64,000 bases of DNA from Anaerolineae bacterium (GTDB taxonomy: Bacteria > Chloroflexota > Anaerolineae > B4-G1 > SLSP01), in contig JAPKMR010000003.1 of assembly GCA_026645815.1 (NCBI GenBank), positions 62,001 through 126,000 of the forward strand, written 5' to 3'. Below are positions 1-64,000 of the stretch, piece by piece; position 1 is the stretch's first letter, and every line of letters begins with the position of its first letter. The position numbers were made by a program, and so were the translations under genes. The notes beneath the pieces are model-generated. The model did no database searches, was not told the DNA's origin, and worked only from the letters and a program-made list of their open reading frames with translations.

Positions 1-146
1 ACAAGTAGCCATAGACGCAAATCTGTGCTATACTATCTTAGTGAGACTCAAACCATTTCCCACTGTGGAAATGGGCTTCGGAAATTGTTGGATGCGCCCA
101 ACGACTTTATCCGGATTCGAATGACTCTCCACACCCGTAGATGAAA

Positions 147-175
147 TAGACAACGACAGGACTTCTTATCATAAA
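147..175 (+). promoter_or_regulatory. Possible promoter upstream of the small peptide ORF
   Basis: TAGACA at 147-152 is followed after 17 bases by CATAAA at 170-175. Both hexamers are only partial matches to -35 and -10 consensus, but the position would give a transcript starting about 105 bases before the peptide start at 290. Nothing else recognisable is seen in bases 1-289. Confidence 0.25.
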
Positions 176-289
176 TTGTGGGATAGTCTTCATAGCAAGG
201 TGCCAAAGCAGGAGGTGCATCGCGCAACAGATAAGTTCAACACACCTGATCCTATAGTTGTCCTAATCCATCAAATAAGGAGTGCAACC

Positions 290-382
290 ATGTACGAGAC
301 CCCGATGATCGTTTTCGAAGGCGAGCTGGAAGTCCATGCTGGCAGCCCTGTCCAACTGGATGTGTTGCCTGGGCTCGAGTAA
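290..382 (+). CDS. Short YxxP-type peptide, candidate RiPP precursor
   Basis: This 30-residue ORF is hidden inside a longer ORF-track entry. AAGGAG at 277-282 lies seven bases before the ATG, a textbook ribosome binding site, while the longer upstream start has none. The peptide begins MYETPMIVFEGELEV and ends GSPVQLDVLPGLE; it is acidic, has no cysteine and no signal peptide. The Tyr-x-x-Pro followed by hydrophobics and a glycine resembles the leader motif recognised in lasso and related ribosomally made peptides. No maturation enzyme (radical SAM, lasso cyclase, YcaO) is visible within the window, so the RiPP assignment is inference. A strong hairpin follows at 443-475 and separates it from the sigma factor gene. 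It might instead be a free-standing regulatory or toxin-like peptide. Confidence 0.55.
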   Translation: MYETPMIVFEGELEVHAGSPVQLDVLPGLE

Positions 383-442
383 TTGACGAGCAGATAGGTT
401 CAGCATTCGCGGAACTCCGACGTGAAATGTTTTGCGGATGCA

Positions 443-475
443 AGAAGGGGGGAGAGACGCTCTTTCCCCCCTTCT
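443..475. terminator. Strong G/C hairpin after the small peptide ORF
   Basis: AGAAGGGGGGA pairs perfectly with TCCCCCCTTCT, and the stem extends by a few more pairs around a short loop. There is no T-run on the plus strand, so it may be a factor-assisted terminator or an mRNA-stabilising stem. It isolates the peptide transcript from the downstream sigma factor gene. Confidence 0.5.
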
Positions 476-541
476 ACTATGCAAGCCAGTGAAATAACCC
501 CCAGATTTTGAACCACATCCGCTTTTTGCACGACTATATTT

Positions 542-1111
542 ATGACGGATAAGATGCTTCAGCCCCTAAGTGACGTCGTACTCCTACAATGCATTAGCGA
601 AGGCAAAGAAGCAGCTTTCGAAGAGCTCTATCAGCGGTATAACCTGCCGGTGTTCAACTATCTCGTGCGCCTGACCCACGACAACGGTGTGGCCGAAGAA
701 CTGTTGCAAGATGTGTTCTTGATCATCTGGCAAGATGCAGGTTCATTTCGCGGTCATGCCAGCGTCAAAACATGGCTTTTCCGTATTGCGCACCATCGTG
801 CAGTCTCTTGGCTACGCCAACGTCCCGGAAACATCCAGGGAGATTTTGAGGATGTGGGCATCACCGACATCGCAACCGATCCTGAAGGAAAAGTCATCGA
901 AGCCTGGACGGTCAAACAAATTCGAGCGGCGCTTGATAGCCTCTCAAACAAGCACCGTGCTGTATTGGAACTGGCTTTTTTTTATGACTTACCCTATACG
1001 GAGATTGCGCAAGTCATTCAATGTCCAATAGGCACGGTAAAAAGCCGTGTCAGCTATGCACGGCGCTGTTTGCTCCAGTATCTGAAGAAACATGGGTTGA
1101 GCGAGCTCTAG
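542..1111 (+). CDS. ECF-family RNA polymerase sigma factor
   Basis: The 189-residue protein has the two conserved sigma-70 regions of the extracytoplasmic-function group. Region 2 spans roughly residues 20-90 and contains FEELYQRYNLPVFNY and the promoter-melting helix around VKTWLFRIAHHRAVSWLRQR. Region 4 spans about 125-180, with ALDSLSNKHRAVLELAFFYD and the helix-turn-helix segment YTEIAQVIQCPIGTVKSRVS. Length is typical. No convincing ribosome binding site precedes the ATG at 542; the second methionine at 554 is an alternative. The next gene, seven to thirteen bases downstream, encodes a membrane protein in the anti-sigma position, so this factor probably responds to an envelope signal and may control the protease cluster that follows. 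Confidence 0.9.
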   Translation: MTDKMLQPLSDVVLLQCISEGKEAAFEELYQRYNLPVFNYLVRLTHDNGVAEELLQDVFLIIWQDAGSFRGHASVKTWLFRIAHHRAVSWLRQRPGNIQGDFEDVGITDIATDPEGKVIEAWTVKQIRAALDSLSNKHRAVLELAFFYDLPYTEIAQVIQCPIGTVKSRVSYARRCLLQYLKKHGLSEL

Positions 1112-1123
1112 GGAGAGATGATT

Positions 1124-1816
1124 ATGAGAGACCGATTCAGGTCCAGTATCAAAAAACTGGAATCCTACCTGCCCTGGTACGTCAACCGCACCCTCACTGC
1201 TGCTGCAAACCAAAAGGTGACGCAAGGCTTACAAGAAAACCCAGAGCTGGGCCATTCGTTACAGGAATGGGAAACAGTGCAGAGCCTGGTGAAAAAGCAA
1301 CCACTCCAGCAGCCCTCACCGGCAGTTCAGGAACGCTTGATGGCCCGCGTGCGCGCCTGCAATTTACCCCAGCGGAACATCATACCACTCTGGTTTAGCC
1401 GCGCCTGGGGCATAACGCTTGCAATCACGGCATTGTTGTTTTTGTGGGTGATGTTGCAGCCTGGCGTCCAGTTGCAGTGGAGCGTAAACCAGGCTCAGAT
1501 TGCCGCCTTCAACATCTACCGAGCGCCAGCAGGCAGTGTGGATTTTGCCCTGCTTTACGCAGCCACTGATCCCCCCAGAGCCAGGGAATACCGCTTTGTG
1601 GATACCGCCCTATGGAATGGGCGTGCGCATAGCTATCGCATCGTCGCGCTGGGTGCAGAGGGACAAGCGCTTTTCAGCAATGAGGTCATGACCGGAGCAC
1701 ACACAGCTCTTCCAGGCCAACTGGCGGTCATACTGACCAGCATCATCATTGGCTATGGTGCGGTAATGCTTATTGAGAATTGGCCCACTCCACCTCGCCG
1801 CTTTCAAATCTGTTGA
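1124..1816 (+). CDS. Putative membrane anti-sigma factor with an extracytoplasmic Fn3-like domain
   Basis: The protein (230 residues) follows the ECF sigma gene. The start at 1124 is preferred over 1118 because GGGAG at 1111-1115 is eight bases before it. An N-terminal helical cytoplasmic part (about 1-85, with SYLPWYVNRTL typical of anti-sigma N-termini) is followed by a membrane segment around WGITLAITALLFLWVML. An external domain contains FNIYRAP and FVDTALWNGRAHSYRIVAL, a pattern of fibronectin type III-like beta modules, and a second hydrophobic segment near the C-terminus (LAVILTSIIIGYGAVML) is present. The zinc motif HxxxCxxC of ZAS anti-sigma factors is absent. Gene position and topology argue for sigma control; sequence alone does not prove it. 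Confidence 0.6.
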   Translation: MRDRFRSSIKKLESYLPWYVNRTLTAAANQKVTQGLQENPELGHSLQEWETVQSLVKKQPLQQPSPAVQERLMARVRACNLPQRNIIPLWFSRAWGITLAITALLFLWVMLQPGVQLQWSVNQAQIAAFNIYRAPAGSVDFALLYAATDPPRAREYRFVDTALWNGRAHSYRIVALGAEGQALFSNEVMTGAHTALPGQLAVILTSIIIGYGAVMLIENWPTPPRRFQIC

Positions 1817-1829
1817 GGAGCACATCGGC

Positions 1830-2333
1830 ATGAGGTGGAAAGCGCTTTTAGGGTTTGGCCTTGCGATATTCGTGATCTGTATTGCCTCAGAAAGCGCCAG
1901 CGCCTATGTTCGCTACAATCCCCAGGGTCCAGACCGCCTGCTCTTTCCCGGCTATCAATGGACCGTTTTGGCCGACACCACCACTGAAGAGCTGATCTGC
2001 ATGCGCTGGATAATTGCTCAAAACCCCACCTGGCATTACGCACACTGTCAGAGGGCCGAAGCGCCAGTAGATGCGTGGGTCTGTACCATCGCGGACGATA
2101 TTCCCGACGCCGAAGTGACTTACCAATTCTACAAAGCCTCCGCAGTAAGCGCCTGCGATCTTAACGGCAATACCTCGGAGTGGACTTCCCCTCATACTTT
2201 TGATACTGTTGTTGATTCAATCACCCTGAATAAACCCAATCTACAGACACCCTGTCTGCGTGCCAGTCTGATGGGCTTACTCTGGGTTATCTGTGGCGCC
2301 ATCGCTATCGGTTGGCGCCATCATCAACGCTGA
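1830..2333 (+). CDS. Exported protein of unknown function with C-terminal membrane segment
   Basis: Start chosen at 1830 because GAGGAG at 1815-1820 precedes it by nine bases and a signal peptide begins there (MRWKALLGFGLAIFVICIA, cleavage probably after SASA). The mature part of about 140 residues carries several cysteines (CMRW, HCQR, WVCT, SACD, TPCL) that could form disulfides. It contains a short module with ITYxFY/DLNGNTSEW character reminiscent of the Fn3-like domain of its neighbours. A hydrophobic segment (LMGLLWVICGAIAIGW) with a basic tail RHHQR anchors the C-terminus. It follows the anti-sigma-like gene by 13 bases and is probably cotranscribed. I do not recognise a family. Confidence 0.65.
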   Translation: MRWKALLGFGLAIFVICIASESASAYVRYNPQGPDRLLFPGYQWTVLADTTTEELICMRWIIAQNPTWHYAHCQRAEAPVDAWVCTIADDIPDAEVTYQFYKASAVSACDLNGNTSEWTSPHTFDTVVDSITLNKPNLQTPCLRASLMGLLWVICGAIAIGWRHHQR

Positions 2334-2358
2334 TTCCTCTCCCTTATCCCCGACCGCG

Positions 2359-2397
2359 GGTGTTTTCGACTTCGGGGCAAAAGTAAGGCGATTACCA
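2359..2397 (+). repeat. Degenerate copy of the left arm of the dispersed palindromic element
   Basis: The stretch CGACTTCGGGGCAAAAGTAAG aligns with the left arm of the elements at 47390 and, in reverse orientation, 39642 (GGTG, TTTT, ACTT, GGGG, AAAAGTAAG in the same order). No hairpin core follows. It looks like a decayed solo end. Confidence 0.4.
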
Positions 2398-2501
2398 CGC
2401 GAACGCCTCCCCCTTAATTGATTATGGGTGGCAGGGTCGAGCCTCGCAAAACCCCTCCTCCGAAACTACGGAAAGATGAACAGCCACTTTCCTAAAAATA
2501 C

Positions 2502-2530
2502 TTGACAACCCTCTCACTGAAGGGTATATT
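2502..2530 (+). promoter_or_regulatory. Sigma-A type promoter for the C25 protease gene
   Basis: A perfect -35 hexamer TTGACA at 2502-2507, a 17-base spacer and TATATT at 2525-2530 give one of the best promoter matches in the window. It would start transcription near 2537, about 120 bases before the protease start at 2657. It implies that the protease genes need not depend only on the ECF sigma factor. Confidence 0.7.
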
Positions 2531-2656
2531 CATACTACTTTTGCGGGTAAACACACTGTTGCCCGTGGTATATAAATGGGAAAACGCAACCCAACCAGCG
2601 ATGTGAAGCGGGGCAACCCCTTCAGAGATGGTGATGATAAATGCTTGAGGGTAATG

Positions 2657-5215
2657 ATGAACAAGAAAATTGCTTTTCGTTTGAGCGTGGTTTTGGCGCT
2701 CGTCGCAGTCGGACTCTTGTCAGTTTTGAGCATGGACCTCCCCACACAAGCCACTTTCATCCAGCAACCTGCTGCTCAAACAGCCACTCACGATCCAGTA
2801 CAAGATCCGCCAGATGATTTCTTTGCCCCTTCTCCCGCCGCAGATGCCCAGGCACCGGCAGAACCTGCTACGACCGCCACAATGCTACCGCTTACCTCGG
2901 CCACAACACCCTGGGCACTGCCAGACCCTGTATGGCGAGTCGGCATCACGCAGGATGGACTCTATCACCTGTCTTATGAAACCCTCGCCGCTGCTGGTGT
3001 GCCTGTCACCGAAGCCCTGATGACGAATTTTCAGCTCTGGTATCGGGGGATTGAAGTCGCCATCGAGATTGATGACAGCAACGAAAACGGGCTTTTCGAT
3101 CCAAACGAGGGCCTGATTTTCTATGGCGAGAAGTTTCACGGCAGCACGCAGGATGAGAAATACACAGATGAAAACGTCTATTGGTTGAGCCTGGAACCCA
3201 GCGCTACCGGCAAGCGTATGACATCACGCTCCGTGCTCCCGACTGGCGCTCCGGCAACCGGTATTTGTGTCGCCACGACAGTTGCAGAACAGAATCTGGA
3301 ACATTTTGCGCGCTGGAACAACAACCCCGGCACATCCACTACCTGGTTCTGGAAGCGCATGATTGCGCCACTGGGACAGGTCGTCACCAACACCTTCCCA
3401 ATCCCCTTGAGTAACATCGCCATGACGCCACACACTGCCACACTGCTCATCGAAGTTGCAGGAAGAAGCTACAACGTCTCCGTCAACCCTGATCACCACC
3501 TCAGAGTAACCTTCAACGGCACACTGCTCGGTGATGTTTTCTGGGACGGCGAGGTGGGGTACGTCGTCACACTCGATGTTCCCGGAACGCTTCTGCAAGA
3601 AGGGGATAACACGCTAAGCCTGGCATTAGTCGGGACAGATCTATATCAGGATATCTACTTCGATCGCGCCGAGCTCACGTATCTACGGGAGCCTGTGGCC
3701 ATAGAGGGTGTCCTCACCTGCGAGGTTTCTGAAACCGGCACGCACACTTATACCTTCGCCGGAATGCCCACTCAATCACGGCTCTACGATATCACCGATC
3801 CACTGAATCCGATAAAGCTCACAGATCACCAGGCTTTTACCTTCCAGGATACTGCTGATGCCGGAACACAGTATATCGGCGGCGTGCCATCAGGGGGAAC
3901 CGCAGCCTTCACCATCTACCTGCCGCTGGTGTTACGCAATAGCAGCAACACGGTGCAAAGCGCAACAACCCTACTCTCAGACAATACTTCGACCAACGCG
4001 ACTTTGCCAGCAATGACGATCACGGAGTATCACCCAGATACCAGCCTAATCACCCCCACAAACGGAGCCGATTTGCTCATCATCGCGCCGCATGAGTTCC
4101 ATACGGCACTGCAACCCCTAATCACGCGCCGCCAGACTCAGGGGCTGCGTGTAACCCTGGTAGCAGAGCAGGACATTTATCCGCTCTTCAACGGCGGCAT
4201 CTATCACCCTGAAGCCATTCGCGCCTTCGTCGCCCATACTTATGCAAGCTGGCCCACGCCAGCACCCAAATACCTGCTCCTGGTAGGTGATGGGCACTTC
4301 AACTTCAAGGGTTACGACCCGGAAACTTTCGGCGAACCTTCACGGATTTGGATTCCGCCCTACCTGGAATTCGCCGATCCAGATCAGGGTGAGGTGCCGG
4401 TGGATTCCCGCTTCGGTGACACAAACGGGGATGGCTTACCCGAACTCATGGTGGGCCGTATTCCTGCGAATTCCGAAACTGAACTCACGGGGTATCTCAA
4501 CAAACTGCTGGCATACGATATGCTACCCGCATCCGCATGGATGGAGACGCTATTGCTGGTCGCCGATGACGGCGCCACCACCCAGGAGCCTTATTTTGCC
4601 AGCGGTCTGAATTGGATCAGAGATAACCTGTTCCCCACCTGGGCGGTGAGCAAACAGGTGTACATGCAGGACTACTGCCCCAAACCACCCGCGAGCTGGA
4701 CCGCACCTTGTCCCGCAGCCACGATGGCATTGACTCAGACCTGGAGCCAGGGCGCGGCGCTATTATTCTATGCCGGACATGGAGCGCCTGGTGTGTGGGC
4801 GAACGAACCGCTGGTGCGTGGCTCACAGCTGGCGACGCTCCAGCCGGCTGCGGGGCAACCATTTATCATTGCGCTAGATTGCTGGGATGGTTTCTGGATG
4901 TTCCCCCATAACGTCAACGTGGGTGCGGGACGCGAAGCCATCTCCATCGGCGAACGCGCGACCATGGGGTGGGACGATCGTGGTGCCATCGCCGTCTTCG
5001 GACCCGCAGGTCTGGGATATATGACCGTGGAAGAGCAATTGGCGCGTGCGATGATGCAAGAAGCTTTCGAGCGCGGAGAACGTCGCGTGGGAGAGCTGAC
5101 GCAAGCAGGCAGGGCAGCCATCTGGAATCTAGGTTCAGGAAAATACCTTGCCCGCACCTACACCCTTCTGGGTGATCCTTCCATGCAATTGCGCCTCCAA
5201 GATATCACCCAATAA
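2657..5215 (+). CDS. Secreted gingipain-like C25 cysteine protease
   Basis: The 852-residue protein starts at 2657 (GAGGG five bases upstream), where a signal peptide begins: MNKKIAFRLSVVLALVAVGLL. A long N-terminal beta-rich region comes first (about residues 60-440), ending in the motif IYLPLVLRN. The catalytic domain of peptidase family C25 follows (about 480-850). It shows YLLLVGDGHFNFKG, the catalytic histidine in FYAGHG (His708) and the catalytic cysteine in ALDCWDG (Cys742), plus YTLLGDPSMQL near the end. In the family these residues form the Cys/His dyad that cleaves extracellular proteins. No type IX secretion C-terminal domain is seen, so export is probably by Sec. A related protease is encoded at 6823-8850. 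Confidence 0.88.
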   Translation: MNKKIAFRLSVVLALVAVGLLSVLSMDLPTQATFIQQPAAQTATHDPVQDPPDDFFAPSPAADAQAPAEPATTATMLPLTSATTPWALPDPVWRVGITQDGLYHLSYETLAAAGVPVTEALMTNFQLWYRGIEVAIEIDDSNENGLFDPNEGLIFYGEKFHGSTQDEKYTDENVYWLSLEPSATGKRMTSRSVLPTGAPATGICVATTVAEQNLEHFARWNNNPGTSTTWFWKRMIAPLGQVVTNTFPIPLSNIAMTPHTATLLIEVAGRSYNVSVNPDHHLRVTFNGTLLGDVFWDGEVGYVVTLDVPGTLLQEGDNTLSLALVGTDLYQDIYFDRAELTYLREPVAIEGVLTCEVSETGTHTYTFAGMPTQSRLYDITDPLNPIKLTDHQAFTFQDTADAGTQYIGGVPSGGTAAFTIYLPLVLRNSSNTVQSATTLLSDNTSTNATLPAMTITEYHPDTSLITPTNGADLLIIAPHEFHTALQPLITRRQTQGLRVTLVAEQDIYPLFNGGIYHPEAIRAFVAHTYASWPTPAPKYLLLVGDGHFNFKGYDPETFGEPSRIWIPPYLEFADPDQGEVPVDSRFGDTNGDGLPELMVGRIPANSETELTGYLNKLLAYDMLPASAWMETLLLVADDGATTQEPYFASGLNWIRDNLFPTWAVSKQVYMQDYCPKPPASWTAPCPAATMALTQTWSQGAALLFYAGHGAPGVWANEPLVRGSQLATLQPAAGQPFIIALDCWDGFWMFPHNVNVGAGREAISIGERATMGWDDRGAIAVFGPAGLGYMTVEEQLARAMMQEAFERGERRVGELTQAGRAAIWNLGSGKYLARTYTLLGDPSMQLRLQDITQ

Positions 5216-5293
5216 GGACAGTATTAACCCGTGTAGCCAACGCTTCGCAGGTCAAAGGCTACTCAATCCAAGAGTAAGGGAGAATTCTTCTGC

Positions 5294-6826
5294 TTGGTAA
5301 CGCAATTTGCGGATCAATGGCCCGAGTTACTGGCTGAAACGGCGACAAATGCCTATCGCCTACATGTGCGTGGGCGAAGTATGTGGCCCACGCTGCAACC
5401 CGGAGACGAGCTTCATGTCGTAAAGATCGAAGCGCAAGCGCTGCGCCCCGGCGATTGGGTTGTCATCCGCGCCCCATCAGGCCCTCTGGTTCACCGCTTT
5501 CTGAAGTTCACACGCGATGGGGGATTGCTCACCAAAGGAGATGCGCATCGCGCGCCGGATCCACGTTGGCCCCAAGAAGCGTTATTGGGACGCGTCACTG
5601 CAGTTGTTCGGCATGGCAACACCATGCCTGTACGCACGAATTCCTTCAGGGAAAGGATGAAAACTATGTTTCACCGAATTATAGCCGGCATCTGGCAACA
5701 ACGGCGCTCGCGCCGGCACATCGCAACACACCTCTTGCTTTTAGTAGTTTTATGGCTCAGTCTGGCATCACAACCCCTGTTAGCAGCGGTGACGCTCGCG
5801 GACTTTGGGGCGATAGCCCAGACCGCCGACATCAAAGTGTACTGGGAGACTGCCAGCGAAGTCAATATGTCGGTCTTCTATGTGTTGCGCGCCCCGAGCG
5901 AGACGGGAACCTATAATCGCATCTCCAACTTCATACCGGCGGAAGGTGACCTTGGCGGAGCCATCTATGAATACGTTGACGAGGATGTTGAAGCCGGTAC
6001 GACTTACTACTACAAACTAGAGGCAGTTGAAACTAATGGGTCCTCCGAATTTCACGGGCCTGTTTCAGCGCGCATTCCACTGCCGGGAGAAAACAATACC
6101 CCCACGCCCAGTCCTACTCCGACCCTCACACCAACACCAACTCCCACTACCCCACCCCCGACAACGCAACCCGGTCAACCCACAGCGACACCCGAACCTT
6201 ACGTGCGCTTCTGGACCGATCAAACCACCGTGCAAGCGGGACAGTGCGTCACCCTGCAATGGGAAACACGCGAAATCAGCGCGGCCTTTCTGGATGGATT
6301 AGGCGTTCCAGGAGTCAGCGCAAAAACCGTCTGCCCCTGTGAAGGTCAGACTTATACGCTGCGCGTTACGTATCGGAATGGGAGCAACGAAGACTTCACG
6401 GTCGCGCTCGCCGTGCAGGGCGTATGCACACCGGCGCCTCCCGGCAGCACAGCGACGCCAACCTTCCCGCCACCCGCAACCCTCACGCCGGGCCCGAATG
6501 AGACGACGCCGCCCACTGTGGAGAATGTCCCCCCCACGCCCACTCCGACATTGCAATCCCAAGCGCCCACCCTCGCTCCTGCGCCGCAAATCGAGCCAAC
6601 GACCTCCACCGGAGGCGAGGGAATGACCCCTGAACCCCTCACCATGGCGCCAGAAACAGGACCGACCGCAGCAACGATAACGACACCCACGCTGATACGC
6701 CCGGCGCTCGGAGGACAGGATGCGCCAACATCGTCATCAGGTTGGCTGTGGGGAGGTATCGGCGCCGGTGGGCTGCTAATCCTTCTAGGAGGAGCAGGAA
6801 TCTGGTGGATGCGAAAACGCTCATGA
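5294..6826 (+). CDS. S24/S26 peptidase-like domain fused to Fn3-like, Pro/Thr-rich and membrane segments
   Basis: The 510-residue ORF opens with TTG; AAGGGAGAA lies about ten bases upstream. Residues 20-110 match a signal-peptidase or LexA fold: GRSMWPTLQPGD with Ser29, PLVHRFLKF with His67, and TKGDAHRAPD. The Ser/His pair and the KGD motif resemble SipW/ER-type signal peptidases. No membrane segment precedes it. A membrane helix follows at about 145-163, then a module beginning WETASEVNMSVFYVLRAP with YYYKLEAVETNG (Fn3-like). After that come Pro/Thr-rich linkers, a second small beta domain, more linker, and a C-terminal helix with tail RKRS. By simple topology the peptidase domain would be cytoplasmic, which is odd for a signal peptidase. 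An internal ATG near 5657 or 5666 could make a separate surface protein. The last bases overlap the next gene. Confidence 0.75.
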   Translation: MVTQFADQWPELLAETATNAYRLHVRGRSMWPTLQPGDELHVVKIEAQALRPGDWVVIRAPSGPLVHRFLKFTRDGGLLTKGDAHRAPDPRWPQEALLGRVTAVVRHGNTMPVRTNSFRERMKTMFHRIIAGIWQQRRSRRHIATHLLLLVVLWLSLASQPLLAAVTLADFGAIAQTADIKVYWETASEVNMSVFYVLRAPSETGTYNRISNFIPAEGDLGGAIYEYVDEDVEAGTTYYYKLEAVETNGSSEFHGPVSARIPLPGENNTPTPSPTPTLTPTPTPTTPPPTTQPGQPTATPEPYVRFWTDQTTVQAGQCVTLQWETREISAAFLDGLGVPGVSAKTVCPCEGQTYTLRVTYRNGSNEDFTVALAVQGVCTPAPPGSTATPTFPPPATLTPGPNETTPPTVENVPPTPTPTLQSQAPTLAPAPQIEPTTSTGGEGMTPEPLTMAPETGPTAATITTPTLIRPALGGQDAPTSSSGWLWGGIGAGGLLILLGGAGIWWMRKRS

Positions 6827-8850
6827 AACACCTGAATCTGCTATCACTCCTGGCGCTATTATGGCTCATTCCGACATGCAACCGTAACGCCGTTCCAACT
6901 CCCATCGCAGGTGATTTCGTGCCGGGAGAACACCAGGCTTTTTTCATTGATGTCGCTGAAGAGGGTGGTGTTTGGCTGGCACCGGATACACTGAATGCAC
7001 TTGGGGTAGATGTAAACGCGGCTGACGCGCCAGCACTGCGGCTTTCCTGGAACGGACAGACCGTGCCAACGCGCAGCGTCGAAGATGAAGGAAAATGGGG
7101 GCTTTTCTTCTTTGCGCCCGCTTTCCACACGCGCTACACTCAGGAAACCAGTTTCTTGCTAGAACTCGACGCCACAGATACCCCGATTCCCACACAGACG
7201 CCGGCGGAGGCGACGATGCCTGCTCTTCCGGGGTTGACGCAAGTCACCTGGGAAGAAGACCGGCGCTATTTTCCCCAGGCTACTGCGGAAATTCCGTGGC
7301 TATGGCAACCCATCTATGCGCCCGGAGAGATTGCCCACACGCTCAGCCTCACCAACGCGGTAGCAGGTCCCATGACTGTGACCGTGCGCTTGTGGAGCCA
7401 CACTCGCTTCACGCCGACGCCGGACCACCGGTTGCAGCTCTATTGGGATGAAGAGCTCAAAGGGCAATGGGAATGGGCAGGGCAGGGCATGCAGACCCTG
7501 ACTGCAAGCTGGGATGAAGCCACGCCCCAGGGTAATCATACACTTACCCTGAACACACCTGCTGTCAGCGAGAGCGGCATAGCCATCGTCTGGATTGATG
7601 GATGGGATATCACCTATCCTCATGCCTCTGTACCCCCAAACGGATTGTTACAGGCGCAGGGCGCTACACTCAGCGCCGGAGAAGAGGGGTTGATGGTCCT
7701 CGATGTCACCGAAGGGCTTGCACCTGTTCATCTGGGGAAGACTGCTCCGGATGGGAATATCGGTGTGGAACCAGGGCATCGCTATTGGATCGGCAATTTT
7801 GAGGCAGCAACCACACCCGTGAGGGTGCGCCCCCCTCTGAGCCTGGATGTAGCTTCACTGGCGGATACAACTTATCTGGTGATTGCCCCAACTGCCGCCC
7901 ACGAAACCCTGGAGCCTTTGCTGGCACACCGGCGGGCAGAAGGGCTGGTGACCGCCATGGTCACGCCACAGGCAATATACGATACCTTTGGCGCAGGGCG
8001 TGCCGAACCGGCAGCCATCAACGCCCTCGTGCAAAGCTTGCCAGCATTGCGCTACTTGTTGCTCGCCGGCGATGCCGTCGCCGACCCGGCAGGCTACGAT
8101 ACTGAAGGTCAGCAATTGCGCGTGGTTGCTCCCTTCACCCGCACAGCGGTGCTCGGCGAGACTCCAGCCGATGGGCGCTACAGTGTCAATGCTGAGGGTT
8201 TTCCCACCGTTGCCGTGGGACGCTTCCCTGCCGAGACGGTCGCGGGGATCAAAGCCCTGGTCGAAAAGACCTTACTCTGGGAGACCACGGAGGAGACCCC
8301 AACGGTGGTCTTGGTCACCGATAATGAGCTCCGTTTTAGCGACATGCTGGATGCAATCATACCGCTGATCTCGGGCGGGGAGGACGCTGAGCGCATAGAT
8401 TCCGGCGAAGAGCGTAGCCGCGAGCGGTTGCTGGAAGCCCTCAATCGCGGACCAACGTGGTTCAATTACACCGGACATGGCAGTCTCACCCGGCTCTGCG
8501 ATGAGGAGATTCTGACCATCAATGACGGAGAGAACTGGAAGCAGCCTTCAGTTGTGGTTGCCTGGACCTGCCTCGCCGGGCATTTTGCACATCCGACGCA
8601 GGCCTCTATCGCAGAAGCCTGGATGCAAACCGCCGGTGGTGGCGCAGTAGCATTCCTGGGCCCGGTAGGAGAAACGACCACCTTCGAGCAGCGTCCTGCA
8701 GCCCAGGCTTTCTATGCGGCGTTGCCGCAACAACGCCGCATCGGTGACGCCTGGCTCAAAGCCATCCAAACCGAGACCGGCGCGCCTGATGTGCGCTGGG
8801 GTTTCCTTGTTCTGGGGGATCCCGCACTAGATGTCAAACCAGGACCTTGA
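6823..8850 (+). CDS. Second secreted C25-family (gingipain-like) protease, possible lipoprotein
   Basis: The ATG at 6823 overlaps the stop of the previous gene (ATGA), pointing to translational coupling; the longer ORF from 6742 lies inside that gene. The N-terminus MKHLNLLSLLALLWLIPTC looks like a signal peptide with a non-canonical lipobox ending in Thr-Cys. Of 675 residues, about 60-390 form a beta-rich region. The C25 domain follows, with YLLLAGDAVADP, FNYTGHGSL (His552), VVAWTCLAGHF (Cys583) and FLVLGDPALDV. The layout parallels the protease at 2657-5215, but it is shorter and lacks the YLPLV motif. Its tight coupling to the S26-like fusion suggests that the two act together, for example in processing surface proteins; that is inference. 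Confidence 0.85.
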   Translation: MKHLNLLSLLALLWLIPTCNRNAVPTPIAGDFVPGEHQAFFIDVAEEGGVWLAPDTLNALGVDVNAADAPALRLSWNGQTVPTRSVEDEGKWGLFFFAPAFHTRYTQETSFLLELDATDTPIPTQTPAEATMPALPGLTQVTWEEDRRYFPQATAEIPWLWQPIYAPGEIAHTLSLTNAVAGPMTVTVRLWSHTRFTPTPDHRLQLYWDEELKGQWEWAGQGMQTLTASWDEATPQGNHTLTLNTPAVSESGIAIVWIDGWDITYPHASVPPNGLLQAQGATLSAGEEGLMVLDVTEGLAPVHLGKTAPDGNIGVEPGHRYWIGNFEAATTPVRVRPPLSLDVASLADTTYLVIAPTAAHETLEPLLAHRRAEGLVTAMVTPQAIYDTFGAGRAEPAAINALVQSLPALRYLLLAGDAVADPAGYDTEGQQLRVVAPFTRTAVLGETPADGRYSVNAEGFPTVAVGRFPAETVAGIKALVEKTLLWETTEETPTVVLVTDNELRFSDMLDAIIPLISGGEDAERIDSGEERSRERLLEALNRGPTWFNYTGHGSLTRLCDEEILTINDGENWKQPSVVVAWTCLAGHFAHPTQASIAEAWMQTAGGGAVAFLGPVGETTTFEQRPAAQAFYAALPQQRRIGDAWLKAIQTETGAPDVRWGFLVLGDPALDVKPGP

Positions 8851-8870
8851 AAAGTCACTCGCCGCCTGTG

Positions 8871-8909
8871 TGTGATTGGCGACGCGGCAAAACTGCGTCG
8901 CCAATCACA
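8871..8909. terminator. Hairpin downstream of the second C25 protease
   Basis: TGTGATTGGCGACGC and GCGTCGCCAATCACA form a perfect 15-bp stem with a nine-base loop, 20 bases after the stop codon. There is no T-run, so it could terminate with help or protect the 3 prime end. Confidence 0.6.
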
Positions 8910-9024
8910 GACATTGTCTGCATCGCCACCGAGGAGCAGAAATACGGAAGAAACGCCTCCAACCTTGCTCCTTTTGGGGTCTATTTCAGTTTTGAATGCC
9001 CCCTTCCCTTCTTTTGCTTCCCAC

Positions 9025-9053
9025 TGGACACGGATTTTGAAAAAGGGTATACT
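9025..9053 (+). promoter_or_regulatory. Promoter candidate for the molybdenum hydroxylase operon
   Basis: TGGACA at 9025-9030 and TATACT at 9048-9053 are separated by 17 bases. The predicted start lies near 9060, leaving a leader of about 360 bases before the first gene. Confidence 0.5.
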
Positions 9054-9422
9054 AAAGTGGTCAGACATCTGGTGAACCTTAAGAAAAGCCTTGCCCGGCA
9101 ACGCAAAGTATCCCTACAAGAAAACACAAAACCGCGTGAGCACAGAGATACGCTGCAGTGTCGTGCTCTCCAGAGGTGAAGATCTACTGAAGAGTCTGAA
9201 CAGTCTGACTGTATGATGATCTATGAAATCGTGCAATGAGGGGGTATCACAAGATTGTCAGACAGTTGCAACAGTTAAATAGGGGCGGCAGTGCTTTCGA
9301 GGGATGAAAGCCTGTATCAGGCTGATCGTCCACCGGCCAATGATCCTGAAACACCTGCGGCATTTCGACTTTGAGATCCTTTGCCTATCCACTCACATAA
9401 GATTTATATCCTGAGGTTAACG

Positions 9423-9908
9423 ATGAGACTGGAATTTACGCTGAATCACAAACCGATGTTATTGGAAGAGCTGGCTGATGATATCTTGCTCCTGGATTTA
9501 CTGCGCGAGGTTTTGGGGCTTACCGGCACCAAACGGGGTTGCGATACTGGTTCCTGTGGTGCCTGCTCAGTACTGGTGGATGGGAAACTCACCCGTGCCT
9601 GTCGAACGCCTGCGGCAAAAGTCGCCAACTGCCACGTGATTACCATCGAAGGGCTGCGTGCCCCCGATGGTGGTCCCAATGATATGCAACGCGCCTTTGT
9701 GGAATTTGGAGCGGTGCAATGCGGCTTCTGCACGCCGGGCATGGTTATCGCCGCCGAGGCATTGCTACTGAAAAACCCGAACCCTTCACGTGAGGAAATC
9801 CGCAAAGCCATCATGGGCAACCTCTGTCGCTGCACAGGCTATCAGCAGATTGTGGATGCTATTGAAGTCACCGCGCAGCGGCGCGCCGCTGCCCAGAGAG
9901 GAGAATAG
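9423..9908 (+). CDS. [2Fe-2S] subunit of a xanthine dehydrogenase/CO dehydrogenase-family enzyme
   Basis: The 161-residue protein carries both iron-sulfur sites of the small subunit. The plant-type ferredoxin site is GCDTGSCGACSVLVDGK followed by RAC, and the C-terminal site is CGFCTPGM with LCRCTGY. It passes electrons from the molybdenum centre. The start at 9423 is preferred because GAGG lies six bases before it; the ORF-track start at 9381 has no such site. The molybdopterin subunit begins two bases after the stop. The third usual partner, the FAD-binding medium subunit, is not encoded here, so the electron acceptor is unknown. Confidence 0.92.
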   Translation: MRLEFTLNHKPMLLEELADDILLLDLLREVLGLTGTKRGCDTGSCGACSVLVDGKLTRACRTPAAKVANCHVITIEGLRAPDGGPNDMQRAFVEFGAVQCGFCTPGMVIAAEALLLKNPNPSREEIRKAIMGNLCRCTGYQQIVDAIEVTAQRRAAAQRGE

Positions 9909-9910
9909 GC

Positions 9911-12193
9911 ATGGCAGACCTGAAGGTCATCGGCAAGCAAGAGACGCAAAATGTGGATGGTTTGGCGCGCGCGATGGGCGAGGCTCGCTATGTCTGCGAT
10001 ATGCACATACCGGGTATGCTGATCGCCAAAGCGCTGCGGAGTTCCCTGCCCCACGCCCGCATTGCACACCTCGATGTGGCGCCCGCTTTGCAGGTACCGG
10101 GTGTAAGAGCGGTCATCACCCAGGCGGATTTCGAAGGGCATAGCAATTTTGGTTGGCCCATCAAAGATGCCTACGCACTGGCTTATGAGCGTGTGCGCCA
10201 TGTGGGTGAAGCCATCGCCGTCGTCGCGGCAGAAACCGAAGCCGCGGCACAGGCTGGTGTAGCCGCCATCAAGGTGACACTGGAACCTCTGCCTGTCGTA
10301 AGCGATATGCACCGAGCGCTCGACCCCGATGCGCCAATCATCCCACAGGCACCCCCTACCGGCAAAGGCAATCTGTGCGATGTCTCGATTTTGCGCAATG
10401 GCGACCCCGCGCCCATTCTAGCGGAATGCCCGGTCATCCTGGATGAAAATTACTTAACGCCGCACCAGGAACATGTCTACCTCGAAACCGAAGGAGCGCT
10501 TGCCATTCCAGAACCCGATGGAAGTGTGACCATCTTCTCGAACAACCAAAGCCCCTTTATCAACCGCGATACTGTTGCCGCCCTGATCGCGCTCCCCCCC
10601 GAGCAGGTTCGGGTAATCCAACCGCCCATCGGCGGCACCTTTGGCGGCAAAGATGATGTACTCTACCAGACCTCAGCGCAGGTTGCCCGATTAGCAATGA
10701 TGACGGGACGTCCGGTCCGGCTCATTTTCGAGCGCACCGAATCCATGATCGCATCTTATAAGCGGCAAGCGATGGACATTCACCTGCGCCTAGGCGCCGA
10801 TGAGCAAGGCAATCTGCAAGCCGCGCAAGCCACCATGTTAGCCGACAGTGGCGCCTACGCTTCCATGACCTCTATGGCGGCATGGCGTGCCACGATGCAC
10901 GCGGCGGGCGCCTATCGCTACCGGGCAGTGCATGTGGATACACAGGTGCTCTACACCAATAACGGCTACTCAGGCGCCTTCCGGGGCTTCGGCAATACCG
11001 CTGCTGTAGCGGCGATAGAAATTGCCATAGATGAACTCGCCCACCGGTTAGGCCGTGATCCGATAGAGTTCCGACTGCAAAACTGCCTCCGCACAGGTGA
11101 TCGCACGATGGCCGGCGACGAACTCTCCCAAGAGGCGGGATTGACAGCGTGCCTGGAATGGGTACGCGAGCGCGCCGACTGGGATCATAAGCGCGCCAGC
11201 TATGCGGTACAGCCCGCCGACGCCGCCGTGCGACGCGGACTTGGCGTTGCGGCTTATTTCCATGGCAGCGGTTTGGGCGGTGAAGGTCTGGATTATGCTG
11301 CGAGCACCATCGCGGTCGAAGCCGATTACAGCATCGCGGTAACCTCTGGGCTAACCGATTTCGGGCAAGGTAGCCGCACGGTCTTTACACTCATCGCCGC
11401 GGAGACGCTTGGGGTGGCCCTTGAACGCGTCCATATTCTGCGCCCCGATACACGCACAGCGCTCGACTCAGGTCCTACGGTAGCCTCACGCTCCTCCATC
11501 ATCGGCGGCAATGCTGTGGCGCTCGCGTCACAGAAGCTACTGCACCTGCTCACACTCGCTGCCGCAGATGCCTTGCAGTGTGCGCCCGAACAGATTCTGC
11601 TCGAAGGGGAAACCTTCATTGGTCCCAGCGAGGAACCGCTCACATTTGAACAGGTTGTGAATCACGCGCGCGCCATGGGCTTTCAACTTTCGGTAGCAGC
11701 ACGCTGGCAAATGCCAGAGATTCACTGGGACTTTGAGACCGGCACCGGGAAGCCGTACTTTGGCTATGTTTTCGGAGCACAGATCGCCGAAGTAGAGGTG
11801 AACATCAAGACCGGAAGAGTGCGCGTCACGGGAATCTGGGCGGCGCACGATGGAGGAAAAATTCTCTATCCACGCGGCGCCATGGGGCAGATGTATGGCG
11901 CCATCGCGATGGGGTTGGGATTTGCGCTAATGGAAGGCTATCGCTTCGAGAATGCGCTCCCTCAGACGACCAATCTCAGTACGTATCGCATACCACGCGC
12001 CACGGATGTGCCGGAAATCGAGGGAACCTTTATCCAAACACAGCAGGGGTTGGGACCCTTTGGGGCGAAAAACCTTGCTGAACCGGTGATGGTGGGCACA
12101 GCGCCAGCGATTGCCAACGCCGTGTTCCAGGCAACCGGCATCCGCGTACGACAATTCCCCATCACCCCAGAGCTGCTCAAAGCGAAGGGGTAA
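9911..12193 (+). CDS. Molybdopterin-binding subunit of a xanthine dehydrogenase-family hydroxylase
   Basis: At 760 residues this has the expected length of the large subunit. Recognisable segments are PIGGTFGGKDD, the SGAFRGFGNTAAVAAIE cofactor-contact region, DFGQGSRT, and near the C-terminus GPFGAKNLAEP. The last carries the glutamate that acts as base in the family, although the usual GxKGxGE is altered to AKNLAE. Active-site side chains do not reveal the substrate: purines, aldehydes, nicotinate-like heterocycles or CO-type substrates cannot be told apart here. The CO-dehydrogenase cysteine loop is not evident. It forms an operon with the Fe-S subunit. Maturation genes for the cofactor are not in the window. 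A perfect 18-bp hairpin ends the operon. Confidence 0.9.
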   Translation: MADLKVIGKQETQNVDGLARAMGEARYVCDMHIPGMLIAKALRSSLPHARIAHLDVAPALQVPGVRAVITQADFEGHSNFGWPIKDAYALAYERVRHVGEAIAVVAAETEAAAQAGVAAIKVTLEPLPVVSDMHRALDPDAPIIPQAPPTGKGNLCDVSILRNGDPAPILAECPVILDENYLTPHQEHVYLETEGALAIPEPDGSVTIFSNNQSPFINRDTVAALIALPPEQVRVIQPPIGGTFGGKDDVLYQTSAQVARLAMMTGRPVRLIFERTESMIASYKRQAMDIHLRLGADEQGNLQAAQATMLADSGAYASMTSMAAWRATMHAAGAYRYRAVHVDTQVLYTNNGYSGAFRGFGNTAAVAAIEIAIDELAHRLGRDPIEFRLQNCLRTGDRTMAGDELSQEAGLTACLEWVRERADWDHKRASYAVQPADAAVRRGLGVAAYFHGSGLGGEGLDYAASTIAVEADYSIAVTSGLTDFGQGSRTVFTLIAAETLGVALERVHILRPDTRTALDSGPTVASRSSIIGGNAVALASQKLLHLLTLAAADALQCAPEQILLEGETFIGPSEEPLTFEQVVNHARAMGFQLSVAARWQMPEIHWDFETGTGKPYFGYVFGAQIAEVEVNIKTGRVRVTGIWAAHDGGKILYPRGAMGQMYGAIAMGLGFALMEGYRFENALPQTTNLSTYRIPRATDVPEIEGTFIQTQQGLGPFGAKNLAEPVMVGTAPAIANAVFQATGIRVRQFPITPELLKAKG

Positions 12194-12198
12194 ATAAG

Positions 12199-12241
12199 TT
12201 GGGGGTTTTGCGCGCGATCAAACCGCGCGCAAAACCCCCAA
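12199..12241. terminator. Bidirectional terminator between convergent genes
   Basis: TTGGGGGTTTTGCGCGCG and its exact complement form an 18-bp stem with a seven-base loop, between the converging hydroxylase and thyX stops, which are only 54 bases apart. It likely serves both strands. Confidence 0.75.
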
Positions 12242-12247
12242 GAAGGT

Positions 12248-12883
12248 TCAATCCACCTCAAAGAACGCTGGGTACTGTGTGCTCAGGCTCTGCAACACCG
12301 CACCGAAAATCGCCGGGCTGTGAGGAGCTATTTGTCTGAGCATCTCTACGGCGACGGCGCGAATCTCCCATTGCGCCTCCGGCGTGATACGCAACCGAAA
12401 GAAATGCAGCAGCTCACGGAAATTCATCGTCACGATGATGCGGGTGGTGGTGGCATTGGGTAAGACAAAGCGCGCATCCTCCTTGCGCACGCCGCGCTCG
12501 CGCAAGCCCTGGTATGCTGTTTGAACGCGCCCCGCAAACTCCTCCCAAATGCGCAATGCTTCCGGGTCGCCAGCAATGGCCTCCGGCAGTACCCACTCCG
12601 GCGCCGCCATATCCACATAACGCTGGCTTTCCTGGCTATATGAAGCCAAACGGTGCCGCACCAACTGGTGACTGCACGCGCGGCTGATACCGCTGAGTTC
12701 AAAGGTGGCGGCAGCATGTTCAATAATGCTTTCATGTCCATCGCGTAAGCGCGCCCGGATAAATGCACCGGCATCGCCACGAGATTCGCTCCGGTAACAT
12801 ACCCGCCCGGCATGCTCGATCAACTCCTCTGGAGCGCCCGTACCACGCAGGTAATGTGTGAGTGCCAGTAACTCGACACGCAT
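12248..12883 (-). CDS. thyX: FAD-dependent thymidylate synthase ThyX
   Basis: ThyX makes dTMP from dUMP with methylene-tetrahydrofolate and reduced FAD. The signature RHRxxSxxxxSxR is present as RHRLASYSQESQR (residues 76-88). It is flanked by HESIIEHAAATFEL, which corresponds to the substrate- and flavin-contact region, and NFRELLHFFRLR toward the C-terminus. Length (211 residues) fits the family. It begins one base after the stop of the cytidylate-kinase-like gene, so the two are translationally coupled and join two steps of pyrimidine nucleotide metabolism. No thyA is present in the window. Confidence 0.96.
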   Translation of the reverse strand: MRVELLALTHYLRGTGAPEELIEHAGRVCYRSESRGDAGAFIRARLRDGHESIIEHAAATFELSGISRACSHQLVRHRLASYSQESQRYVDMAAPEWVLPEAIAGDPEALRIWEEFAGRVQTAYQGLRERGVRKEDARFVLPNATTTRIIVTMNFRELLHFFRLRITPEAQWEIRAVAVEMLRQIAPHSPAIFGAVLQSLSTQYPAFFEVD

Positions 12884-12884
12884 C

Positions 12885-13544
12885 CTAGATACCTAATCCA
12901 AGCCGTAAGTGGCTGAGTGCATTGACGATAATCTGCACCGAGGCATCTACACCCCATTTACCACTATTGAGCACCAGGTGGTAGTTCAGCGGATCAGCCC
13001 AATCAATGCCATAGAAATTCTTCAGGTAAGCAGCTGTTGTCTGGTCGTTGTTGCGGGTAAGCGCTTCAGATTCACTGATGCTGATTCCCTGCTGCGCCTG
13101 TACGCGCATCACACGCGCGCCCAGCGTCGCCTCGATGCGCACATGCAGCACATCGGGCATGTCGCGCAGGATTGCCTGCCCGCCACGCCCCAAGATAACG
13201 ACGTTGCCATGCTTGTGCGCTGCGCGAACGGTGCTCTGGATCATGTTAATGCAGGCAACTTCGTTGAGTTCGGAAACGGTGAGCTCTTGTTGCCCGGTTG
13301 GGCCAATCGTCCACGTCTCCACCTGTGCCACAGCGCGTGGAGCAAAAAGGCGGTTGAAAAAGCCTCGGACCTTGTAATTCTCCTCAGAAAAATCAACCAG
13401 CTCGTGCTCCGAAAGCCCGACCTGCTCCGCGACCTGGAGCATCATTTTCTTATCGAAGTACTGGTACCCCAAAATTTCACAAAGCCGTTGAGCAATTTCA
13501 TCACCGCCGCTGCCATACTGTCTGGAAATTGTTATTACCGCCAT
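12885..13544 (-). CDS. Cytidylate kinase-like protein
   Basis: Start set at 13544 (MAVITISRQYGSGGDEIA), where GGAGGG precedes the ATG. The ORF track starts 16 codons earlier without an RBS. The glycine-rich SRQYGSGG is the nucleotide-binding loop of the cytidylate-kinase-like family. Further family features are YFDKKMMLQVAEQVGLSEHEL and VVILGRGGQAILRD. The protein is 219 residues. These proteins are related to CMP kinase but often differ in function, so the exact phosphorylation target is open. It is the first gene of a two-gene operon with thyX. Confidence 0.85.
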   Translation of the reverse strand: MAVITISRQYGSGGDEIAQRLCEILGYQYFDKKMMLQVAEQVGLSEHELVDFSEENYKVRGFFNRLFAPRAVAQVETWTIGPTGQQELTVSELNEVACINMIQSTVRAAHKHGNVVILGRGGQAILRDMPDVLHVRIEATLGARVMRVQAQQGISISESEALTRNNDQTTAAYLKNFYGIDWADPLNYHLVLNSGKWGVDASVQIIVNALSHLRLGLGI

Positions 13545-13807
13545 CGTTTCCCTCCTGTTCTGGTGCTCGCGCATGAAGTTGATATGCGCCATAATTGAGA
13601 CGAATTCTCACTTTCAGTATACTTGAGATTTGATAAGTTGACCATTGCGAATTGGGTATAGGACAAATTATTGGGAAGTTCAGAGCTCGTATTGGTGAGG
13701 CCATGCGTTTAGACACTTTGACGCGCCAAAGAGACGCGGAGGGTGTTCTTTTATTTTCGTGGACGGGCGAAGCCTCACCGCGAAAATCACGCTTGCATAA
13801 AGAAGCG

Positions 13808-13840
13808 CCGAGTACGGCGGCGCAGAGTACGGCGGCGCAG
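13808..13840. repeat. Short tandem repeat, 15-bp unit
   Basis: GAGTACGGCGGCGCA occurs twice in tandem, followed by a partial third GAG. It lies upstream of the palindromic element, in non-coding DNA. Confidence 0.6.
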
Positions 13841-13924
13841 AGAGTTGAGCGCTGATGCGGGTTATTTGCAAGTGATAATCCTCTTAAAGAGGCTCTGCAA
13901 AACAGGCGAAGAGGATCCTTCCTT

Positions 13925-14015
13925 GTGTTTTTTGAACGCGGCGCCGAATACGGCGCCGCGTTCAAAAACACTTTTCTATCAGACGAAGCCAGGCGAACGT
14001 GCCGCGCCTGAAAGG
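13925..14015 (+). repeat. Palindromic dispersed element, copy A
   Basis: The hairpin core at 13925-13971 runs from GTGTTTTTTGAACGCGGCG to its near-complement ending AAAAACAC. A right arm follows: CTTTTCTATCAGACGAAG, then AGGC, CGTGCCGCGCCTGAAAGG. The right arm aligns with the copy at 33412-33492 over about 50 bases while the cores are unrelated. This copy sits just downstream of the minus-strand oxidoreductase gene and may double as its terminator. Confidence 0.7.
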
Positions 14016-14022
14016 AGAGGGC

Positions 14023-17000
14023 TTATGCCTGCCCCTTCAGATAGGCAATCATCGGGTCGGTCACTAGCGGCACGACATCACCAATCATGTGAGGCATAAG
14101 ATTGTCCATCACCTTGGGCATGAGCTTGGGCATCTGCTCGGCCATATAATCGGGCATGGGAATCTGCGCTGAAACCCGCGCCAACATCGTATCCATCACC
14201 TTAGGCATCATCATGGGCAGTAATTTGGGAAAGAGCACCGGGAACATCGGCTTCATCATTGCCAACGCGCCGGGGACTTTTCCCATCGCTCGCATCATCT
14301 TGCCCATACCCAAAGGCATCGCATCAATCAGCTCGGGCCACATCGTTCCCATCAGCTCAGCAAAACCCTGTGGCGTCATCAACGCAATCATTGCCTCAAA
14401 GACCGCCCACTGCGCTCGCACCTCCGGGTGCGGATCGGGCAGATCGGTGTAACCCAAACGCTCCGCGCAGAAGCGCGCGAGATCTACAATTTCCACAGGC
14501 GATTGCGTCTTCTCACGTGACACACGGAACTGGAATTCACAGCAAGGGCAAGCCGCCAGCATCTTCTGTGCTCCCGCTTCGGCGGCTTCATCCAGACGGT
14601 GCTTTCCCACCACTGCAGCAACGGGCGGTTCTTTGATGAGCGTGAGCACACTGCCACAACAGTGCGCGTCATCGCGGTTGTATTCCATCTCAACGTATTT
14701 CACGCCGGGAATAGCTTGAATCACCGCACGCGGCTCCTCATAGATATGAGAAACACGTCCCATGTGGCAGGAATCGTGCCAGGTAACCCGCACCTCCGGC
14801 GCCTCACCCTCAGGAAGAGGCGGGAAGGCAAACTCACCCGTCTGCAATTGCTCCGCGACAACTTCGCTATAGTGTTTTGCCGTGATCGTGTACGGAATGC
14901 CCAGTTTCTTCGCCCACTCCGGATAGACATGGCGCCACATCATATTGCACGCCGGGCAGGAGGTGATAACCGTATCCGCCCCCGTTGCCTCTACGGCAGC
15001 AATATTCTTCCGCATGGTCTCCGCAAAGACTTCCCACTTGCCCGCCACAAGCATCGGTGTGCCACAACAATTCTCTTTTTTGCCCACATAGGTGAAATCC
15101 ACACCGGCTTCGTCTAACAGACGCACACTCGCCATGGCGATATCGTGCTCCACATAACTGGCTGTGCAACCGGCAAAGTATACGGCTTTCGACTTCTTGC
15201 CCACACCGTGTTTCGCTTTCAACTCGTCCGGGAACCAGGCATCGCGATCCTTCCGATAGCCCGCCCAGATATTTCCCTGATCGGTGAGCGCCGCCGCCAT
15301 CATCTCGAAGGGCGGGAAAGTCATGCGACCCTCTTCTTCAATCAGCTGCCCACGTAACTTCATCCACGAAGGTTCGATAGGCAGATTCGCCGAGCAACGC
15401 AGGTTACAGAGCTCACAAGTCGTGCAGACCAGGAATGTATCCACCATGAACTGATCCCACTTCTCACGTCCCTCAATATACTCGCGCAACCAGTACCACT
15501 TGCCGCGCGGGCTTTGGCTTTCCCAACCACGCCCATAATACTGATCGCACTCCTGCACACAATAGCCACACTGCGAACATGCATAGGCATACCAGGCAAC
15601 ATCAGCAGGGATGCCCTTAATGGATTTTTCGGGCAGTTTCTCACTGACGTCACTCGTCACCGCGTTACCAAAAGGACGCAAGAGTGGTTCAAAAGCATTG
15701 GCGGCGATCAAGGCGTTGCTAATGAGTGCGTTACCCACCACCTTGCCGGGGTTGAGTATCCCCGCAGGATCGGCTTTGCGCTTGAATTCCTTCAACATCC
15801 GCACGCGCTCCGCACCAAGAATCTTGTCCGCCATCTTGGTATAATACAATCCGGTGGCATAAGGACGACCACCATACTTTTCAGCGATACGCGCGATGGT
15901 GAGGGAAAGCGGGAAGACAAAGTTATAGGTAAACTTACGCTGATCTGCGGGGATGAAGCCCAGAATGACCACTTCGGGTTCGCCTTTCGGATTGTGTCCG
16001 TGGCGCACCATGACGCCTTCCTTAACAACCGGTTGCCCCACCTTCTGCTCCACCTCAGCCAGCATAGATCCCAACCCAGAGAGCGGCACGACAACTTCGG
16101 CAGGTACCAGGCTAGGTCCCAGACGCTTCACCGTCATAATGCGGAAGCGTTGTGACCACTCATGTTGAGCAATCTCATCGCTGAGCAACACGGCTGTGCA
16201 CTTCTCGCTCTGCATCCGCTGCGCAATCGCGGCGCGAATCTGCTCCGAATCCTGCTGACGGAAAGCTATGGTTACAATGTAGGTCTCAGGCAGTAGCACG
16301 CGATGTTCGGTAGGATGCCCCTGGTGGGTTTGCAGCGGCGCCTGATTTTTCAGCTTTGCCATCTGTGGGTTGATGAAATGCATGGACCAAATCGGCAAGT
16401 TGGCGGCGAGGAAACCTTCGAGCATGTATTGCAGGCTGTGCGCCTCAGCACAGCCCAACGACATAATCTCAAGGGGCATATCGGGCATCACTTTGATGGT
16501 GAGCTGCGTGATAAAACCGGTAATACCCTCGGCCTCGTAGATCATGTCGAGGTCATCGCCTTCAAACAAGCCCAACGAGCCATCACCCAAAATCACGCGC
16601 GCGCTGAGCACATTCTCACGGAACCAACCCGCTTCAAGCGCGCCAAATCCAGCGCCGCCTTGCGCCAACCAACCGCCGGCAGTAGCGGAGGGATAGCTGC
16701 TGGGATAAGTGCGTAGCGTTAAGCCATGTTTCTTGAGCTCGCGGTCCGCTTTCTCCCAGACAATACCCGCTTCAAGCGTCGCTGTCAGAGCATTGCGGTC
16801 TACTGCGATGACTTTATCCATGCGGAAAAAGTCCACCACAATACCGCCCTTCACGGGCAGCACGCCGCCATAGCCGGAAGTAGCCTTGCCGCGTGGCACC
16901 AGGGGAATGCCCGCTTGCCCTGCCCATTGAATCAGCGCGACCAGTTCGGCTTCAGATGCAGGCTGTACCACCGCATCCGCCATCGGCGTGCCAATCAATG

Positions 17001-17127
17001 GCTTGATCATGCTGGGCATCTCGCCCACATCGTGGCTGTAAAGCTTGCGCTCAACCGCACGGGTCGTTACGCGCTCGCCGAAGACACCTTCAAGCCAATT
17101 CAAGTGATCCTGGGATAACCGTGCCAT
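14023..17127 (-). CDS. Large FAD-linked oxidase fused to an Fe-S CCG-domain reductase, with Met/Pro-rich tail
   Basis: This 1034-residue protein joins in one chain what are often two subunits (GlcD/GlcF-like or D-lactate dehydrogenase-like). Residues of about 40-180 form an FAD_binding_4 domain (IPLVPRGKATSGYGG, YPSATAGGWLAQGGAGFG), followed by an FAD-oxidase C-terminal domain to about 490. Two 4Fe-4S motifs are seen (CSQCGYCVQEC and CTTCELCNLRC), then two CCG domains (ENCCGTP and AHCCGS, with FAGCTASY and HDSCHMGR) that usually receive electrons toward a membrane carrier. The last hundred residues are an unusual Met/Pro-rich repeat (PMFPVLFPKLLPMMMPKVM). The substrate is probably a 2-hydroxy acid; this is not provable here. 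An ArsR gene lies immediately upstream. Confidence 0.85.
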   Translation of the reverse strand: MARLSQDHLNWLEGVFGERVTTRAVERKLYSHDVGEMPSMIKPLIGTPMADAVVQPASEAELVALIQWAGQAGIPLVPRGKATSGYGGVLPVKGGIVVDFFRMDKVIAVDRNALTATLEAGIVWEKADRELKKHGLTLRTYPSSYPSATAGGWLAQGGAGFGALEAGWFRENVLSARVILGDGSLGLFEGDDLDMIYEAEGITGFITQLTIKVMPDMPLEIMSLGCAEAHSLQYMLEGFLAANLPIWSMHFINPQMAKLKNQAPLQTHQGHPTEHRVLLPETYIVTIAFRQQDSEQIRAAIAQRMQSEKCTAVLLSDEIAQHEWSQRFRIMTVKRLGPSLVPAEVVVPLSGLGSMLAEVEQKVGQPVVKEGVMVRHGHNPKGEPEVVILGFIPADQRKFTYNFVFPLSLTIARIAEKYGGRPYATGLYYTKMADKILGAERVRMLKEFKRKADPAGILNPGKVVGNALISNALIAANAFEPLLRPFGNAVTSDVSEKLPEKSIKGIPADVAWYAYACSQCGYCVQECDQYYGRGWESQSPRGKWYWLREYIEGREKWDQFMVDTFLVCTTCELCNLRCSANLPIEPSWMKLRGQLIEEEGRMTFPPFEMMAAALTDQGNIWAGYRKDRDAWFPDELKAKHGVGKKSKAVYFAGCTASYVEHDIAMASVRLLDEAGVDFTYVGKKENCCGTPMLVAGKWEVFAETMRKNIAAVEATGADTVITSCPACNMMWRHVYPEWAKKLGIPYTITAKHYSEVVAEQLQTGEFAFPPLPEGEAPEVRVTWHDSCHMGRVSHIYEEPRAVIQAIPGVKYVEMEYNRDDAHCCGSVLTLIKEPPVAAVVGKHRLDEAAEAGAQKMLAACPCCEFQFRVSREKTQSPVEIVDLARFCAERLGYTDLPDPHPEVRAQWAVFEAMIALMTPQGFAELMGTMWPELIDAMPLGMGKMMRAMGKVPGALAMMKPMFPVLFPKLLPMMMPKVMDTMLARVSAQIPMPDYMAEQMPKLMPKVMDNLMPHMIGDVVPLVTDPMIAYLKGQA

Positions 17128-17191
17128 ACTTTCCTCCTATAAATCAGTGACTCAACCGGTTCATACAATCTCAAATAAGTAAGGATGCAAT

Positions 17192-17521
17192 TCAAGTAGC
17201 GCTCAACACGTGCGCGCCATCAGCCAGAAATTGGGCGACAATAGCGCGCATCATATCCAGAGCCTCTAAAATGCGCGGATTGCTCAGCGAATAATAGACG
17301 GCAGTCCCTTCTTTGCGCGCCTCAACCAAGCCACGATCACGCAGAATGCGGAGATGATGTGAGACAGTGGGCTGAGAGACTCCCAGAAATTCAGTGAGCT
17401 CGGAGACTTTACGAGGATGTTCGGCTACCAGGTAAAGTAAGCGCAGGCGCTTGGGATCGCCAACCCCCTCGCAAATGTAGCGGTGCAGCAAAATGGCTTC
17501 CTCATCAGTGATGGTGAACAT
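17192..17521 (-). CDS. ArsR-family winged-helix transcriptional regulator
   Basis: A 109-residue protein with the ArsR/SmtB fold: GDPKRLRLLYLV, the recognition helix region LGVSQPTVSHHLRILRDRGLV, and the wing EGTAVYYSL. The metal site of the classical sensors (ELCVCDL) is not present; the corresponding segment reads SELTEFLGVS, so metal sensing is unlikely and another ligand or redox signal is possible. It starts with AGGA upstream and is followed 64 bases later by the large FAD/Fe-S oxidoreductase, its most likely target besides itself. An inverted repeat at its promoter is a plausible operator. Confidence 0.9.
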   Translation of the reverse strand: MFTITDEEAILLHRYICEGVGDPKRLRLLYLVAEHPRKVSELTEFLGVSQPTVSHHLRILRDRGLVEARKEGTAVYYSLSNPRILEALDMMRAIVAQFLADGAHVLSAT

Positions 17522-17534
17522 AATGGTCCTGTAG

Positions 17535-17590
17535 TTAATATATGCGAATATGTCTATATATGATTATAAACAAAAACGAAGATGATGCAA
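17535..17590 (-). promoter_or_regulatory. Promoter and likely ArsR operator
   Basis: On the minus strand TTGCAT (17585-17590), a 16-base spacer and TATAAT (17563-17568) form a promoter. Overlapping the expected start site is an imperfect inverted repeat with ATATAT ends (about 17538-17561), the size and AT-rich style of ArsR-type operators. Autoregulation is inferred. Confidence 0.55.
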
Positions 17591-17734
17591 GCGCCCGACA
17601 AACATTCAACGGTCTTTCGAATAGTCAGGTTGACACGAAGATGAAGCCAACTAGAATCAAAGCCACACAAATGAAGAACATCCCGGAGCAAATATCCCAC
17701 CACCGGCTTCGCTCCATTTTGCAGGAGGTCTGCT

Positions 17735-19081
17735 ATGTCCTATCACAGCTGGCTTGAATGTGTACGTGGCTGCGGACGCCGCTATTCCATCTATGATGTT
17801 ATCTATCGCTGCGAAGATTGCGGTGGTTTGCTCGATGTCACACACGACGTGGACGCACTTCGCGAGCACACCGCCGCCGAATGGGTAACGCTCTTCGAGG
17901 CGCGCACACATTCGCATGCCTGGTTCCATGGCAGTGGTGTATGGGCCAAAAAGGAATGGGTGTGTCCGGAAATTGCGGCGGAGAATGTGGTTTCGATGGC
18001 GGAAGGCAACACGCATCTCTTCCCCGCGTTCCGTTTGGGACGCGAGATTGGCGTGCCAGAATTATGGGTCAAGCTCTGCGGCAATAGCCACACCGGCTCC
18101 TTCAAGGACCTGGGTATGACGGTGCTGGTCTCGGTGGTCAAACAAATGCTCGCGGATGGTAAACCCATCCGCGCAGTAGCGTGCGCCTCAACGGGCGACA
18201 CCTCGGCAGCGCTGGCGGCTTATGCTGCTGCAGCAGGGATTCCCGCCGTGATTCTATTACCCAAGGGAAAGATCTCCACCGCACAGCTGGCACAGCCTAT
18301 CGCCAATGGGGCACTGGTGCTGGCGTTGGATGCGGATTTCGACGGTTGCATGCGTATTGTGCAGCAGCTCACCCACGATCCCACCATCTACCTGGCAAAT
18401 TCCATGAATTCGCTGCGCATCGAAGGGCAAAAGACCGTCGGTATCGAGATCGTCCAACAACTTGGCTGGGAAGTTCCCGATTGGGTCATCATTCCTGCCG
18501 GGAACCTGGGCAATGTGAGCGCGCTGGGCAAAGGGCTGCTCCTGCTGCGCGACTTGGGAATCATTCAGAAGCTCCCCCGCATCGCCTGCGCGCAAGCAGC
18601 ACATGCCAATCCCCTATACCGAAGTTTTCAAACCGGCTTCACACAATATACACCCATCCAGGCGCAGAAAACGCTGGCAAGCGCCATTCAGATTGGCGAC
18701 CCGGTGAGCTACGAGCGCGCGGTCAAAACCTTACGCGCCTTCGATGGTGTGGTGGAACAAGCCACGGAGGATGAACTCGCCAATGCCGCAGCGCGCGCCG
18801 ACCGCACAGGGCTATACACTTGTCCGCACACCGGCGTTGCCCTCGCGGCGCTGGAAAAGCTCGTCACGCGAGGTGAAATCAAAGCCAGCGACCGCGTGGT
18901 GGTCATCTCCACCGCTCACGGGCTTAAGTTCACCGATTTCAAGGTCGGCTACCACGATCACGAAGCAAGAGGCGCGTTGGAAGGTGTCGAGGCGCGCTAT
19001 GCCAATCCACCGCTCGTGTTGCCCGCCGAGTATGAGGCAGTCAGTGCAGCGATTGATCGGACCCTCGCCAAGAAAGGGTGA
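17735..19081 (+). CDS. thrC: Threonine synthase
   Basis: PLP-dependent conversion of O-phosphohomoserine to threonine. The N-terminus has a rubredoxin-like zinc knuckle (Cys9, Cys13, Cys26, Cys29), found in one class of threonine synthases. The PLP lysine lies in [13 protein letters not shown] (Lys124), and [14 protein letters not shown] is the phosphate-binding loop. Length is 448 residues. GGAGG precedes the ATG. The stop overlaps the start of the next gene, an ApgM-family protein, by four bases, which is the arrangement expected if that protein supplies the phosphohomoserine. Confidence 0.95.
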
Positions 19082-20334
19082 AAGCAAAGATGACGTCTGA
19101 ACCCTCTGAAAAACCGGCGTACCTGAAGACCCTCATCATCCTTGGCGATGGGATGGCAGACTTCCCCATCCCGGAACTCGACGATCGCACACCGCTGATG
19201 GCGGCGCACACTCCCGGAATGGACTTTTTGGCGCGCGAGGGATGTACAGGGCAATTTCTGACGGTTGAAGATGATTTGCCCCCCGGCTCCGAAATCGCCA
19301 ATCTCACAGTGTTGGGCTACGATCCCCATAAGGTCTATCAGGGCCGAGGGGTGTTGGAAGCTGCCAGCCTCGGGGTGGCGCTCGCCCCAGACGATGTCGC
19401 CATGCGCGTGAATCTGATCTGCATAGAAGAAGAGCGCATTCGCAGCCATTCAGCGGGTCACATTAGTAACGAAGAGGCCCATATTCTGATTCAAGACCTG
19501 CAGGCACATTTTGCCGGTTGGCCTATCCGTTTGACGCCAGGGTTGAGCTATCGCCACCTGCTGGTCATGCCGTATGGCGACCCTCACCTGGAATGTGCGC
19601 CGCCGCATGACCACGTAGGCGAAGCCATCACCGAACTGCGCGTGAAGCCGCTCAAACCGGAAGCGACTGCGACCGCTGAGGTCCTCAACCACCTGATTGC
19701 TGAATCGCAGGCGTTTCTGGCAGCGCATCCGTTGAATCACGCTCGCGTTGCGGCGGGCAGACAACCCGCCAATGCACTCTGGCCCTGGTCACCGGGACGC
19801 CGCCCGCAAATGGCGACCTTTCAGGAACGCTTTGGTGTGCGCGGAGCCGTTATCACAGCGGTGGACCTCATCAAGGGGTTAGGCATCTACGCCGGGATGG
19901 AAATCATCCCGGTGGAAGGTGCAACCGGTCTCTACGACACCAACTACGAGGGCAAGGCTGATGCGGCACTGGCGGCATTGGAAGATCACGACCTGGTCTA
20001 TGTCCATGTGGAGGCGCCCGATGAAGCCGGGCATGCCCGTGACCTGGCGCTCAAGGTCCGCTGCATCGAGGATCTCGACCGGCGCCTGATTCAGCACCTG
20101 CTCGATGGCTTAGGTCCTCGCCTGGAGGAGACGATTGTCGCCGTGCTTCCAGACCACCCCACCCCCGTTGCCACGGGGAATCACGTTCACGGGCCTGTGC
20201 CGGTTGCTATTCGCGATCCGCGGTTGTCGCCGGATGCTGTGCAACGTTACGATGAAGAGAGCGTCAAAACCGGAGCCTTGGGATTCCTGCACGGCGCCGA
20301 ATTCATCGAACGGGTGGTGATGAATCGTCGCTAA
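19078..20334 (+). CDS. ApgM-family alkaline phosphatase-superfamily enzyme, probable homoserine kinase
   Basis: The 418-residue protein belongs to the archaeal-type cofactor-independent phosphoglycerate mutase family. It shows [37 protein letters not shown] and the metal site [11 protein letters not shown] with LPDHPTP. A branch of this family is encoded next to threonine genes and has been proposed to be an alternative homoserine kinase. The GTGA overlap with thrC here, and the absence of any ThrB of the GHMP type in the window, favour that role over glycolysis. The GTG at 19078 gives the overlap; the ATG at 19090 is an alternative start. Converging with kbl, it ends before a 14-bp hairpin. 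Confidence 0.85.
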
Positions 20335-20459
20335 CTGACTTTCTCACTTCCAGTCTTGGCTTAGGGTCTGTCCGAGAATCCATCTCGGTCCGTGATTTGC
20401 GCCTAAAGGCAGGGTCCCGAGGGAAGCCAGGTTTATCTGCAAAGAGTGTTACCAATAAA

Positions 20460-20498
20460 GTTGGTTCAAGCTACCGCAGAGGGCTAGCTTGAACCAAC
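20460..20498. terminator. Hairpin between convergent genes
   Basis: GTTGGTTCAAGCTA pairs with TAGCTTGAACCAAC (14 bp, 11-base loop) between the converging ApgM-family gene and kbl. A smaller stem CCGAGA/TCTCGG lies at 20372-20388. Confidence 0.6.
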
Positions 20499-20574
20499 GT
20501 AGAGCCACAATCGGAAAATACACCAGAACACCAGGCACGAGTGGGAACAACGAGCAATACCCAACAGGACACAA

Positions 20575-21762
20575 CTACCCTACGACACCAAGACCCCGAC
20601 CCACTGCCTTGAACTGCTCCAAGCCAAAATCGAGATCCTCCCGTGTAAGCGCAGCCGAGACCATGACGCGAATACGCGCCAGACCCTTGGGAACGGTAGG
20701 GAAGCCCAGTGCCATAGCAAAGACGCCCCGCTCGAAGAGCTGCCGGCTGAATTCTTTGGCCAGCTTCACATCGCCCAACATCACCGGCGTAATGGGGGTG
20801 ACACTCTGACCCGTATCAAAGCCCAGCGCTTTCATCTCGCCCTTGAAGTAGCGGGTGTTCTGCCACAAACGGTCCACCAGTTCCGTGGACTCGCTCAGCG
20901 CATGCACAGCAGCAAGACACGCGGCAGTATCTGCCGGGGTAACGGCGCTGGAGAAGAGGAAGGGGCGCGCCTTCTGACGGATGTAGTCCACAATGAGTTT
21001 CTTGCCCGCGATGATGCCTCCAACGACACCAAAGGCTTTGGAGAAGGTTCCAATCTCAACATCGAATTTGCCGTGCAAGCCAAAATGGTCCACGATACCG
21101 CGCCCACCTCGGCCCACCACGCCCTCACCATGCGCATCATCCACCATCGTCAGCACGGCATAGCGCTCACAGACTTCATAGAGCTGGTCCAGTGGCGCGA
21201 GGTCGCCATCCATCGAGAAGACGCCATCGGTCACCATGAGACCACGCCGGTACTGTGGCAAATGCTCTTTGATCTTGGCTTCCAGGTCGGCAGGGTCATT
21301 GTGCTCATAGACAATGATCTTGGCGCGACTGAGACGTGCGCCATCAATAATGCTCGCATGATTGAGACGGTCGGAGAAAATCACATCTTCTGGGCCTACC
21401 AGCGGCGCAAGCGCCGCCTGATTCGCGAGGAAGCCGGCCTGCACGTAGAGCGCATCCTCGACGTTCTTGAATTCGGCCATCGCTTGCTCCAGCTCGCGAT
21501 GCAAACTGAGCGTCCCGGCGATGGTGCGCACCGCAGTGGGTCCAGCCCCGAAACAATCCAACGCTGCTTTAGCAGCCTGCACCAACCGAGGGTCATTAGC
21601 AAGGCCCAGGTAGTTGTTGGTACACAGATTGAGCACGCGCTTCCCATCCACCACCATCCACGCCCCGGCAGGCGACTCAATGGTGCGTAAATTGATGAAC
21701 AAACTTTGCTCTTTGAGTGCCGCGAGCTCGTCTTCAATCCAGCGCAACTTGGCTTCAGGCAT
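20575..21762 (-). CDS. kbl: Glycine C-acetyltransferase (2-amino-3-ketobutyrate CoA ligase)
   Basis: A PLP enzyme of the alpha-oxoamine synthase family that cleaves 2-amino-3-oxobutyrate with CoA to glycine and acetyl-CoA, the second step of threonine breakdown. Family features are [39 protein letters not shown] and the PLP lysine in [12 protein letters not shown]. Start placed at 21762 (MPEAKLRW), because GGAGG sits eight bases ahead; the ORF track includes five more codons. Length is 395 residues. The matching threonine dehydrogenase lies upstream on the same strand, separated by a secreted protease gene. Related family members (8-amino-7-oxononanoate synthase) cannot be fully excluded, but the tdh context supports kbl. 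Confidence 0.92.
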
Positions 21763-21809
21763 AGGTAATTCCTCCACAGTGATGATGAGCTATAGATAAC
21801 AAAACAGAC

Positions 21810-23156
21810 TCAAGGCTTTAGCCAGAAAAGCAATGGCGTCACCAGAGCCTCCAGTCGGGCGACCCAGGGTGAAGGCGTCGCAACAAACGACTGCTCTGCG
21901 GCGCCAAGGACCAATGGTAAATATAGACGATGCTTAGACGGCGTTGGTGGAGGTACAGGAGTGTGGGTGGGCGTAGGCGTATAAGTAGGTGTAGCAGTGG
22001 GCGTACTGGTAGGTGTGGCGGTGGGGGTGCTGGTAGGCGTGGCGGTAGGCGTACTGGTAGGTGTAGCAGTGGGCGTACTGGTAGATGTAGCGGTAGGGGT
22101 GAAAGTGGGCGGTAACGGAAGAGTTTGCGCCCACCCAAGGTCCTGTAGCAAGCCAAGGGTCACCGGACCAGGCGCGTGAATGGTGGACCCTGGCGCAATG
22201 GTGTAGACCATCAAGGCGTTTACAGTGCCGGCATACGTCGCATAATCCAGATGTGAATAGCTGGAAGCCGGTATCCAGGAAGTCGGTGCATACAGCTTTA
22301 CGCGCGTCCCACCGTTGGCAGCGTTGGCAAGTGGGCCATCGAACCAGACATTGTTGCTTCTCAGTGCAGCGCCTAACGCGGTTGAAGGATTAGGGTAGAT
22401 AGCGGTATTCATGAGCGCGTTACCGCTGGCATCTTGAGCAAAGTGATCATAGATATCGGCATAACTGCCCCCCGATCCCCAACTGCCCAGGCCGTCACTC
22501 ACATCCATCGAACCACCAAACCCCAGACCGTGCGTAACTTCATGTAATACAACCGAAACAAAGTCATACTGATTAGCCGGCGCGTTGCCGTCTGTGCCCA
22601 AGTACCAGGCCGCTGACCGATTATACGTTGTGACAATTTCAGGGGTGTTGCCGTTCAAATCAACACCTGCTAACGCATTGGCCAGAGACATGGGGTAATT
22701 GGTGTTGGACACCGGCGCCCCCTGGAAATTGCGCGCGCTATAGAAACCGCCCCAACCGAGATAACCGGGAATATCCCCCCAACAAGCCTGAATGGTGATG
22801 GGAACCGGGGAATTGATCTGCGAAGCCCAAATACTCGCAGCATAATCAAAAGCAGCACGCGCTGTTTTTGACCAGGTATAGCAATGCGTTCCCCAAACAT
22901 CATTCGCACCCTCAGGCAAGTATTGCACCGTAATGACAGCACTACTTCTGCCTTGCTCCAAAAAAACCACCGGTGGCGCAACATGGTGACTGGGACCATC
23001 CGGATCAGGTCGCAATCCGATTGGTCCATGTAACCCAACCTGCAAAACCGGCGCGGCCTGGCTGACAGGGGTGGGTAGAGAACCCAACATTCCGACCGCT
23101 AGCAGTAACGCCATCAGCAACCCTGCCATGGCAAAACGGGGCAGTTTCTTCGGCAT
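21810..23156 (-). CDS. Secreted zincin-type metalloprotease with Thr/Pro repeat region
   Basis: Start set at 23156 (MPKKLPRF), ten bases after AGGGAG; the GTG two codons earlier is the alternative. A signal peptide ends near QAAP. The catalytic region has the zinc motif in VVLHEVTHGLGFGGS (HExxH followed by GLGF), with a calcium-type surrounding loop rich in Gly and Asp. Then come about five TPTATPTSTP repeats, which are linker-like and encoded by 24-bp tandem DNA repeats, and HRLYLPLVLG near the C-terminus. The third zinc ligand of the metzincins is not obvious. It lies between tdh and kbl in the same orientation, with no evident functional link to threonine metabolism. Confidence 0.75.
   Translation of the reverse strand: MPKKLPRFAMAGLLMALLLAVGMLGSLPTPVSQAAPVLQVGLHGPIGLRPDPDGPSHHVAPPVVFLEQGRSSAVITVQYLPEGANDVWGTHCYTWSKTARAAFDYAASIWASQINSPVPITIQACWGDIPGYLGWGGFYSARNFQGAPVSNTNYPMSLANALAGVDLNGNTPEIVTTYNRSAAWYLGTDGNAPANQYDFVSVVLHEVTHGLGFGGSMDVSDGLGSWGSGGSYADIYDHFAQDASGNALMNTAIYPNPSTALGAALRSNNVWFDGPLANAANGGTRVKLYAPTSWIPASSYSHLDYATYAGTVNALMVYTIAPGSTIHAPGPVTLGLLQDLGWAQTLPLPPTFTPTATSTSTPTATPTSTPTATPTSTPTATPTSTPTATPTYTPTPTHTPVPPPTPSKHRLYLPLVLGAAEQSFVATPSPWVARLEALVTPLLFWLKP
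21985..22104. repeat. 24-bp tandem repeat, five units, inside the protease gene
   Basis: Units of the form GTAGGTGTAGCAGTGGGCGTACTG repeat in register from 21985 with a few substitutions, encoding the Thr/Pro linker on the minus strand. Copy number of such repeats often varies between strains. Confidence 0.85.
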
Positions 23157-23189
23157 AATCACGCCGCTCCCTTAACGGCTGCAGATTTG

Positions 23190-23267
23190 GGGATGGCACG
23201 TATCAAGGTGTATCAGGAGTGGGGCTTGAAAATTGCAGCCAATTTCCGGTCCTGGACGTGCCATCCC
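23190..23267. other. Long-loop inverted repeat between tdh and the protease gene
   Basis: GGGATGGCACGT (23190-23201) and ACGTGCCATCCC (23256-23267) are exact complements separated by 54 bases, which include CTTGAAAATTGCAGCC. It occupies most of the 128-base gap. No T-run is present, so it may be a processing or regulatory structure, not a simple terminator. Confidence 0.5.
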
Positions 23268-23284
23268 ATACTATTAGTAAAGCA

Positions 23285-24337
23285 TCACGCCCCCGGATAC
23301 ATCACAATCTTGCCGCTATTGCCGGAGGCCATAGTTTCCATCGCCTCATGCCAGCGACTGAGGGGGAATTCGTGGGTGATGATCGGTCGCAAGTCTACCA
23401 CACCGGAGGCAATAAGCGCGCGCATCTGATACCAGGTCTCCCACAGCCGGCGACCGGCAACCCCGTGCACAGTCACTCCCTTCATGATGACCAGGTTGTT
23501 CAAGTCAAAATCATTGAGGGTGCCGGGAGCCAACCCCAGAAGCGAGGCAGCGCCACCGGGTTTGAGCAAGCGCAAGCCCTGCACCAATGCCTGCGGCGCA
23601 CCCGACATTTCCAGCAGCACATCGAAACCTTTGCCCCGAACAGCATCTTGCGCCCGCTGCGTCAGGTCCGTCTCAGCAGGATTGATGGCAAGGTCTGCCC
23701 CCACTTTGCGTGCCAAATCCAGACGATAGGGGCTAAGATCGGAAGCCACGATGATTTCCGCGCCAAAAGCTCGCGCCACGGGAATCGCCATCAACCCCGC
23801 CGGACCACAGCCGGTCACCAAGACCGTCTTGCCGCGCACATCTACTGCAGCAACCGTGTGCACCGCGTTGCCGAAATTCTCCTGCAAGCTAGCCACAGGG
23901 ATGGGCATATCGGTGGGGTTTTTCCAGGCGTTCTCCACCGGAATCGCCACATACTCGGCATAACAACCGTTAGTATCCACGCCAATGATGCGCGTATTGG
24001 GGCAGATATGTCCCTGACCTAAACGGCATTGCTGGCATACACCACAGACAATGTGGCTCTCTGCCGAAACGTAGTCTCCCACACCTGGTTCACCAGGACG
24101 CACCTGTTCACCCACAGCGACAATCTCGCCCGTGAACTCATGTCCCACGATCAAGGGCGGCTTGATACGCCCTTGCGACCAACGGTCCCACTTGTAGATG
24201 TGAACATCAGTCCCACAGATTGAGGTGGCTTTGACCTGGATCAAAACATCACGTGGCCCAGGAACTGGGATAGGCGCTTGAATGGTTTCCATCCCTGGCG
24301 CCGGTTGCAGTTTGGCAACAGCCTGCATCAATGACAT
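23285..24337 (-). CDS. tdh: L-threonine 3-dehydrogenase, zinc-dependent
   Basis: A medium-chain alcohol dehydrogenase oxidising threonine to 2-amino-3-oxobutyrate with NAD. It contains the threonine-dehydrogenase hallmark CGTDVHIYKWDRW, the zinc-site GHEFTGEIVAVG, a structural zinc cysteine cluster (CGVCQQCRLGQGHIC) and the nucleotide-binding VLVTGCGPAGLMAIPVA. Length is 350 residues. The start at 24337 follows AAAGGAG by seven bases. A promoter lies upstream at 24454-24482. Its product is the substrate of Kbl, encoded further down the same strand. Confidence 0.93.
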   Translation of the reverse strand: MSLMQAVAKLQPAPGMETIQAPIPVPGPRDVLIQVKATSICGTDVHIYKWDRWSQGRIKPPLIVGHEFTGEIVAVGEQVRPGEPGVGDYVSAESHIVCGVCQQCRLGQGHICPNTRIIGVDTNGCYAEYVAIPVENAWKNPTDMPIPVASLQENFGNAVHTVAAVDVRGKTVLVTGCGPAGLMAIPVARAFGAEIIVASDLSPYRLDLARKVGADLAINPAETDLTQRAQDAVRGKGFDVLLEMSGAPQALVQGLRLLKPGGAASLLGLAPGTLNDFDLNNLVIMKGVTVHGVAGRRLWETWYQMRALIASGVVDLRPIITHEFPLSRWHEAMETMASGNSGKIVMYPGA

Positions 24338-24453
24338 AGGCAATCTCCTTTCAAATCATCGAATGACGAATCAGAAAATCACACCGGTTAAGTCAGAAGT
24401 CAAGGAATTGAGCCAAGAGCAACAAACGACTAACACAAAGGGAATCCAGCATT

Positions 24454-24482
24454 AGTATAGCACCTACATACAAGTACTTCAA
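24454..24482 (-). promoter_or_regulatory. Promoter for the tdh transcript
   Basis: On the minus strand TTGAAG (24477-24482), a 17-base spacer and TATACT (24454-24459). Confidence 0.6.
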
Positions 24483-24580
24483 CCGGCAAGTATAGGCAAA
24501 GCAGGATGACATCTGTTACCACTCTGCATGTAGAGTGTCCCCAAAACTGTGATCGTCTTTTTCTCGGCGGGTCTTCGTGG

Positions 24581-24586
24581 TATACT
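24581..24586 (+). promoter_or_regulatory. Possible -10 element for argF
   Basis: TATACT lies 40 bases before the argF start. No good -35 is seen at the right distance (the hexamer 17 bases upstream is TTTTTC). Confidence 0.35.
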
Positions 24587-24625
24587 TAATTTGTGACCCA
24601 AGATTCCACAAAATTGGAGGAAAAA

Positions 24626-25543
24626 ATGAGACACTTTTTAACTCTGGCAGACCTGACAACTGCGGAACTCAAAGACATTCTAAATCTGGCAATACAATTG
24701 AAGACAGAATGGAAGTCTGGCGGGAATCCCCCCTTGCTTGGTGGTAAGGTTCTGGGAATGATTTTCCAGAAGCCCAGCTTGCGCACCCGTGTTTCCTTCG
24801 ATATGGCTATGTTGCATCTCGGTGGACATGCCCTTTATCTCTCACCTAACGAGATTCAGCTCGGTAAACGCGAGAGTGTCGCAGATGTATCGCGGGTACT
24901 GTCACGCTTCGTGCAGGTCATTATGGCCCGCGTCTTCGATCATGCCGATGTCGTCGAGTTAGCGAAATGGTCATCTATCCCGGTCATCAATGGGCTATCA
25001 GATTACTCACATCCCTGCCAGGGCATCGCCGATTTCCTGACGATTCAGGAGCACAAGGGCGAATTTCAGGGCAAGAAGCTCACCTATCTTGGGGACAGCA
25101 ACAATGTAACCCACTCACTCATCTTCGGCGCCACTAAACTGGGGATGGATTTTGCCCTGGGGGCACCCGAAGGCTATAGTCTGCGACCCGATGTCATGGC
25201 ACTGGCGCAGCAATTCGCAGCGGAAAGTGGCTCGAAAATCACCGTCACCACCGACCCGCACGAAGCCATCAAGGATGCCGATGTGGTTTACACCGATACC
25301 TGGACCTCCATGGGGCAGGAAACCGAAGCCGAAGAGCGGCGCAAGGTTTTCCCGCCCTTCCAAGTGAACAATGCCCTGTTGGCTTATGCGAAGAAAGATG
25401 CCATTGTGATGCACTGCCTGCCCGCCCATCGCGGCGAGGAAATTACCGATGAGGTGGCGGATGGACCGCAATCGGCACTCTTTGACCAGGCAGAAAACCG
25501 CATGCACGGGCAGAAAGCCATTCTGGTTTGGTTGTTCGAGTAG
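24626..25543 (+). CDS. argF: Ornithine carbamoyltransferase
   Basis: Makes citrulline from ornithine and carbamoyl phosphate. The carbamoyl-phosphate site is FQKPSLRTRVSF (Leu replaces the commoner Thr of STRTR), the second is HPCQGIADFLTI, and the ornithine/catalytic site is HCLPAHRGEEI. Length 305 residues matches anabolic OTCs. The start at 24626 follows TTGGAGG directly; the ORF-track GTG at 24593 has no RBS. The leucine variant also occurs in some transcarbamylases for acetylated substrates, but the rest, including LSDYSHPCQ, fits OTC. It is a single gene here, with no other arginine gene nearby. Confidence 0.93.
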   Translation: MRHFLTLADLTTAELKDILNLAIQLKTEWKSGGNPPLLGGKVLGMIFQKPSLRTRVSFDMAMLHLGGHALYLSPNEIQLGKRESVADVSRVLSRFVQVIMARVFDHADVVELAKWSSIPVINGLSDYSHPCQGIADFLTIQEHKGEFQGKKLTYLGDSNNVTHSLIFGATKLGMDFALGAPEGYSLRPDVMALAQQFAAESGSKITVTTDPHEAIKDADVVYTDTWTSMGQETEAEERRKVFPPFQVNNALLAYAKKDAIVMHCLPAHRGEEITDEVADGPQSALFDQAENRMHGQKAILVWLFE

Positions 25544-25561
25544 TAACGAATCCGGCGAGAA

Positions 25562-25602
25562 GTGTCTTTCGTGAACAGCATTTCAGCCTTCACGAAAGAC
25601 AC
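25562..25602. terminator. Hairpin after argF
   Basis: GTGTCTTTCGTGAA pairs exactly with TTCACGAAAGACAC (14 bp, 13-base loop), 18 bases after the argF stop. Confidence 0.65.
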
Positions 25603-25655
25603 ACGCCGGCATAAACGAGTTCACCGGTTGATTCGCAGTTCTTGAGGAGGGCGCC

Positions 25656-27908
25656 ATGGCAGGCAATCGCCAGCGATTTGAACAAGCCGTGCAACGTGCC
25701 AACGAGCTGATATGGCAGAATAAATGGTCCGATGCTGTAGAAGCTTACCGCAAAGCGCTACAAGAGTTCCCGGAAGATAGTGCTGCGCTCATGGGCTATG
25801 CCTGGGCGCTGTTCAACTCCGGGGATTTGCAGACTGCGGCAGAAATCTACCGGCGGCTGGCTGCACTCGCCCCTAAGGATACCGGACCACGGGAGCGGTT
25901 GGCGGAGATTCTGGCGCAGCAGGGCCAGAGCGAGGAAGCAGCGACGCGTTATATTGAGACTGCGGACCTGTATCAAGGTCAAGGTTTGACAGATAAACGC
26001 ATCGCCGCGCTAGAAAATGCCACGCGCTGCAATCCCCACAATGATCGCGCCTGGGCCGATCTGCTGAAATATTACCAGGAGCAGGGCGCCATTCACAAAG
26101 CGCTACGTGCCACACTCTGGTTGGCACATCTATACCAGGAAACACATCAAAGCTGGGCTATCGAAGTCTGCCGTCAGATGCAGCGCTTCGCCCCCAATGA
26201 TCGCGTCTTGGGGCAGGTCATGCTATTGCTGCAAAGTGGGCGCCCGGTTCCCGTTCCTCCCTCCACGTCTGATCTCACTGGGGGTGCTTTCGAGGTTACC
26301 TGCGAAGAAATGGAGCTCGAGCTGGATAGTGAAACCGGCAGTGTGACGGAAATTGCTCGACAACGCGCGCTTGAATCGTTGGCAGAGTCTCTGTTCGATG
26401 ATGAGCGTCCGGCGATACCAGGGCTTTCCAGCGAAGAGGTAAGCCTGCTCATCGGGCAAGCGGTGGATGCACAAACACGCGGTGACCTGGAAACAGCCTT
26501 GAGCGCCTACGAACGTTTGGTAGCCGCCGGCACTTCAATGCCCTCTATCCACTTCAATCTAGGACTGCTCTACAAGGAGCAGATGCGCTTCGACGACGCC
26601 ATCGTCCAGCTGGAACGCTCACTCCCGGATCCAGGCTTCCTGCTCGGAAGTCATTTCGCTCTGGGAGAATGCTATCAAGCACAGGGGCATTTTGATGAAG
26701 CCCTCGAGCATTTCCTGGAAGCGGTCAAGGTCATTGACCTTACTACCGTGAGACGCGACCAGGTTGATGACCTGATCCGCGTTTACGAAGGGCTGGCACA
26801 AAACCTGGTCAACACGGGCGAACCTGAACGCGTCCAGCATCTAGTGAACTCGTTGGTCGGTTTTCTCGGGCAGCGGGGTTGGGAAGAAGAGGTAATCAAA
26901 GCTCGTAAACGGATTGACAGCCTGGCGCGCAGCGGCACGGTGCTGGGACTGGCGGAAGTTCTCAGTCTGGCAGGCTCAGAAGATGTGCTGCGCTCTGCAG
27001 CCATGGCGCAGGAATATATCCGGCGCAAGAAAACCTATTCGGCGCTCGAAGAGCTCAGCTACTCCATCGGTAAAGCTCCGCACTACCTGCCGCTGCACAG
27101 CATGTTGGCACAGCTTTATATTGAGAGCGGCAATTTAGAGAGTGCTATCGAAAAAATGCGCATGATTGCACAGGCCTATGAGACACGCGGGCAGATTCCG
27201 CTGGCGTTGGCAACCTATCAACAGATTCTCGAACTCTCGCCGCTGGATTTCACCATTCACACACGGATGATTGAGATGCTCACCCAGCGCGGGCAGATAG
27301 ACGACGCCCTGGGCTGGTACCTGGAACTCGCCGATGCCTATTACCAGCTGGCACAACCAGAACGCGCTCAAGAGACCTACAGCGAAGCCTTGCGCCTGGC
27401 GCCACGCGGCGCACCGGAAAAGAGGTGGACCGTGCGCATCCTGCATCGTGTAGCTGACCTGGCGATGCAGCGATTGGACTGGAAAAGCGCCATCAAACAC
27501 TACCAGGAAATCACCCGCCTTGCACCAGATGATGAACGCGCGCACCTGGGATTGATGCGTCTCTACCCCCGCATCGGGAGAGCGCACCTCGCGATTTCCG
27601 CACTAGATCAGCTGCTAAAACATTACATCACTACCCAACGCAGCGAAAAAGCCGGCGTCATTCTGGAGGACTTGATTCGCGAACAGCCGGAATCCATTCC
27701 CCTGCGTTTCCGAGCGGCACAGCTCTATCTCAATATGGGCAAACGCCAGAAGGCACTGGAGCATCTGGATGTGCTCGGCGATCTACAACTAGAAGCAGGA
27801 CAACAGGCGGATGCAATTAAAACGCTGGATGCTATCATCGCCCTGAAGCCAGCGAATATCGAGTCGTATATTAGCCTGAAGGAGCAACTGACGGGACCGT
27901 CCCAATAG
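25656..27908 (+). CDS. Large TPR-repeat protein
   Basis: A 750-residue, largely helical protein with tetratricopeptide units spread along its length, for example AVEAYRKALQEFPEDSAALM, ALSAYERLVAAG, ALATYQQILELSPLDF, ETYSEALRLAPRG and HYQEITRLAPDDERA. There is no signal peptide or membrane segment, so it is probably a cytoplasmic scaffold. A less regular acidic stretch at about 220-260 (CEEMELELDSETGS) separates two TPR blocks. GAGGAGG precedes the ATG. It lies 61 bases before cdaA on the same strand; a role near c-di-AMP signalling is only suggested by position. Confidence 0.8.
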   Translation: MAGNRQRFEQAVQRANELIWQNKWSDAVEAYRKALQEFPEDSAALMGYAWALFNSGDLQTAAEIYRRLAALAPKDTGPRERLAEILAQQGQSEEAATRYIETADLYQGQGLTDKRIAALENATRCNPHNDRAWADLLKYYQEQGAIHKALRATLWLAHLYQETHQSWAIEVCRQMQRFAPNDRVLGQVMLLLQSGRPVPVPPSTSDLTGGAFEVTCEEMELELDSETGSVTEIARQRALESLAESLFDDERPAIPGLSSEEVSLLIGQAVDAQTRGDLETALSAYERLVAAGTSMPSIHFNLGLLYKEQMRFDDAIVQLERSLPDPGFLLGSHFALGECYQAQGHFDEALEHFLEAVKVIDLTTVRRDQVDDLIRVYEGLAQNLVNTGEPERVQHLVNSLVGFLGQRGWEEEVIKARKRIDSLARSGTVLGLAEVLSLAGSEDVLRSAAMAQEYIRRKKTYSALEELSYSIGKAPHYLPLHSMLAQLYIESGNLESAIEKMRMIAQAYETRGQIPLALATYQQILELSPLDFTIHTRMIEMLTQRGQIDDALGWYLELADAYYQLAQPERAQETYSEALRLAPRGAPEKRWTVRILHRVADLAMQRLDWKSAIKHYQEITRLAPDDERAHLGLMRLYPRIGRAHLAISALDQLLKHYITTQRSEKAGVILEDLIREQPESIPLRFRAAQLYLNMGKRQKALEHLDVLGDLQLEAGQQADAIKTLDAIIALKPANIESYISLKEQLTGPSQ

Positions 27909-27969
27909 CCTGTTTGAATCTTGAAGGTTCAGTTGTGCCTTCAAAAAAGATAACGAAAATTACTCTGGT

Positions 27970-28815
27970 ATGTGGGAACTTCAATGGTTAATTGAACGCC
28001 TGTCCTGGCCGGACATGGTGGACATCTTTCTGGTAGCGCTGTTATTTTTTGCAATCTTCTACGCGCTACGCGGCACACGTGCTGTGCCGCTATTGCGTGG
28101 CATCACAGCGCTGCTGATTACCTTGGCCCTGTTGAGCCGCATCGTGCGCTTGCAGGCGCTTAGCTGGCTGGTGGCGCAGGTCCTGCCGGTCATCCTGTTC
28201 GCACTACCCGTTATCTTCCAACCAGAACTGCGACGGGCGCTCGAACGACTTGGGCGCGGCAGTTTTCTCAGGCGCGTCCAATCCAATAGCAATACCCCTG
28301 AGACCATGCTCAATGCCACTGCTGCTGCCGCACGGTACATGGCAAAGCGCAAGACAGGCGCACTGATTGTCTTTGAGCGGGGCACAGGTTTACAGGAATA
28401 TGTAGAGACGGGTGTGGCTCTCGATGCCGAAATCACCTCTGAGCTGTTGACCACGATTTTCGACCACCATACCGTCTTACATGATGGCGCCGTCATCATT
28501 CGAGATCATCGCATCGCCGCGGCAGCTTGCGTCATGCCATTGACTTCAGCCTTTCTCTCCGACAGGCAATTGGGACTACGCCACCGCGCGGCAATTGGCA
28601 TTACTGAGGAAAGCGACGCAATCGCCTTAGTGGTTTCTGAAGAACGCGGGACGATTTCCATCGCGCACGATGGACGCATCATCCGCGATTTCGAAATCGA
28701 GCGTCTGGAAGCCGTTCTCAGCACTTTCTTCAATCAGAAGTACGCCTCAACCTCCGTGCGCCAGCGTAAGAACAACCCTGCTGGCGCGTCCCCAGAACGA
28801 CACAGGAGTCGCTGA
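27970..28815 (+). CDS. cdaA: Membrane diadenylate cyclase
   Basis: Makes the second messenger c-di-AMP from two ATP. Three N-terminal membrane helices (about residues 15-80) precede a DisA_N catalytic domain showing GALIVFERG, the DGA motif in VLHDGAVII and the RHR motif in GLRHRAAIGI. Length is 281 residues. The ribosome binding site is poor. The cdaR gene begins one base after the stop. The usual third partner glmM is missing; the next gene is on the opposite strand. Confidence 0.95.
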   Translation: MWELQWLIERLSWPDMVDIFLVALLFFAIFYALRGTRAVPLLRGITALLITLALLSRIVRLQALSWLVAQVLPVILFALPVIFQPELRRALERLGRGSFLRRVQSNSNTPETMLNATAAAARYMAKRKTGALIVFERGTGLQEYVETGVALDAEITSELLTTIFDHHTVLHDGAVIIRDHRIAAAACVMPLTSAFLSDRQLGLRHRAAIGITEESDAIALVVSEERGTISIAHDGRIIRDFEIERLEAVLSTFFNQKYASTSVRQRKNNPAGASPERHRSR

Positions 28816-28816
28816 G

Positions 28817-30043
28817 ATGAGCAATCGCCTCGGACAAAACCTGAGCCTCATCATCCTTGCACTCGTCCTGGCTTTCTTCTTCTGGGCTGTGGCAACTGAG
28901 ACTGGCGACCCCACAGAAGAACGCGCCTATGCGACGGCCATTCCCATCGAGGTGTTGGGGGTGCCACAAGATCGTATGGCAGCCTATGGCGCCGAAAATG
29001 CAAAAATCCGGGTGGTCCTACGCGCCCCCCGATCACTCTGGGAGATTCTTCAACCTGAAGATATCCATGCCTATGTTGATCTCAGCGCCACTGAACCAGG
29101 AAAAGACATTGCCGTGCCTGTAACCGTCGAAGTGCTTCGCGGGCCCGCACAGATTGTCGAGTATTCACCGGATCGCATCACGCTAAGCCTCGAAGCACTG
29201 GCGGAAAAGGATGTCCCGGTGCTCGTGGTGATAGATGGCAGCCCCGCATTGGGTTTCGTTGCCCGCCCATCCACCTATGTTCCGCAAACCGTGACCATGC
29301 GTGGTCCGGAATCCCTGGTCGAGGAGGTGACCAGGGCACAACTGCGGATTTCCGTCAAAGAACAGCGCCAGAATGTTACCGGGGATTTGCAGGCACAGCC
29401 GGTTGATCAAGCCGGCAATCTCGTCAACTATGTAGAAGTAATCCCCAAGAGCGTTTCGGTCAGCGTGCCCATCGAGCAACTCGGCAACATCCGCGACATG
29501 GCGGTCCGGGTGATTTTGCTGGATGAGCCGGCAGATGGCTATCGGGTAAGCCGCGTCACCGTTGATCCCCCCATTATCACAGTTATCGGACGGCAGGATG
29601 TGTTGCAGAACTCCTCCGGTTATCTGGAAACCGATCCAATCTCCTTGAGCGGCGCCGATGCCAGTTTCACGGCAACGGTAATGCTACAGATACCAGAAGG
29701 GCTTTCGGTCCTGATGACGCCGGAAGTATTGGTTGATATCACGCTTGAAGCACAGGAAAGCAAATTAACTGTGCCGGTAGAACCTCAGATACTAGGATTG
29801 GCGCCCGGTTACAACGTAGAGCTGCAACCCAACCGGCTGCGATTGGTGCTCGTTGGACCCTATGAAATCATCCGACAGCTGGATATTGCCAGCGTTCGGA
29901 TGTTCGCAGATTTGACAGAGCTTTCCCCTGGAAGACATACTGTCACTCCAACCATCACACTTCCTGATCCGCTCATCCGCATCGAAAGTATTCTGCCCCA
30001 ACCAACGCTCTCCGTGATGATCCGGCGGGAATTTGAGCCTTGA
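28817..30043 (+). CDS. cdaR: YbbR-domain protein, CdaA regulator
   Basis: Start set at 28817, after AGGAG and one base past the cdaA stop; the ORF-track start lies inside cdaA. One membrane helix (LSLIILALVLAFFFWAVA) is followed by about four YbbR repeats on the outside, recognisable from repeated segments such as DVPVLVVIDGSPALGFV, DMAVRVILLDEPADGYRVSRVTVDPP and TVPVEPQILGLAPGYNV. In Firmicutes CdaR binds and adjusts CdaA activity. Length is 408 residues. Confidence 0.9.
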   Translation: MSNRLGQNLSLIILALVLAFFFWAVATETGDPTEERAYATAIPIEVLGVPQDRMAAYGAENAKIRVVLRAPRSLWEILQPEDIHAYVDLSATEPGKDIAVPVTVEVLRGPAQIVEYSPDRITLSLEALAEKDVPVLVVIDGSPALGFVARPSTYVPQTVTMRGPESLVEEVTRAQLRISVKEQRQNVTGDLQAQPVDQAGNLVNYVEVIPKSVSVSVPIEQLGNIRDMAVRVILLDEPADGYRVSRVTVDPPIITVIGRQDVLQNSSGYLETDPISLSGADASFTATVMLQIPEGLSVLMTPEVLVDITLEAQESKLTVPVEPQILGLAPGYNVELQPNRLRLVLVGPYEIIRQLDIASVRMFADLTELSPGRHTVTPTITLPDPLIRIESILPQPTLSVMIRREFEP

Positions 30044-30044
30044 T

Positions 30045-30791
30045 TTAGCGGTGCAAGTAGCGACGGAAACGCCATAGAAACCACGCCTGAATTCGGCGGT
30101 GGTAATGCAACACAAGCCAGAGTAGCCCTAGCAGGCCTGACCCCAAGATACCCAACATCCAGATAGGCAAGCGCAAAGCGCGATCTCCTAATAGCACCGC
30201 CGCAGCGACACCAGGGAAACGCGCCAACAGAGTCCAGCTAAACAATCGCCGCAAGGGAATATCCGTTAGCCCTGCCACAAAACAGAGCACATCATCGGGC
30301 AGCAGAGGCAGAGCAAAGACGAGCAAAATCAACGGCAGGCCCCAGCGATGCGCAAGACGATCCCAACGCGCCAACAGCGCAGCGCCCGTGAACCGTTCAG
30401 CCAGGCGACGTCCAAATACACGACTGAGACCCATGGCCAGCATGGAACCCAGCTGGACTCCCACGATGCTATAGAGAGTACCCCATAGCGGACCAAAAAG
30501 GTAGCCATTCAGCGGGGCGAAGATTTGTCCCGGAATTGGGGCCAACAGCACCTGCAAGATGTTCAGGCCGATAGATGCCAGCGGCGCCCATGCGCCCCAG
30601 CGTCGAATCGCAGACTCGACCCACGCACGATCCTGATAACGCTCAAGCCAAATCGAAAGCACCGGAAGCCAGTGTTCATGGGTCACCGCCAGCCCCAGCA
30701 CCAATATGGCTATCCACAGCCAGGATCCAAAGAAACGAAAACCCCCACGAGCCGGGCGGCTAGCAGGGGTCGAAGGGTTGTTTTGCAACAC
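30045..30791 (-). CDS. VTT-domain (TVP38/TMEM64, DedA-superfamily) membrane protein
   Basis: A 248-residue polytopic protein. The domain core is seen in APIPGQIFAPLNGYLFGPLWG, GSMLAMGLSRVFGRRLAE and FALPLLPDDVLCFVAGL, the last being the conserved re-entrant region. Such proteins are linked to lipid movement (scrambling or undecaprenyl phosphate recycling). It starts with TTG, eight bases after GGAG. It is the last of four minus-strand genes after sufU (gap 78 bases), and ends one base from the converging cdaR stop. Confidence 0.85.
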   Translation of the reverse strand: MLQNNPSTPASRPARGGFRFFGSWLWIAILVLGLAVTHEHWLPVLSIWLERYQDRAWVESAIRRWGAWAPLASIGLNILQVLLAPIPGQIFAPLNGYLFGPLWGTLYSIVGVQLGSMLAMGLSRVFGRRLAERFTGAALLARWDRLAHRWGLPLILLVFALPLLPDDVLCFVAGLTDIPLRRLFSWTLLARFPGVAAAVLLGDRALRLPIWMLGILGSGLLGLLWLVLHYHRRIQAWFLWRFRRYLHR

Positions 30792-30869
30792 ACAAGCTCC
30801 AAAGTACCACTATGATCGCGCCCATCCTCCAGCGATTTGCGGATCACGTTACAGCAGGCAACAGCACAC

Positions 30870-31250
30870 TTACAACCTGCCGCGTTCCTTAAGCCCCTTT
30901 TTCAGTGCGTTTACTGAAAGCAAAGCGCACTTCACCCGTCCCATACTCAAGCGCAAACCGCCCATCATCTCCTCAATATCCTGAAGTTCGAGTGCTGCCA
31001 CTTCTTGCGGCATCTTTCCCACCACCGCTTCGGTCAACATAGAGGCAGCAGCCATGCTAATGACGCAACCATGGCCCTCAAACATCACTTTGGCAATACG
31101 CCCTTCAGCGTCCAGTTGCGCGGTGAGATGAATGGTATCTCCACAAGTAGGGTTATCCAGGTGTACATCCACTTCCGCATCGGCTAAGACGCCGTAGTTC
31201 TGCGGCTCGTGGTAGTGCTCCAACATTTGTTCACGATAGAGGTCTCCCAT
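30870..31250 (-). CDS. sufU: SufU-type iron-sulfur cluster assembly protein
   Basis: A 126-residue NifU/IscU-like scaffold or zinc-dependent sulfurtransferase partner of SufS. The three conserved cysteines are in DNPTCGD, GHGCVIS and RVKCALL, and the long segment between the last two is the Gram-positive SufU feature. ATG at 31250 follows AGGAG by five bases. It lies 24 bases after sufS in the same operon. No sufBCD are in the window. Confidence 0.93.
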   Translation of the reverse strand: MGDLYREQMLEHYHEPQNYGVLADAEVDVHLDNPTCGDTIHLTAQLDAEGRIAKVMFEGHGCVISMAAASMLTEAVVGKMPQEVAALELQDIEEMMGGLRLSMGRVKCALLSVNALKKGLKERGRL

Positions 31251-31274
31251 CACTACTCCTTCTTTTCTGTGCGT

Positions 31275-32501
31275 TTAACGCCGTAGCAGGGCAATGACCC
31301 GCAACAATCCGGCCACTAACGCATCCACATCGTCTGTGGTGTTATACACATAAAAACTCGCACGAGCGCTGGCAGGCAAGCCAAAACGCGCGTGTAACGG
31401 TTCGGCACAATGCAGACCCGCGCGGATACACACACCCTCAGCATCGAGCACCGAGGCAATATCATGCGGATGAATGCCCTCCAGCCAAAAGGAAACTGCA
31501 CCCCCGCGTTGGGAATGCATCGGACCCAGTATATGTAAGCCTGGCACCTCCGGCAAACGTTCCAGGGCGTATGCCACCAAAGCCTGCTCATGCTGGTGAA
31601 CCGCCTCCATCCCCAAGGAGGAGAGAAAGTCCACGGCAGCCCCAAAACCAACCGCCTCCGCGATTGCCGGCGTACCCGCCTCGAACTTATAAGGCAGATC
31701 ATTCCAGGTAGCGTTGTGTTTCTTGACGCTCAGAATCATGTCGCCACCATAGAGGAATGGCGGCATGGCTTCCAGAATTTGCCGGCGCCCCCAAAGTGCG
31801 CCGATGCCAGGGCCACCGAGCTTGTGCGCCGAAAACGCGAGGAAATCTGCACCCAGCTTGCCCACATCCACCGGCAAATGCGGCACCGCCTGCGCGCCAT
31901 CCACCACCACGACGGCGCCAGCCTGGTGCGCCAGGGCAATCAGCTCTGACGCGGGAGGAATGGTTCCCAGGACATTGGACATCAACGTAAAAGCGACAAC
32001 CCGCGTGCGACCATCCGCTAACAGCGATGGCAGTGCCGTAACGTCCAGCTCTCCCGCATCGGACACTGGCAGATAAGCCAGCTCCGCCTCCTTCTCCCGT
32101 GCGAGCGCCATCCAGGGGACCAGATTGCTGTGGTGTTCCATCTCCGTGATGACAATGCGGTCGCCGGCATGGATGTGCTGCCGCCCCCAGGCGTAGGCCA
32201 CGAGGTTCAACGCTTCAGTCGCATTGCGCACATAAATCAACTCTTCGGGATCAGTCGCCCCAATAAAGTGGGCGATTTTCTCCCGCGCCGCTTCATACCG
32301 CTCTGTTGCCGCCTCAGCCAGGCTGTAAAGCCCACGGTGCACATTGGCATACGCGGTCGCGTACACGGAGGTGATAGCATCCAAAACGACCTGAGGTTTC
32401 TGGGCGCTGGCAGCGCTGTCCAGGAAAACCAGGCGTTTGCCATTCACCGGATGGTTAAAGATAGGAAACTCACGCCGGATATCTGCAGCGTTCCAACCCA
32501 T
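31275..32501 (-). CDS. sufS: Cysteine desulfurase, SufS type
   Basis: PLP enzyme taking sulfur from cysteine for Fe-S clusters. Shows LDSAASAQKP, NVHRGLYSLAEAAT, ATEALNLVAYAWG, DGAQAVPH, the PLP lysine SAHKLGGPGIG, and the catalytic cysteine in RAGLHCAEPLH (Leu where His is commoner). Length 408 residues. GGAGG precedes the ATG. Its start is four bases after the stop of the PPDK/PEP synthase regulator, so the two are cotranscribed, followed by sufU. Confidence 0.95.
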   Translation of the reverse strand: MGWNAADIRREFPIFNHPVNGKRLVFLDSAASAQKPQVVLDAITSVYATAYANVHRGLYSLAEAATERYEAAREKIAHFIGATDPEELIYVRNATEALNLVAYAWGRQHIHAGDRIVITEMEHHSNLVPWMALAREKEAELAYLPVSDAGELDVTALPSLLADGRTRVVAFTLMSNVLGTIPPASELIALAHQAGAVVVVDGAQAVPHLPVDVGKLGADFLAFSAHKLGGPGIGALWGRRQILEAMPPFLYGGDMILSVKKHNATWNDLPYKFEAGTPAIAEAVGFGAAVDFLSSLGMEAVHQHEQALVAYALERLPEVPGLHILGPMHSQRGGAVSFWLEGIHPHDIASVLDAEGVCIRAGLHCAEPLHARFGLPASARASFYVYNTTDDVDALVAGLLRVIALLRR

Positions 32502-32504
32502 GAC

Positions 32505-33296
32505 TTACCTCCGCACCAAAGCTGTAATCTCGCCTGCGATTTCCTCAACCGATTTCGCAGTCACACTTACCGTGCGCCAACCTCGCTCAGCACAGAGAAT
32601 CCGCGCCGCGCGCAATTCTTCCATGACATCCTCGATCGCCGCATACGAAGCCCCCGCCGGCAAACCAGAAGCCCGGGCGCGCGTGCGCCGCAGGTCCAGA
32701 AGCCTTTCTGGTGACATCACCAGGCCCAATACTTTGGCGCTGGGCAATTCAAAGAGCGCGGCAGGGGGCGTAATCCCCGGTACCAGCGGGACATTGGCTA
32801 CAAACCATCCGTGATATGCCAGGTAAATGGATACCGGGGTCTTCATAGTGCGAGAAACGCCCACGAGGACAATTTCGGCTTGCGCCAATTCATTCACGCG
32901 CTGTCCATCGTCATGCTGCAAGGCAAATTCGACAGATTCAATCAGCCGGTTGCGCTCTGCAGTCAGCCTGGCATAAAGGCCCGGCTGTTGCTTGGGCGCC
33001 TTTTTCAAGCCGAAAGCCAGCCGATCGAGCATAGGCCCCATAAGGTCCATTGCATCCACATGATAGAGGCGCGCCTGGTCAAGCATGAGCAGGCGCAGAT
33101 CATCGGAAACCAATGTGTGAACGATCAAGCCTTGCCGCTGTGAGGCTTCCTCGACCACACTGCGCACTTGCGCAGCCGTCGTCACGTCAGCACGGCGCAG
33201 CAGCTGGACCTCTACACCCTCAAACTGTAGTAGTGCGGCACGAACTACCTGTTCAGCAGTCATGCCTGAGCCATCAGATACAATGAAAACCAGCAT
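32505..33296 (-). CDS. PEP synthase/PPDK regulatory protein (bifunctional kinase-phosphorylase)
   Basis: A 263-residue protein of the former DUF299 family that phosphorylates and dephosphorylates a threonine of PEP synthase or pyruvate phosphate dikinase. FIVSDGSGMTAEQV is the N-terminal signature, and GVSRTMKTPVSIYLA is the nucleotide-binding loop plus substrate region. Start at 33296 follows AAAGGAG by five bases. The target enzyme is not in this window. Being first gene of an operon with sufS and sufU is unusual and would link carbon flux to Fe-S supply. Confidence 0.92.
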   Translation of the reverse strand: MLVFIVSDGSGMTAEQVVRAALLQFEGVEVQLLRRADVTTAAQVRSVVEEASQRQGLIVHTLVSDDLRLLMLDQARLYHVDAMDLMGPMLDRLAFGLKKAPKQQPGLYARLTAERNRLIESVEFALQHDDGQRVNELAQAEIVLVGVSRTMKTPVSIYLAYHGWFVANVPLVPGITPPAALFELPSAKVLGLVMSPERLLDLRRTRARASGLPAGASYAAIEDVMEELRAARILCAERGWRTVSVTAKSVEEIAGEITALVRR

Positions 33297-33369
33297 CGGC
33301 ACTCCTTTGGTAACAGGAGCCCCTGCCTATAGTAAACCACGGGCAGAAGCAGTACCTCTTTTAGAAATA

Positions 33370-33397
33370 AGTATACCACAATCTTGTAAACGTTCAA
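33370..33397 (-). promoter_or_regulatory. Promoter of the PPDK-regulator/suf operon
   Basis: On the minus strand TTGAAC (33392-33397), a 16-base spacer and TATACT (33370-33375). The palindromic element B begins only 15 bases upstream of the -35 hexamer. Confidence 0.65.
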
Positions 33398-33411
33398 AGA
33401 GTATTGGAGGA

Positions 33412-33492
33412 GTGTTTTTGGGACGCGCTTCGCGCATCCCAAAAACACTTTTGTGTCAGACTAAGTTAGGCCACCGTGCTGCGTTTGAACGG
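33412..33492 (+). repeat. Palindromic dispersed element, copy B
   Basis: The core GTGTTTTTGGGACGCGC - TTC - GCGCATCCCAAAAACAC is a hairpin (one mismatch). The right arm CTTTTGTGTCAGACTAAG, AGGCC, CGTGCTGCGTTTGAACGG matches copy A closely. It lies between two divergent genes, and its right end supplies bases just ahead of the TATAAT at 33505. Confidence 0.75.
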
Positions 33493-33504
33493 AATCAAAC
33501 GTGG

Positions 33505-33510
33505 TATAAT
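33505..33510 (+). promoter_or_regulatory. -10 element for the VTT/asnS genes
   Basis: Perfect TATAAT. A -35 match is poor (TTTGAA or TTGAAC at 14-15 bases spacing), and these bases belong to the end of palindromic element B. Confidence 0.5.
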
Positions 33511-33577
33511 TCAAAGGTGCGTCTGCGCAGGGATCAAATACATCCCTAGCTCAGGAAGTTTTTTAAGGAGTGGTCTG

Positions 33578-34234
33578 ATGGGCTTAAGTGGATTGTTGGA
33601 CAAGATTGCCATCTGGGTTCAGGGGATCATCGAGGCATTAGGGTATGTAGGCTTGGGCCTCGTCATGTTTATCGAAAACATCTTCCCCCCCATACCCTCT
33701 GAAGCCGTCTTGCCCATGGCGGGCTGGCTTGCCTTTGAAAAGCGCGGCGGATTCACGCTATGGGGCATCACGCTGGTTGGAGTGCTTGGCTCCGTGGCAG
33801 GCGCCATGGTCTTCTATGCAGCAGGACACTGGTTTGGTGAGGAACGCGTGCGGTATCTGTTGCGTCGCTTTGGCAAGTGGCTGCTGCTCTCAGAAGCCGA
33901 TTTCGACACCGCGCTCGCCTGGTTCAACCGTTATGGAGAGCTGGTGATCTTCTTTGGACGAATGGTGCCGATCGTGCGCAGTCTGATTTCCGTGCCGGCA
34001 GGTCTCGCGAACATGAATATGGGACGGTTTACCATCTACACTGCCATCGGCACGGCGCTGTGGAGCTTTCTGCTAGCTTTGGCCGGTTTCATTCTGGGCC
34101 AAAACTGGCAACTGGTCATGGAATGGATTGGACGCTACGAAAAGATCGTGCTGGTTCTGGGAGTTGTAGCGGTGGTGGTCTTTGTGGTCAAGCGTCTGCA
34201 CGGACGACGCCACCAATCCCAGGAAGCCGGCTAA
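33578..34234 (+). CDS. DedA-family VTT-domain membrane protein
   Basis: Start at 33578 after AAGGAG; the ORF-track start is upstream in the repeat. The 218-residue protein shows the DedA pattern: [41 protein letters not shown], then [22 protein letters not shown]. Five to six membrane segments are expected. The family is tied to undecaprenyl phosphate or phospholipid transport. It is more DedA-like than the VTT protein at 30045-30791, so the two are not close duplicates. The asnS gene follows within 34 bases. Confidence 0.9.
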
Positions 34235-34268
34235 AATAGAGAGGAACCCAAGAGAAGGAGGAACAAAG

Positions 34269-35612
34269 ATGGCACCCATTATCCGTGTAGAACAAATCGC
34301 AGATTATGTTGGTCAAGAGGTCACGCTTCGCGGGTGGGTGTATAATCGCACGCACAAGGGCAAACTTGTGTTTCTCCTGATCCGCGATGGCTATGGCTTC
34401 GTCCAGTGTGTAGCCTTCAGCAAGGATGTACCCGCCGAAGTCTTCGAAATGGCTGTGCATATTCCCCAGGAATCCTCGGTGCTGGTCACCGGAGTTGTGC
34501 GCGCCGATCCCCGCGCGCCCGGAGTTCCCGGAGGTTATGAAGTTGGCATTACCGGATTGGAGACAGTGCAAGCCGTGGCGGAAGACTATCCCATCGCACT
34601 CAAAGAACACGGTGTGGATTTTCTGCTCGATAATCGCCATCTCTGGATTCGCACCCAGAGTCAATGGGCTATCCTGCGCATACGCGCTACGGTGATTCGC
34701 GCCATCCGCGACTGGTTGGATGATCACGGTTTCACCAACATGGACACCCCCATCCTCACGCCCGCCGCCTGTGAAGGCACGACGACGCTCTTTGGGACGC
34801 CTTATTTCGATGAGGGTATCGCTTACCTTGCGCAAAGCGGGCAGCTCTACAACGAAGCCAACATCTTCGCCTTCAGCCGTGTCTATTGCTTTGGACCGAC
34901 TTTCCGCGCAGAGAAATCCAAGACCCGCCGCCACCTCACCGAATTCTGGATGGTAGAGCCGGAAATAGCCTTCTGCGATCTAGACGAGCTGATGGAAATC
35001 GAGGAGCAATTCATCTCCTACATCGTCCAGCGGGTGCTGAAAGAGCGCGGGCCGGAATTGCGGGTATTGGGACGCGACACGAGCGCCCTGGAGCGCATCA
35101 CGCCCCCCTTCCCGCGCATCTCCTACGACGAAGCCGCTGAACGGCTGGCGCAGCTGGCAGCTGAAGCCGAGGATCCGGAACAGAAGGCGTTACTCGCCTT
35201 CGAATGGGGCATGGACTTTGGCTCACCGCACGAGACCGCGCTGACGCAACAATTCGACAAACCGGTGTTTGTCTACGGTTATCCCACCAAGGTGAAGGCT
35301 TTCTATATGGAGCCTTGGCCCGGACGCCCGGAGGTTTGCAAGAGCGTGGACCTGCTGGCGCCAGAGGGCTATGGTGAGATCATTGGCGGTAGCGAACGTA
35401 TCTCAAGCCCTGAGGTGCTCCTGGAGCACATACACCGCGATAAATTGCCAGAGGAAGCTTTCCAGTGGTACATCGAGCTGCGCAAATTCGGGAGCGTGCC
35501 GCACAGTGGTTTTGGTTTGGGCCTCGAACGAACTGTCACCTGGATCTGCGGTATCGAGCACATTCGCGAGGCGATTGCCTTCCCACGAACAATCAAGCGC
35601 ATCTATCCGTAG
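34269..35612 (+). CDS. asnS: Asparaginyl-tRNA synthetase
   Basis: Class II synthetase of 447 residues starting at 34269 (AGGAGG upstream). An N-terminal OB-fold binds the anticodon ([24 protein letters not shown]). Motif 2 is visible as [25 protein letters not shown] and motif 3 as [15 protein letters not shown]. The asparagine-specific variant of the AsxRS family is supported by the [11 protein letters not shown] stretch and the overall bacterial AsnRS layout. It ends before a 19-bp bidirectional hairpin. Confidence 0.95.
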
Positions 35613-35660
35613 CGCACATGTAGTGCGGGATGACGCCTGGAAATCACTAAATCAAAAGGC

Positions 35661-35706
35661 CAAAACTCTCTCTGCGGTAACAGAGTATACCGCAGAGAGA
35701 GTTTTG
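35661..35706. terminator. Bidirectional terminator between asnS and the propeller gene
   Basis: CAAAACTCTCTCTGCGGTA and its exact complement form a 19-bp stem with eight-base loop; the A/T-rich outer ends give T-runs on both strands. It lies between convergent genes and ends eight bases from the minus-strand stop. Confidence 0.85.
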
Positions 35707-35713
35707 CTGTGGA

Positions 35714-37312
35714 TTAGTGAGCCACCTTCATCACCAGGGGTAGATATATGGGTCTTACAGCTGGCGTCACCAACGCATAGCCATCTTGAGAACGCTCTGG
35801 AAGTCGCGAAATAGTTGCCACCACCCGTTGTTGCTCGACCTGGATTTGTTGCGAGTTAATCCCCGTAATCTCCCAGGCGCCCCCGCCTGACGCACCTGCC
35901 CGCAGCTCCAACTCAGCCACATCCGCGTTTTGGGGTAACGGCATGGGAAAGGTTGCGCGAACGGTGATTGGGATCTGAAACTCATAGCCAGGACGATGGA
36001 CTCCGAATTTGTACACTTTGAGCCAGAATCCCTGACCGGCAAAGTGATATTTGGGCAACGTGTTCGGACTCCAATCCGCGCAAAGGAGCGTCACCGTCTC
36101 AGTCACCGCATTTGGGGGGACCTCCACTTGAATAGGGCGACCATCCACACCTTCACAGGCTAATGTAGCACCAGTACTGGGACTTATCGGCGCAACCGAT
36201 GCCTCCGAACGCCCCAGAACCACGACCTGCCCCATCTCCCCGCCAGTTGATTTGTAAAGTGTAGCATAACCGAGATCGCTCACCGGATCCACCGCCACAT
36301 CCTCCGGCGAGTGCCCCACCGGCAGAAAAGTTTCGATGAGCAAAGTATCGCTCAGCACAGCTACCGTGCCAATATCCCCACGCCCGCCGACAACGTAGAT
36401 GTAACCGCTGCGCGGATTCACATCCACAGCGCGAGGGTCATTTCCCACCTGTGCCGTGGCGATAGGTACAGCTTGCGCATCCTGCAAAACGCTCAAGGAA
36501 CCGGCAATGCTATGAGAACCATTGTTCACCACATACACACGTCCATTTGCAGGGTTAACGGCAATATCACCAGGTGCTTCTCCAACATTCACTGTCCGTA
36601 TCACGGCCAGATTCTGGATGATGCTGACCGTATTGCTTGCGCTATTGGCAACATAGACATAGCCGTTCACAGGATTAACCGCTACTGCAACGGGGTTTTC
36701 CCCGACCGGAATAGTAGCAATGACGGAAGTTCCTGAGAGCACTGAAACAGTGCCTGATCTCAAATTGGCAACGTAGATGCGCCCGTTTGCCGGATTAGCT
36801 GCCAGAGCGTAAGGCTCAGTACCTACATTCACATATGTGACAGGCACGGTGCCATAGCCCTGGAATATGGCAACCTGATTGGCTTGGGGCAGAGCCACAT
36901 AGACATTTGAGGTGGTAGTAAGCACCACAGCAGCCCCAGAGACCTTGCCGCCTAACGAAACCATGCCGCGCAACGTCTTGCCTTCAAGAACGCGCACCGA
37001 TCCCTCGCCGATTTGAGTCACGTAGGCATAACCCCCTGGCTCAACAGCGATGTGGTTGGGACTGCCTCCGGAGAGTGTGGCAGTAATCTCCGTACCGGCA
37101 AAGACCCGGATCGCCCCCTGTAGATCCAACACATAAGCCAGTCCGCGCACGGAATCAACGCCGACCCGATAGGGGTGAGTATTAGCACCGGTGTCCTGGA
37201 TCGCCACAACATACGGCGGTGTGAGCGTCGAAGCCAAACCCACCGCATAAACAGTTGCCAACATGAGACATGTCAGCACCAACGCCAATATCAACATCCG
37301 ATAGCGTTTCAT
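35714..37312 (-). CDS. Secreted YVTN-type beta-propeller protein
   Basis: The start at 37312 follows GGAGG and opens a signal peptide (MKRYRMLILALVLTCLMLATVYAV). Repeats of about 45 residues with the pattern VAVNPVNGYVYVANSASNTVSII are typical of YVTN or NHL-like propellers; about seven are visible, enough for a closed propeller. A C-terminal beta domain (about residues 390-520) has LACEGVDGRPIQVEVPPNAV, similar to ZU5-like modules, and ends IYLPLVMKVAH. Cargo or ligand is unknown. The 532-residue protein is probably surface-exposed or released. Confidence 0.82.
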   Translation of the reverse strand: MKRYRMLILALVLTCLMLATVYAVGLASTLTPPYVVAIQDTGANTHPYRVGVDSVRGLAYVLDLQGAIRVFAGTEITATLSGGSPNHIAVEPGGYAYVTQIGEGSVRVLEGKTLRGMVSLGGKVSGAAVVLTTTSNVYVALPQANQVAIFQGYGTVPVTYVNVGTEPYALAANPANGRIYVANLRSGTVSVLSGTSVIATIPVGENPVAVAVNPVNGYVYVANSASNTVSIIQNLAVIRTVNVGEAPGDIAVNPANGRVYVVNNGSHSIAGSLSVLQDAQAVPIATAQVGNDPRAVDVNPRSGYIYVVGGRGDIGTVAVLSDTLLIETFLPVGHSPEDVAVDPVSDLGYATLYKSTGGEMGQVVVLGRSEASVAPISPSTGATLACEGVDGRPIQVEVPPNAVTETVTLLCADWSPNTLPKYHFAGQGFWLKVYKFGVHRPGYEFQIPITVRATFPMPLPQNADVAELELRAGASGGGAWEITGINSQQIQVEQQRVVATISRLPERSQDGYALVTPAVRPIYLPLVMKVAH

Positions 37313-37432
37313 GTTTGTAACCTCCTTATAAAACATGAAGGTTGAGGGCGAGATAACGAACAATCTCGGACGACCTCCTGCTAAGGTCGAAGATGCAAAA
37401 GAACAGAACCGCAAGCCATTCTTGAGAAGGCG

Positions 37433-38431
37433 TCAGGGCAAGAAGTGGCTATCTATCGCCTCTGCGTATTCCACACTCGCATTGAGCAGCTCATTCACCC
37501 GTAACCATTGCACCACATCCTCGAATTGTTCCCTTGTGGGCGCCGTCGCGCCGGGATAATCCGGCAATGCATAGGTTCCTAACATAGACGGTGGAACGAG
37601 ATTCTGCGAACTCAACATCCCATCCCAGCGCGTTTTGTCTCCATTGATCTGTGACGATGCTCGCTCGATTGCAGCAAGGAAGCCGCGGATTGCCTCTGGT
37701 TGCGCGGTTGTGACCTCCCGACGGAAAGCGAAAACGCTACAACTGAATTCCGGATGGCGTGTATCGTCGAGGATAACCCGCGCCCCCTGCTGAACCGCGA
37801 GCGAAGCCAATGGCTCAGGGAGCGTTGCTGCTGCGATTTGCCCAGCTTCCAATAACGCCAAACGGTCCGGGATCTTAGGTACTGCCAGCCCCACAACCTC
37901 TGTCACTGCCAGTCCTTCCGCAGTCAATAACCGCTCGGTGACGTATTCAATCACCGTACCCTGAGAGATGCCAATCTGCACACCGCGCAGCTGCGCAGGC
38001 TCTATGATATCGGTGTTGCCCGCAACCAGAATGCGGAATTGCGGTATCGCGGATGTCGCCTGCATGGCATAACGTACCCCCACCAAACGAGAACCTTCCC
38101 GATTGTACAAGGCCAATGCCACCAAATCATTGATCACCCCATCAAGCTGCCCAGCCTGAAGCAACTGGTCGCGTTCCGCAGCCGAAGCAACCGGCACAAG
38201 GGTCACTTGCACTCCAGCTTCGGCAAAATACCCCTCGCTCTCTGCAACGTAAAGCGGCAAAGCATCCAGGATAGGGAGCACACCGATGCGCAGGGTCATA
38301 GCTTCAGGTGTGCGATCAGTACAGCCTGATACCACTGGCGTCAATATCAACACCAACAAACTCAAGGGGATCATTAGCGTCCGCAAGAGCGAGACGCTCT
38401 CTAGTTTCCCGCCTTCCATTTCAATTCGCAC
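37433..38431 (-). CDS. ABC transporter substrate-binding lipoprotein, NMT1/ThiY-like
   Basis: A 332-residue protein with lipobox VVSGC after a hydrophobic signal, then the SsuA/NMT1 fold: LRIGVLPILDALPLYVAESEGYF, LDGVINDLVAL, GVQIGISQGTVIEYV and IPDRLALLEAGQIAAATLPEP. Such proteins capture nitrate, sulfonates or pyrimidine precursors; the ligand cannot be read here. No permease or ATPase gene is adjacent. GTG start with AAAGGA five bases ahead. It is 16 bases after the UbiA-family gene on the same strand. Confidence 0.85.
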   Translation of the reverse strand: MRIEMEGGKLESVSLLRTLMIPLSLLVLILTPVVSGCTDRTPEAMTLRIGVLPILDALPLYVAESEGYFAEAGVQVTLVPVASAAERDQLLQAGQLDGVINDLVALALYNREGSRLVGVRYAMQATSAIPQFRILVAGNTDIIEPAQLRGVQIGISQGTVIEYVTERLLTAEGLAVTEVVGLAVPKIPDRLALLEAGQIAAATLPEPLASLAVQQGARVILDDTRHPEFSCSVFAFRREVTTAQPEAIRGFLAAIERASSQINGDKTRWDGMLSSQNLVPPSMLGTYALPDYPGATAPTREQFEDVVQWLRVNELLNASVEYAEAIDSHFLP

Positions 38432-38447
38432 CTTGATCCTTTCGCCT

Positions 38448-39338
38448 TTACCCGTTCAACAGTGCGCCAAACACACCCAAGAAAAAAACAATACTAATAT
38501 AACCATTCATATTGAAAAACGCCATATTGACTCGCGAAAGGTCATCAGGTGCTACCAGGCGGTGTTCATACACCAAGAGAACGATGATGCCGCTCCATGC
38601 AAGCCAATAGAGCCAGGAAAGGCCCAACCCCCAACCCAACAACGCCAGAAATAGGACCACACCCACATGCGAGAAGCGCGCCCATCGCAATGCGGTAGCA
38701 ATCCCAAAGCGAGCAGGAATGGACTTCAAGTGTGCAGCGCGGTCGAAGTCCACATCCTGGCAGGCGTAGATGAGGTCAAAACCGCCAATCCATAGCGTTA
38801 CCGTTGCCAGCAAAACCCACGCGGGCCAATCGGTCGGCGTAAAAAGCGAACCGCGCACGGCAACCCAGGCGCCCATTGGCGCCAGCCCATCCGTGAAGCC
38901 GAGGATGAAATGTGACATCCATGTGAAACGTTTGGTATAGGAATATCCCAGAAGAAACACTAAAGCCCCGGGCAACAACAACAAGGGCAACGGGCCCAGG
39001 CGCCATGCTGCTACGACCAACAGCAAACCAGAGATTGCCGTGCCCAATGCTGCCGTCGAGACCGCTACTTTGCCGGTCACCAATGGACGTGCGGCTGTGC
39101 GCGGGTTGCGAGCATCCAGAACACGGTCTACCAGGCGGTTGAACCCCATCGCCATGGTTCGCGCTGCGCCCATCGCCACGGTAATCCAGAGAAACTCGGC
39201 CCAGGTAGGCCAATTAGAGGGATGTCCAGCCCAAGGTAACACCCTTGCAGCCAACAACATGCCCACATAGGCAAAAGGCAGCGCGAAAATTGTGTGCTCG
39301 AATTTGATGAGCCCCAGAAAATCCTTAATCCGTCGCAA
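38448..39338 (-). CDS. UbiA-family prenyltransferase
   Basis: An integral membrane enzyme of 296 residues with eight to nine helices. The two aspartate-rich motifs that hold magnesium and prenyl diphosphate are visible as NRLVDRVLDARNPRT and YACQDVDFDRAAHL. The overall sequence resembles the 4-hydroxybenzoate prenyltransferase branch, which in menaquinone makers using the futalosine route includes MqnP. No other quinone gene is present here. Start codon is TTG with AGGGAAG ahead. A minus-strand -10 (TATAAT, 39437-39442) with a TG extension lies upstream. Confidence 0.88.
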   Translation of the reverse strand: MRRIKDFLGLIKFEHTIFALPFAYVGMLLAARVLPWAGHPSNWPTWAEFLWITVAMGAARTMAMGFNRLVDRVLDARNPRTAARPLVTGKVAVSTAALGTAISGLLLVVAAWRLGPLPLLLLPGALVFLLGYSYTKRFTWMSHFILGFTDGLAPMGAWVAVRGSLFTPTDWPAWVLLATVTLWIGGFDLIYACQDVDFDRAAHLKSIPARFGIATALRWARFSHVGVVLFLALLGWGLGLSWLYWLAWSGIIVLLVYEHRLVAPDDLSRVNMAFFNMNGYISIVFFLGVFGALLNG

Positions 39339-39480
39339 CTCGCTTCCCTACGCTCCTGCAAGCTGGTTCAAAATAGTGGCGAAACTATATAGATCGTCTA
39401 TGCCTGCGTGCATCTGCATGATTGCCACACGAAGGTATTATACCAGCATAATCGCTCAGGTTTGCAGGAGCGTGAATCTC

Positions 39481-39642
39481 GGTTGCGTTTCAAAACGGGG
39501 GTAAAAATCTCAAGCGCCCCTACAGGGCGCAGAAGAAAATTGATTTTTGGCGGCGGGGCTTTGCCCCGCCGCCAAAAATCAATCAAAGAAAGACATTTAT
39601 ATGATAGTCGTCTTGCTTTTGTCCCAAAGTTGAAACGCACCC
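39481..39642 (-). repeat. MITE-like palindromic element with terminal inverted repeats, copy C
   Basis: A 162-base element. Ends are imperfect inverted repeats of about 27 bases (20 of 27 match): GGTTGCGTTTCAAAACGGGG at the left, and the complement of GGGTGCGTTTCAACTTTGGG at the right. The centre is a 20-bp hairpin with a GGCGGCGGGGC core (39540-39582), and a smaller stem GCGCCC/GGGCGC lies at 39514-39530. Read on the minus strand, its first 60 bases match the element at 47390. No target duplication was evident and no transposase is encoded. Confidence 0.75.
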
Positions 39643-39668
39643 TTCTGCAAACAGCAAACAGGCGAAGG

Positions 39669-39696
39669 TTGACGTCATTCTGTGATATGTTACAAT
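39669..39696 (+). promoter_or_regulatory. Promoter for the LysM surface protein
   Basis: TTGACG (39669-39674), 16-base spacer, TACAAT (39691-39696). Confidence 0.65.
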
Positions 39697-39815
39697 CTTC
39701 ATCTGAGTGTTAGCTTGAGATGTTACCTCGAAGAGCTGCGGAATTCATCCGCAAGCCGATGAGGGCAATCAAGTATCCATGATGACTGTTCAATTTTCAA
39801 AGGATGTGAAGTGCA

Positions 39816-41303
39816 ATGCAATTGAAACGTAGTTTTCTAATACTCTCCGTCCTGGTTCTGCTGGTGGGCGGACTTTATGTGACTTCAACACGCCAACCGG
39901 CAACGGCACAGGCGCAAAATCTCATTGTTAATCCCGGATTCGATATGCCTTATAACGACGGCGTAGCGAATGGTTGGGCTGCATGGTATGAAGATAGTGG
40001 CGATAAATGTAACACCAAACCCCCAGACTGGGATTTTGTTTGCCGCCCCGGCTGGAGCGAGGAAATGGACTACAATAGCCTGGGATTAACCCAGGGCGCA
40101 CCCTCGCAACATGTTGGTGTGCAATACATCACCTGGCACGGCGGCGTGTACCAGACCGTGAGTGTGCCGCCTGGGTCACAGGTGCGGTTCACCGTGATGG
40201 GCTACTCCCGCGCCGCGAATGAACAACCCCCCGCACCCTCATATACTGACTGGGCGCCACGCATGCAAGTGGGCATTGACCCCGAGGGCCGTGGTCAATG
40301 GTATACTGGCGTAGTTTGGAGCGGCGAGAACAATATCCGCGATAGCTGGCAGGCGCTGGCAATCGAAACTACTGCAGGAGCCAGCGGCAAGGTCACCGTT
40401 TTTGTGTCCAGCCAGTTCCGCCTGGTCGTGCCAGTAGCGCACATGGATTCCTGGTGGGATAACGCGCGGCTGGAAATTGTCGCCCCGGCAGTGCCCCCAA
40501 CCGCCACACCTGCGCCTACCTCAGCAGTGCCCCCAACGCCACGCTTCACCCCCACACCGCGCCCCGATGGCGCCGTGGTGCACATCGTGCAGTCTGGCGA
40601 TACGCTCTTCGGGATTGCGCTGCAATACAACGTCACGCTTGATGAGCTGCGCCGCCTCAACGCCGGAACGCTTGGCCAAAATGACCTGCTGCAGGTGGGG
40701 CAAGAGATTGTCATTTCTGGCGCGCCCATCACGCTGCCGACACCAACTCCCATCCCCACGGAAGCACCCCCCACCACAACGCCGGGTGAAACGCCTGCAG
40801 CACCTACCCAGTCTGCACCCGCTGGAGACATGGCGGGGCTGTGCGTGAGCGCCTACTACGATCGTAACGGCGATGGTTTCCAACAGCCGGAGTCCGAAGG
40901 CTTGCTGCCCAGCGCGGTCATTGCCCTGGTAGGTACAGCCGGCCCTGCGGGCACCTATACCACCGATGGCATCAGCGAACCCTACTGTTTTCAGAACCTT
41001 CAGCCGGGCAATTATGTGTTGCGACAAACACCCCCTGCGGGTTATCAGGCTGTCGGGCCTGGTGAGTGGGGAGTGATGCTCAGCGGGGGACAGGTATCGG
41101 CCCTGCAATTGGGCTATGCCAGAGCAGCAGAAGCCACGGGCGAGGCGCAACCCACAGCTCCCGCGTCAACCCCGACCGAAGAGGCTAGTGGAAGTGGACT
41201 GAGCAAAACGCTAAATACCATCGTCCGAATCAGCGGTATCATCGTTTTGCTATTGCTAATCAGCGTAGCCGCGTTATTCTTCCTATCCCGACGCGGGCGC
41301 TAA
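39816..41303 (+). CDS. Cell-surface LysM protein with C-terminal membrane anchor
   Basis: The 495-residue protein has a signal peptide (ending near ATAQAQ). A jelly-roll-like N-terminal domain follows (NLIVNPGFDMPYNDGVANGW, often carbohydrate binding), then a Pro/Thr linker and one LysM domain at about 248-295 (VHIVQSGDTLFGIALQYNV, LQVGQEIVI), which binds peptidoglycan-like glycans. After a second linker comes an SdrD-B-like domain (ISEPYCFQNLQPGNYVLRQTPP). A C-terminal membrane helix and basic tail SRRGR complete it. AAAGGA precedes the ATG. It is monocistronic: own promoter ahead and a terminator hairpin behind. Confidence 0.85.
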   Translation: MQLKRSFLILSVLVLLVGGLYVTSTRQPATAQAQNLIVNPGFDMPYNDGVANGWAAWYEDSGDKCNTKPPDWDFVCRPGWSEEMDYNSLGLTQGAPSQHVGVQYITWHGGVYQTVSVPPGSQVRFTVMGYSRAANEQPPAPSYTDWAPRMQVGIDPEGRGQWYTGVVWSGENNIRDSWQALAIETTAGASGKVTVFVSSQFRLVVPVAHMDSWWDNARLEIVAPAVPPTATPAPTSAVPPTPRFTPTPRPDGAVVHIVQSGDTLFGIALQYNVTLDELRRLNAGTLGQNDLLQVGQEIVISGAPITLPTPTPIPTEAPPTTTPGETPAAPTQSAPAGDMAGLCVSAYYDRNGDGFQQPESEGLLPSAVIALVGTAGPAGTYTTDGISEPYCFQNLQPGNYVLRQTPPAGYQAVGPGEWGVMLSGGQVSALQLGYARAAEATGEAQPTAPASTPTEEASGSGLSKTLNTIVRISGIIVLLLLISVAALFFLSRRGR

Positions 41304-41326
41304 CCACGTTATTGTTCAGCTCTCAG

Positions 41327-41357
41327 GAGCGCTGCGGTAAACGCGGCGCTCCTTTTG
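41327..41357 (+). terminator. Intrinsic terminator after the LysM protein gene
   Basis: GGAGCGC - GCGCTCC stem, extended inward by further pairs, directly followed by TTTT. Confidence 0.75.
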
Positions 41358-41391
41358 CGTTCAGTATTTTGCGTTTTTTGAGCTATTTTTT

Positions 41392-41418
41392 TGACTTTTT
41401 ATGTGAGTATGATAAGAT
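41392..41418 (+). promoter_or_regulatory. Probable promoter of the PIN/TRAM-cysS-rlmB genes
   Basis: TTGACT at 41392-41397 in a T-rich context, and TAAGAT at 41413-41418 with a short 15-base spacer. The leader would be about 135 bases and includes the hairpin at 41496-41523. Confidence 0.45.
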
Positions 41419-41495
41419 TAACTCTAGGCCGCAACAAACGCACTTATTTATTCGTTTATTTAGGTTCAGATAAGTAAGATGAACGCCAGATCCAC

Positions 41496-41523
41496 AGGCG
41501 GCCGCATGCGGTCGCCTGTGCTT
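41496..41523 (+). promoter_or_regulatory. Terminator-like hairpin in the leader of the PIN/TRAM gene
   Basis: CACAGGCGGCCGCA and TGCGGTCGCCTGTG form a 14-bp stem (one G-T pair), followed by CTTTATTATTTC, 35 bases before the ATG at 41559. It is placed like an attenuator, between promoter and coding region. Confidence 0.5.
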
Positions 41524-41558
41524 TATTATTTCATACTTTTATTCTGGAGGACTCATTC

Positions 41559-42623
41559 ATGAAAAACGATCTTGTGACCCGAATTATTGGTGCAGTGGTG
41601 TTCCTATTAGCCGGCTTGACCCTGTCAGATCAACTTCTGCTGTGGTTCCCGGCACTGGAAGCCCATCTAATGCTGACACGCATTATCAGCAGCTTATTGG
41701 GAGCAGTGATTGGTTTCATCGTCTCACCCGCGATCAGCATCCGCCCGTTGCGACGATTGCGGCACACCGTTCAACAAGTCCCCATCCAGACGCTCATGTC
41801 CAGCATCATCGGTTTATTCCTGGGTTTAGCGTTGGGCGCACTGGTAGCCTATCCTCTCTCGTTGCTGCCCCGCCCGCTAGGGGAATTTCTCCCTTTCCTC
41901 GGCGCTGTGCTGGCAGGTTATCTGGGTGTCATGATCGCCACCATGCGCGCCGATATCGCGCACACAATACGCGAACGCTTTGGAGGCAAAACACAGGCCG
42001 AATGCAACGAACAAACAGGTGTAGCACATCGCTCCATTCTGCTGGATACAAGTGTTATCATTGATGGACGGATTGCTGATATTTGCACCACGGGTTTCAT
42101 TCAGGGAGAGTTGATTGTACCCCTGTTTGTGCTCAACGAACTGCAACACATCGCAGATTCAGCTGATACGCTGCGCCGCAACCGGGGTCGCCGAGGACTT
42201 GAAATCCTGCGGCAGCTGCAAGACAGCTCCCCCGTACCGGTACGGATTACCGATGAGGATGACGAGAATGTCAAAGAGGTGGATGACAAACTCATCACCC
42301 TGGCACGGAAACTTGATGCCCACATTCTCACCAACGATTACAATCTCAATCGCGTTGCCGAATTACAGGGTGTAGCGGTACTTAACGTCAATGAGCTGGC
42401 AAACTCGGTGAAGACGGTGCTACTGCCGGGCGAAAGTTTCTCGATCCACGTCATTCAAGCCGGTAAGGAAATGGATCAAGGCGTAGGTTACCTGGATGAT
42501 GGCACCATGGTGGTCGTCGAAGATGGGCGCGCGTATATAGGGCAGACCGTAGATGTCACGGTGAGCAAGGTACTACAAACGGCCGCCGGACGGATGATTT
42601 TCGCCCGCCGGGATTACGCATAG
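41559..42623 (+). CDS. PIN and TRAM domain membrane protein, YacL family
   Basis: A 354-residue protein: four membrane helices (1-130), a PIN nuclease-fold domain (about 165-285) with acidic residues in ILLDTSVIIDGRIADI, FVLNELQHIADS and HILTNDYNLNRVAE, and a C-terminal TRAM RNA-binding domain (about 295-350). PIN domains cut RNA with magnesium, while TRAM binds tRNA or rRNA. In Firmicutes yacL stands near cysS and rlmB, and the same order holds here. GGAGG precedes the ATG. Cellular role is not established. Confidence 0.9.
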   Translation: MKNDLVTRIIGAVVFLLAGLTLSDQLLLWFPALEAHLMLTRIISSLLGAVIGFIVSPAISIRPLRRLRHTVQQVPIQTLMSSIIGLFLGLALGALVAYPLSLLPRPLGEFLPFLGAVLAGYLGVMIATMRADIAHTIRERFGGKTQAECNEQTGVAHRSILLDTSVIIDGRIADICTTGFIQGELIVPLFVLNELQHIADSADTLRRNRGRRGLEILRQLQDSSPVPVRITDEDDENVKEVDDKLITLARKLDAHILTNDYNLNRVAELQGVAVLNVNELANSVKTVLLPGESFSIHVIQAGKEMDQGVGYLDDGTMVVVEDGRAYIGQTVDVTVSKVLQTAAGRMIFARRDYA

Positions 42624-42653
42624 AAGCGCAGCTGGTTTTCCCAGGAGGTTCCG

Positions 42654-44105
42654 ATGGCACTCCACGTCTATAATTACCTCAGCCGCACGCTGGAACGGTT
42701 TGAACCACTGAAGCCTGGAAGGGTAAGCCTGTACGTCTGTGGTCCCACCGTCTATGATCACTCTCACCTGGGACATGCCAAAACTTACATTGCCATGGAT
42801 GTAGTGGCACGTTATCTTAAGTACCTGGATTACCAGGTGCGCCACGTTCGAAACATTACCGACGTGGGCCATCTGCTTGACTCCGGCGAAGACCGCATTC
42901 TCAAAGGGGCGCGCATGCACCACTTGGAGCCCATGGAAGTCGTCGAGACTTACATGATGAGTTTCTTCGACGATATGCAGGTCCTTGGGGTGCAACGCCC
43001 CAATATTTCCCCGCGCGCCAGTGGACACATTCCAGAGATTATCCAATGGGTGCAGGCTTTAATCGAAAATGGCGCCGCTTACGAAGTCAACGGCAATGTG
43101 TACTTTTCAGTAGAAGCATTTCCTGCCTATGGTAAGCTCTCCAATCGTAAGGTGGATGAATTGGAAGCCGGTGCACGAGTTGAGGTACGTGAGGAAAAGC
43201 GGCACCCCGCTGACTTCGCGCTCTGGAAACGCGCCGAACCGGAACACCTGATGCGCTGGCATAGCCCCTGGGGAGAAGGCTACCCCGGTTGGCATATTGA
43301 ATGCACGGTCATGTCCACCAAATATCTAGGGCAACCCTTCGATATCCATGGCGGCGGGCTGGAAAACATGTTCCCCCACAATGAATGCGAAATTGCCCAG
43401 GCAGAAGTGCTCCATGACACCACTTTCGCCAAATATTGGCTGCTTGCCGGTTCGCTCACGGTGAATGGGGTAAAGATGAGCAAGAGTCTCGGCAACTTCC
43501 TCACCATCAAAGAGGCGGTTGCCCTCTACAAGCCGGAAGCCATCCGCTATTTCGTCCTGAGTAGCCACTATCGGGGACCGGTGGATTTTAGCCGTGATGC
43601 CTTGCAAGCTGCACAGAGAGGCATTGAAAGGCTCCACAATACGGTGCTCAAGATTCACCGGCGCATGCAATCCGCACTACCAGCTGGCACTGCCGTGCTC
43701 TCCGATGTGTCCTCACTGGTGGACTACCGCGACGCCTTCGAAGAAGCCATGAATGACGATTTCAACACACCCAAGGCATTGGCGGTCATCTTCGACATGG
43801 TCAAAGAAGCCAACCGGCAATTGGACGAGAAAGTCAACTTGAGCATGGGCACTCTAGCAGCGATGGACAAACAGTTCCGCGACCTTGCCGGAAGTGTTCT
43901 GGGAATCCTCCCGGCTGAGATCCACGAATCCGCGCCAAGCGGGGAGCTGCTAGATGGACTGATGCAGATTCTGCTCGATTTGCGCCAGGAATATCGCGCC
44001 GCTAAAGATTGGAGCGCTGCCGATATGTTACGGAACCGGCTCGCACTTCTGGGCATCACAATCCAGGACGACGCCGCCGGAACCACCTGGCATATTGAGA
44101 GCTGA
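42654..44105 (+). CDS. cysS: Cysteinyl-tRNA synthetase
   Basis: Class I synthetase, 483 residues. HIGH motif as HLGHAK after the zinc-ligand cysteine in [11 protein letters not shown], further zinc ligands in [10 protein letters not shown] and [10 protein letters not shown], and KMSKS as KMSKSLGN. The C-terminal DALR-like helical region is complete. GGAGG precedes the ATG, 30 bases after the PIN/TRAM stop. Confidence 0.97.
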
Positions 44106-44165
44106 AAGGCCATAAACCCATTCCGAATCGGGTCCTAGCATGCCCGATGAACTTAAGGAGGTGTC

Positions 44166-44912
44166 ATGCGCGAAACCTTGTATGGTCGCCAGGCAGTCCG
44201 TGAGAGTCTCCGCGCCAGACGCCGGGATGTTTTCCGGCTTCTATTAGCAGATGGGGCAGTGAATGCGCCGATTCTGGATGAAATCATGGAGTTGGCGCAG
44301 GCGCGCCGAGTCCCCACCGTGCGATTCTCACGGCATGAAATGGAGTCCTTCACCGGAACAACCGAGCATCAGGGAGTAGCCCTGGAAGCTTCAGGCTATC
44401 CGTATGCTGAGGTTGATGCCATGCTCAACCTGGCCCAGGTCAAAGGCGAAGTTCCTCTGATTGTGCTGCTGGACCTGATTCAGGATGTACACAACCTGGG
44501 CAGCCTCATACGCACTGCCGAAGCTGCCGGAGCTCACGGGTTAGTCATCCAAAGCCGTCGGGCGGCAGGGATTACGCCGTCCACCGTCAACACGTCCTCG
44601 GGCGCTGTGGAGCACCTGCTGGTAGCACAAGTTGCCAATCTATCGCAGGAAATGGAACACCTCAAAGCAATGCAACTGTGGATCGTGGGCCTGGAAGACG
44701 TTTACGGAGCACAGCTCTATACCTCTATAGATTTCACCGTCCCGTTAGGGTTGGTCATTGGCAGCGAAGGCGAGGGGCTGCGCCGTCTGGTTCGCGAACG
44801 GTGCGACATTCTGGCTTCGCTTCCGATGCGGGGCGCTATCAACTCGTTGAATGCTGCCGTTGCCGGTTCCATCGCTCTCTACGAGATACTCCGCCAACGA
44901 GGCGCAGCCTAG
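44166..44912 (+). CDS. rlmB: SpoU-family 23S rRNA 2-prime-O-ribose methyltransferase, RlmB-like
   Basis: A 248-residue trefoil-knot (SPOUT) methyltransferase. The N-terminal L30e-like substrate domain (LYGRQAVRESLRAR) is followed by the three SpoU motifs: LIQDVHNLGSLIRTAEAAG, LGLVIGSEGEGLRRLVRE and LPMRGAINSLNAAVAGSIALYE. RlmB methylates G2251 in 23S rRNA; other SpoU targets remain possible. AAGGAGG precedes the ATG. It follows cysS, as in Firmicutes. Confidence 0.9.
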   Translation: MRETLYGRQAVRESLRARRRDVFRLLLADGAVNAPILDEIMELAQARRVPTVRFSRHEMESFTGTTEHQGVALEASGYPYAEVDAMLNLAQVKGEVPLIVLLDLIQDVHNLGSLIRTAEAAGAHGLVIQSRRAAGITPSTVNTSSGAVEHLLVAQVANLSQEMEHLKAMQLWIVGLEDVYGAQLYTSIDFTVPLGLVIGSEGEGLRRLVRERCDILASLPMRGAINSLNAAVAGSIALYEILRQRGAA

Positions 44913-44924
44913 TTTTTCCGGCAC

Positions 44925-45479
44925 ATGCTCGCTATCTTTGATCTTGACCAAACTCTGGTCGAACGCTATACGGCCAATCCTCTGCCGGGTGTAGCGAAGG
45001 CTCTAGCAGAACTTGTCGCCAACGGTACACGACTGATGATCGCCACCAACCAGGCGGGACCCGCCTGGCGGTTGTGGACGGGCAAAGAACGTTTCCCCAC
45101 AACGGAGCAAGTTTGCGCGCGCTTCGAGGCTGTGGCACACGCCCTACCCGAATTGCGCACGGCAACATGGCTGGTCGCCGCTTATGATGCGCGGGTGGAC
45201 CTGACTTCAGTCCAATTCGGGGAACTGGCAGACGCCTTCAATCGAAACGCTCCCAGTCTGAACCTCCGCGCTGCCGCAGAACCGATCTGGCGAAAACCGC
45301 AACCAGGTATGTTATGGGAAGCGTGCCGTCTTGCAGGAGTAAGCGCAGCGAAGGCCTGGTTTGTAGGGGATATGGACAGCGATGCGCAAGCCGCACAACT
45401 AGCCGGAATAGTTTTCCATTCTGCCAGCAGCTACTTTTGCGAGCAAGCGACCAGCGGAATTATCGAGAGAAGCCCTTAG
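44925..45479 (+). CDS. HAD-superfamily hydrolase, subclass IIIA
   Basis: A 184-residue HAD phosphatase with motif I FDLDQTLVE, motif II MIATNQAG, motif III lysine in WRKPQPGML and motif IV FVGDMDSDAQAA. The order and short cap are those of the HisB-N/GmhB-type group that dephosphorylates small sugar or nucleotide phosphates. It lies 12 bases after rlmB without a clear RBS. Its stop overlaps the converging SHOCT-like gene by four bases. Confidence 0.85.
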   Translation: MLAIFDLDQTLVERYTANPLPGVAKALAELVANGTRLMIATNQAGPAWRLWTGKERFPTTEQVCARFEAVAHALPELRTATWLVAAYDARVDLTSVQFGELADAFNRNAPSLNLRAAAEPIWRKPQPGMLWEACRLAGVSAAKAWFVGDMDSDAQAAQLAGIVFHSASSYFCEQATSGIIERSP

Positions 45480-45847
45480 TCAAGAAAAACCTCAACGTGT
45501 TCTCCATCCTCGTCATCAACCACATCAATCAACATCCCCGCCTCACCTTGCGCCAGGAAGGCTGACAACATTTCGGGATCCAGGGCATCCAGATCTGAAG
45601 TAAAACGTGAACCCAGCTTCAAGCCCGCACGCAACATAGCAGAGGGAAGAGTCACATTCACCCGCACCTTGCCTGTCGCCATATCCGTAACTCGAATGTG
45701 CAACCAATGCGCCTTCTTGGGCGTGACAGATGGCGTCTCCGCCCGGTTATCCAGTGCTTCCAACAACCGGGAAGCATCCTGAGGCGTGATTTTGCCTTCT
45801 TGTAACAACCGCAGAATGGTCAAACGTTCTTCACTTGAAGTCGGCAC
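45476..45847 (-). CDS. Small SHOCT-like/YvlB-type protein of unknown role
   Basis: A 123-residue protein starting with GTG at 45847 (AGGAAGG ahead). The first 30 residues, EERLTILRLLQEGKITPQDASRLLEAL, form a SHOCT-like helical hairpin. The rest is a beta-rich domain (HIRVTDMATGKVRVNVTLPSAM) with an acidic tail VVDDEDGEHVEVFLD, as in YvlB or LiaX-like proteins and DUF2089-associated partners. It is the last gene of a three-gene unit with the GNAT protein and the DUF2089 regulator. Confidence 0.7.
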   Translation of the reverse strand: MPTSSEERLTILRLLQEGKITPQDASRLLEALDNRAETPSVTPKKAHWLHIRVTDMATGKVRVNVTLPSAMLRAGLKLGSRFTSDLDALDPEMLSAFLAQGEAGMLIDVVDDEDGEHVEVFLD

Positions 45848-45902
45848 AGCGCACCTTCCTTTCCCAATGCCCCCACACACAATTCAGGCATCAGACCGTC
45901 CA

Positions 45903-46883
45903 TCAATCCAATACACGATACATCTGCGTCAACAAACGGTGCCGTACAAAGCCCAGCTGCTGCAACACGTTCGCCAAAACCGTTTTTGAGTTCACAAATG
46001 TAACCACAGGCCAATGGCGGTGAGAGGATACACTTGCGAACGCCCTTGACACAGCTTCCTGCACCCGTGACTCATCCGCATCGGGCGATACCAATAATTC
46101 CCAAACATGAAAGCGACGCCTGAGATCCGTCTGAATACTTACCGCCAGTTGCGGGTCAGGTGTATCCTCGATCCAGGCCATCTCACGCTCACGATTGAAC
46201 CACAAATCCAGTATGCGCTCAAAGCCACCAAAAGTGTAAAGATCAGGGCGGATTTCCAGGACTTGCGCCTGTATCCGTGACATCGTTTTCTCAGCCAGAC
46301 CGGCCCACAATAGCCGGTCCAACGGCTGAGAACGCCGCCAGATAGTGCGCGGCGCATCCACGCGAGGCCAGGGAGTGCCAGAGTGCAGAAAATGCTCCAC
46401 AGCACCCACAGCGCGAAAACCCAAGTGTGTATAGAGCGCGTAAGCCGCAGCATTATCTGCCCGCACTTCCAAACCTAACCAACGCGCCCCCGCAGTTCGG
46501 CTGGTTGCTTCGGCTGCTTGCATGAGCGCCCGTGCAATGCCACGCCCGCGACATTCAGGGTGCACCACTACATTGCCAATGATACGACCGTCATTCCAGG
46601 CAGGTAAGGCTCTTCGCAGTGAGAGATTGCCCACCACCCGCCCCTGCTCTTCCCATACAAAACCTTCCAGGTTTAGTGGGCCACCCCAGAGAAGCTGCGA
46701 CCAAATCCCATAACATGCCCGGCGCCGCATCTGCGCCAGCAACTTCTGCCCTAGAGGGTCCATCTCCTCACGAAAGCCCAGCTCAATCAGCCCGACAATC
46801 TCAGGGAAATCATGTCGCGGGTCGAGCGGCCTAAGTCCCTGCACGGGAGACTGCCTCAGCAGTGATGCAGGGGAAGTGATCAC
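45903..46883 (-). CDS. GNAT-family N-acetyltransferase with tandem GNAT-like halves
   Basis: A 326-residue protein. The first half (1-175) is a full GNAT domain with the acetyl-CoA loop VVVHPECRGRGIARALMQAAE and ALYTHLGFRAVG. The second half repeats a weaker GNAT-like fold ending VTFVNSKTVLANVLQQLGFVRHRLLTQMYRVL, without a clear Q/RxxGxG/A loop, so it is probably not catalytic. Starts with GTG overlapping the stop of the DUF2089 gene, implying translational coupling. Substrate unknown. Confidence 0.85.
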   Translation of the reverse strand: MITSPASLLRQSPVQGLRPLDPRHDFPEIVGLIELGFREEMDPLGQKLLAQMRRRACYGIWSQLLWGGPLNLEGFVWEEQGRVVGNLSLRRALPAWNDGRIIGNVVVHPECRGRGIARALMQAAEATSRTAGARWLGLEVRADNAAAYALYTHLGFRAVGAVEHFLHSGTPWPRVDAPRTIWRRSQPLDRLLWAGLAEKTMSRIQAQVLEIRPDLYTFGGFERILDLWFNREREMAWIEDTPDPQLAVSIQTDLRRRFHVWELLVSPDADESRVQEAVSRAFASVSSHRHWPVVTFVNSKTVLANVLQQLGFVRHRLLTQMYRVLD

Positions 46884-47260
46884 CCAACACGCCTCTGCTT
46901 GAGTTGTCGGATGGCTTCGGTGACATTAATCTGCCCCAGCGCCAGCGCATCCAATACCGATTGGCGGTCTTCAACCTCCTCTTCAGCTGCAGCTCCCACC
47001 TCGTAACCCAAAGCGTGGATCACATCATTCAGACGACTACGCACGGTGGGATAGGACAAATCCAGTTCGTCTTGCACACGCGTGAATTTACCTTCACAGC
47101 GCAGAAAGACCTCTACGAAGGCCCATTGCTCCGGCGTAAGACGCAGAATTCGTTGTAAAACAAACTCACCCTGAATTGCCGTATTACAGTTGCGGCATAT
47201 CAGGCGCTCCACAATCAATTCTCCATCACATACAGGACATCGCACCGGTAAAGGATACAC
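46880..47260 (-). CDS. DUF2089-family zinc-ribbon protein, probable regulator
   Basis: Start moved to the GTG at 47260, six bases after GGAGG; the ORF track adds ten codons with no RBS. The 126-residue protein begins with a zinc ribbon (CPVCDGELIVERLICRNC). A helical region with an HTH-like segment follows (CEGKFTRVQDELDLSYPTVRSRLNDVI), then the C-terminal hairpin DRQSVLDALALGQINVTEAIRQL, which resembles the SHOCT-like start of the gene two positions downstream. The family usually accompanies SHOCT/YvlB proteins, as here. Confidence 0.82.
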   Translation of the reverse strand: MYPLPVRCPVCDGELIVERLICRNCNTAIQGEFVLQRILRLTPEQWAFVEVFLRCEGKFTRVQDELDLSYPTVRSRLNDVIHALGYEVGAAAEEEVEDRQSVLDALALGQINVTEAIRQLKQRRVG

Positions 47261-47389
47261 GTAGGTCCTCCACAAAGTCAGCCGAGTCAATCCCGCTCAT
47301 CAATATGCTGCGCGCATTCACAGAAGCAGCGCTAATTTAGCTTCCATGATAATCCAAATACAGACCTGGTCAAACCTCAGGATCTACGG

Positions 47390-47508
47390 GGTGCGTTTTA
47401 ACTTTGGGGTAAAAGTAAGATGGCTATCATACAAATGCCTTTTCTTTGAGTGTTTTTTTGCGGCGTGGCTGCGCCACACCGCAAAAAAACACTTTTATGA
47501 CATCCCGG
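47390..47508 (+). repeat. Palindromic dispersed element, copy D
   Basis: Left arm GGTGCGTTTTAACTTTGGGG, AAAAGTAAG, GGCTATCATA, AAATGCC, CTTTGA matches copy C read in reverse. The 20-bp hairpin core (47450-47492, TGCGGCGTGGC with three-base loop) has an unrelated sequence. The right start AACACTTTTATG resembles copies A and B. It bridges the two half-families. Confidence 0.75.
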
Positions 47509-47534
47509 CATAAAAATTCTCACTACTACAAAAG

Positions 47535-47562
47535 TTGCCTTTCCTCGGATTTGTTCTATACT
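47535..47562 (+). promoter_or_regulatory. Promoter for the TPR membrane protein
   Basis: TTGCCT (47535-47540), 16-base spacer, TATACT (47557-47562). Confidence 0.6.
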
Positions 47563-47630
47563 TAATATGAAAAACCCTGAGCCGAGTGCAAGAGGCACAT
47601 CGGCACTATCAACAGGTCGGGGGGCATGGT

Positions 47631-49064
47631 ATGAGCAACTTGCGAGGATCCAAGACAACGGACGACGAGGAATTTGAAAGCCTGTTTGAGTCTCTGAGTG
47701 GTAGCGAATCACAGCCCGCACCCCAAAGAGAATCTAAACGGGAACCCGGTGAGCGATTTTCGATTTTCAAGCGCCGCCGTAAGGCAACCGAGGCGAGTGC
47801 TGCCATACCAACAGAGGAACCCGAAACAGAGATACCCACTTTTAACCCGGAGATGTTGAAATCCCCCCTCGATTTGGATGCTGCCCGACAGGAGTTGCTG
47901 GCACCCGAACCGATAGAGGAATCTATCCCGGTCGCAGCCCCAACTGCTGCGGATGAAGCGCGGGCACCTATCAGAAAGCCCAAGCGCGAGTCACGTAACG
48001 CCAGGGTCAAGCCGATCCAGTTAGCCATTCTAGGCGTGCTCTTCGTGCTTGTTTTAGCCATTTATGGTGCGCTGGCGCTCGTCATCACACGCACACGCCC
48101 CCAAGCTGTCGTCACCCCCATTTCCCTCCAGGAGCTCGAGATAGCCATCGCTCAGACCGCAACGCCCACCCCACGCACCGAACCAACTGCCACTGCTGCT
48201 CCGCCCATGCCTACCGCAACGCCTCAACCAGCAGTGTCAACGCAATACGACCTACAGCTATTACGCGATCCAAATAACAAAGACTTGCGCGTCAAGCGAG
48301 GTTATAAATACCTGGAGTTGCATGCCTACGACCTGGCAATTGGTGACTTTGAACACGTGCTGGCATCAGACTCGCAGGATTCCAGCAGTTACATCGGATC
48401 GGGGCAAGCGCATTTCTACGCCCGGCGATGGAAACAAGCAGAGACAGCATTGCGTGCCGCTCTCAATAATGACGAAAACAGTGAAGAGGCGCATTTTTGG
48501 CTCGGCACGGTTTTATATTACCAGGAGCGCTGTGATGAAGCCGCCGATGAATTCGACTGGGCAGCTGAACTCAATCCCGAGAACCCTCGCAACGAAGCCT
48601 GGTTGGCTTTGGCTGCAGCCGAATGTGGGCAGATACCAGAAGCAGAAGCCGCAGCTGAACGAGCATTGGCTCTAGATGATGGTTATATCCTCGCATATCT
48701 GGGACGCGCGCAAGTGCGTATTAGCCAGGGGAATATCGAAGCCGCACAAGGCGACCTGCTCTACGCACGCAATCTCGCGCCCTATAATTTCGACACCCTG
48801 CACATGCTGGGACGTTTCTATGCCGACAATATCCCAGAACGCATTGTCGAAGCGGAGCGCTTAATCCTACAAGCACAGAACTGGGCTACCTGGGATCTAC
48901 AACGCGCACAAGCCTTCCAAACCCTGGGACGTATTTACCTGGCGCAAGGACGCAAAGAAGAGGCGCGTCGAGTCTTCGTACAAGCCTCAGACCTGGCAAT
49001 GGTGGATGGGCAGATAGGGCTACCCGATTTAAGTGCAGACCTGGATCGTGCGCTCGTCCCGTAG
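47631..49064 (+). CDS. Single-pass membrane protein with external TPR domain
   Basis: Start at 47631 (MSNLRGSKTTDDEEF) after a GGGGGG-rich RBS. Of 477 residues, the first 130 are an acidic, disordered cytoplasmic part. A membrane helix follows (IQLAILGVLFVLVLAIYGALAL), then a Thr/Pro linker and about six TPR units (YDLAIGDFEHVLASDSQDSS, AETALRAALNNDENSEEA, AADEFDWAAELNPEN). TPR units usually assemble protein complexes; here that would be outside the membrane. The last 32 bases overlap the longest form of the next ORF. Confidence 0.8.
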   Translation: MSNLRGSKTTDDEEFESLFESLSGSESQPAPQRESKREPGERFSIFKRRRKATEASAAIPTEEPETEIPTFNPEMLKSPLDLDAARQELLAPEPIEESIPVAAPTAADEARAPIRKPKRESRNARVKPIQLAILGVLFVLVLAIYGALALVITRTRPQAVVTPISLQELEIAIAQTATPTPRTEPTATAAPPMPTATPQPAVSTQYDLQLLRDPNNKDLRVKRGYKYLELHAYDLAIGDFEHVLASDSQDSSSYIGSGQAHFYARRWKQAETALRAALNNDENSEEAHFWLGTVLYYQERCDEAADEFDWAAELNPENPRNEAWLALAAAECGQIPEAEAAAERALALDDGYILAYLGRAQVRISQGNIEAAQGDLLYARNLAPYNFDTLHMLGRFYADNIPERIVEAERLILQAQNWATWDLQRAQAFQTLGRIYLAQGRKEEARRVFVQASDLAMVDGQIGLPDLSADLDRALVP

Positions 49065-50367
49065 CAGGTATGGAGCGATCGAGCTCGTAGGCGATACCGG
49101 CACCAGAACAACCCCGGCGGCGTTGCTGTCAGCCTGCTTGCTGATCTTGTGTACGATCGGTTGTGTGGCGCCTTTAGTGCGTCACACGCCCCATCCCGAC
49201 CCGGCAACCACCATGCAATTTCCGGAGCTCCCACCCGCACAGGGTAGCGTCCCAGCGCCCGTAGCCACGCCGGCGCCCCGCCCACAACTGCAGCAACAGC
49301 CCGATGCTCAGGGTTTGTCACACCCCACTCTCGAAGACTTCTGGGATGGACGAGCAGAATTTGTTGTGGATGTGGTGGATGTAAAACTACCGATGGGAGA
49401 GTCTGATACCATCGTCATGAGCAATGGAGAGTTGTGGTCGTTTCTCCATGCCAGTTACCCGTCGGCAGGGACTGTGGATCGTTGTGGCAATGCGGTGAGT
49501 TTCCCGGGTTGTACGGTGATTTATCGCAGCACCGATGGCGGCTTCAGTTTTCAAGCCGAAGACCCGCCCGTATGCCAGTTCGATTGTCTCGCATGCCCCT
49601 GCGATTCGGATCTCGATCACATTGACCAGCAACAATACCCCCGAGTGGCCTATGGTGGAGAAACGCTGTTCCTGGTGTATGAATACCGGGGACGAGTGCG
49701 AATGCGACGTTCCAGCGATGGGCTTCAGTGGGGAGAGGCTGAGAGAATCAGCCCCTCGACCATCTGGAAGCGCTGGTTAAGGGATTGTTATCCAGAAGAA
49801 AGCATTGGACAACATCCCTTTGTTCCTTACGATTATGAATGCCTTGCCGGCGGTCCGCCTGGAATCGCCATTATAGATGACACAATCTATGTCTTCATGG
49901 CGTTGGGACAAAATCCCGGCTCAATGGGGTGTTACTATGGACCTACGAGCAGTGCGGCGATGGAGTTTCAGCGATGCCAGCATAATCCCCTCTTCACCGG
50001 CGCAGAAAGCTATGGACCTTTTGGGGCGTCAGGCGAGACGGCTAACCCCTACTTCGACTTCCGCATGATCAGCTCCGCCGAGGTACAACACATCAACGAC
50101 CGCTTCTATATGCTCTATGAAGGGATACGCGGACCAGGACCGGGCGATCACGGCGACACGCAATTTGCTCTAGGATTGGCTCGCAGCCTCGAAGCCCGTA
50201 TTGACGGACCATGGGAGAAATTCACCGGCAATCCGATTCTAGTGAACCTGCCTGGCAATGTCGGTTTAGGGCACGCTGACCTGATTGTCCTCGACGGACA
50301 AACCATACTGTACACGTCTCTGGATGGGAAGACCCGGAGCCGGCTCGTGCTCATCTGGCGCTCATAG
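49048..50367 (+). CDS. Exported lipoprotein with five-bladed propeller-like (glycosidase-like) domain
   Basis: The start is uncertain: the ATG at 49033 and GTG at 49048 both overlap the previous gene and no RBS is clear. A hydrophobic segment with lipobox LCTIGC follows, then a Pro-rich linker. The main domain (about residues 90-435) has an Asp-box-like YRSTDGGFSF, RVRMRRSSDGLQWGE, and PYFDFRMISSAEV with FYMLYEGIRGPG. These match the pattern of GH43/GH32-type or BNR propellers that bind or cut glycans. It is cysteine-rich for this genome (CQFDCLACPCD). Catalytic residues could not be assigned. Confidence 0.65.
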   Translation: MRSSRSRYGAIELVGDTGTRTTPAALLSACLLILCTIGCVAPLVRHTPHPDPATTMQFPELPPAQGSVPAPVATPAPRPQLQQQPDAQGLSHPTLEDFWDGRAEFVVDVVDVKLPMGESDTIVMSNGELWSFLHASYPSAGTVDRCGNAVSFPGCTVIYRSTDGGFSFQAEDPPVCQFDCLACPCDSDLDHIDQQQYPRVAYGGETLFLVYEYRGRVRMRRSSDGLQWGEAERISPSTIWKRWLRDCYPEESIGQHPFVPYDYECLAGGPPGIAIIDDTIYVFMALGQNPGSMGCYYGPTSSAAMEFQRCQHNPLFTGAESYGPFGASGETANPYFDFRMISSAEVQHINDRFYMLYEGIRGPGPGDHGDTQFALGLARSLEARIDGPWEKFTGNPILVNLPGNVGLGHADLIVLDGQTILYTSLDGKTRSRLVLIWRS

Positions 50368-50421
50368 AATCCCAACACAGAGTTTGCACACGGTATCTCG
50401 TTGAATGAGTCAGCACAAGCA

Positions 50422-50449
50422 TAGACTAAAAAACTCGGAAGAGTATAAT
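50422..50449 (+). promoter_or_regulatory. Promoter of the M32 carboxypeptidase gene
   Basis: TAGACT (50422-50427), 16-base spacer, perfect TATAAT (50444-50449). Confidence 0.65.
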
Positions 50450-50556
50450 CCAAACAAATGCAGAAAAGTAGCCCAATTTTGAGCGCGCAAAGCACGCAGA
50501 GGCAGCTTTTACCAAAATGAACGAAAGTAAATCGTTAGTTCAAGGAGCTCAAAGCA

Positions 50557-52062
50557 ATGAATGCTAAAGTTGAAGAACTGAAGAAGCATCTATACCAGGT
50601 ATACGATATCAGGTCGGCAGCGGCAGTGCTGGAATGGGATCAACAGATTCTCATGCCTGCAGGAGGGGCCACGGCGCGGGGAGAGCAGGTTGCGACCCTC
50701 AGCGCACTTGCACACGAGATAGCTATCTCTGAGAAGACAGGACGGTTGCTTGAAGCCGCAGAGGCAGAGGTTGTGGGGATGGCTTATGACTCCGACGACG
50801 CGAGTCTGGTGCGCGTGCTGCGCCGTGACTACGACAGAAATACCAAAATCCCCACAGAACTGGTCGCCGAGCGCGCCAAAGTCACAGCCATGGCTTACGA
50901 AGCCTGGAAACAGGCCCGGGCTGAAAACAACGTGGCCCTTTTCGAGCCGCATCTGGAGCGGGTTATGGATGTCATCCGCCGCGTTGCGGATGCACTAGGC
51001 TATGAAGAGCACCCCTATGATGCCCTGCTTCAGAATTTCGAGCCAGGGATGAGAACCTCGCAGGTCACCCAGCTCTTTGAGGATCTCAAAGCGGGTCTTG
51101 TGCCACTGCTCAAGGATATCACCGAACGCGGCAAGCCGATTGACGACAGTTTTTTGAGCCGCGACTATGACGTGAACCGGCAATGGGATTTTACCCTCGT
51201 CGTCCTGCGCGATATCGGTTACGACTTCAATCGGGGACGCCAGGATCAGGCGCCCCACCCCTTCACCACCACGTTCGCGTGCGATGACGTCAGATTGACG
51301 ACGCGCCTGTTTTCCAACCGTCCACAATCGGCAATCTTCAGCAGCGTTCATGAAGGCGGGCACGCGCTCTACGAACAAGGATCGCCGGCGCACTTCGACC
51401 GCACAGCTCTTGCGGGCGGCGCCACCATGGCATTGCACGAATCGCAATCACGCCTCTGGGAGAATATGCTGGGACGCAGCAAAGCCTTCTGGCAGCACTA
51501 TTTCCCTATCCTCAAAGCCTTCTTCCCAAAACCGCTGGCAGATGTGAATCTTGAACAATTCTACCGTGCCGTGAACGTTGTGCGCCCCGATTTCATCCGC
51601 GTAGAAGCCGATGAGGTCACATATAATATGCACATTTTCGTCCGCTTCGAGTTAGAGCAGGCGTTGCTCGCGGGCACGCTGGCCGTCAAGGATGTACCGG
51701 AGGCGTGGAATGCCAAATACCAAGACTACCTGGGCATCACACCACGTAACGATGCAGAAGGCTGCCTGCAAGATGTCCACTGGTGCAGCGGTCTGGTGGG
51801 GTATTTCCCCACCTACGCGTTGGGCAATCTGATCGGGGCGCAGCTGTATCGCCGGATGAAAGCTGACCTTCCAGATGCTGAGACGGGTTTTGCACGCGGG
51901 GAATTCCTGCCGCTGTTAGCCTGGATGCGCGGCCACGTGCATGGACATGGCGCCAAATTCACTGCAGCGGAATTGCTGGAACGCGAACTGGGCGAAGAGA
52001 TTAGCGCACAACCGCTGTTAGAATACATGCGCGACCGCTATAGTGAAATCTACGCGCTGTGA
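50557..52062 (+). CDS. Family M32 metallocarboxypeptidase
   Basis: A 501-residue cytosolic carboxypeptidase of the Thermus/Pyrococcus CP1 type that removes C-terminal residues with broad specificity. The zinc site HEGGHALYE lies near residue 265, preceded by HPFTTTFACDDVRLTTR. The family motif IRVEADEVTYNMHIFVRFELE carries the third zinc-side region. The N-terminal helical segment SAAAVLEWDQQILMP is also diagnostic. AAGGAG precedes the ATG. It is monocistronic, with its own promoter and a hairpin after the stop. Confidence 0.94.
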   Translation: MNAKVEELKKHLYQVYDIRSAAAVLEWDQQILMPAGGATARGEQVATLSALAHEIAISEKTGRLLEAAEAEVVGMAYDSDDASLVRVLRRDYDRNTKIPTELVAERAKVTAMAYEAWKQARAENNVALFEPHLERVMDVIRRVADALGYEEHPYDALLQNFEPGMRTSQVTQLFEDLKAGLVPLLKDITERGKPIDDSFLSRDYDVNRQWDFTLVVLRDIGYDFNRGRQDQAPHPFTTTFACDDVRLTTRLFSNRPQSAIFSSVHEGGHALYEQGSPAHFDRTALAGGATMALHESQSRLWENMLGRSKAFWQHYFPILKAFFPKPLADVNLEQFYRAVNVVRPDFIRVEADEVTYNMHIFVRFELEQALLAGTLAVKDVPEAWNAKYQDYLGITPRNDAEGCLQDVHWCSGLVGYFPTYALGNLIGAQLYRRMKADLPDAETGFARGEFLPLLAWMRGHVHGHGAKFTAAELLERELGEEISAQPLLEYMRDRYSEIYAL

Positions 52063-52092
52063 GTTATCATGGGTACAAGAACAAGGTTTGGA

Positions 52093-52113
52093 GAGCGGCG
52101 CTAAGCGCCGCTC
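52093..52113 (+). terminator. Hairpin after the M32 carboxypeptidase gene
   Basis: GAGCGGCGC - TAA - GCGCCGCTC, a perfect nine-bp stem 30 bases past the stop, followed by CTCAATAAT. Confidence 0.6.
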
Positions 52114-52215
52114 CTCAATAATCCACGCCAGCCTTCCGGGGGCATATCACAGCAAAACCTGCCCCTCCATCCTTAAAACATGACCATACTCACCCGAAGC
52201 ATGCACACACGGCTA

Positions 52216-52244
52216 TTGTCCCGCACTGTCGAATGTGCTACAAT
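52216..52244 (+). promoter_or_regulatory. Promoter of the M20 amidohydrolase gene
   Basis: TTGTCC (52216-52221), 17-base spacer, TACAAT (52239-52244). Confidence 0.6.
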
Positions 52245-52287
52245 TGATGGAATTGGGTAATTTCTATCTAAGGACCAGAGGCAATCC

Positions 52288-53463
52288 ATGAATATCCCCG
52301 AAGAGATTCGGTCGCTCGAAGCACAGTTAATTATCTGGCGACGTGATTTTCATCGCCAACCAGAACTTGGTCTGGAAGAGAAGCGCACCGCTCAAATCGC
52401 TGCGCAGACTTTGCGCACGCTGGGCTACGAAGTGCACGAGGGCATCGCACGCACCGGCGTCGTCGGGCTGCTACGCAACGGCGACGGACCTACGATCATG
52501 GTTCGCGCCGATATGGATGCACTGCCCATTCAGGAAGAAAACTCTGTGGACTATGCCTCACAGCGCCCCGGCATGATGCACGCTTGCGGGCATGATGGGC
52601 ATGTCGCCATCCTACTGGGCATCGCAACCGCAATGGCACAGCACCGCGAGCGCTGGCAGGGCACACTGATGCTCGTCTTCCAACCGGGTGAAGAGGGGCT
52701 GAACGGTGCGGAGATTATGATTCGCGAGGGGGTTCTAGAGCGCTTCAAACCCGACCGCGCGCTGGCGTTGCACCTCTGGAACGATCGCCCCGTAGGCATT
52801 GTGGATGCCACACCCGGACCGGTAATGGCAGCTGCAGAAACCTGGGAAGCCACCATCACCGGCAAGGGCGGGCACGCGGCACAACCAGCAGAGACGGTTG
52901 ACCCCGTTATCGCCGCAGCGATGACGGTGCTCGCACTGCAAACCATCGTCAGTCGCAATGTACCCGCTACCGATGCCGCAGTCGTCACCGTCGGGATGAT
53001 TCACGCAGGCGAGGCCTTCAATGTAATCCCCGATCAAGCGCAGTTACGCGGAACAGTGCGCACCTACAAACCGCAAGTGCGGGAAACCGTTTTGCGGCGA
53101 CTCGATGAAGTCATCCAGGGCACAGCAAAGATGCTGGGCGCGAGTGTCACGCTGAGACAATATCCGCTTACCCCCGCGTTGGTCAACGATGCTGAGACCG
53201 CACAAAGTGTCCAACAGTGCATTGTCACCGTATTGGGAGAGAAAGGCCTGAGCACGGGCTTACAAGTAATGGGCAGCGAGGATTTCGCCTTCTTCCTGCA
53301 GCAGGTTCCCGGCTGTTTCTTCTTTGTGGGGTCGGGAAAACCGGGGGCGCCACTGCTCCAGCACCACAACCCCCACTTCGATATTGATGAGCGCGCACTG
53401 ACCATCGGCGCCGCAGTCATGTTCGAAGCCCTGCAACAGCTGCTGCCACGACACGGAGTTTGA
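52288..53463 (+). CDS. M20-family amidohydrolase (N-acyl amino acid hydrolase type)
   Basis: A 391-residue metal-dependent hydrolase of the M20D branch (IAA-conjugate, hippurate and N-acyl-amino-acid hydrolases). Metal and catalytic motifs are RADMDALPIQE, HACGHDGHVAILLG (near residue 97) and FQPGEEGLNGAEIMI, with the C-terminal ligand in MGSEDFAFFLQ. The dimerisation domain begins around residue 180. The substrate is probably an N-acylated amino acid. The S51-like gene starts two bases after the stop. Confidence 0.9.
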   Translation: MNIPEEIRSLEAQLIIWRRDFHRQPELGLEEKRTAQIAAQTLRTLGYEVHEGIARTGVVGLLRNGDGPTIMVRADMDALPIQEENSVDYASQRPGMMHACGHDGHVAILLGIATAMAQHRERWQGTLMLVFQPGEEGLNGAEIMIREGVLERFKPDRALALHLWNDRPVGIVDATPGPVMAAAETWEATITGKGGHAAQPAETVDPVIAAAMTVLALQTIVSRNVPATDAAVVTVGMIHAGEAFNVIPDQAQLRGTVRTYKPQVRETVLRRLDEVIQGTAKMLGASVTLRQYPLTPALVNDAETAQSVQQCIVTVLGEKGLSTGLQVMGSEDFAFFLQQVPGCFFFVGSGKPGAPLLQHHNPHFDIDERALTIGAAVMFEALQQLLPRHGV

Positions 53464-53464
53464 G

Positions 53465-54160
53465 ATGCCCCAGCGCGGTCCGCTTCAGTGGGTAGATGGT
53501 GAAGGGTGGCTCATTCTCGCCGGTGGCGGCGATTGGCGAAGAGGAGAAACAGATGTTGTTGACGCACACGTCCTCAGCATAGCCAATCTGGATCGCCCAA
53601 TCATCGCGCTACTCTCCGAGAATGATCGAGAACGCGGATACAGCGTTCTTGATCACTACGCCGCCCTGGGTGGGCCTGGCGGCGAGATGGTGATCCTTGA
53701 CGGGGCACAGCGGCAAGTGCTGCACGAACCCCGCTTCTTGTCGCTGATCGCTGAAGCCGGTATCCTCTATCTTGGCGGCGCCCAACCCTGGATTCTGACG
53801 CGTAGCCTGCAAAACACACCCGCGCTCGCTCAAATCCTAAAGGGCTACGGAACGCTCCAAGGATTGCTCATCGTCGGAGCAGACGGCGGCGCGGCAGCGC
53901 TTGGCGCCTGGATAGCCAGGCCCGGTCAAGAAACCAGCACTGCTCCTGGACTGGGTTTGATACGCAGCGCACTTATCGCACCACAATTTACCGGTGTTCA
54001 GGAAAATTCCAGTTTGCGCACGCAATTGCAGCTGCACCCCGGCTTCGTAGGGCTGGGTATTCCCCGCGGGGTTGCCCTGGCGCTCGGACCTCAAGGACAA
54101 GTGGAAACATGGGGACAGGGCGAAATAACCGCAGTAGTTCATGAAAGCCCTCTCGATTGA
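53465..54160 (+). CDS. S51/cyanophycinase-like protein with altered nucleophile site
   Basis: A 231-residue protein with the overall pattern of the peptidase S51 (cyanophycinase/dipeptidase E) fold: WLILAGGGDWR at the N-terminus, a central LYLGGAQPWIL, and VGADGGAAALGAW where active members have a GTSAGA-type elbow holding the serine. Here the serine is replaced, so classical activity is doubtful. Coupled to the M20 gene by a two-base spacing. It may be a binding or regulatory protein, or a different hydrolase. The gene is 200 bases before korA on the same strand. Confidence 0.65.
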   Translation: MPQRGPLQWVDGEGWLILAGGGDWRRGETDVVDAHVLSIANLDRPIIALLSENDRERGYSVLDHYAALGGPGGEMVILDGAQRQVLHEPRFLSLIAEAGILYLGGAQPWILTRSLQNTPALAQILKGYGTLQGLLIVGADGGAAALGAWIARPGQETSTAPGLGLIRSALIAPQFTGVQENSSLRTQLQLHPGFVGLGIPRGVALALGPQGQVETWGQGEITAVVHESPLD

Positions 54161-54363
54161 AGCAAACACGGCTTCCGTGAGGCAGCGACCTGCTAAGGAA
54201 GGGACTGAGGGGACCAGAAAAGTTCTGGGAATTCACGAGATAAAGATTGACACACAGATATAGGGTGAGCGGGGGCATTTCAAGATTATTGCGGGAGCTC
54301 TGTGGGCCAAGGCGCGCAAAGCCCTGTACTCAAGTGTAAGAATGTGCTCTAGGAGGAGGCAGA

Positions 54364-56145
54364 ATGGGTATCAATACAAGGACCGTTGTTGTACGGATAG
54401 GGGGCGAAGCCGGCGAAGGTACCGTCACTTTGGGTGAGGTATTCACCCGTATAGCAGCACGCGACGGACTGGAAGTCTATACCTTCCGCACCTATCCGGC
54501 AGAAATCAAGGGCGGGCAAGTGCTGTTTCAAACCCGACTTGGGACTGAGCGGGTGCTCAGCGAAGGTGATGCCGCGGATGTCCTGGTCGCCATGAACCTG
54601 CAGGGTTGGGAAGAGAACCTCAATGATTTTCACCCACACGGCGTCCTGATCTACGATCCCGATGCGGTTCCCAATCCAGAGACACACGGACGCCAGGCCT
54701 ATCCTGTTCCAGTTACCAAAATCTCTAAGAGTTTCGACTTTGTACGCGGTAAGAACCTGGTCATGGTGGGTGCACTCGCCTGGATCTTCCGCCTCAAGCT
54801 CGAAACCGCCCGCGCAGTCGTGCAGAAGAGCATGGGGCGTCACGCGGAAGTCCTGGAGAAGAACCTGCAAGCTATCGAGGAAGGCTTTAATTACGCACGA
54901 GAGCACTTCCCCGAGATTTTCCCCTATGAACTGCCACTGCCCGAGAAATCCGCCGAACGGTTACTGCTTTCGGGAGCCGAAGCCATGGCTCTGGGAGCAC
55001 TAGAAGCCGGCTGTCGCTTCTTCGCCGGCTATCCCATTACTCCGGCAACAACGGTCATGGAGACGATGGCACGTTATCTGCCCATGTTTGGCGGCACGCT
55101 TGTGCAGGCAGAAGATGAGATTGCGTCCATCAACATGGCCATCGGCGCCTCTTATGGCGGATTAAAATCCATGACCGCCACCTCAGGTCCGGGGCTTTCC
55201 CTGATGATTGAAGGCTTGAGCATGGCAAGTATGGCCGAGATTCCGGTAGTGGTCGTGAATGTACAACGTGCATCGCCCTCCACCGGTATGCCTACCAAGA
55301 CCTCACAAGGGGACCTGTTCTTGTCGCTTTATGGAGGACATGGTGATGGCCCACGCTTCGTCCTGGCGCCCGACTCGGTAAAAGATTGCTATTACCAGAT
55401 GATCAACGCTTTCAGTCTGGCGGAACACTTCCAAACGCCGGTAATTGTGCTCTCAGATCAGGCGATGGCTTCACGTGTCGAGACGATCCCCTATCCAGAA
55501 GCCATCTGCGGGGTCTGGAGCGAATGCCTCGAGCGCATTCTGCCCACGCCGGAACAGCTTGAGCAAGATTACCGGCGTTATCGGATCACCGAGAGTGGGC
55601 TTTCACCGATGGCAATACCGGGCATGCGCGGTGGCATGTATTTGGCGGAGAGCCTCGAACACGATGAATATGGGCACCCGGCGCAATCGCCGGAGAACCA
55701 CAAGAAGATGATGCAGAAGCGCGCCCGCATTGTTGAGAGTGCGCGCAAACACCTCGTCAACTGGGATTCTTCAGTGCGGCGCTGGGGTGTCGCCAACGCC
55801 AAATTCGGCATCATGGGTTGGGGCAGCACCCGCGGCGCCGTCCGCGAAGCCATGGAGCGCCTGGCAGCTGAAGGTGTGGGAATCGAAGCGCTTTACCCGC
55901 ACACCTTACTGCCCATGCCTGATCAGGCTGTTGCTGAATTTCTGCGTGGAAAGAAAGCGATTCTGGTTCCCGAGCTCAACTTCACCTCGCAATTCGCCCG
56001 GGTGATCGAGCATCGCTATTACAAACAACTTGATGCTCGCGATATTCACGTTCACATGCTGGCGAAGGAGGAAGGCGTGCCCTTCAAGATCGAGGAAATC
56101 TATCAAGCGGCACGCAATATGATCCAGATCGAAGGAGGTCGCTGA
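54364..56145 (+). CDS. korA: 2-oxoacid:ferredoxin oxidoreductase, fused gamma-alpha subunit
   Basis: A 593-residue chain in which the gamma domain (1-190, GGEAGEGTVTLGEVFTRIA, TYPAEIKGGQ) is fused ahead of the alpha domain (about 200-590, with FFAGYPITPATTVMETMA, ATSGPGLSLMIEG). This is the 2-oxoglutarate/2-oxoacid type, which decarboxylates 2-oxoacids and reduces ferredoxin together with the TPP-binding beta subunit. GGAGGAGG precedes the ATG. The stop overlaps the beta subunit start by one base. Confidence 0.95.
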   Translation: MGINTRTVVVRIGGEAGEGTVTLGEVFTRIAARDGLEVYTFRTYPAEIKGGQVLFQTRLGTERVLSEGDAADVLVAMNLQGWEENLNDFHPHGVLIYDPDAVPNPETHGRQAYPVPVTKISKSFDFVRGKNLVMVGALAWIFRLKLETARAVVQKSMGRHAEVLEKNLQAIEEGFNYAREHFPEIFPYELPLPEKSAERLLLSGAEAMALGALEAGCRFFAGYPITPATTVMETMARYLPMFGGTLVQAEDEIASINMAIGASYGGLKSMTATSGPGLSLMIEGLSMASMAEIPVVVVNVQRASPSTGMPTKTSQGDLFLSLYGGHGDGPRFVLAPDSVKDCYYQMINAFSLAEHFQTPVIVLSDQAMASRVETIPYPEAICGVWSECLERILPTPEQLEQDYRRYRITESGLSPMAIPGMRGGMYLAESLEHDEYGHPAQSPENHKKMMQKRARIVESARKHLVNWDSSVRRWGVANAKFGIMGWGSTRGAVREAMERLAAEGVGIEALYPHTLLPMPDQAVAEFLRGKKAILVPELNFTSQFARVIEHRYYKQLDARDIHVHMLAKEEGVPFKIEEIYQAARNMIQIEGGR

Positions 56146-56978
56146 TGGCACGCAAACCCAATGACTACAAGAGCAATGTCAAACCCATCTGGTGCCCTGG
56201 TTGCGGAGATTATGCCGTCCATGCCGCATTGATGCGCGCCTTCGCCGAGCTCGATTTGGCGCCTGAGAATATCGTCGTGGCCTCTGGCATCGGCTGCTCC
56301 AGCCGCCTGCCTGGTTTCATATCCACTTACGGTTTTCACGGCATCCACGGGCGTGTGCTCCCACTGGCAACGGGCATCAAACTGAGTCAGCCGGATAAAA
56401 CTGTTGTGGCTGTTGGCGGCGATGGTGACGGGCTGAGCATCGGAGGGGGACACTTTCCTCACGCCGCGCGTCGCAATATCGAGATCGCCTATATTATGAT
56501 GGATAACAGCATTTACGGTATGACGAAGGGGCAGGCATCGCCCACCTCCGAAAAAGGCACCAAACAAGCCGCATCACCCTACGGCACCATCGAAGCGCCA
56601 CTTAACCCTATTCTGCTGGCATTGGCGTACAACACCTCCTTCGTCGCCCGAGCTTTTTCCGGCGAGTTGAAGGAAATGGTAGAAATCTTCAAAATAGCCC
56701 TGCAACATCCAGGTTTCGCCTTTGTGCAGGTGCTTTCGCCCTGTGTCTCTTTCGCCAACACCTACGACCTGTTCCGCGAGATTACGGCGCCGCTGCCGGA
56801 AGACCATGATGTCACGAATATTACCGCTGCGATGCAACTAGCACAGAGCCAGGCGCCATTGTATCGGGGTATCTTCCATCATTCAGTGCGACCGGGATAT
56901 TCGGAACAAATAGCAGAAATACAGCAACGCGCCCCCAAAATCACCACAGCGGAGCTCATGGACCGCTACGAACGCTAA
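56145..56978 (+). CDS. korB: 2-oxoacid:ferredoxin oxidoreductase, beta subunit
   Basis: The 277-residue TPP subunit. WCPGCGDYAVHAALM is the N-terminal signature. The TPP/magnesium motif is GGDGDGLSIGGGHF, with the following NIEIAYIMMDNSIYGMTKGQASPTS. The conserved GIGCSSRLPG and SPCVSFAN support the fold. No ferredoxin-type 4Fe-4S insertion is present, as in other KorB proteins. Overlaps korA. Confidence 0.95.
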   Translation: MARKPNDYKSNVKPIWCPGCGDYAVHAALMRAFAELDLAPENIVVASGIGCSSRLPGFISTYGFHGIHGRVLPLATGIKLSQPDKTVVAVGGDGDGLSIGGGHFPHAARRNIEIAYIMMDNSIYGMTKGQASPTSEKGTKQAASPYGTIEAPLNPILLALAYNTSFVARAFSGELKEMVEIFKIALQHPGFAFVQVLSPCVSFANTYDLFREITAPLPEDHDVTNITAAMQLAQSQAPLYRGIFHHSVRPGYSEQIAEIQQRAPKITTAELMDRYER

Positions 56979-57001
56979 CGCGACCTTTCCAGGAAAAGAG
57001 G

Positions 57002-57037
57002 TAGGAGCAGAGTAGAGTTAAATCTACCCTGCTCCTA
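57002..57037 (+). terminator. Terminator after korB
   Basis: TAGGAGCAGAGTAGA pairs with TCTACCCTGCTCCTA (15 bp, one mismatch, six-base loop), then TCTT. Confidence 0.65.
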
Positions 57038-57080
57038 TCTTCAACCTGGCTAAAGAAAGCCAATTCACTAGAGCACAACC

Positions 57081-57923
57081 ATGTCCAACCTGCGTCTTAT
57101 TGCTACAGACATTGATGGCACCCTGGCAAATAACCAGGGTGAGCTTGCACCGGAGACCATCACGATGTTGCAGACACTCCTGCAACGCGGTATGCCCGTC
57201 ACCCTGGTCACCGGGTTGAATCCCTGGCCTGTAAGGCAGTATCTGGCGAAGATTAGCGAGGGACGCCACTTTCCAGAACTACGCGCGATTAGCTTTAACG
57301 GGATTTTTCTGCTGGAAGGTGAGGAACTCCATGAGGGCTGTTTTACGGCGCCAGAGGTGATTCGCGAGGCCATCGCTGTGATGTTAGAGGCGAAGCACGT
57401 CCCGCTAGTCTTCGGCGAAGATGGCATCACCCGTTTCTTCCCCCTGGCAGCGGGCATGGCAACCGTTGAGGCGCTGATTGCTGCGCGCCCCTACCAGCCC
57501 TTCGAAGCCGTCGTCAGCGCCGAAGCGCTATTCGCCGTACGACCTGCGCTCGTATCCATGACCGGCAGTGCAGAAGAGGCCGCGGACCTCTATCCACGTC
57601 TGGAAGCTGCGGTGGGCGAACGCGCCTATGTGGTATACCAACCAGGACTGCAGCGCAGTTGGGTGGAGGTAAATCACCACGAAGCGCGGAAGGATATCGC
57701 CCTACTGGCGCTCGCTGCGCGACTTGGCATCACACCGGAAGAAATCCTCTACTTTGGGGATAGCCTTAATGACCTGCCGGTTTTCGAGGCCGTTCCGCAC
57801 GCCGTCGCGGTCGAAAATGCCCGCCCAGAAATCAAAGCCCGCGCCTGGCGTATTGCTCCATCCAATGATGTAGCCGGGGTTGCGCGCTTTCTCGCAGAAC
57901 TGTTTGGGGGCGGAGAAGCATGA
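57081..57923 (+). CDS. Cof-type HAD phosphatase
   Basis: A 280-residue HAD-IIB hydrolase. Motif I is ATDIDGTLANNQGEL, motif II VTLVTGLNPWPVRQYL, and motif IV LYFGDSLNDLPVFEAVPHAVAVENA. The substrates of these proteins are usually phosphosugars. No strong RBS precedes the ATG. The next gene follows after 65 bases, and both appear to be phosphatase-type enzymes. Confidence 0.9.
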   Translation: MSNLRLIATDIDGTLANNQGELAPETITMLQTLLQRGMPVTLVTGLNPWPVRQYLAKISEGRHFPELRAISFNGIFLLEGEELHEGCFTAPEVIREAIAVMLEAKHVPLVFGEDGITRFFPLAAGMATVEALIAARPYQPFEAVVSAEALFAVRPALVSMTGSAEEAADLYPRLEAAVGERAYVVYQPGLQRSWVEVNHHEARKDIALLALAARLGITPEEILYFGDSLNDLPVFEAVPHAVAVENARPEIKARAWRIAPSNDVAGVARFLAELFGGGEA

Positions 57924-57988
57924 GCGGAGCTCTGTCGCTCGACGTTTTCGCCCCGCAGCCACAGTTCTTAGTCCACTAGGTTAAACAC

Positions 57989-58981
57989 ATGACCGACTTT
58001 CCACGCGTGATTAGCTTCGACAGCGGCATCACCATGGTGGTGACGGATCTTCACGGGGACTGGAGGTTGTACGAGCGGTACCGCGAGCTCTTCCTGGCGC
58101 TCTACGAGCAGGGCCTGGCGCAACGCCTCGTCTTCACCGGAGATTTGCTACACCATATCGGACCAGAAGAAGAAGACCGTTCTCTCGGCATCATCCTCGA
58201 TCTGATGGCTCTTCAGAAGCAGCTGCCCAACACCATTTTCGTATTGCTGGGCAATCACGAGTTGCCCCATCTGTACCACATTCCCCTCTCGAAGGGCGAC
58301 TATGCCTTAACCCCGCGCTTTGAAGCAGCGCTAGGCCCTCAAAGGCAGCGGGTGATGGACTGGTTGGAGGCGTTGCCATTTTATGCGCGGACACGAGCAG
58401 GCGTAGCGCTCTGTCATGCGGGGGCCTTTCCCAAGGCGATGGAAAGCGATGCTCTGATGCAGCTGCTATTTTGGTCTCACCGGGCATTGCTGGCGGAGAG
58501 CGCCATGCGAGTACCGGAAGAAGCGCGTCATGCCTTGCGCGAGGAGCTGGGACGCCTTTTGGGCATCCCATACCCCACCCTTGCCCGAACGTACCTCGCC
58601 GTTACCGATATCAAGGATCCGCGCTACGATGATTTTCTCCTCGGGCAAATTGTCGCCAGCGACTCGCGTTTCGATGACCTCTGGTCGGCTTTTTTTACAC
58701 GGAACGAGCGCGAGTATGGAGAAGAACACTACGAGGTGATGCTGATAGCGCTACTGGCGCAACTCTCGCAAGGCTACGCCGCACAGCGCATCCTCGTGAC
58801 GGGACATCTCACCTGCCGCAACGGTTACCGTATCCTGGCAGATGACCGGCAGCTGCGTCTCGCCAGCGGCATCCACGCGGAGCCGCTGAGTTCGTGCCGC
58901 TATCTGCTCTTCGATGCAGGTCGCCCGATCATGCGGGCAAGCGAACTACTGCCGGGATTGGGCAATGTGTTCGAGCAATGA
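57989..58981 (+). CDS. Calcineurin-like metallophosphoesterase
   Basis: A 330-residue protein with all core metal motifs: VVTDLHGDW, VFTGDLLHHIG, LLGNHELPH, a histidine in CHAGAFPK and the late GHLTCRNGY. The pattern resembles the PP2A/diadenosine tetraphosphatase-like branch. Substrate unknown. It ends before a hairpin shared with the converging VOC gene. Confidence 0.85.
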   Translation: MTDFPRVISFDSGITMVVTDLHGDWRLYERYRELFLALYEQGLAQRLVFTGDLLHHIGPEEEDRSLGIILDLMALQKQLPNTIFVLLGNHELPHLYHIPLSKGDYALTPRFEAALGPQRQRVMDWLEALPFYARTRAGVALCHAGAFPKAMESDALMQLLFWSHRALLAESAMRVPEEARHALREELGRLLGIPYPTLARTYLAVTDIKDPRYDDFLLGQIVASDSRFDDLWSAFFTRNEREYGEEHYEVMLIALLAQLSQGYAAQRILVTGHLTCRNGYRILADDRQLRLASGIHAEPLSSCRYLLFDAGRPIMRASELLPGLGNVFEQ

Positions 58982-58983
58982 AA

Positions 58984-59020
58984 ACCGGCTATCTGAGTGA
59001 GATAGCCGGTTGGTTTTCAT
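58984..59020. terminator. Bidirectional terminator between convergent genes
   Basis: AACCGGCTATCT - GAGTG - AGATAGCCGGTT is a perfect 12-bp stem. It lies immediately after the plus-strand stop and before the minus-strand VOC stop at 59071; TGGTTTTCA follows on the plus strand. Confidence 0.75.
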
Positions 59021-59070
59021 GGGTGATCGCCAGGCATCAGCCGTGTTTCACCGCAGCGAGGGGGCGATTA

Positions 59071-59466
59071 CTAGATGGTATGGGGTTGAATGAGGTCCCA
59101 CTTGTTGCCATATAGATCCATGAAGACCACGACCCAGCCGAAAGGCTCGTTGCGCGGTTCCTCGAGAAATCGCACCCCGTGTGCGCGCATATAGTCGTAA
59201 TCCCCCCAGAAGTTAGCGGTCTCCAGAAACAGGAAAACACGCCCGCCGGTCTGATCCCCCACACGGAGAACCTGCTCAGGCCCAACCGCTTGGGCCAGCA
59301 GCAATGCGGCGCCGGACAGTCCTGCCGGAGCTACACGCACCCAGCGTTTGCCATCCCCCAAGGGAGTGTCTTCGAGCACGGTGAAGCGCAACGCCTCAGT
59401 GAAGAAAGCTAGCGCCTCATCGTAATCGCGCACCAGAAACGTTAGCGAAGCAATCAAGTGTGCCAT
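59071..59466 (-). CDS. VOC-superfamily (glyoxalase/bleomycin-resistance-like) protein
   Basis: The ATG at 59466 starts a 131-residue protein; the longer ORF to 59826 runs into proS in another frame and is not real. Two beta-alpha-beta-beta-beta units are visible: LTFLVRDYDEALAFFTEAL with FTVLEDT, and DYDYMRAHGVRFLEEPRNEP with VVFMDLYGNKWDLIQP. These are the standard VOC half-motifs, with a metal-type E or H pattern. Function unknown; dioxygenase, isomerase or sequestration are all possible. Confidence 0.85.
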   Translation of the reverse strand: MAHLIASLTFLVRDYDEALAFFTEALRFTVLEDTPLGDGKRWVRVAPAGLSGAALLLAQAVGPEQVLRVGDQTGGRVFLFLETANFWGDYDYMRAHGVRFLEEPRNEPFGWVVVFMDLYGNKWDLIQPHTI

Positions 59467-59494
59467 AAGTAAACCCCGGTTCGAAAGCGTCCCA

Positions 59495-60958
<1,464 letters not shown>

Positions 60959-61131
60959 TTATAGCCGAAGCTGCACTTTAGAAAAGCAGGCAGGCTATCG
61001 CCTCTGACTGTTCGGGGACTGTTTTGCTGACTTAAGACAGATGCAGCTAAAGGTCGAAAATGACCGCTTGTTTTTGGAGTCTGCGTTGCGGGAACGCGCC
61101 TTGCAGGAGGATCCTGAAGTGGTGCGATTTA

Positions 61132-61827
61132 TCAGCGGATAAGCCGCCCGAAGTTGATGCCGGCAGCATCCCATTCAATCAGGCGAAAGGGATAGACATT
61201 GACAACATCGGTGGCAAGATAGCGCGTTTGCCAGACTTGTGGACCATAAATGTGCTTATGCCCATGCAACAGCAAGCGAGGACGGAAATGCCGCATCAAA
61301 TTGACGAAGGCTGCGAAACCGAGATGGGCTGCATCAGGGCCATCATGGATGCCCGCGGCAGGGGCATGGGTAATCAAAATATCCAGGTACCGTCCAAAAC
61401 GCGCTCGATTCCACAGCAGGCGCAATCCCAACACGAGCACACGCACGCGCATCTGCTGTTGAGAATACTGATAGGGCGCATCGGGACGATAGCGGGTACA
61501 GCCCTCCAGTCCGGCAATAAGCAAATCGGTGTTCCGCAAGTGTACGGTACGACGGTCCAGGTTATGTAGACCACCAGGCTCCGCCAGTACACTCACGCCC
61601 TCCTCATGACTATCGTGATTGCCATGCACATAGAAGGCGTGTGGGGGGGTGAGATTGGTGACCAGAAATTCGAGATAAGAATACGGCAAATCGCCGCAGC
61701 TCAAGAGCAGGTCAATGTTGCCCACCAGATTTTTGACCCGTGGCTGATACAGGATTCGCGCCACCGTATCGCTGACCACCAAAATCCGTAAGGGACGCGA
61801 AACCGGAAAGATGGGCTGAGATTTCAC
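61132..61827 (-). CDS. Icc-like metallophosphoesterase
   Basis: GTG start at 61827 chosen, one base after the MazG-like stop; the ORF-track start overlaps that gene. The 231-residue protein has LLLSCGDLPYSYLEFLV, FYVHGNHDSHEE, ITHAPAAGIHDG and LLHGHKHIYGP. The first motif, normally DxH, reads VVSDTVARILY, without the histidine, as in a particular branch of small phosphoesterases. Substrate unknown. Probably cotranscribed with the MazG-like gene. Confidence 0.82.
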   Translation of the reverse strand: MKSQPIFPVSRPLRILVVSDTVARILYQPRVKNLVGNIDLLLSCGDLPYSYLEFLVTNLTPPHAFYVHGNHDSHEEGVSVLAEPGGLHNLDRRTVHLRNTDLLIAGLEGCTRYRPDAPYQYSQQQMRVRVLVLGLRLLWNRARFGRYLDILITHAPAAGIHDGPDAAHLGFAAFVNLMRHFRPRLLLHGHKHIYGPQVWQTRYLATDVVNVYPFRLIEWDAAGINFGRLIR

Positions 61828-61828
61828 A

Positions 61829-62152
61829 TTATGTCCCTGCTTCGGATGAGGGAGCTTGTGGTCCAAAACGGCGATAATTCACAGCCAGTTTATCCATAAT
61901 CGCCTGTTCAAGGTCTATCTTCGTCAAATACGCCAGTTGGAGCAGGTAAAGCGCTACGTCGGCTAATTCTTCTGCCAGCGCCTCGGGAAGCGCCTCTTCA
62001 CCCCATTGGAAATGTTCCAGCACTTCCGCGGCTTCCAGCGAAAGCGAAATTGCGATGTTGCGCGGGTTTTGAACTAGAGGACTGTCGGCAGCGTACCAGC
62101 CCATCGCAGCGACGAAGGTATTCATTTCAGCAGTCAAGTCTTTGATATCCAT
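61829..62152 (-). CDS. MazG-like nucleotide pyrophosphohydrolase
   Basis: A 107-residue all-alpha NTP-PPase of the MazG/RS21-C6 (dCTPase-like) type. It has SLSLEAAEVLEHFQW and EALAEELADVALYLLQLAYL, which hold the acidic ExxE and ExxD metal residues. It removes pyrophosphate from (d)NTPs for pool cleaning. GAGGT precedes the ATG. It heads a two-gene unit with the phosphoesterase. Confidence 0.9.
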   Translation of the reverse strand: MDIKDLTAEMNTFVAAMGWYAADSPLVQNPRNIAISLSLEAAEVLEHFQWGEEALPEALAEELADVALYLLQLAYLTKIDLEQAIMDKLAVNYRRFGPQAPSSEAGT

Positions 62153-62200
62153 GGTTACCTCAAGTCAGTAGTATACGGCAGAATGCCATCCGGGCAACAA

Positions 62201-62232
62201 AAAGCCCCCAAAAGCCTGAGCTTTGGGGGCTT
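62201..62232 (-). terminator. Intrinsic terminator of pepA
   Basis: AAGCCCCCAAA pairs with TTTGGGGGCTT. Read on the minus strand the stem is followed by TTTTTG, a proper U-run, 14 bases after the pepA stop. Confidence 0.8.
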
Positions 62233-62245
62233 GAAAAACACGCAA

Positions 62246-63748
62246 TCAGTCATTCCAACGGCGCAACGCCTCAACCAACAAGCGCACGCCATAACCGGTG
62301 CCGCCTCTGGGAATATAGGGACGGTCCTCATCCGCAATGCCCTGTGCAGCCATATCAATGTGCACCCAGGGTACGCCCTCGGGGACAAATTTGCTCAAGA
62401 AGAAGCCAGCTGTGATCGAGCCTCCCATACGGCTACCAACATGGCGCAGGTCCGCCACATCGGTCTTGAGCTGCTCACCATATTCTTCGAAGAGCGGCAT
62501 GGGCCAGACGCGATCATAGGTCGCGTTGCCGGCAGCCCGCAAACGTTCGATAAGCCCATCATCGCCCATCACTGCCGCAGCCGGCGACCCGAGAGCCACC
62601 GCTTGCGCGCCGGTCAAGGTCGCGATGTCTATAATCGCCTGGGGGTTGAACTGCGCCGCATAGGTCAGCGTATCAATCAGGACCATGCGTCCTTCGGCAT
62701 CAGTGCTGTGGATTTCAACCGTAAGCCCCTTGAGGGACTTCACCACATCACCGGGCTTGCTCGCCCAGGCATCCGGCATGTTCTCGGTGAGCGGCGCCAG
62801 AGCAACGACGTGTAATGGCAGGTCCAGCTGCGCTACGGCGCCAATGGCGCTGATAACTGCCGCAGCCCCCGCCATATCATCCTTCATCTTCCACATATCT
62901 TGCGAGGGCTTAATGGAGATACCGCCAGAATCAAAGGTGATGCCCTTGCCTACCAATACCACCGTGGGCAAATCCTCACGATCAGCATTGTGCTCCAGAA
63001 TTACCATCTTCGCCGGCTCGCCGCCGCCCTTGTTCACAGAAAGTAAGGCGCCCATACCCAGGGATTCCATCTCAGGTTTTTCCATGATGCGACACTGCAA
63101 GCCCACAACATCGGCCATAACCTGAGCCGTCTCCGCAATCCTGGAGGGGGTGGCGACATTCGCCGGGCGATTGACCAGATTGCGCGCCAGGCAAGTGGCT
63201 TCCGCAATGATTTGGCCCGCGCGCGCACCCGCCTTGATGGCATCGAGTTTCGCCGGATCAAGTTCGACCAAAACCAGGGTTTCCGGATCAGGGCGGACAT
63301 CATCGAGCTGTGTCTTGAGTTCCTGGTAACGATAAAGCCCCAGAATCGTTCCCTCAACAACAGCTTGTGCAGCGGTCTCGGTTTCGATGCCGCCAATGCC
63401 GGCGCCGTGAACGAGGGTGTGCAGCTGCGTCACACCTAAATCACGCGCCTTGCGCGCCACCGTTGCCGCTGCCTGGCGAATGCTCTCGACGGTGAATTTC
63501 TCTGCCTTGCCCAACCCGACCAACAACACACGTCGAGCAGGGAACTCGCCCACGGGATAGAGAACTGCCATCTCATTACGCTTGCCACGGAAATCGCCAG
63601 CAGCAATCAATGCACGAATCGCGCCGCCAAGCGCTACATCCACCGCACCCGTGGCGCCAGCCGGCTCAGTCACACCTTCAAAAAGATTAATGACGAGTGC
63701 TTGTGTCTCTTGTTCTTGAATCTTGCCCACGATAGTTTGAATTTGCAT
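62246..63748 (-). CDS. pepA: Leucyl aminopeptidase (cytosol aminopeptidase)
   Basis: A 500-residue M17 peptidase using two metal ions. The N-terminal macrodomain-like region (1-165) is followed by the catalytic domain with VGKGITFDSGGISIKPS, MKDDMAGAAAVISAI and the signature IHSTDAEGRMVLIDTL. The first residue of the usual NTDAEGR motif is serine here, while the metal ligands Asp and Glu are kept. AGGAG precedes the ATG. It releases N-terminal residues from peptides. Confidence 0.95.
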   Translation of the reverse strand: MQIQTIVGKIQEQETQALVINLFEGVTEPAGATGAVDVALGGAIRALIAAGDFRGKRNEMAVLYPVGEFPARRVLLVGLGKAEKFTVESIRQAAATVARKARDLGVTQLHTLVHGAGIGGIETETAAQAVVEGTILGLYRYQELKTQLDDVRPDPETLVLVELDPAKLDAIKAGARAGQIIAEATCLARNLVNRPANVATPSRIAETAQVMADVVGLQCRIMEKPEMESLGMGALLSVNKGGGEPAKMVILEHNADREDLPTVVLVGKGITFDSGGISIKPSQDMWKMKDDMAGAAAVISAIGAVAQLDLPLHVVALAPLTENMPDAWASKPGDVVKSLKGLTVEIHSTDAEGRMVLIDTLTYAAQFNPQAIIDIATLTGAQAVALGSPAAAVMGDDGLIERLRAAGNATYDRVWPMPLFEEYGEQLKTDVADLRHVGSRMGGSITAGFFLSKFVPEGVPWVHIDMAAQGIADEDRPYIPRGGTGYGVRLLVEALRRWND

Positions 63749-63769
63749 AATAGGCTCCTGAAAGTCGTC

Positions 63770-64000
63770 TTAGAAACGATCCACAGGCAAAGCTGCTCGA
63801 CGCGCAGTAATATCGCCATAGGGTACGGGAAAAGCCGTTATCAATTTTCGTGCGTGAATCTGCAATTGTTCCCGCAGGAATTCGCCAGTAGCGGGGTTTT
63901 CCGGGAAACTAGTGACCAAGAATTCGAAGACGGTATTGATCTCAGAGTTTTCGATCTCATGGGCGAGCTGATAGGCATCCTCAAGATCAGTCACAGCACC
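63770..64000 (-). CDS. Small acidic protein, possibly truncated at the window edge
   Basis: The ORF runs from the window edge to 63770 with no stop; GTG at 63994 is a possible start, but the true start may lie outside. The readable part (about 75 residues) contains ENSEINTVFEFLVTSFPENPATGEFLREQL and a C-terminus GDITARRAALPVDRF. I do not recognise a family. It is 22 bases upstream of pepA on the same strand and probably cotranscribed with it. Confidence 0.5.
   Translation of the reverse strand, partial: GAVTDLEDAYQLAHEIENSEINTVFEFLVTSFPENPATGEFLREQLQIHARKLITAFPVPYGDITARRAALPVDRF

Follow-up and report, generated by a model that had tools for sequence, protein, structure and literature searches.

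A MITE family in Anaerolineae with a palindromic core, positioned upstream of predicted promoters and probably derived from ISKra4-family insertion sequences

Elements of the TnGBS/ISLre2 group (p-MULT 3) and part of the ISKra4 group (p-MULT 4) insert 13-17 bp upstream of sigma-A promoters and are flanked by direct repeats of 8-9 bp, with an orientation relative to the promoter that is fixed in p-MULT 3, while p-MULT 4 elements are found on both sides (PMC3942029). The word MITE is absent from the main text of that paper. A different body of work concerns inverted repeats, for which template switching predicts both homogenization of the two arms and inversion of the spacer between them (PMC8604942, PMC8794818).

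Here we analyze a 64,000-nucleotide stretch of an Anaerolineae genome (the window, at its full length) and the MITE family of which it contains three copies. Like the ISKra4 group and TnGBS/ISLre2, the family has 8-bp repeats, inverted repeats that start with G (and end with C) and a promoter distance of 13-17 bp, and its promoter lies on the 3'-end (IRr) side, as in p-MULT 3 (PMC3942029); unlike the ISKra4-group insertion sequences (ISs), it is non-coding, only 162 bp long and built around a palindromic core. In being short, non-coding and present in many copies with terminal inverted repeats, and in its presumed mobilization in trans, it resembles bacterial MITEs such as MITEAba12 (PMC6382973) and the enterobacterial RU-1/ERIC-like repeats (PMC2759123). 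It differs from both in its perfect central hairpin, its several core subtypes and its flipped loops. MITEAba12 and the RU-1/ERIC-like repeats belong to another lineage and depend on another transposase. Homogenized arms, paired substitutions and inverted spacers like those reported below have been described as products of template switching in yeast (PMC8604942) and in rRNA and microRNA genes (PMC8794818), and the small hairpin-associated inversions of plastid DNA (PMC2903610) are a comparable case. What sets the present case apart is that one bacterial element provides dozens of copies at scattered sites, and an independent tree of their arms serves as the reference for counting flips.

The element and its copies in the window

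Two of the copies in the window are called E1 and E2 here (Table 1). E2 is a worn copy with a type-II-like core and a right arm shortened by an internal deletion; its right end can be placed only approximately, as no target duplication is recognizable. The original prediction, made from the sequence of the window alone, placed the second element at 47390-47508 and took it to share its left arm with the first; the element is the same one, but its real extent is somewhat longer (47389 to about 47522). The shared arm was borne out, with 47389-47448 matching the minus-strand left arm of E1 at 51 of 60 positions with one 1-nt gap and a local score of 73, against a maximum of 24 in 300 shuffles. The differences were described as mostly transition-like, and all eight substitutions read from the alignment are in fact transitions. 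That the two arms are alike by chance has a vanishingly small probability: in addition to the score, the collected genomic copies (55-86 matches) and their target duplications place the similarity beyond chance, and the copy set already refutes this alternative.

The GC cores of E1 and E2 do differ, as had been claimed, and each is far more stable than shuffled sequence (z of -7.2/-8.6 and -10.2). Perfect self-complementarity, asserted for both, holds for E1 (21 of 21 pairs) but fails in E2 at pair 16, which is C.A on the plus strand and T.G on the minus strand. Within the type-II group E2 shows a paired change from A.T to T.A, and its loop is TGC where most type-II copies have GCA. The further claim that the sequence after the E2 core matches two other hairpins of the window (A at 13.9 kb and B at 33.4 kb) did not survive: beyond the stem (AAAAACACTTTT), 47494-47560 resembles A and B at the level of shuffles (p of 0.80 and 0.82) and aligns instead, across an internal deletion of 29 columns, with the type-II right arm of the MITE family itself (TTTTCTAACACGCCC...). 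A hybrid origin of E2 from the MITE family and the A/B repeats is thus not supported, the stretch after the core being its own right arm.

Table 1. Copies of the MITE family in the window, their parts and the predicted promoters beside them
Feature	Position in window	Strand	Basis or remark
E2, MITE copy	47389..47522	+	alignment to full copies and family search
E2 left terminal inverted repeat, GGGTGCGTTTTAA	47389..47401	+	1 change from GGGTGCGTTTCAA
E2 central hairpin	47449..47493	+	21 pairs with 1 C.A mismatch, loop TGC
E2 right-arm remnant	47494..47522	+	alignment to full copies; follows internal deletion of ~29 bp
Promoter TTGCCT-16-TATACT beside E2 right end	47535..47562	+	predicted; target-type promoter of E2
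E1, full-length MITE copy, type-I core	39481..39642	-	
E1 central hairpin	39539..39583	-	all 21 pairs perfect; loop reads AAA in element orientation
Promoter TGCAAA-18-TATAAT at E1 right end	39437..39466	-	predicted
Third MITE copy, strongly decayed	2359..2453	+	family search, E 3e-13

Searches of the organism's own genome with the two elements as queries gave 55 and 86 matches, and the 13-mer GGGTGCGTTTCAA, with at most one mismatch allowed, occurs 233 times in the genome compared with 4 times for the reversed control pattern. The source assembly is a draft MAG of 227 contigs, 92% complete and with 6% contamination. The own genome and its relatives together yielded at least 170 different copies or fragments, of which 79 are full length; the own genome accounts for at least about 130 copies or fragments (50 full length). 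Since the copies were gathered by searches and from targeted stretches, these counts are lower bounds, in which a few copies are perhaps counted twice. Full copies are about 162 bp long, start with GGGTGCGTTTCAA, end with TTGAAACGCACCC and have a central stem of 20-21 bp. Target duplications of 8 bp are perfect in 25 of the 53 copies tested, and the identity of the two flanks averages 0.72 at this length compared with 0.20-0.39 at neighboring lengths. The family is therefore a MITE in the usual respects: short, non-coding and multi-copy, with the terminal inverted repeats GGGTGCGTTTCAA at both ends and a target duplication of fixed length. It is not a REP/REPIN element, which is mobilized by RAYT, has a short palindrome with a GTAG or CGTC tag at its base and makes no target duplication; here 13-bp terminal inverted repeats and 8-bp duplications are found instead.

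Two of the four other genomes of the genus hold the family. Beyond the genus, a broader set of 60 genomes gave no more than matches of a hairpin-like or end-like kind, so that within the sample searched the family is confined to the genus. Copies of about 110 bp that are devoid of the core occur at several sites (L103, L107, L120, L087 and L088), which indicates that the core is dispensable for persistence of the element. A pair of terminal inverted repeats 967 bp apart on contig C145 was considered as an autonomous element and rejected, as it encloses an ordinary cellular gene-like frame and no transposase.

ISKra4-family ends and promoter position

The genomes examined encode ISKra4-family transposases (identified by NF033572), and the ends of their ISs resemble those of the MITE. 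The IS end on the start-codon side reads GGGTGC(A/G)TTTCACTTCTGGGG and the end on the stop-codon side GGGTGC(A/G)TTTCAGGA(T/C)GGGGGCA. At the 5' end, 22-24 of the initial 30 bases are identical to the MITE left arm, a match exceeding all shuffles in every IS copy tested; the 3' ends resemble the right arm modestly (17-21 of 30), exceeding all shuffles in part of the comparisons, with some pairs inside the shuffle range. With this reservation for the right arm, the MITE has its ends in common with an autonomous element found in its own genome. The contig of the window (C161) ends inside such an IS at position 126464, about 460 bp past the window. The sequence CGTATACC flanks the IS there and recurs at the end of C145, between a MITE copy and the other IS end; most simply, the two contig ends would be the two sides of one IS copy that inserted next to a MITE.

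Other candidate mobilizers fared less well. An intact ISKra4-family gene of 497 aa (C161:58624-60114) lies 1.8 kb left of the window, but the ends of its element match over 12 bases only, and the IS copies at the contig ends are a better fit for the direct partner. The IS in question (C161:58604-60194, L117) adjoins a partial MITE core and has no recognizable target duplication. The IS6 family (PF13610) is absent from the genome, and the single ISL3 copy (PF01610, on C214) has ends, GGCTCT(T/A)TGGGATTT, that belong to another repeat.

The right end of the MITE is associated with predicted promoters, an aspect of the element that the original prediction overlooked. In 65 of 120 right flanks a -35 box starts 13-17 bp past the right end with a -10 box near position 38, compared with a mean of 3.05 (maximum 5) in shuffled right flanks and with 3 of 108 left flanks. 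Predicted promoters at this standard distance follow 44 of 91 copies in the own genome and 21 of 29 in other genomes, and the aligned boxes have the sigma-70-type consensus TTGACA / TATAAT with a spacing of mostly 16-17. E1 conforms, with its -35 at 14 and its -10 (TATAAT) at 38; the predicted promoter of E2 begins 12 bp past the estimated end of the element; and a TTGACA-17-TATATT lies some distance downstream of the decayed third copy. In the four IS 3' ends examined the -10 lies at 37-39, as in the MITE. The MITE thus sits in fixed orientation, with about 15 bp between its right end and a predicted -35 box downstream, and may influence the neighboring genes. At two loci (L004, 1277-1608, and L061, 992-1323) tandem MITE copies stand in the same orientation 7-10 bp apart, an arrangement expected if successive insertions target one promoter.

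Taking the ends, the promoter distance and the duplications together, it is very likely that an ISKra4-family IS (prokaryotic Mutator-like, p-MULT 4) gave rise to the family by internal deletion, leaving it non-coding, and we hold the explanation developed here, as a whole, with the same confidence. Its -35 boxes lie 13-17 bp from the inverted-repeat junction, and its 8-bp repeats fall within the 8-9 bp range, as in the ISKra4 group. An ISKra4-family transposase would act in trans and insert the MITE with an 8-bp target duplication, the insertion being directed so that about 15 bp separate the right end from the -35 box of a sigma-70/sigma-A promoter downstream. Several observations count against this explanation. 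Copies of the IS whose ends match best are all incomplete in the own genome assembly, as contigs break inside the IS, while the intact 497-aa gene belongs to an element with a match of just 12 bases; the resemblance of IS 3' ends to the right arm is modest; and the MITE is oriented as in p-MULT 3 whereas promoter-targeting ISKra4-group ISs are reported in both orientations (PMC3942029).

Pairing and loop orientation in the central hairpin

The cores fall into at least five types, which differ at paired positions. Among 55 type-I copies the 1155 stem pairs comprise 1106 consensus, 21 compensated and 28 mismatched pairs, where independence of the two stem sides predicts 1.4 compensated and 90.6 mismatched; the arms of the same copies depart from consensus at 8-10% of sites. 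That core letters change while pairing is kept, one of the two alternatives in the original prediction, is therefore strongly supported. To speak of proof on the basis of two elements went too far, and the prediction's interpretation is supported in part. The 28 mismatched cells that persist indicate that correction is incomplete and count against the explanation developed here.

The loops behave differently from the stems. Type-I loops are AAA in 28 copies and TTT in 24, with few intermediates, and on a tree built from the arms only, loop state changes 15 times compared with 15.2+-1.8 for shuffled labels, so that loop orientation is random relative to the arm tree. Stem pair 16 (C.G/T.A) changes only 6 times on the same tree compared with 15.7+-1.7, with none of 1000 shuffles as low. 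In one pair of copies (L050 and L048) arms and stems are identical and the loops opposite; in another (L060 and L012) the loops are likewise opposite with 5 arm differences. Such flips point to a process acting on DNA, although they are read from draft assemblies and not proven at the level of reads, which weighs against the explanation we favor. The central hairpin is a DNA palindrome, and we suggest that replication uses one of its arms as template for the other; such template switching would turn single stem mutations into paired ones and invert the loop, and transposition would then spread the perfected cores as core subtypes.

Two alternatives to template switching have to be weighed. Pairing could be kept by selection on a transcribed RNA (a terminator, a small RNA or a processing signal) through ordinary compensatory evolution, and paired stem changes are what such selection predicts; E1 in addition scores as terminator-like, by the criterion of a GC-rich stem directly followed by a T-run, because TTTTCTT follows its stem. 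By the same criterion no terminator is called for E2, and the order of T-run, GC stem and A-run, which is the reverse of an intrinsic terminator, is found in 102 of 103 surveyed hairpins with a one-sided run, a 102:1 bias for 5' T-runs that is descriptive, as the loci were partly chosen by hairpin-bearing queries. The mismatches show no strong strand preference (about 7 G.T and about 5 A.C outside the outermost pair), and no Rfam family matches at gathering score within the 64-kb window. The idea of small RNAs from these loci, raised in the original prediction, finds no support in the present analysis. The loops also speak against selection on RNA, which predicts the pairs in the stem but not loops oriented at random relative to the arm tree; nor does RNA pairing call for the several simultaneous changes that make up a flip. 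We regard selection on RNA as quite improbable.

Somewhat less improbable, though still unlikely, is that core diversity arises mainly because cores are exchanged as cassettes, whether inside the family or across unrelated MITE families; cassette swapping as such was the other alternative of the original prediction. Four copies combine type-II cores with type-I right arms, type-IV cores occur on type-I arms, and in L008 a type-II inner core stands between type-I-like arms. In another genus (G018), MITEs with the terminal inverted repeats and arm design of this family have an unrelated core, MITE-like repeats of G012 and G022 place a similar hairpin between unrelated ends, and hairpins of like design occur in other repeats of the own genome. 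The resemblance between families is, however, limited to short stretches of simple composition, and most core differences amount to one paired step for which no donor is needed. There is also a strong association of core type with right-arm type (58:0 against 4:10, Fisher p 1.9e-9), from which it follows that cores are mostly inherited. The exceptions to the linkage, which include L004, L055, L075 and L152 as well as L008, indicate occasional recombination or conversion. Cassette swapping would thus be a minor route, through occasional recombination between copies, and template switching remains our preferred molecular step behind stem pairing and loop flips.

Other hairpin repeats and implications

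Hairpins A (13929-14016) and B (33411-33493) have a 54-nt right side in common, at about 80% identity and with a score of 53 where shuffles reach at most 26. They are members of other hairpin repeats in the genome, and some of those repeats have GCAAACAGACGAAGAGGGTC-like arms. Another MITE-like repeat, in which ends similar to TGTTCAGATTCC enclose the hairpin GTGTTTTTGGCTGCCGCGC, lies near position 1500 of L035, L042 and L034. Five loci of G012 and G022 (L127, L132, L129, L133 and L137) carry a MITE-like repeat whose ends are GGGCTAT(C/T)GCATTT and whose central hairpin closely resembles the type-I core. A 12-bp-spaced tandem repeat (GTGGGCGTACTGGTAGGT-like) at 21943-22110 of the window, within or beside minus-strand reading frames, is probably a low-complexity linker.

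One hairpin design (T-run, GC-rich palindrome, A-run) recurs in several MITE families of the genome and its relatives with unrelated ends. It is conceivable, if doubtful, that such hairpins move between families as modules or are selected for a common job, for example the shielding of a targeted promoter from upstream transcription. If so, the MITE would be a standard insulated cassette upstream of the promoters of many genes. An element of 162 bp, placed in one orientation and at near-constant spacing before dozens of promoters, amounts to a natural promoter-engineering series. Its palindromic core is also a natural experiment on bacterial template switching, repeated from copy to copy: with the phylogenetic signal of the loop lost and that of the stem pair kept, a mutational cause of "compensatory" pairs can be separated from selection on RNA, a warning that covariation in palindromic repeats is no proof of RNA function.
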